A DNA stretch of 20,975 nt from a virus. Location: IMG/VR virus record IMGVR_UViG_3300031141_000530, positions 1 to 20,975 of that record. The stretch is one strand, 5' to 3'. Position numbers and translations under genes: made by a program. The number at the start of each line of letters is the position of its first letter. Position 1 is the stretch's first letter. A model generated the notes under the pieces. It saw only the letters and a list, made by a program, of their open reading frames with translations, was not told where the DNA came from and searched no databases. Of this stretch, positions 1-20,975 are shown piece by piece.

Positions 1-2
1 AA

Positions 3-668
3 CCTATTCTTGATGCAGACGGAATGGTTATCAAGTATATCGGCGATGCTTCGATGCACATTCATAATGCTCCAATAGATGATCCACTTCATCCTCATAC
101 TGCTGTTCGTACTGCATTAGATATGATCAAGGCCGTGAAGTCGTTTAATGATCAAGACATCATGCAAGACAGACCTCCTGTAGGAATGGGCGCTGGTGTT
201 AATACTGGATTAGGTTATATCGGAGAGATGGGATCTACTGCAAGGCATTCATATGACATCCTTGGAGACGCTGTATCTACTGCTGCAAGACTTGAGTCTG
301 CATGTAAGTCATATGGTGTACTGCTGATCGTTGGACCAGAGACATACGAGAGAACAAAGAAATCATTCTTCTATCTTAAACTAGATAAACTTGCTGTGAA
401 AGGTAAGACAGTAGGATTGGAGATTTATACTGCATTAGATCTATCATCTAAGATGTTCAGTAGCTCTGTTGATGCTCATGCTGAAATGCACGTTGCTTAT
501 CAAGAGCAAGATTTTGAGATGGCTATTCATTTATGTAAGATGTTACGCGTTAGCTTCTATAGCCAAATGGAAGATTATTATGATATATGGATTGAGCGTT
601 GTAGATATATGATGAAGCAAGACCTCCCAGAAGATTGGGATGGTGTCTTTATAGCAACAACTAAATAG
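3..668 (+). CDS. Class III adenylate cyclase, C-terminal part (5' end outside window)
   Basis: The frame is open to the left edge, so the first ATG (24) is internal. It reads into the second metal-site block (KYIGDA), then GMGAGVNTGLGYIGEMG, then YDILGDAVSTAARLES, the core of the class III nucleotide cyclase domain. Such enzymes convert ATP to cAMP. The adenine-selecting Lys (in KYIGD) and Asp (in YDILG), one metal-binding Asp and the transition-state Arg (AARLE) are present. The usual transition-state Asn is Ser (GDAVS). After the catalytic domain come about 70 helical residues ending in PEDWDGVFIATTK, a tail I know from bacterial membrane cyclases with an N-terminal CHASE2 sensor. That sensor would lie outside the window, so CHASE2 is an inference. 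The next gene starts 9 bases after the stop, so the two are probably co-transcribed. Family assignment is firm; activity is not. Confidence 0.88.
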   Translation, partial: PILDADGMVIKYIGDASMHIHNAPIDDPLHPHTAVRTALDMIKAVKSFNDQDIMQDRPPVGMGAGVNTGLGYIGEMGSTARHSYDILGDAVSTAARLESACKSYGVLLIVGPETYERTKKSFFYLKLDKLAVKGKTVGLEIYTALDLSSKMFSSSVDAHAEMHVAYQEQDFEMAIHLCKMLRVSFYSQMEDYYDIWIERCRYMMKQDLPEDWDGVFIATTK

Positions 669-677
669 GATAATAGC

Positions 678-1001
678 ATGACTAAGAAACTAGCAGCTGA
701 CAGTAAATTAAATGTAGCCGATACTAATGGTGACGGCATCATAACTGATGAGGAACTTGATACTCAGGAACGAATGATACGTCTTGAGAATGAAGATAAG
801 AAAGAAGACGCCCAACGTAATATGGCTTGGTTTGCATTAGGCGGAATGCTATTATATCCATTCGCTGTAGTGATAGCAGTAGTATTTGGTGTAGACAAAG
901 CTGCCACTATCCTTGGAGATATGGCAGGAGTCTACTTTATAGCTGTTGCTGGTATCGTTGCTGCATTCTTTGGTGCTGCTGCATTGAAAGCTAAGAAGTA
1001 A
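678..1001 (+). CDS. Small membrane protein with one EF-hand and two membrane segments
   Basis: This 107-residue protein has a canonical EF-hand calcium loop at residues 15-26 (DTNGDGIITDEE, with acidic or polar ligands at 1, 3, 5 and 12, Gly at 6 and Ile at 8). A charged helical stretch follows (about 28-47), then two hydrophobic segments at about 49-71 and 83-103, and a basic end (KAKK). A good ribosome site (AGGA, 7 bases before the ATG) sits just after the cyclase stop. The topology, soluble EF-hand then a membrane hairpin, would suit a calcium-responsive membrane protein or a holin-like protein. A single EF-hand next to membrane segments also occurs in phage structural or lysis-region proteins. 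I do not recognise the family. Function unknown; the EF-hand and membrane segments are visible, the rest is inference. Confidence 0.8.
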   Translation: MTKKLAADSKLNVADTNGDGIITDEELDTQERMIRLENEDKKEDAQRNMAWFALGGMLLYPFAVVIAVVFGVDKAATILGDMAGVYFIAVAGIVAAFFGAAALKAKK

Positions 1002-1241
1002 CTAAACCTTTTCGTCGTAACTTACAGCCGATGGCATTTCGTAGTCATCATCTGTCTCGTTACGACGAATTATTCCTTCCTCTTCCATTAGTTTAAGTGT
1101 ACCTGATACACCCTCTTCTATACCTGCCCTAAAACTCTCCTGGTTAACAGCTACTTCAATATCAGTTCGAAGGCCTAGTTTGTAGAACCAAATAGCTGTT
1201 ATAGCTATAAGAAATAAACTTAATACGACTAAACTACTCAT
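1002..1241 (-). CDS. Small membrane-anchored hypothetical protein
   Basis: I place the start at the ATG at 1241 (MSSLVVLSLF), with GAGG about 10 bases upstream; a TTG two codons earlier is too close to that site. The 79-residue product has one N-terminal membrane segment (about residues 4-20) followed by a charged, acidic cytoplasmic or periplasmic tail (IEEGVSG, ETDDDYEMP). Its start overlaps the stop of the preceding small gene by 8 bases, which suggests coupled translation. It ends directly against the convergent EF-hand gene, with no base between the two stop codons. I do not recognise the family and assign no function. Confidence 0.7.
   Translation of the reverse strand: MSSLVVLSLFLIAITAIWFYKLGLRTDIEVAVNQESFRAGIEEGVSGTLKLMEEEGIIRRNETDDDYEMPSAVSYDEKV
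1011..1069. repeat. 11-bp inverted repeat at convergent gene ends
   Basis: TTCGTCGTAAC (1011-1021) and GTTACGACGAA (1059-1069) are perfect reverse complements with 37 bases between them. They lie within the last codons of the minus-strand small gene and just past the stop of the plus-strand EF-hand gene. An RNA from either strand could form this long-loop hairpin. There is no clear U-run directly after it, so it is not a standard terminator. It may shape the 3' ends of the two converging transcripts or may be chance. Confidence 0.45.
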
Positions 1242-1392
1242 GGGCAATTTGCCTCGCTAGGCTTTTAATATCAGATAAGATATTATCAATCTCTGGCTGA
1301 GCAAGTACCCCTCTATTCAACATAATATGAGTCATCCTACGATGCATCAAGTCGATTACTTTCTGCAGATCATCTAATGTATGGTATCCCAT
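1234..1392 (-). CDS. Small hypothetical protein, 52 residues
   Basis: Reading leftward from the ATG at 1392 gives a 52-residue frame beginning MGYHTLDDLQKVIDLMHRRM and ending with TAG at 1234-1236. AGGAA lies about 7 bases upstream, in the end of the helicase gene. It fills nearly all of what would otherwise be a gap between the helicase and the next small gene, and its stop overlaps that gene's start. The composition (regular hydrophobic spacing, many charged residues) suggests a small helical soluble protein. I do not recognise it. Confidence 0.7.
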   Translation of the reverse strand: MGYHTLDDLQKVIDLMHRRMTHIMLNRGVLAQPEIDNILSDIKSLARQIAHE

Positions 1393-1400
1393 GGTAGTTC

Positions 1401-2738
1401 CTATTTGAATCCAGTGAATTTATCTGGAAGATTTAATGGATCTTCTTTCTTTGGAGATTCGATTAAACTCTGTGCTCGTTCTTCCACATCGAATAATCTC
1501 ATCTTTGCTCTATCTACTCCAATAACAAATCTCTTATTCAAACCAATATCATTATAACGATTCTTCAATTGCTTAACCATTATCTGATTCAAGCCTTCTA
1601 ATTCCTCATTAGATATCAATGCAAACATTAGGTCTGCTGTTGCTGGTAGACCAAATGATTCAGATGTGTTAGTTAGATCCACATCAGATGAATCAAAACC
1701 TTCACGGTTTACCTGAGTTGCTGTTACAATTGGTACATTAAACTCTACAGCTAATCCACGAATCTCTTCTGCAATAGACTTGATGTATGTGTATGAGTTA
1801 ATAGAACCACCCATACCTTTCATCCTAGCCGATGCACAAATGTTCAGATAATCTATAAAGATAATATCTGGAACCATCTTTCGCTTTAACTTGATCTCAG
1901 ATAACAATGCTCTGAAGTGACCAGTATGTGCTGTTGCAGTTGGATACTCCTTAATGATGATCTTGCCTTGAGTCTTAGTAGATATCTTATTTACCTTATT
2001 GATAAAGTTATCATGTTCTAATGTATCTAGCTTAGCAATATCAACATTCAATAAGTTAGCATCAATACGTTCTGCTATCTTCTCTTCTGCCATCTCACAA
2101 GTAATGTATAATACATTCTTACCCATCGACATAGCTGCTGCTGCCTGATGACACATGAACAAAGACTTACCAACACCAGTACCTGCTAAGATAACAGATA
2201 AAGACTTACGTGGTAATCCACCTTTTGTGATCTGATTAAAGTACGTTAGATCATATGGAATTCTTTCTTCTGTAGCATTATAGAACTCAAATCGACCTTC
2301 TGCATCATCGATATAATCGTGACCAACAGATGAATCAAATGTTACTGCTAATGCTTTTGTTAATAGATCTGGCATTGCATCCTTACTTAATTCTTTATGA
2401 GTACCATTAATGATCTCAATTGAATCCATTACTGCAAGATGCAATGCTCTATCCTGACACCAACCTTCTGTACGATCTACTAACCAATCCTTCTCTACTG
2501 CATCAACGTCTGCTTTTAATAGAGTCTTTGCTTCTTCATAATTACTAGAAGTATCAAGCTCAATCAATAAAGTTTCTGCTGTAGGTAGCTTATTGTATTT
2601 ATTAACAAATTTAACTATATCATCGAACACATTACGAGATACACCCTCGAAGTATTCCCTCTTAATAAAAGGGATTACCATTCGAGTGAATTCTTCATTA
2701 ATGCACAGGTTTCTAATTATCAGCTGTTCCAGATTCAA
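1401..2738 (-). CDS. 41: Replicative DNA helicase, T4 gp41 family (DnaB-like)
   Basis: This is the hexameric 5'-3' helicase that unwinds the phage fork and loads with the primase. With the start chosen here it has 445 residues (T4: 475). The RecA-type core has Walker A GTGVGKS at about 186-192 and Walker B IIFIDYLN at about 293-300, plus the arginine-rich end typical of DnaB proteins. The N-terminal part (EEFTRMVIPFIKREYFE, then KLPTAETLL) matches the helicase N-domain. I choose the TTG at 2738 because GGGAG lies 6 bases upstream and the first residues then line up with T4 gp41; a GTG at 2765 has no clear ribosome site. It overlaps the preceding gene by 26 bases and belongs to the uvsX unit. 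Confidence 0.93.
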   Translation of the reverse strand: MNLEQLIIRNLCINEEFTRMVIPFIKREYFEGVSRNVFDDIVKFVNKYNKLPTAETLLIELDTSSNYEEAKTLLKADVDAVEKDWLVDRTEGWCQDRALHLAVMDSIEIINGTHKELSKDAMPDLLTKALAVTFDSSVGHDYIDDAEGRFEFYNATEERIPYDLTYFNQITKGGLPRKSLSVILAGTGVGKSLFMCHQAAAAMSMGKNVLYITCEMAEEKIAERIDANLLNVDIAKLDTLEHDNFINKVNKISTKTQGKIIIKEYPTATAHTGHFRALLSEIKLKRKMVPDIIFIDYLNICASARMKGMGGSINSYTYIKSIAEEIRGLAVEFNVPIVTATQVNREGFDSSDVDLTNTSESFGLPATADLMFALISNEELEGLNQIMVKQLKNRYNDIGLNKRFVIGVDRAKMRLFDVEERAQSLIESPKKEDPLNLPDKFTGFK

Positions 2739-3027
2739 CTTTATCTCCCATTCTGTATTCACCACTTTCTAATGATGTGTATAATATATCTTCTAATGCT
2801 TCACCAAGGACGTTATGTAGATCATTTCCACTAACATCAACATCCCATGGATTATCTATAACATCGTAGTGGAATGATAACTGTGCTGTACCATCCCCAA
2901 GTTCCTTAGCAGAAACACTACCATACATTGCTGATACTCCAAAGAACTTATTCTCTGAGTCTGTTATACTAACACCCCATCGATCTTCATCTTCCATCGG
3001 AATCATTTCATAGAATTTACTGGTCAA
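2713..3027 (-). CDS. gp40-like head vertex assembly chaperone (by position)
   Basis: The 104-residue protein lies between uvsX and the helicase, exactly where T4 has gene 40 (114 residues, a chaperone needed for assembly of the gp20 portal initiation complex at the membrane). It is acidic, with a probable beta-rich core (WGVSITDSENKFFGV, TAQLSFHYDV) and an acidic C-terminal helix (NVLGEALEDIL). The start is a TTG at 3027, with GGGGAG about 7-8 bases upstream, overlapping the uvsX stop by 11 bases; an ATG at 3006 is the fallback. The assignment rests mainly on synteny and size, and I cannot show residue-level homology by eye. Confidence 0.5.
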   Translation of the reverse strand: MTSKFYEMIPMEDEDRWGVSITDSENKFFGVSAMYGSVSAKELGDGTAQLSFHYDVIDNPWDVDVSGNDLHNVLGEALEDILYTSLESGEYRMGDKVESGTADN

Positions 3028-4063
3028 AGTCGATCTCCCCTTCTAGCATTGGCTTACATGCAATTGTGTAGTAGTTTTTAATGAACTCTTTAAAGTTTGT
3101 TTCTTTAAAGATCGGATCCCAGAAAGAGCCCTTTAACGTTTCTTTCTCACGACACTTATCGCCATACATCTCACCTGAATCTGTATTGACTCGTTGATAC
3201 CAACCATTAGATGGTTTAGCTACATATGATCCTGCTAATGCTAATTGTAACAATCCGCTGTACTTCTCAATACCTCCATCCCACGTTACACTGATTGGAA
3301 TCTTAGACTTCTCTTTAACGAATCGAGACTTCTCTACGTTAATGATAAAGTTATATCCAGCAATCTCTGTACCAACTTTCTCTTGTTGACGACCAATGAT
3401 CCAGATGTTATCTGCAGAGTAATAGATACCAGTACCACCAGATACGATGTTCTTTGGATATAAACCGATCTCCTGATATGTGTGGTTGATAGCTAACATT
3501 GGAATGTCTTTCATAGTCAAGTATGGAGTCACCATACGGAATAGACCTTTCAGAGCTTTTGCTCGTGACATATCAGCTACAGACTTTTCAGACTTAGCAT
3601 CTTCTAATTCTTTCTTAGATGCAAGGTTACCGATAGAATCGACTACGATCATTACCTTATCTTTACGATCCATTCCTTCTAGCTGAGCTACGATATCAAA
3701 CTTCAACTCTTCTACGTTTGCAATTGGAGTATGCAGAACACGAGATGTGTCAATACCAAATGATTCGAAGTATGATGCAGGAGAACCAAACTCAGAGTCA
3801 TAGAACAATATGATACCATCCTTATGAGCTTCCAAGAATGCTGCAGCCATTAGTAATGCGAATGACGTCTTGAAGTGCTTAGATGGTCCAGCCAGTACTG
3901 TCAATCCTGAAGTAACACCACCATCAACATTCCCTGATAATGCGGCATTAATCATAGGAACTGGTGTAGGTGTCACATCAAGATTCTTAAAGATCTTAGA
4001 GTCAACTAATGAATCAGTTGCCTTGATCTTTGAATTACTTTTTAGTTTATCCATTATGGACAT
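3017..4063 (-). CDS. uvsX: Recombinase UvsX (RecA-like strand exchange protein)
   Basis: UvsX forms filaments on single-stranded DNA and drives strand invasion for repair and recombination-dependent replication. The diverged phage Walker A AGPSKHFKTS lies at about 58-67, followed by ILFYDSEFGSPASYFES, VVDSIGNLASKKE, the INHTY block, VSGGTGIYYSA and NVEKSRFVKEKSKIP, all close to T4 UvsX in the same order. Length is 348 (T4: 391); the C-terminal acidic tail is shorter but still ends in acidic residues (EGEIDFDQ). The ATG at 4063 has GAGAG about 8 bases upstream. It is the first gene after the promoter at 4098-4126. Confidence 0.97.
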   Translation of the reverse strand: MSIMDKLKSNSKIKATDSLVDSKIFKNLDVTPTPVPMINAALSGNVDGGVTSGLTVLAGPSKHFKTSFALLMAAAFLEAHKDGIILFYDSEFGSPASYFESFGIDTSRVLHTPIANVEELKFDIVAQLEGMDRKDKVMIVVDSIGNLASKKELEDAKSEKSVADMSRAKALKGLFRMVTPYLTMKDIPMLAINHTYQEIGLYPKNIVSGGTGIYYSADNIWIIGRQQEKVGTEIAGYNFIINVEKSRFVKEKSKIPISVTWDGGIEKYSGLLQLALAGSYVAKPSNGWYQRVNTDSGEMYGDKCREKETLKGSFWDPIFKETNFKEFIKNYYTIACKPMLEGEIDFDQ

Positions 4064-4097
4064 AATGTTCTCTCTCAGTTATTAATTTCTTAGGTAT

Positions 4098-4126
4098 ATT
4101 ATACTATAGTTTAGACTAAATGTAAA
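4098..4126 (-). promoter_or_regulatory. Sigma70-type promoter of the uvsX unit
   Basis: On the minus strand: TTTACA (4126-4121), a 17-base spacer and a perfect TATAAT (4103-4098). The -35 overlaps the last codons of the upstream dehydrogenase gene, and uvsX starts 35 bases beyond the -10. The spacer holds TTTAG-T-CTAAA, an inverted repeat. It should drive uvsX, gp40-like, gp41 and the two small genes. Confidence 0.75.
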
Positions 4127-4928
4127 CAATATTCTGATCTTTTTCTCGTTTAATCGAATCATATTGTGAACGGATCTTGTTGTTAGATTCAATGACTGCG
4201 TCTAAGATTGGTAGATCATACTCCCAGGCCAATGCCTGTATATCTTTAGGGAAGCATGATCCACCAAAGCCAAGTAGTCCATCTGGTCCTGGTACCTGCA
4301 TATGAGAATTACCTAACCGAGGTTCTGCTGCAATAATAGTTTGGAATGCCATCCAATCACCACCATCGAACTTCTCTCTGATACTATTAAAGAATGCTAC
4401 CTTAGTTGCAAGGAATGTATTGATTGTGTACTTGACCCACGATGCAGTAGCAACGTCTGTTATATAAGTGTGACAAGACTTACAGTCAGACATGATATAA
4501 TACAATTCAGATACTCTTTCACATGCAGCATAATTACCACCGAACACTCTGAACTTAGGATTCAAGAAGTCGTGGAGTGCATACTCTTCCCGAAGAAACT
4601 CAGGATTGTATATAACATTCTCAAATAGCTGAAACATGCTATCAATCTGATCTGGTACAATAGTAGACTTGATTACCTTAACTAGGTATTTGTTCCGCTT
4701 ATGTAACTCAGCTAGAACTTCGTCTATGTTACTAGAGTCCATGCACCCATCTACACTCATTGGTGTGGGTACACATATAAAGACTAACATCGGATTCAAA
4801 GCAACCAGATCATCATAGTTGTTTTCTGGATGAGTTGTTGGATCTAGAATGTACTGCTCTGTATTACTAAATGCAGTAGATACTGTCGATCCAACAAACC
4901 CATTACCAATGATTGCAATCCTAGGCAT
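4116..4928 (-). CDS. UDP-glucose 6-dehydrogenase-like protein lacking the C-terminal domain
   Basis: Family enzymes oxidise UDP-glucose to UDP-glucuronate with two NAD+. Visible: Rossmann motif GNGFVGS (8-14), CVPTPMS (52-58), NPEFLREE (108-115), VKYTIN (165-170) and the catalytic block GFGGSCFPKD (220-229) with Cys225. These are the NAD-binding and central domains. Full enzymes have about 390-440 residues; this ends at 270, about 40 residues after the catalytic block, so the usual UDP-binding third domain is missing. The reading frame ends in a normal stop with a promoter directly after it, so this looks like a stable short form, not a frameshift. I start at the second of two ATGs (4928), which overlaps the epimerase stop by 8 bases. 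Substrate is not certain; GDP-mannose dehydrogenase is a relative. Confidence 0.85.
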   Translation of the reverse strand: MPRIAIIGNGFVGSTVSTAFSNTEQYILDPTTHPENNYDDLVALNPMLVFICVPTPMSVDGCMDSSNIDEVLAELHKRNKYLVKVIKSTIVPDQIDSMFQLFENVIYNPEFLREEYALHDFLNPKFRVFGGNYAACERVSELYYIMSDCKSCHTYITDVATASWVKYTINTFLATKVAFFNSIREKFDGGDWMAFQTIIAAEPRLGNSHMQVPGPDGLLGFGGSCFPKDIQALAWEYDLPILDAVIESNNKIRSQYDSIKREKDQNIVYI

Positions 4929-5856
4929 CATATCGGCCACCTGCTTTCTTATACCATTTAACGAACGATTTAATACCAACCTCAATACCTGTATGAGATT
5001 CCCATCCTAATGATGTAAGGATAGAAGTATCTGCTAATGTCATCTTACTTTCATATTTGTTTGCTTTTTCATATTCAATATTAGCTTTAATACCAGTAAC
5101 ATTCTCTATGATATTAACCATTCTTTCATTAGTAATACAACGTCCTGTACCTACGTTAATGATACTTTCTTTAGGTCGCTGATCGAGTACTAATATTAGA
5201 GCATTAATCAAGTCGTCGATATGAGTGAAGTCTCTGATGTACTTACCATTACCACGTAGAGTAACAGTCTCTTCATTCATAATCTGCTGAGTGAACTTCC
5301 ATAAAGCCATATCAGGACGACCCCATTCACCATATACAGTAAAGAACCTCATACCCCAACTCTTAATAGAAGCCTGATCAAATTGAGATTCATTCACATA
5401 CTTAGACATTGCGTACGGATTAGGTGGCGGATTGAGTACCATGTTCTCTTTGTATGGCTTAGCCGTTGAACATTTGTTCGATGAATATACAGATGACGAT
5501 GATGCATATATTACAGGAATGTTATGTAGAGTAGCGCCATCGATAATGTTCTGAGTACCTACAATGTTATTCATGTAGTATCCAGCAGGCTGTTCAAGTG
5601 AATGCATCACATCAGCATTTGCTGCTAGATGGAAGATAAAGTCAAACATAGAGAAGTCAATACGATCACAGTTGTGTGTGATATCAACTTCCCGTTGGAA
5701 TACTCCTGCTTCTTCTAACAAATCAAATCGCTTGGATCTAATTGCAGAACCATTAATGTCACGATCAACACCTACTACTGTATGTCCTCTGTATGCAAGT
5801 TCAGAACTAACATGATATCCAATGAAGCCAGCTGCTCCAGTTACTAATATTTTCAT
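4921..5856 (-). CDS. NAD-dependent sugar-nucleotide epimerase/dehydratase
   Basis: An extended short-chain dehydrogenase of 311 residues, the normal length. It has the NAD motif GAAGFIG (7-13), FHLAANADV (75-83), the serine-rich strand ASSSSVY (118-124), the catalytic pair YxxxK (Y148, K152 in NPYAMSK) and RDFTHIDDL, all typical of UDP-glucose or UDP-glucuronate 4-epimerases. Next to the dehydrogenase it would fit UDP-glucose to UDP-glucuronate to UDP-galacturonate, but that pathway is inferred from neighbours. Its ATG overlaps the stop of the primase-like gene (ATGA). The sugar could serve host surface modification or phage glycosylation. Confidence 0.9.
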   Translation of the reverse strand: MKILVTGAAGFIGYHVSSELAYRGHTVVGVDRDINGSAIRSKRFDLLEEAGVFQREVDITHNCDRIDFSMFDFIFHLAANADVMHSLEQPAGYYMNNIVGTQNIIDGATLHNIPVIYASSSSVYSSNKCSTAKPYKENMVLNPPPNPYAMSKYVNESQFDQASIKSWGMRFFTVYGEWGRPDMALWKFTQQIMNEETVTLRGNGKYIRDFTHIDDLINALILVLDQRPKESIINVGTGRCITNERMVNIIENVTGIKANIEYEKANKYESKMTLADTSILTSLGWESHTGIEVGIKSFVKWYKKAGGRYDA

Positions 5857-6791
5857 ATAACACCTATATTTTTGTATGCGTATTCAATAGCTCTATCAGC
5901 TTCAATCTCGAAAGGTCTTTCCCCATACCAATCCCCATTGGCTCTATCTATCTCTCTACACAATGTAGCGATCTCTGCAGACGTTATAGGATACTTATGA
6001 TACAAAGCAGACGATGCTGTCGATACCATAATCTTGTACATCATATGATACCATCCGCCTTCAGATATAACAGCGTACTGCATCACCATCTTCTTATTAA
6101 CAAATGGACAGTCTTTAAAGCTACTCCACTTGAATGTCTTATTATTCATCTCATCTTTCTTACGTGCAATCAATGTCTTCTGAATAGATTCTGGAAGACG
6201 ATCAAAGAATGTCTCTCCTCGATCTACCCATGGATATTGTTCCATCAATTCTTCTGGTTCAATACGCTTACCTTTATTCTCTATAAAGAAGTTATACGCA
6301 TCAGGATACACTGCAGGAACGTAATACATACGACTCATGTCTTTAGTTTGTGGATCTCCATCCTCACCAAAGTTCTTATTGATTGCATACCAGAACCCTT
6401 TAATTTGCTTCTTAGAAACAATATCTGTCAGAGGAAACACTACACGAAACTTAGGATGTTCTTCTGTTGAAGATGCTGTAGAGTAACAAACATACTCATA
6501 GTCTTTATATTTAAGTAATGCTTCTTCGAAAGTACCTTCATATTGATCAACATCTAATGCAGCCCACATACCCCAATAATCTACATTGACATTAGATCGT
6601 GTAGTGCCTTCAGAGTACACAGCAGGCGATATAAGACTAGATCCTGGTTTAAATTCACCCTGTTTGGGTTTATAGCCAGGCTGCTTAGAGAGGTGTTTTA
6701 ACACCGTAACAAACGACAGCCAGTTAGGAACCGCCAATTTGTTATTAGTCTTATTATCTCTCGTGTATTTAAATATTGTTAATTCTATCAT
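5853..6791 (-). CDS. Archaeo-eukaryotic-type primase/Prim-Pol-like protein
   Basis: The 312-residue protein shows the catalytic pattern of this superfamily: an aspartate pair ALDVD (D80, D82), then YSTASSTEEHPKFRVVFPL (about 103-121) where H112 and R116 occupy the usual histidine/arginine positions, then DPQTKDMSRMYYVPA (about 146-160), the DP..KD.sR...lPA block of phage and plasmid replicases with this fold. Such enzymes make primers or copy DNA. It lies between gp43 and the sugar genes, 3 bases after the polymerase, where a primase would make sense. The C-terminal half (about 200-312) is helical and not recognised. T4 gp61 is a different fold (TOPRIM) and is not seen in this window. Family is likely; primase activity is inferred. 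Confidence 0.72.
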   Translation of the reverse strand: MIELTIFKYTRDNKTNNKLAVPNWLSFVTVLKHLSKQPGYKPKQGEFKPGSSLISPAVYSEGTTRSNVNVDYWGMWAALDVDQYEGTFEEALLKYKDYEYVCYSTASSTEEHPKFRVVFPLTDIVSKKQIKGFWYAINKNFGEDGDPQTKDMSRMYYVPAVYPDAYNFFIENKGKRIEPEELMEQYPWVDRGETFFDRLPESIQKTLIARKKDEMNNKTFKWSSFKDCPFVNKKMVMQYAVISEGGWYHMMYKIMVSTASSALYHKYPITSAEIATLCREIDRANGDWYGERPFEIEADRAIEYAYKNIGVI

Positions 6792-6794
6792 ATA

Positions 6795-9305
6795 TTACTC
6801 AAAGAATGATTCTAAAGAAGCACTTGGTTCTGCTTCCCATCCGATTACATTCAAGATTGCACTAATAGGTTTTAGAAATGTCTTCTCGAATTGCATATTA
6901 TAGTCTATATACTTGTCAAGGTCAAGCTCTTTTGGAAGAAAGTTTGGAAAAGATACAACGTTCTCTTTAATAGGATTTGGCATCTTCATATAAGCAAACT
7001 TAATACGATCACCAGACTTAATAGATTCATGCTTCTTATTCAGTCCTCGTTCCTTTAATAAGTTATTGAATACCAAAGCTCCACGAACATGAATTGGAGT
7101 ACCCTTATTATATACTGTTACTTTATTAACATACTTAGCTACGTTATTACATCCCCTTGGAAATGATACATCCTCAGCAGGCATACTATTAAACTTAACC
7201 CTAAAGTCAGATATAAACTTCTGAAGTTCTTCTTCAGTTGAACTCATTAGAAGTGGAAACGATTCCTTCAATGCATCACGAACTTTCATTGGAGTAGATG
7301 ATTTAACAGCTTCTATACCCATAATCTTTAACTTAGGTTCAGCTAATCGTACTCCCTCATCATCCAACACATTAAGAATATAACGTTTCTTAGCTATCCA
7401 GATACCACGATCAGCTATTACCTCACGATCCATCTCAAGACGATGAGTGAATCCATTAGTAATCTTATACATCTCACCATGAGCTTTTGTGATCTTATCC
7501 TTAAACTTAGATCCACATACATCATCAAGAAAGTCAATTGGATTCTTTGGTTTGAACTTAGCTATAACTTCTGTCATAGAAACATACACAGAGTCAGTAT
7601 CGATAGCTACAACATAATCCTTTGGCTCTTTATTTTCCATTACCATGTTCATGAATTCATTAGCTGCTCGTTCTGCCCACTTGATAGTAAGCTGACCCAT
7701 CATAGTAATACCTTCAGCTACACGAATATCGAAATACCTGAAGTGAATATTACCCATAGCTCCATACAATGAGTTCAATAAGATCTTCTGAGCCATTTGC
7801 TTAGACTTATTAACACTGATGATCTTCTCAAGTCTGTCAATCTCTTTACTATCTGTAACACCCTGAATGTCTTTCTGACCTTGAATCATTACTTGCTTTG
7901 CATCTCTACGTTCAGCATAGATGTCTGTGATGATCTGTGGAATCAATCCAACCTTATTATTTTCAAAGTATGTTCCATTAGCTACACATGGAAGATCATA
8001 ATCAGCTTTAACTCTCTGATTCAATAAGTTATCAACAGAGAATGATGGCTCAGATATATCAGATCTAATAGTCTCAGGTGACATATTATACTGAACGATT
8101 ATGTTTGGATATAGAGAGTTAACGTCAAATGAAGCTAACCAATTATGCATTCCAACTTGTGGATCCTTTACATAACCACCAGGATATGGAACCTTAATGT
8201 TATGCTTCTTAGGTGGAACTACCTGTTTCAAAGCTAATAGACGTCTATAGATGATAGAGTCCCAAATACCAACAGTACCAAATGTCTCTATGAAGTTAAC
8301 ACCAGCTTGATATGCTACCATCAATACAATTGACATTAGACCTAACTTATCATCCATTCTTGGAATCAAGTAAGTATCCTTGATGTTGTATTCAATAAAC
8401 TTCTGATGATTTTCATTAGCTAAATTAACTAAGTTACCATAGTCTGTGATATCTAACTTACGTTCACCTAATACAACATTAGCAATATGATCTAACTTAT
8501 ACGATTCTTGCTTACCAAATTGTAATGCAAACTTCTTGAATACATCCATGTAGTCTACAATAGCTACACCAAAGATGTCATAATAGTTATTCTCTTGACC
8601 CATGATATTAACCATACGAGGTGTAACCTTACCCCAAGGAGATAGACGATTAGACTGACTACTACCTAACAAATTGTTAATACGATTAATAAGATAAGGC
8701 ATATCAAATAGTTTATTATTCCAACCAGTAATAATGTCTGGCATATTGATAGGTGATTCCCAATGTAACAGAAAGCTCCTTAACAATTGTTCTTCATTCT
8801 CACACTTGAAATAACATACTTCATAGTCAGATAATGATGTATCGAAATCATCTAATCCCCATGTATAGAATGTATCATTAATAGAATGCTTTAATGTAAT
8901 AGCGTTAACAGGAAATGCAGCTTGATCAGCATGTGGGAATCCCTCAGTAGCATGTACCTCGATATCGATTGAAGTTATGTTAACCTTATTGATATCAAAC
9001 TCAATGTCTTTTGGAAATTCTGTTGAGATGAATTGTGACACATAGTTAGTCATACCATACACTTCAAAGCCAGATACATTACTATGTGTATCAGAGAACT
9101 CTTTAGCTTCTGCCATTGATTCAAACTTATGTGGAGATAACTTTATTGGATTTGGAGATGGTTCATATAATTCATAATCACCTTCTGGATCTGGAAGAAA
9201 TAACTTTGGTTGGAACTTCACTTTCTTATGAATACGTTGAGCACCATCATAACCACGATATAGAATTGAATTACCGAATCTATTGACACTTGTGTAGAAT
9301 TTCAA
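6795..9305 (-). CDS. 43: DNA polymerase gp43, family B, with proofreading exonuclease
   Basis: This is the replicative polymerase, 836 residues (T4: 898). Exonuclease motifs: I IDIEV (D114, E116), II GWNNKLFD (N196, D201), III YNIKDTYL (D310). Polymerase motifs: A SFDVNSLYPNII (D394), B KILLNSLYG (507-515), C AIDTDSVYV (DTDS 569-572). All catalytic residues are intact. The C-terminus ASLESFFE resembles the clamp-binding tail SLDFLFG of T4 gp43. The start is a TTG at 9305: no ATG lies near, GGGAT is upstream, and the first residues (MKFYTSV) line up with T4 MKEFYIS. It opens the unit read from 9337-9365. Confidence 0.98.
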   Translation of the reverse strand: MKFYTSVNRFGNSILYRGYDGAQRIHKKVKFQPKLFLPDPEGDYELYEPSPNPIKLSPHKFESMAEAKEFSDTHSNVSGFEVYGMTNYVSQFISTEFPKDIEFDINKVNITSIDIEVHATEGFPHADQAAFPVNAITLKHSINDTFYTWGLDDFDTSLSDYEVCYFKCENEEQLLRSFLLHWESPINMPDIITGWNNKLFDMPYLINRINNLLGSSQSNRLSPWGKVTPRMVNIMGQENNYYDIFGVAIVDYMDVFKKFALQFGKQESYKLDHIANVVLGERKLDITDYGNLVNLANENHQKFIEYNIKDTYLIPRMDDKLGLMSIVLMVAYQAGVNFIETFGTVGIWDSIIYRRLLALKQVVPPKKHNIKVPYPGGYVKDPQVGMHNWLASFDVNSLYPNIIVQYNMSPETIRSDISEPSFSVDNLLNQRVKADYDLPCVANGTYFENNKVGLIPQIITDIYAERRDAKQVMIQGQKDIQGVTDSKEIDRLEKIISVNKSKQMAQKILLNSLYGAMGNIHFRYFDIRVAEGITMMGQLTIKWAERAANEFMNMVMENKEPKDYVVAIDTDSVYVSMTEVIAKFKPKNPIDFLDDVCGSKFKDKITKAHGEMYKITNGFTHRLEMDREVIADRGIWIAKKRYILNVLDDEGVRLAEPKLKIMGIEAVKSSTPMKVRDALKESFPLLMSSTEEELQKFISDFRVKFNSMPAEDVSFPRGCNNVAKYVNKVTVYNKGTPIHVRGALVFNNLLKERGLNKKHESIKSGDRIKFAYMKMPNPIKENVVSFPNFLPKELDLDKYIDYNMQFEKTFLKPISAILNVIGWEAEPSASLESFFE

Positions 9306-9336
9306 AGTTACATCCCATTAATATATTATATACACT

Positions 9337-9365
9337 ATTATATAGCATTTTGGCCAAAAGGTCAA
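9337..9365 (-). promoter_or_regulatory. Sigma70-type promoter of the gp43 unit
   Basis: On the minus strand: TTGACC (9365-9360), a 17-base spacer and TATAAT (9342-9337), 31 bases before the gp43 start codon. The spacer contains a perfect 12-base palindrome TTTTGGCCAAAA (9348-9359), a possible operator. Confidence 0.82.
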
Positions 9366-9376
9366 CAGTCAGGCAT

Positions 9377-9399
9377 AAAAAAGTCTGCCGAAGCAGACT
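9377..9399 (-). terminator. Intrinsic terminator with UUCG loop
   Basis: On the minus strand AGTCTGC-TTCG-GCAGACT (9399-9382) is a perfect 7-bp stem with the stable UUCG tetraloop, followed at once by a run of T. It ends the gp44-to-RegA unit, 15 bases after the small basic gene, and shields the gp43 promoter just downstream. Confidence 0.92.
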
Positions 9400-9413
9400 C
9401 TTATTGTTCGTGC

Positions 9414-9602
9414 TTAAATTGCTCTATTACGTTGCAATTGATAAGCGATATAATGGTGAGATGTACCCATTGGGTATTCATGTTCCATCATTTTTGCAGC
9501 CTTTAGGAAACTTTCCTGGTTCTGCTCAAAGGTCTTTCTACGTGCCCGCTTCCTACTGTGTAGTGCAGATACGACTCTGACCTTACGTAATAACCTTCTC
9601 AT
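9414..9602 (-). CDS. Small basic hypothetical protein
   Basis: A 62-residue, strongly basic frame (MRRLLRKVRVVSALHSRKRA, then KTFEQNQESFLKAAKMM) between regA and a good terminator. A weak ribosome site (AAGG, about 11 bases upstream) precedes the ATG at 9602. The charge suggests nucleic-acid binding, but I see no named motif. Its place at the end of the regA transcript and the lack of any other gene there support it being real. Confidence 0.62.
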   Translation of the reverse strand: MRRLLRKVRVVSALHSRKRARRKTFEQNQESFLKAAKMMEHEYPMGTSHHYIAYQLQRNRAI

Positions 9603-9620
9603 TACTTATGCTACCTTGAT

Positions 9621-10037
9621 TTAATTAGACCCGATATTATATTTCGGACATAGTTCCCACTCAGATTTTTCCTTATAGGAAATTATCTTAATCTGCTTTA
9701 GAGGGGCTGTGTCCAATGATTGACTCGTATCGACAATGTCTAATAGTCCCCAATCAGCTAGAAGAGTCGTAATCGTATTGCGTCTCTCCAGATCGTTCTT
9801 ATTGAGGTTAGATCCTTTACCGTCTAATAAGAATAATTCTTTGAAGTGTACTATGAAGTACCTTCCTTGTTTATGTAAGATATGACATGATTGAAATAGC
9901 TTCTTATCCATTGAGGATGCTACTCCGATTCTAGTCAGAGTCTCTTTTACTTTGAGAAAATCGTCTGGTTCGTTAAGCGTTATCTCCAGCATGTGAGCGG
10001 GAGTCCATTCTATACTTTCACTATTGTTTTCCACCAA
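9621..10037 (-). CDS. regA: Translational repressor RegA
   Basis: RegA binds the ribosome sites of early phage mRNAs and blocks translation initiation. The match to T4 RegA (122 residues) is clear throughout: MLEITLNEPDDFLKVKETLT, then YQSCHIL-like FQSCHILHKQGRYFIVHFKE, DLERRNTITTLLADWGL, and the end EWELCPKYNIG. The frame can start at a TTG at 10037 (AGGA 6 bases upstream) or a GTG at 10034, giving 15 extra residues, or at the ATG at 9992, which aligns with the T4 start but has no clear ribosome site. I keep the longer form because of the ribosome site; the shorter one is equally possible. It sits directly after gp62, as in T4. Confidence 0.95.
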   Translation of the reverse strand: MVENNSESIEWTPAHMLEITLNEPDDFLKVKETLTRIGVASSMDKKLFQSCHILHKQGRYFIVHFKELFLLDGKGSNLNKNDLERRNTITTLLADWGLLDIVDTSQSLDTAPLKQIKIISYKEKSEWELCPKYNIGSN

Positions 10038-10398
10038 TATTCATCCTATTTTTCAATGACTGAATTTGATCTTTACTCAATAAAGACAAAACTTCTTCAG
10101 CACGTTTCTTATTATAATTAAAAGCACTCTTAACAATATCTACATCATTATCATCAACAACTTTATGCCATTTAGAAAAGCGATTTCTCTTCTTGATGGT
10201 ATTTATATAAAAATCAAATTGAAGTCTATTGTCCATATTATGATTGATATTCATCTCATTAGCAAATAGAACAGTATCTAGGTGGTAGGATAACGCTCTA
10301 TTAACAATATAAGGTGTGTATGCTTTCTCAGCAATATCATCAACCATAATGTCTTTCTTACTATAACTTGCAGCCTTAACATAATCAAATGGATTCAT
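10021..10398 (-). CDS. 62: Clamp loader small subunit gp62
   Basis: gp62 joins four gp44 subunits to load the gp45 ring on primed DNA. The 125-residue protein (MNPFDYVKAASYSKKDIMVD...) keeps blocks comparable with T4 gp62: YTPYIVNRALSYHLDTVLFANEMN against T4 YSKFMVENALSQ..AVYAMN, and RNRFSKWHKVVDD against RYGKWAKLVED. The length is shorter than T4 (187), as is usual for marine relatives. I start at the ATG at 10398 because AAGG lies 6-7 bases upstream; the frame upstream merely overlaps the cupin gene. It lies directly before regA as in T4, but is separated from gp44 by four other genes. Confidence 0.88.
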   Translation of the reverse strand: MNPFDYVKAASYSKKDIMVDDIAEKAYTPYIVNRALSYHLDTVLFANEMNINHNMDNRLQFDFYINTIKKRNRFSKWHKVVDDNDVDIVKSAFNYNKKRAEEVLSLLSKDQIQSLKNRMNIGGKQ

Positions 10399-10720
10399 CA
10401 TATACCTTCTTAGTTCTATTGCCCTCAAATACACAATAGAATGTTAACTTGTTCTTAGTCGAGTTATTTATAACTTTATGAAAGATATTTGGCTTAATTG
10501 TGAAAACATCTCCAGGTTTTGCTAAATAGTCAGTATCCTCTATACGCATAACACCTTTACCAGTATGGAATATGTAAACCTCTTCATTAGGATGAGCATG
10601 ACCACGAGTAGTCTGAGCCTGATGTAATTTAGTAAATGAGACAGTCATAGAGTCTAAATCGGTATTATCATCTACAACGTATAACTCATTATTGTAAACA
10701 TTCTTCCATTTATCCATCAT
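10385..10720 (-). CDS. Single-domain cupin
   Basis: The 111-residue protein shows both cupin motifs. Motif 1 is GHAHPNEEVYIFHTGKG with H41, H43 and E47 as metal ligands; motif 2 is PGDVFTIKPNIFHKVIN with H81. All four metal ligands are present, so it should bind a divalent metal. Cupins of this size include sugar-phosphate isomerases and other small enzymes; I cannot pick the reaction. It starts on an ATGA overlap with the cytidylyltransferase and overlaps the gp62 start, so translation is probably coupled. Its neighbour suggests a role in the same small-molecule or sugar pathway; this is inference. Confidence 0.85.
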   Translation of the reverse strand: MMDKWKNVYNNELYVVDDNTDLDSMTVSFTKLHQAQTTRGHAHPNEEVYIFHTGKGVMRIEDTDYLAKPGDVFTIKPNIFHKVINNSTKNKLTFYCVFEGNRTKKVYDESI

Positions 10721-11127
10721 TCTATTTCCATCAATCTGTTACGTAGATCAGAAGAAGAGAACTTATGTTGCCGACTATTATAATACAACTCGATACCCAA
10801 TTCCATACAGAGATCCTTACCAGTGAATTCAATATGCTTATATTCTTCACCTAGTACTCGTACATGAATCTTGAATGTCTCAAGTATATCTTTTAATTGC
10901 TCTTCATTTTCGTAAGGAACAATTTCATCCACATAAGATACTGCAGCCAATTGAATATAACGTTCTACAATGGTTTGTATAGGACTATGCTTCTCAAGAC
11001 GATCGAGCGAAGGATCAATCTGCAATCCCACAATGAGATGATCACATTGTTCCTTCGCTTCACGTAGCATCATGACATGTCCGGCATGGAGCATGTCAAA
11101 TGCACTAGCAGTAAATCCTACTCGCAT
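10717..11127 (-). CDS. Cytidylyltransferase (glycerol-3-phosphate cytidylyltransferase-like)
   Basis: A 136-residue nucleotidyltransferase with the HxGH signature (GFTASAFDMLHAGHVMML, H14 and H17), the R..RY-type block (VERYIQLAAVSYVDEIVPY) and the C-terminal SSSDLRNR (124-131) that corresponds to the ISTT.I..R motif of the TagD family (about 130 residues). These enzymes activate glycerol-3-phosphate or sugar phosphates with CTP. The exact substrate cannot be read from sequence. The gene overlaps the preceding unknown gene by 10 bases and the cupin by 4, within the gp44-gp62 operon. Confidence 0.85.
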   Translation of the reverse strand: MRVGFTASAFDMLHAGHVMMLREAKEQCDHLIVGLQIDPSLDRLEKHSPIQTIVERYIQLAAVSYVDEIVPYENEEQLKDILETFKIHVRVLGEEYKHIEFTGKDLCMELGIELYYNSRQHKFSSSDLRNRLMEIE

Positions 11128-11336
11128 AAGAACTGCTTACGAACACCACCCTTCCATTCCTCTAATACTTCTTCAAAGAATGCAAGGTTCTCGCCAGCAC
11201 CAAATGTTTCATTACGATTGAATGTACCATCTGCATTTAAAAACTCAATGTAGTATGAACCATTCCGAGCTAGCTTGATAGAAGCTACCTCTCGTATGCT
11301 ATTATGGCTTACTCTTAATATTAAATCGTCATTCAT
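11118..11336 (-). CDS. Hypothetical protein, 72 residues
   Basis: A small soluble protein with a strong ribosome site (AGGAGAG, about 6 bases before the ATG at 11336). It has a likely beta-strand part (SIKLARNGSYYIEFLNADG) and a C-terminal helix rich in Glu and aromatic residues (NLAFFEEVLEEW). It lies between the exonuclease and the cytidylyltransferase genes. I do not recognise it. Confidence 0.72.
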   Translation of the reverse strand: MNDDLILRVSHNSIREVASIKLARNGSYYIEFLNADGTFNRNETFGAGENLAFFEEVLEEWKGGVRKQFLCE

Positions 11337-11345
11337 ATAACTCTC

Positions 11346-11939
11346 CTAGGAAGTTGCTATCACTAATGCTTGGATACGCATAATATCTAATGCAATATCT
11401 ACACGAGGATCGTGAACAGCAAGTGACTTCTCGTCGATACCTTCTGGTATAAACGTATTAAATAATCCACTACCCCAACTCAGACCATCAATAGTTGATC
11501 GAGTGTCTCGTACATTGTACCATGGATAAGGCTCTTCGATTTTAAGAGTAGCACACAATGATGTAATGATTACAGGGTCAAACGTATTACCTCTTGTATA
11601 TACATTAGATTTATGTGTAAAGTTATTATACAGCATTTTGATGATGTCGGCAACAGGTTTATCGTTTGCAGAAGGAATCAATTGAGCCTTCTGTACAGCC
11701 TTATCCTGCTGCTTCCACCACGTGAGTGTATCCTTTTCAATGATACGTCCTAGCTGAGTACACTGTTCATTAACTTTAACTTTAACATAATCTGATCCAC
11801 TTACAATCTCTTCGATGGTATATGGATTGCTTGATAAGAATCGTTCTGTATCAAATGCGTATGCCGCTGCAGATAATACAGGACAGGTTGCTGCTGTCGT
11901 ACCTAATGTTTCGAGATCAAAGATCATCGCATTGTTCAT
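11346..11939 (-). CDS. dexA: DexA-like 3'-5' exonuclease (DnaQ fold)
   Basis: This DEDDh nuclease of about 197 residues has Exo I FDLETLG (D8, E10), an Exo II region TRGNTFDPVII, and Exo III HDPRVD (about H176, D181). It also has blocks specific to T4 DexA: DTLTWWKQQDKAVQK against STIEWWKNQSPEARK and WYNVRDTRS against FWNQRDIRT. DexA degrades single-stranded DNA from the 3' end. I choose the ATG at 11939, whose A-T-G-A overlaps the gp44 stop and which has GGAG 7 bases upstream; an ATG two codons earlier is too close to that site. It lies inside the clamp-loader operon, unlike in T4. Confidence 0.88.
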   Translation of the reverse strand: MNNAMIFDLETLGTTAATCPVLSAAAYAFDTERFLSSNPYTIEEIVSGSDYVKVKVNEQCTQLGRIIEKDTLTWWKQQDKAVQKAQLIPSANDKPVADIIKMLYNNFTHKSNVYTRGNTFDPVIITSLCATLKIEEPYPWYNVRDTRSTIDGLSWGSGLFNTFIPEGIDEKSLAVHDPRVDIALDIMRIQALVIATS

Positions 11940-12874
11940 TTCCATTCTCCACTAGCCATGATCTCTGTAAGACATGCTGCTGTATTAAGTTCATGATCCG
12001 CTACAAATGCATTCTTATACTGATAGTCAGCAAGAATAAGAATGATCTGTGGAACACTATTTGCTGTTAAATGATCTGATAAAGTATCATACATTCGTCT
12101 GAATAAGACATGAGGTTCTGTATCAGAGTTCTCACCAACCCATTTACGCATCTTAGTAAAGTCTTTTGCCTTTAACGCTTTAAGTAAATTGTTATAAGAA
12201 TCGTTACCCAAGTCCACAAGGACACCCACATCAATATTTCCAGAACTGGAGTAACGTTGACATTCATTAATAACTCTACGCCAATCAGGTGCATGAGTAA
12301 TAATAAGATTAGCAATCGCTTTATTGTCATACGTAATACCTTCTGAATCAAGAATGAACTGAAGTCTTTTCATGAACTTAGGTGCAAGTGCTGCTAATGC
12401 TTTCTTTGAAGTATTAAACTCATACACAGAACAACGAGAATGTAATGGTTCAATAATACGATTCTTGAAGTTACAAGTTAGAATGAAACGACAGTTATTA
12501 GAGAACTCTTCAATGAATCCACGTAATGCTGGTTGAGTACTCTGAGCATTCAGATAGTCTGCTTCGTCAAGAATAACAACCTTTAAACCACCCTGAAGTG
12601 ATACTGTAGATGCAAACTGTTTAATTGTACCTCGAAGAGTATCGATGTTTGGAGATTCAGAAGCGTTGATGATGATATAGTCTAAATCAAGACTATTACA
12701 AATAGCACGAGCAATAGTAGTCTTACCCACTCCAGCTGTACCAGTTAGAAGCATGTTAGGAACGTTACCGCTCTTAACAACTTCTGCAAATGTAGTCAAC
12801 AACTCATCAGATAGAATACAATCTTCTACCTTGTTTGGTCGATATTTCTCAACCCATAATAAATCAGTACTCAT
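11936..12874 (-). CDS. 44: Clamp loader large subunit gp44 (AAA+ ATPase)
   Basis: gp44 hydrolyses ATP to open and load the gp45 clamp. The 312-residue protein (T4: 319) has Walker A GTAGVGKT (45-52), Walker B VVILDEAD (99-106), sensor 1 ILTCNF (131-136) and the arginine finger SRC (R147). The start LLWVEKYRPNKVEDCIL is the family hallmark. It is the first gene of the unit read from 12904-12932 and its stop overlaps the start of the exonuclease gene. Confidence 0.97.
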   Translation of the reverse strand: MSTDLLWVEKYRPNKVEDCILSDELLTTFAEVVKSGNVPNMLLTGTAGVGKTTIARAICNSLDLDYIIINASESPNIDTLRGTIKQFASTVSLQGGLKVVILDEADYLNAQSTQPALRGFIEEFSNNCRFILTCNFKNRIIEPLHSRCSVYEFNTSKKALAALAPKFMKRLQFILDSEGITYDNKAIANLIITHAPDWRRVINECQRYSSSGNIDVGVLVDLGNDSYNNLLKALKAKDFTKMRKWVGENSDTEPHVLFRRMYDTLSDHLTANSVPQIILILADYQYKNAFVADHELNTAACLTEIMASGEWK

Positions 12875-12903
12875 TCACTACTCCATAATATATTGTATAG
12901 CGT

Positions 12904-12932
12904 ATTATACCTTAATACGCTCATAAGGTCAA
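12904..12932 (-). promoter_or_regulatory. Sigma70-type promoter of the gp44 unit
   Basis: On the minus strand: TTGACC (12932-12927), a 17-base spacer and TATAAT (12909-12904), 29 bases before the gp44 ATG. The spacer edges form an inverted repeat, ACCTTA (12909-12914, plus strand) with TAAGGT (12924-12929), reaching into both core elements. Confidence 0.83.
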
Positions 12933-12951
12933 CTGCTATGATGTAGCAGTT
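12931..12951 (-). other. Stem-loop at the dsbA 3' end overlapping the gp44 promoter
   Basis: AACTGCTA (12931-12938) and TAGCAGTT (12944-12951) form a perfect 8-bp stem with a 5-base loop. It includes the dsbA stop codon and runs into the -35 of the gp44 promoter. No T-run follows, so it is not a classical terminator. It may stabilise the 3' end of the gp45-dsbA message or affect read-through. Confidence 0.5.
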
Positions 12952-13211
12952 TCTGCAAATACAGCATCATATAGGGTTTCAACATCATCTGCTACTTCTG
13001 TAGTCTCTGCAATGTTCTGCTTATGGTATGCTGATGCTACCTTACGTAGATACTTCTTTGGTAGTTCAAAGTCTTCTGATAGTTTATCAATAGCTTCTTT
13101 GATGTAAGAACGCTCGCCTTCAATACGTGCATAAGTGTTTGAAATCTCTTTCATTGCACTACGGATCTTTAGACGGTCTGCTGGTGAAGATGGGATGATC
13201 AAGTTATTCAT
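12936..13211 (-). CDS. dsbA: Double-stranded DNA-binding protein DsbA
   Basis: T4 DsbA (89 residues) binds double-stranded DNA and stimulates late transcription. This 91-residue protein aligns over its C-terminal half: FELPKKYLRKVASAYHKQN against T4 LGVDGKMFNRLLALYHKDN, and VADDVETLYDAVF against TEEVVELYDTVF. The N-terminal half is helical and charged (RLKIRSAMKEISNTYARIEG). It follows gp45 after 10 bases. The ribosome site is weak (AGAG). The assignment comes from recognised sequence blocks and plausible context with gp45, the clamp that also activates late promoters. Confidence 0.82.
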   Translation of the reverse strand: MNNLIIPSSPADRLKIRSAMKEISNTYARIEGERSYIKEAIDKLSEDFELPKKYLRKVASAYHKQNIAETTEVADDVETLYDAVFAETATS

Positions 13212-13221
13212 AATATATTCT

Positions 13222-13905
13222 CTATGTGTTAAAGTTAGATGTTTTTTCTAATGCTACCCAATAAACTAAGGGTTCTGTTTTATGTGTGAACTTCGAAATA
13301 AGTTTAGATGAGATGTCTACTTGATAATCTCCTCCTGCAAATTTGAAGTTATTAATATTGAATGCTAATTTAAAATCACTAGTGTTCTCTTCATCAACAT
13401 CAATTTCAATCTTATATGAGTTAGAAGTAGGATTACCAATATCTGTTACAGTTAATTCTAACTGATTAGATCCAGTAGTTCCTTCAATTATAACATCAGT
13501 CGTACCTAATACTCCAGCTGCTTTCCTCATAGCGTTAAGGTTATCTGCACTCATCTCGAACTGTACTTCAGCAGAAGGCATTACAATCTTCTTTTGAGGT
13601 GAAGTTAGATTAGATGGTTCAGAGAAAAAGTACTTAATAGAATGACCATCTTCTGAGATGTTAACAAACTTAGCATCTGCATGGAATGATAACTCTGGAT
13701 CTTCAAACATACCCAATACGTTTAGAAACTCATTCAGATCATAGATACCGAACTCATATTCAAACTGCTCTGGAATTACAGCTGAGCCTAGAATGTTCTT
13801 TGCATTCGACATAGTCTTCAACTCCCCATCAGGACTGAACACCATGTTTGAATTGATTGTGCTGAAGTTCTTCAGTACAGATAATGTGCTACTCGATATT
13901 TTCAT
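13222..13905 (-). CDS. 45: Sliding clamp gp45
   Basis: gp45 is the trimeric ring that tethers gp43 to DNA and acts as mobile activator of late transcription. With the start at 13905 (MKISSSTLSVLKNFSTINSN) it has 227 residues, almost exactly the T4 length (228), and lines up with T4 MKLSKDTTALLKNFATINSG. AGGAA lies about 7 bases upstream. Other matching blocks are FGIYDLNEFLNVL against VAIYDLNGFLGIL, and the C-terminal YWVALE against YVVALE. An ATG 8 codons upstream (13929) is not favoured. It is the first gene after the promoter at 13937-13965. Confidence 0.96.
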   Translation of the reverse strand: MKISSSTLSVLKNFSTINSNMVFSPDGELKTMSNAKNILGSAVIPEQFEYEFGIYDLNEFLNVLGMFEDPELSFHADAKFVNISEDGHSIKYFFSEPSNLTSPQKKIVMPSAEVQFEMSADNLNAMRKAAGVLGTTDVIIEGTTGSNQLELTVTDIGNPTSNSYKIEIDVDEENTSDFKLAFNINNFKFAGGDYQVDISSKLISKFTHKTEPLVYWVALEKTSNFNT

Positions 13906-13936
13906 TAGTACTTCCTGGCTGTTATTCATTAATATA

Positions 13937-13965
13937 ATTATACCTCATTTGACGTATGAGGTCAA
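13937..13965 (-). promoter_or_regulatory. Sigma70-type promoter of the gp45-dsbA unit
   Basis: On the minus strand: TTGACC (13965-13960), a 17-base spacer and TATAAT (13942-13937). ACCTCAT (13942-13948, plus strand) and ATGAGGT (13956-13962) form a perfect 7-bp inverted repeat spanning the spacer. It begins 5 bases upstream of the end of gp46, so the unit is separated from gp46 by promoter only, with no terminator seen. Confidence 0.83.
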
Positions 13966-13970
13966 GCGAT

Positions 13971-15689
13971 TTAGGCTTTTATTTTCGAAAAGTTATGATC
14001 CTTTACGAATTCAATCTTGCTACGGAATTTGCTTTCAAGTATCTCACCCTTATGAGAGATAACGAAAACGTTTGTACCAGTATCTAATGTGTTCAGTATC
14101 TTCATTAGATTCTCTACTCCATCATGGTCCATAGATGAGTCAAATGTCTCGTCCAAGATTAGAAGGTTGGTATTTGTAGAGTTCTTCATACGAGCAATCT
14201 GACGCCATGTAAACATAAGTGCCAAATCTATACGAGACTTCTCTCCCTCACTGAATGATTCGTAAGAGAAGTTATCTCTATGACGTGAGCGGATACTCTC
14301 ATCAAAGTTTTCATCTAAGTTGAATGATACAAAGAAGTCAAGGATCTGTAGATAGTTATTAATCAGTTTATTCATTATAGGTAGGTATTCTTTTATGACC
14401 TTAGTCTTGATACCTGTATCCTTTAACATTTCCGCTATAACAATACCATATGAGATCTCATCATTGATCTCGTATTTCCGCTCTGCTAGTTGTAGCTTTG
14501 CATCTTGTAATTCTGATAACTCTGCCCTTGCATTACTGATGTCAGCATTACTTGTATTACAGCTACTGATGTCAGCATCCAATGATATAATATTACTTTG
14601 CATATTATTGATATTGATATCGTTTAGCTTTATATCATGAGCAAGATCTCTCTTCTTTTTAATCAATTCTGTCACACTATCAATAGACTCAATGACACTT
14701 TTAAGCTCAATTTCTAATGTTTTCTTATTACCTAGATGACCCTTAGCTACAGTAGATATATCATTAATCTTAGTCTTACGTAATGAATCATCGATAGTCT
14801 GTGTACATGAGGGACATTCTGTATTAGATGAATAGAACTTTGATTCCTTCATAAGAGACTTTAAGTCACCATTCAATGTATGAAGATCCATATTCAACAC
14901 AGCCTTTAGATCATACACGATGTTTAGTGCGTCTTCAGTAGTATCATGATACTCGTCATACTGATCTGATAATGTATGACCATGACGTATAAACGCTGTC
15001 TTTTCTGCCACGTATTCGGACATAGTCACACGTTTAGACTCTACAATGGATGCAGACGCAGCTGACATATCAGTAATATACTTAGATTGCATCTTTATCT
15101 TAGAAGACTGTATATCAATCTCATGTGTGATAGACTTATAGTTCTCTTTAATACGTGCAGAGTTCTCTTTCAATAGACCATTCATCTTTGAGAAGATGTT
15201 GATATCTAATAGATCCTCAATCACTTCACGTCGATATGCTGACTTCAATTGCATGAATGGAACGAACGAAGATGATCCTAATACAACAATCTGGTGGAAG
15301 GATTTATGATTAAGTTTAAGAATGTTCTGTTCAAGATACTTTTGATAGTCACGTGTAGTACTAGCCTGATTGATCATATGACCATTCTGCCAGATCTCAA
15401 AGATACCAGGCTTGATGCCTCGCTTGATTTCAAACTTATGCTTACCAATTTCAAACGTAACCGCTACTTCACAGTTCTTTTTATTGATAGAGTTAAGTAG
15501 TGCAGGCTTATTGATATCACGGTGAGGCTTACCAAATAATGCAAATGATATAGCATCTAGCAATGTAGACTTACCTGCACCATTATGCCCTACGATTAAT
15601 GTAGTAGGAGATCTATCTAACTGAATAACTGTTTCATTATCACCAGTCGATAAGAAGTTCTTCCATCGTATTTGTCTAAAAATTATCAT
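13971..15689 (-). CDS. 46: Recombination nuclease subunit gp46 (Rad50/SbcC-like ATPase)
   Basis: gp46 is the ATPase partner of gp47; together they resect DNA ends for recombination and degrade host DNA. The 572-residue protein (T4: 560) has Walker A GHNGAGKST (34-42), long helical arms predicted to form a coiled coil, a zinc-hook CPSC (coding bases near 14805-14820), the ABC signature SFSEGEKSRIDLAL and Walker B LLILDETFD with a following SHK switch histidine. It follows a 90-residue unknown gene by one base. Confidence 0.97.
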   Translation of the reverse strand: MIIFRQIRWKNFLSTGDNETVIQLDRSPTTLIVGHNGAGKSTLLDAISFALFGKPHRDINKPALLNSINKKNCEVAVTFEIGKHKFEIKRGIKPGIFEIWQNGHMINQASTTRDYQKYLEQNILKLNHKSFHQIVVLGSSSFVPFMQLKSAYRREVIEDLLDINIFSKMNGLLKENSARIKENYKSITHEIDIQSSKIKMQSKYITDMSAASASIVESKRVTMSEYVAEKTAFIRHGHTLSDQYDEYHDTTEDALNIVYDLKAVLNMDLHTLNGDLKSLMKESKFYSSNTECPSCTQTIDDSLRKTKINDISTVAKGHLGNKKTLEIELKSVIESIDSVTELIKKKRDLAHDIKLNDININNMQSNIISLDADISSCNTSNADISNARAELSELQDAKLQLAERKYEINDEISYGIVIAEMLKDTGIKTKVIKEYLPIMNKLINNYLQILDFFVSFNLDENFDESIRSRHRDNFSYESFSEGEKSRIDLALMFTWRQIARMKNSTNTNLLILDETFDSSMDHDGVENLMKILNTLDTGTNVFVISHKGEILESKFRSKIEFVKDHNFSKIKA

Positions 15690-15690
15690 A

Positions 15691-15963
15691 TTACTTCCAC
15701 TCGAATCCTAAGGTTTTGAACAACTGACGCTTTATAAATGATGGCTTCTCATCATGGAACACTATCTTAGAATCAGCTTGAATGATCAAAATTGGTGTGA
15801 TATTACCATCATACGAATTGATTGTGATATTGCTAATATTACCCCATACATTAGCTGTAGTCGTAACATATTCATTCCGATCAGGTAGATCCATCGTCAG
15901 TTGTTCAGTATAGTATCCAGAACTCATACTATGTTCTAGTACTAATGGTATTTGTCCCATCAT
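15691..15963 (-). CDS. Hypothetical protein between gp46 and gp47
   Basis: A 90-residue protein that starts on an overlap with the gp47 stop and ends one base before the gp46 ATG, so it is translated with both. The content is beta-rich (YYTEQLTMDLPDR, ITPILIIQADSKIVF) with a basic helical end (SFIKRQLFKTLGFEWK). T4 has small genes 46.1 and 46.2 in the same gap, but I cannot show homology. A role with the gp46/47 complex is possible from position only. Confidence 0.75.
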   Translation of the reverse strand: MMGQIPLVLEHSMSSGYYTEQLTMDLPDRNEYVTTTANVWGNISNITINSYDGNITPILIIQADSKIVFHDEKPSFIKRQLFKTLGFEWK

Positions 15964-17009
15964 GTGATTTCCATGTTTGATGCTTCAGTGTATAGAAGCT
16001 TTATTATACCCTTTATTCGATCTTTATTCAACTCTGTATCCACTGCATCTACATAATCATTTAAGAGAGTAGATGTATCTTCTACAGACACTACAGTTGT
16101 ATCAACATTCTCTCCCATAAACTCATCAAAGGTCTCTGCGATCTTTAGCTCATGTGGATTGTATGTATTAACTTCGTCAATGAATTTATCGAATAGGTAT
16201 GGATCACTCTTCTCTGATACAACTACCTTTACAAACTTGTCTGTTACTTGAGACAAATCATAGTCACATCCATTACGCCATTCTAGCTTATGAAACATTC
16301 TATGAGGATTCAGTACAGGAGTTATTTCAAGAGTTTCTGTATCAAGGACGTGGAAGTACTTTGGATCGTCAGCATCGTTCCAATAGAACTCCATCTGACT
16401 TCCAAGATAATGTACATTGCCTTTAGAAGATTTAGTATGATAATGACCAGATAATACTGTATCAAAGTGCGAGAATAGATCTGCATTCATACCAGAGTGA
16501 GAAGGAATACCTCTCATCATTTCAAAGTTATTTAACTCAAGGTGAGCTCCAATAACCTTTGCCTTACAAGATTTGATCCAGGCCATGTACTCAGCATAGT
16601 TCTGACTATTGATCCAAGGTACTAATGCCATATCAAGTGAGCCGTACTTCATTACAGTAGGCTTCATAATGATGTTAACGTTATTGATATAATACCCAAG
16701 TAACTCTTTCAGAGAGTTCAACTCATTAGTATTTTTATAATAGACGTCGTGGTTACCAGGAATGATATCCATCATCATACCATTGTCCTTTAACGGATCT
16801 AGGAAGATTTCTCTATTGTGATTTAGTGCTTTGAAGTTTACAAACTTACGATGGTCGTAATAGTCACCTAAGTGAATTACTTGCTTAATATCATGCTTGA
16901 TACAATGTGGAAAGAAGACATCCTCATAGAATACCTTTTGATAATCCAAAAAGACATCAGAAGAGTTTCTGATACCGCAGTGGGTGTCATTAAGAATTGC
17001 TACTAACAT
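15960..17009 (-). CDS. 47: Recombination nuclease subunit gp47 (Mre11/SbcD-like)
   Basis: gp47 is the metallophosphatase-fold nuclease of the gp46/gp47 complex. The 349-residue protein (T4: 339) has the five phosphoesterase motifs: NDTHCG (D8, H10), LGDYYDHR (D49), PGNHD (N86, H87, D88), GAHLE and SGHYHT. The C-terminal 130 residues form the partner-binding and capping region. It has an ATG start and its own promoter at 17040-17068. Confidence 0.97.
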   Translation of the reverse strand: MLVAILNDTHCGIRNSSDVFLDYQKVFYEDVFFPHCIKHDIKQVIHLGDYYDHRKFVNFKALNHNREIFLDPLKDNGMMMDIIPGNHDVYYKNTNELNSLKELLGYYINNVNIIMKPTVMKYGSLDMALVPWINSQNYAEYMAWIKSCKAKVIGAHLELNNFEMMRGIPSHSGMNADLFSHFDTVLSGHYHTKSSKGNVHYLGSQMEFYWNDADDPKYFHVLDTETLEITPVLNPHRMFHKLEWRNGCDYDLSQVTDKFVKVVVSEKSDPYLFDKFIDEVNTYNPHELKIAETFDEFMGENVDTTVVSVEDTSTLLNDYVDAVDTELNKDRIKGIIKLLYTEASNMEIT

Positions 17010-17039
17010 ATGTATTACTCATTAATATAATATAGGGCT

Positions 17040-17068
17040 ATTATAGCATAGTTCCTATCAAAGTACAA
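17040..17068 (-). promoter_or_regulatory. Sigma70-type promoter of the gp47-gp46 unit
   Basis: On the minus strand: TTGTAC (17068-17063), a 17-base spacer and TATAAT (17045-17040), 30 bases before the gp47 ATG. The -35 is weaker than its neighbours. ATAG-GAA-CTAT lies in the spacer. Confidence 0.75.
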
Positions 17069-17071
17069 CAG

Positions 17072-17287
17072 TTATTTCGAATAATAATTAAATAATCTTC
17101 GCCACGCATATCCTCGTACTAGAGAGAATGCAGTGAATACTGATGTGATGCCAAGGTTATCTAGCATAGTAGTTTCAATACCATACATTGGTGATACTAT
17201 AAAGGCCCAGATAACAAACGAGAAGATAAAGCCGCTGAATACATTCAACGACCCCTCTAATAACGAAGCCGACTTACTCTGCTTCAT
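17072..17287 (-). CDS. Small two-segment membrane protein (DUF7220-like)
   Basis: A 71-residue protein starting MKQSKSASLLEG, with two hydrophobic segments (about 15-33 and 39-57) and ending in SLVRGYAWRRLFNYYSK. This pattern, KQSK..SL.E at the start and SL.RSY..RRLF at the end, is one I recall from small phage proteins labelled DUF7220; the label is from memory. Function is unknown. It overlaps the end of gp55 by 14 bases and has no strong ribosome site, so translation is probably coupled to gp55. Confidence 0.75.
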   Translation of the reverse strand: MKQSKSASLLEGSLNVFSGFIFSFVIWAFIVSPMYGIETTMLDNLGITSVFTAFSLVRGYAWRRLFNYYSK

Positions 17288-17891
17288 CTACAATAGCAAC
17301 GTCTACATCTAATCCATTAATCTCTGGTTCCATAAACTTACCAAGGTTCTTACCCTGACTCAAGATCTTGTGCTTAACGTATGGTTGCTTATCTGTAGCA
17401 TCCGTTTGGTTCTGATACGTAGCATGAGCTGATCGTAGTTCTTCAATGAATGCTGGATCATAATCACCATTTTCATCTGCTGTAACAAATTGATCAAACC
17501 CAGACATTTCAATGTACTTAAACTTAATATCATTCTGGCGCTTTTCTTTAGCAATACGTCGTAGGAATGCAAACCATGATATCTGTGTAAAGTATGCAAA
17601 TGCATTAGGTTTACCTGATCGTGTAGCAGCTTCTACATTGTAATTCTTAATAGCTTTAAGACAATTCTCTACAGCATCCATTACCATCTCATCGCGATAA
17701 GAGTATCGAATGAAATTAGACTTATGGGACAAGCCTTCTGATATTTTCATGAAACATGTTGCAATGTAATTAGTAACTCTTGGAATGTCTGACTCAGCAG
17801 CAATTGCTTCATTGACGCTCGTTACATGTTCGACCACAGCATTAGAAAAGTCTCTATTGTTTACGTAGTGTTCCTTTTCATTTTTCTTCAC
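17274..17891 (-). CDS. 55: Late-promoter sigma factor gp55
   Basis: gp55 directs host RNA polymerase to phage late promoters. The 205-residue protein (T4: 185) matches T4 in HYVNNRDFSNAVVEH against YNYVNNKELLQAII, ISEGLSHKSNFIRYSYRDEM against [23 protein letters not shown], and FAYFTQISWFAFLRRIAKEKRQ against [22 protein letters not shown], the sigma region 2 core. The start is GTG at 17891 with AGAGG about 8 bases upstream. The C-terminus (NGLDVDVAIVDEAE) does not show the T4-type hydrophobic clamp-binding tail (SLDFLYE). It agrees with the TATAAATA motif at 20478-20485. Confidence 0.95.
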   Translation of the reverse strand: MKKNEKEHYVNNRDFSNAVVEHVTSVNEAIAAESDIPRVTNYIATCFMKISEGLSHKSNFIRYSYRDEMVMDAVENCLKAIKNYNVEAATRSGKPNAFAYFTQISWFAFLRRIAKEKRQNDIKFKYIEMSGFDQFVTADENGDYDPAFIEELRSAHATYQNQTDATDKQPYVKHKILSQGKNLGKFMEPEINGLDVDVAIVDEAE

Positions 17892-17924
17892 AGTTAAAAC
17901 CTCTGTATGATTAAGTTATAGTAT

Positions 17925-17953
17925 ATTATCCCATGAATAGGGTATTAGGTCAA
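17925..17953 (-). promoter_or_regulatory. Sigma70-type promoter of the gp55 unit
   Basis: On the minus strand: TTGACC (17953-17948), a 17-base spacer and GATAAT (17930-17925), 33 bases before the gp55 GTG. It is back to back with a plus-strand promoter at 17979-18007, with 25 AT-rich bases between the two -35 elements. Confidence 0.78.
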
Positions 17954-17978
17954 CAGCTAAATTTAATTAATCTTTTTG

Positions 17979-18007
17979 TTGACCTTTAGCCCGTTTGGGT
18001 GTATAAT
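17979..18007 (+). promoter_or_regulatory. Plus-strand sigma70-type promoter, antisense to uvsW
   Basis: TTGACC (17979-17984), a 17-base spacer and TATAAT (18002-18007) on the plus strand, as strong as the minus-strand set. RNA would start near 18014 and soon pass seven G in a row (18022-18028), then enter the 3' end of uvsW in antisense. No plausible plus-strand gene follows. The gap 17954-18056 holds this promoter, AT-rich sequence and the G-run, and no recognisable gene. Possible roles: an antisense RNA or an origin transcript. Confidence 0.75.
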
Positions 18008-18056
18008 AAAGATGTGTCTTTGGGGGGGCTCTAGCACATTATTGTGTATGGAAAGC

Positions 18057-19547
18057 CTACAGCTTTACTTCGTAGATTTGGTACTTGAACTTCTCCTTGG
18101 AGTACATCTTTATGCGTTCTGCTCCATGGTTGAGTGTGTAGTTCTTTCTCTTCTTATGATGCAAGTCATCTGCAATGTCAAATAAGAATGTATCAGATCC
18201 ATCATCAGACTTTCTTAGTCCTCGTCCGACGCTTTGCATGACCCTGACTTGACTCTTACTGGGAGAAGAAAATATAATATTATGTATATTCCTAATATTA
18301 ATACCAGTAGAGAATACCCCATATGACGCAACAATGATAGCATTCTTCTGCTTCTCAGTGATTTCCCTGACCCTTTCACGATCGTCTACTCCAGTAGCAC
18401 CCGACACAAAGAAGATCTTTCTCTTCTCATGAGCCGCTTTTGTTATTAAATCATGCAATACCTTACCATGTTTATTAACGTACTGGAACAGCACCAAAGT
18501 ATTACCATCCTGGTCTATTGCTAAGTTCTTAATGAAGTTATTTCTCTTAGCATGTCTTACAATATAATCCATCTCTTCAGCGTAAGTCTTCTTACCGAAT
18601 GCTTTGCATTCGTCTTCAGGGTACTTCATGATTAGCATTTGGATATCCAAGTTAGCTATATCATCATTATCCATTAAGTTCTTAGTAGTAGTTACTTGCT
18701 TAATAGGACCGAATAAACCCTGTAGTGTTAGTGCATTAGTTTCCATTCCATCTAATGTACCAGTCGTACCAATTCTATACTCTGCATTATATAGCTTTGT
18801 CATAATTGCCGTCAAACTCTTAGCCTTAAACTGATGGGCCTCATCTCCGATAACCATACCAAAATCTTTAAACCATCCAGCCTGCAACTTATAGATTGAT
18901 TGCCATGTAGTAATTACAACACGTTGCTTATAGTTTTCTTTCTCTTTACCAGAGTAGATCTTATGTACATCAAAGTAATCGCCATAGTAATCTGTAAAGT
19001 CGGATGCTAATTGCTCTACAAGTGAAGTAGTAGGTACAATGATTAATATGTTTTTATTCTTATTATCCATATACCATCTGATTAACTTATAGATGATTAA
19101 TGACTTACCAGAAGCAGTAGGACTTAATAGTAGGGCTCTCTTACGTTCTAATGCATGTTGAAATGCCGCTATCTGATAATCACGAGCTTCGATCTTATTC
19201 TCACCTGCACGTAGATCAAGAGAAGCAGAATACTCTACACACTCTTCTATTGATATATCATCAAATGAATCAGGACGACCATAATAGTCTGAATCAAGAC
19301 ATTCAATTGAATACCCACGTACCGTTGCAAATTCTACAACGTATTGATACAATCCACCATACAACTCTCCACTTCTAGAATTGAATAGACGTATCTTTCC
19401 ATCCCACATCTTACTCTTAAATGCAGGGGTAAACTTATAGTTCGGTACAAAGAATGTAAAGTGATCTACTAATTCATTAGCGATGCCACCTTCACAGTCT
19501 ACGTTAATGTACACATAATTCTTATTGTTAATTGTTATATCAGCCAT
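18057..19547 (-). CDS. uvsW: RNA-DNA and DNA helicase UvsW
   Basis: UvsW is a superfamily 2 helicase that unwinds R-loops at phage origins, moves branched DNA and restarts forks. The 496-residue protein (T4: 503) has an N-terminal DNA-binding domain (about 1-110), Walker A SPTASGKS (142-149), DEAH at 235-238, GTTGTLDG as motif III-like block and motif VI MQSVGRGLRKS near the end. Its start follows the uvsY stop by one base. It is read with uvsY from the late promoter region at 20478; no early-type promoter is visible in front of it. Confidence 0.96.
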   Translation of the reverse strand: MADITINNKNYVYINVDCEGGIANELVDHFTFFVPNYKFTPAFKSKMWDGKIRLFNSRSGELYGGLYQYVVEFATVRGYSIECLDSDYYGRPDSFDDISIEECVEYSASLDLRAGENKIEARDYQIAAFQHALERKRALLLSPTASGKSLIIYKLIRWYMDNKNKNILIIVPTTSLVEQLASDFTDYYGDYFDVHKIYSGKEKENYKQRVVITTWQSIYKLQAGWFKDFGMVIGDEAHQFKAKSLTAIMTKLYNAEYRIGTTGTLDGMETNALTLQGLFGPIKQVTTTKNLMDNDDIANLDIQMLIMKYPEDECKAFGKKTYAEEMDYIVRHAKRNNFIKNLAIDQDGNTLVLFQYVNKHGKVLHDLITKAAHEKRKIFFVSGATGVDDRERVREITEKQKNAIIVASYGVFSTGINIRNIHNIIFSSPSKSQVRVMQSVGRGLRKSDDGSDTFLFDIADDLHHKKRKNYTLNHGAERIKMYSKEKFKYQIYEVKL

Positions 19548-19548
19548 A

Positions 19549-19992
19549 TTAGACTCCGCTAACGAATTGTCTCCACTTGATCATGTTACCGATATTTTGG
19601 TGTCTCCACTTAATATTTTCCATGATCTCCTTTAATGTATCTCTCAATGCTTTCCTGTATTCAATCTGCATAATAACTTTTTGAATGTCTTCGTCTGCGT
19701 CATAGTAATAATTAAGGTCACCCTTCATTACTTTCATACCATTGAATGGATCGTATACCCAGCCAGCATCTTCAATCTCTGCAGCCGTCATCTTTCCGTT
19801 ATAGTATAACCATTTTTGCTTTAATAGTGTCTGTAACTGCTGCTCCTTACGCTTAGCATGTAACTTGCTAGACATAAACATCTCAAGATATTTGGAGTGC
19901 AGTTTGGCTGAATCCCTAGAAGCTTCGTCTAGTGCCATTTCGTTAATTTCTGAATCAATCTTCCATTCACTTAATACATCATCTAAATTCAT
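19549..19992 (-). CDS. uvsY: Recombination mediator UvsY
   Basis: UvsY helps UvsX replace the single-strand binding protein on DNA. The 147-residue protein (T4: 137) has an N-terminal helix pair (MNLDDVLSEWKIDSEI, then AKLHSKYLEMFMSSKLHAKR against T4 VMLYSKWLNKHSSIKKEM), a LYYNGKM block matching T4 DYYSGRG, and the C-terminal IKWRHQNIGNMIKWRQFVSG, which parallels T4 IKSRGFAIKHIQDMRAFEAG. The ATG at 19992 has AGGA about 8 bases upstream. It sits between the tube-like protein and UvsW, the order usual for marine T4-like phages. Confidence 0.9.
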   Translation of the reverse strand: MNLDDVLSEWKIDSEINEMALDEASRDSAKLHSKYLEMFMSSKLHAKRKEQQLQTLLKQKWLYYNGKMTAAEIEDAGWVYDPFNGMKVMKGDLNYYYDADEDIQKVIMQIEYRKALRDTLKEIMENIKWRHQNIGNMIKWRQFVSGV

Positions 19993-19999
19993 AATAATC

Positions 20000-20452
20000 C
20001 TATATGGTAAAGTATCTCATTCTAAATGTAACATCGAATGTGATATATTCATTTGTGTTCGTTGTAAACTGTAGGTTAGATACATTAGTTGGAAATGCAT
20101 CAATGTAGTTAATAGTATTTAGTACGTTGTTCTTTGACGATAATATCTGTAATGCTAAGTCAGCAGTATCATTTGTTTTACCGTTAACAATATTCTCACA
20201 CCATTTAAATACTTCTTTGTAAGATTCCATATCTTCATCTAGTATAATAGAACAAGTTAATGTTCCCATTGTCATCTTATCGCCAGGACTAAAGTGATCT
20301 AATCTAGCATTAGGTGTAGTAGATTCACCTACACTAACATCAGGATGCATAGCAGAATTACAAAAGTATTCTAGGTTAGGATAATCTGTACGTGATATGA
20401 CAAGACGAAATGATTCGCTTGATAGGTAGTTCTTATTTGCAGTAAGTGCCAT
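20000..20452 (-). CDS. Tail tube-fold virion protein (gp19/gp54-like or gp3 position)
   Basis: A 150-residue protein whose C-terminal block FPTNVSNLQFTTNTNEYITFDVTF closely parallels the T4 gp19 tail tube end (WPTNVGELQLDWDSNNEIQTFEVTL). The front half has NLEYFCNSAMHPDVSVGES and PGDKMTMGTLTCSIILDEDMESYKEV, a tube-protein pattern (middle of sheet, then acidic loop). In marine relatives the gene after 23 is often labelled gp3, tail completion, so that is the alternative. The start is the ATG at 20452: AGGAG lies 6 bases upstream; an ATG two codons earlier is too close. It is preceded by a perfect late promoter motif. Confidence 0.7.
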   Translation of the reverse strand: MALTANKNYLSSESFRLVISRTDYPNLEYFCNSAMHPDVSVGESTTPNARLDHFSPGDKMTMGTLTCSIILDEDMESYKEVFKWCENIVNGKTNDTADLALQILSSKNNVLNTINYIDAFPTNVSNLQFTTNTNEYITFDVTFRMRYFTI

Positions 20453-20477
20453 GAGCATCTCCTCTTTGTTATGCTAC

Positions 20478-20485
20478 TATTTATA
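20478..20485 (-). promoter_or_regulatory. T4-type late promoter (TATAAATA)
   Basis: The minus strand reads TATAAATA, the exact T4 late consensus bound by gp55-programmed polymerase, 25 bases before the start codon of the tube-like gene and 7 bases after the gene 23 terminator. It would drive the tube-like gene, uvsY and uvsW late in infection. Confidence 0.82.
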
Positions 20486-20491
20486 AGGCAT

Positions 20492-20517
20492 AAAAAAAGG
20501 GAGTCTTTCGACTCCCT
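20492..20517 (-). terminator. Intrinsic terminator after gene 23 with GAAA loop
   Basis: On the minus strand AGGGAGTC-GAAA-GACTCCCT (20517-20498) is a perfect 8-bp stem with a GNRA loop followed by seven T. It lies 56 bases after the gene 23 stop and ends the capsid transcript ahead of the late promoter. Confidence 0.93.
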
Positions 20518-20572
20518 CAAAACTCTGCATTATAATTATTATTATTGCAGAGCTATATTACCGTAGTTATGA

Positions 20573-20975
20573 TTACAGGTTAGTAATCAAGTTGTGACGG
20601 TAGTAAACGTTAGTGTTAGCAGCTAAGCTAGTGAATGGGTTTGCAACCATTCCGTAACGAGTCTTGAATCCAATCTTAGGTTGGAAAGTATTCTGATCTT
20701 GCGCACGCATCATGGTTAATGGAACGTATGGGCAATAGAAGATACCAGCATCATAAGCGTTAGAACCCTTATAGCCAACAGTCATATAGTCTGCAGTAGC
20801 ATATGGATCAACATAAACCTTCATGCGACCACCGATAACACCTGCAAAGGTATTGCCAGTTACGTCAACGTTCAAGTTAGCTTGTAGAGCAGGAGTATAA
20901 TCCAAGATGCCAGCAGCTGCAAGAGTAGATGCAACGTCAGCAGAACAGATTAGGAAGTTACCCTTACCACGACGT
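20573..20975 (-). CDS. 23: Major capsid protein gp23, C-terminal part (5' end outside window)
   Basis: The frame is open to the right edge, so the first codons are missing. It reads RRGKGNFLICSADVASTLAA, then LDYTPAL, then GGRMKVYVDPYATADYMTVG, YDAGIFYCPYVPLTMMRAQD, and FQPKIGFKTRYGMVANPF, each very close to the T4 gp23 C-terminal region. gp23 forms the hexamers of the head shell. About 134 residues are visible here. The stop at 20573-20575 is followed by 50 AT-rich bases and a strong terminator. In-frame TTG codons inside the fragment are not starts. Confidence 0.97.
   Translation of the reverse strand, partial: RRGKGNFLICSADVASTLAAAGILDYTPALQANLNVDVTGNTFAGVIGGRMKVYVDPYATADYMTVGYKGSNAYDAGIFYCPYVPLTMMRAQDQNTFQPKIGFKTRYGMVANPFTSLAANTNVYYRHNLITNL

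Follow-up and report, generated by a model that had tools for sequence, protein, structure and literature searches.

A CHASE2-type membrane cyclase of a curli-type operon in T4-like marine phages with serine in place of the transition-state asparagine

The stretch of DNA analysed here (the window) is the entire 20,975-base virus record, and the open frame at its left end encodes the last part of a membrane enzyme, which probably makes cAMP. The reading we favour, and consider somewhat better than an even bet, is that this is the inner-membrane sensor enzyme of a phage curli-type operon, to which a FecR-domain protein would report and which would switch cAMP synthesis in the infected cell. At the level of sequence, the analysis demonstrated the architecture of the enzyme, the conservation of its operon, strong purifying selection on its catalytic domain and an independent exchange of that domain.

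A cyclase in a T4-like marine phage is not new, since the module has been published (PMC9599517, in its accessible part) and homologues are annotated in Melnitz. That part of PMC9599517 describes a pelagiphage type VIII secretion (curli) module of CsgF, CsgG, CsgA/B, FecR and adenylate cyclase in podo- and myoviruses, and states that the cyclase has alphaproteobacterial relatives. The genes found here, their order and their setting in a myovirus-type marine phage are the same; the accessible text does not, however, name CHASE2, the Asn-to-Ser subfamily, the domain swap or the shared FecR/curlin C-terminus. As far as their accessible text extends, the published accounts of the module do not contain the Ser547 variant, the exchange between sensor and catalytic domain or the FecR/curlin C-terminal motif. 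The earlier PMC7029224 and PMC9004378 both treat the curli genes and leave the cyclase unmentioned; in PMC9004378, Melnitz CsgGF is discussed as a pore linked to lysis, and cells infected with Melnitz are reported not to have clumped under the culture conditions used. An earlier note on this DNA had presented the cyclase as surprising in such a phage, a view that is not supported, given its GenBank annotation in both Melnitz and HTVC008M and the description of the module in the accessible part of PMC9599517.

The complete cyclase and its operon

The frame runs for 221 codons and has no start, being cut by the left end of the contig. It was matched by Pfam Guanylate_cyc (PF00211, 1.5e-13) over profile positions 53-174 of 183 and by PHROG 35576 (8.6e-38) over positions 471-680 of 681; both matches begin inside their profiles, which makes the frame the final third of a larger phage protein. 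The two matches confirm the class III cyclase that the earlier note had read here. The note had also placed the gene in a T4-like phage genome, on the strand opposite to the replication block, and both statements hold: the remainder of the window carries a DnaB-type helicase, UvsX, DNA polymerase, sliding clamp, late sigma factor, tail tube and major head protein, all on the minus strand, with the cyclase on the plus strand. No phage in the collection exceeds 51% identity to the DNA polymerase; Phage C48C1 comes closest, followed by cyanophages. Sugar-nucleotide genes (UDP-glucose/GDP-mannose dehydrogenase, epimerase, cupin and cytidylyltransferase) were seen amid the replication genes, at window positions 4116-5856 and 10385-11127.

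Another contig, L002, matches the window at 99.9% identity across 8,665 shared bases and continues to the left past the window's end, where it holds the complete cyclase of 676 aa (Table 1). An assembly chimera was rejected, as L002 reads through the window edge into the full gene. A join between bacterial and phage sequence, or a missing first catalytic Asp block, had been named in advance as findings that would speak against the cyclase; no join was seen along L002, and the block is present in it (FTDLRGFT, D424). Host contamination was likewise rejected, the relatives recovered from the genome collection by the scan being only phage-like contigs within MAGs.

Table 1. Positions of the features discussed (window coordinates unless marked L002)
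Feature	Position	Strand	Support
CHASE2 class III nucleotidyl cyclase, residues 456-676 of 676	3..668 (whole gene L002 6636-8666)	+	PF00211, PHROG 35576
Lys466, adenine-recognising position (KYIGD)	33..35	+	K in every row of the site table
Asp470, second metal-binding aspartate	45..47	+	invariant
Asp540, second adenine-recognising position	255..257	+	D in 20/20 window-type rows
Ser547, replacing the transition-state Asn (VSTAAR vs VNxAxR)	276..278	+	80/80 window-type loci
Arg551, catalytic arginine, retained	288..290	+	site table
C-terminal helical tail ending PEDWDGVFIATTK	438..668	+	helices 604-659 in the AlphaFold model
107-aa protein, EF-hand loop and membrane segments	678..1001 (L002 8676-8999)	+	PF13202 and PF07332 (Holin_3_6), below cut-off
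FecR-domain gene	L002 5593-6639	same direction as cyclase	FecR 1.1e-8

The leftward extension was examined for the transmembrane (TM) segments and the CHASE2 domain that the earlier note had proposed to look for there, and both are present. The protein encoded on L002 matched CHASE2 (PF05226, 2.5e-38) at residues 15-319 and Guanylate_cyc (PF00211, 2.7e-17), and its AlphaFold model, built with 38 phage sequences (pLDDT 85.6), contains CHASE2, the cyclase fold and a helical tail. TM helices, assigned from the AlphaFold helices together with the sequence, are predicted at residues 8-23, 306-324, 330-352 and 359-391. The order of the parts is one TM helix, a periplasmic CHASE2 domain, three TM helices, a cytoplasmic cyclase domain and the DWDGV tail, and the protein thus has the layout of CHASE2 membrane cyclases, in which one N-terminal TM helix, CHASE2 and three TM helices precede a C-terminal cyclase domain. 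The catalytic part superimposed on the P. aeruginosa CyaB structure with a TM-score of 0.87 of the target and an rmsd of 1.9; the class III fold and profile and the two metal-binding aspartates are all there. An NCBIfam profile search of the cyclase gave nothing useful. The full gene upholds the description of a bacterial-type CHASE2 membrane cyclase, and the tail had rightly been taken as a feature of CHASE2 enzymes: nearly all alphaproteobacterial homologues end in WDG(V/T/A), and the alphaproteobacterial CHASE2 cyclases share the C-terminal tail, while HTVC008M-type phage enzymes are without it.

Upstream of the cyclase on L002, all oriented alike and overlapping slightly or separated by short gaps, lie genes for two small proteins, CsgF, CsgG, a curlin-repeat protein and a FecR-domain protein (Pfam over L002 3761-6639: CsgF 3.8e-15, CsgG 4.9e-44, curlin repeat 2.9e-4, FecR as in Table 1); CsgG begins like a lipoprotein. 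The cyclase is the last gene of this CsgF-CsgG-curlin-FecR-cyclase operon, which cannot be seen from the window because it sits to the left of the contig edge. The gene order of the pelagiphage T8SS-FecR-AC module is present on L002, the window itself beginning inside the cyclase. Among 48 loci of the window's cyclase type (window-type loci) with enough upstream DNA, 43 had FecR and 43 had CsgG upstream on the same strand, and five had neither within the upstream DNA fetched; in HTVC008M-type loci both genes were upstream in 24 of 25. The two small proteins heading the operon (L002 3221-3526 and 3526-3819) are membrane-like and gave no match in Pfam or PADLOC; the accessible part of PMC9599517 places histidine kinase genes at this position.

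The Melnitz cyclase (MZ577098 56217-56873; PMC9004378) is 63.8% identical to the window frame over all 221 aa, lies in the same operon and shares VSTAAR, but its locus has other genes downstream of the cyclase. The cyclase of the Pelagibacter phage HTVC008M has a CHASE2 sensor of the same phage lineage and the same operon, but is of another catalytic type (36.9% identity), with the canonical Asn, Ser at the adenine position and no DWDGV tail.

Immediately downstream of the cyclase in the window is a gene for a 107-aa protein that has a textbook EF-hand loop, DTNGDGIITDEE, and is possibly holin-like. Its relatives are found in Roseobacter, Melnitz and HTVC008M phages, and in the latter two it lies near the tape measure gene on the other strand. 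It was considered as a partner of the cyclase and rejected, as only 5 of 84 loci have it beside the cyclase and elsewhere it neighbours the tape measure gene; it is probably an accidental neighbour.

An active site without the canonical asparagine

In class III cyclases an Asn stabilises the transition state, and this Asn is conserved in the class. The equivalent of position 547 was Asn in all 40 bacterial rows, in 45 of 45 further bacterial motifs (read by eye) and in 79 HTVC008M-type loci; in the window type the catalytic arginine is retained and the Asn has given way to Ser, so that by homology this type would form a divergent subfamily. The earlier note had passed over this substitution. 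The metal aspartates D424 and D470 are invariant in the rows compared, and within the window type Lys466, Asp540 and Arg551 are invariant along with them. All 40 bacterial and all 19 HTVC008M-type rows have S or T at position 540. The changes that mark the window type (D465I, A474H, F475I, W476H, N530E, S540D, N547S and L548T) are grouped around the active site. A bacterial source of the Ser variant was rejected: when 398 Pseudomonadota genomes were scanned for GDxVSTAAR, the only hits were the phage contigs of a contaminated MAG and one GDAVWTAAR.

The remodelled site is under strong constraint, as indicated by a median dN/dS of 0.044 for the catalytic domain (CHASE2, 0.11). The loss of the Asn could reduce the cyclase rate strongly, and since the active site is remodelled in several respects (Asn to Ser, the Lys/Asp adenine pair and an HIH hairpin) the rate of the window type may differ from that of standard enzymes. 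Mammalian adenylyl cyclases read adenine with a Lys and an Asp; because the window type carries this same pair, ATP is most likely its substrate. The subfamily offers a natural test of whether the Asn is essential, being a conserved and strongly constrained class III cyclase that lacks it.

Sensor, output domain and FecR

The sensor and catalytic halves of the phage cyclases gave conflicting trees. In the CHASE2 tree the HTVC008M type was nested inside the window type, near Melnitz, and a single window-type clade was rejected (AU p 0.0015); in the catalytic tree the window type formed one clade (100/100), and a CHASE2-like grouping was rejected (AU p 5e-5). The deeper order of the catalytic tree was not used, because long branches were flagged. 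An identity scan showed the same pattern: Melnitz-like and HTVC008M-type enzymes share 0.45-0.71 across residues 1-320, the CHASE2 sensor, and 0.29-0.46 beyond residue 386, whereas Melnitz-like and other window-type enzymes share 0.21-0.41 before and 0.67-0.90 after the swap point. This point is sharp, at residue 385/386, on the exit from the last TM helix. As judged from these comparisons, the histories of sensor and catalytic domain differ, and output domains have been exchanged on one sensor lineage.

Across 53 distinct loci, FecR distances correlated with CHASE2 distances (r 0.80; partial r 0.50 given CsgG, permutation p 0.0005) and not with those of the catalytic domain (r 0.39; -0.01 given CsgG); CsgG and CsgF distances likewise correlate with FecR. 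Linkage explains part of the FecR-CHASE2 co-variation, since the CHASE2 half lies closer to FecR than the catalytic half does. The swap and the co-variation together predict FecR as a ligand of CHASE2, the signals of which are described as unknown in PMC5192318. That study describes a Burkholderia biofilm operon in which a periplasmic FecR-domain protein occurs together with a CHASE2 histidine kinase, so that the association of FecR with CHASE2 recurs irrespective of the output domain.

The model of FecR has a signal helix and a beta domain predicted with confidence (27-184); its C-terminus is rich in strands but of low confidence. A C-terminal strand-x-strand-x-Gln motif was found in the FecR frame of 78 of 79 loci (the remaining frame is cut) and in the first curlin frame of all 79, as compared with 39 of 1,108 other frames of at least 120 aa; the end of FecR on L002 (5593-6639) is an example. 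A link by HMM from curlin C-termini to FecR was weak (16 FecR, E<10), and for this reason only the short motif is claimed. The motif was not apparent in the bacterial FecR C-termini inspected, which come mostly from large frames and vary in quality. Its presence hints that FecR may join the fibre or share the curlin export signal.

Proposed role and bacterial relatives

In the mechanism we propose, the FecR-domain protein would partner the CHASE2 sensor in the periplasm and would report curlin export, or the state of the fibre system, to it; the sensor would then switch cAMP synthesis in the infected cell, and the cAMP would act on host receptors. Its target is placed on the host side because a phage receptor was not found: 22 phage records, including the complete Melnitz and HTVC008M genomes, contained no cNMP-binding protein (PF00027). 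S. meliloti provides a precedent for outer-membrane proteins acting on CHASE2 cyclases: there, cAMP rises once a barrel in the outer membrane senses a protein from outside (PMC13001267). CyaD1, CyaD2 and CyaK of that species resemble the phage enzyme in that they are CHASE2 cyclases tied to an outer-membrane protein (NsrA), and they make cAMP; they differ in being chromosomal, in sensing a plant protein and in acting via the CRP-type regulator Clr. If the proposal is true, abundant marine phages supply their streamlined hosts with an envelope signalling circuit; curli are absent from Pelagibacter according to the accessible part of PMC9599517. A more elaborate version, which we think rather unlikely, is a modular envelope sensor in which FecR, bearing a curlin-like C-terminal strand, would tie curlin export to CHASE2, and in which the output domain would have switched between a canonical cyclase and one confined to phages, whose active site is rebuilt (Ser for Asn) and whose kinetics or product would depart from those of known class III enzymes.

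One possible objection is that the enzyme is dead or very slow, and serves as a signalling scaffold or nucleotide-binding switch that makes little cAMP. The absence of the Asn from every window-type locus, the remodelled hairpin and the clustering of the substitutions at the active site would fit such a role, but none of the window-type rows departs from the two metal aspartates, Lys466, Asp540 or Arg551, the catalytic domain is under tighter constraint than the sensor, and it has been retained while sensors were exchanged; we therefore regard loss of activity as unlikely. A plain cAMP pulse that resets CRP-family regulation in the host, with the curli genes as mere neighbours, appears less likely still. 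It would agree with the largely preserved active-site set and with the lack of a phage receptor, by which any cAMP must act on host receptors; yet the operon order with FecR and CsgG holds in both phage cyclase types, and FecR varies together with the sensor; these observations speak for a linked function.

Least probable, and in our view very unlikely, is a role in conflict, whereby the product would saturate or trigger host cyclic-nucleotide defence, or the cyclase would belong to a phage-borne Pycsar-like system directed against competing phages. PADLOC PycC models do match the cyclase domain (3.4e-14; HTVC008M, 9.8e-25), but they also catch ordinary class III domains; the FecR, small-protein and EF-hand neighbours had no match in PADLOC, and a CHASE2 sensor and a curli operon are not Pycsar parts. 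No adjacent receptor effector of the PycTM or PycTIR kind was found, the 22 records being without PF00027. Pyrimidine-specific base-recognition residues were also absent: Lys466 and Asp540 are kept, and Lys466 differs from the residues at the CTP (Arg) and UTP (Asp) positions, as mapped here from the residue numbers in PMC11224242. The CRP reset and the interference with cyclic-nucleotide defence suggested in the earlier note thus found no direct support, with neither a cNMP-binding protein among the 22 records nor a Pycsar effector; what stands of that reading is the CHASE2 cyclase, the T4-like phage, the opposite strand and the tail.

In the Alphaproteobacteria, relatives that span the full profile and carry the WDG tail are common, with a cyclase match at E<1e-70 in 92 of 240 genomes, and a FecR-domain gene lay near the cyclase in 9 of 20 neighbourhoods; in these 20 the phage CsgG query had no match. 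These CHASE2 adenylate cyclases are like the phage enzyme in their full-length homology, their DWDGV tail and the FecR gene often nearby, but carry the canonical Asn and FDYSVLGD, and do not stand beside CsgG in the genomes sampled. A bacterial curli-cyclase operon was accordingly rejected: although the cyclase family occurred in 92 and CsgG in 32 of the 240 genomes, the two were by coordinates never less than 20 kb apart except on the phage contigs in the MAG G001, the nearest other pair being separated by about 29 kb. In this sample the linkage of curli genes and cyclase is thus a phage trait, in agreement with the accessible part of PMC9599517. Phage-type cyclases were also seen on three contigs of the MAGs Rhodobacteraceae Water_Bin34 and Pirellulales BS30m-G48 (L084, FZLS01000092; L085, FZLS01000023; L086, JADHSL010000081), with FecR upstream in each and CsgF/CsgG in addition on L084 and L085; these contigs are a probable phage contamination of the reference genomes.
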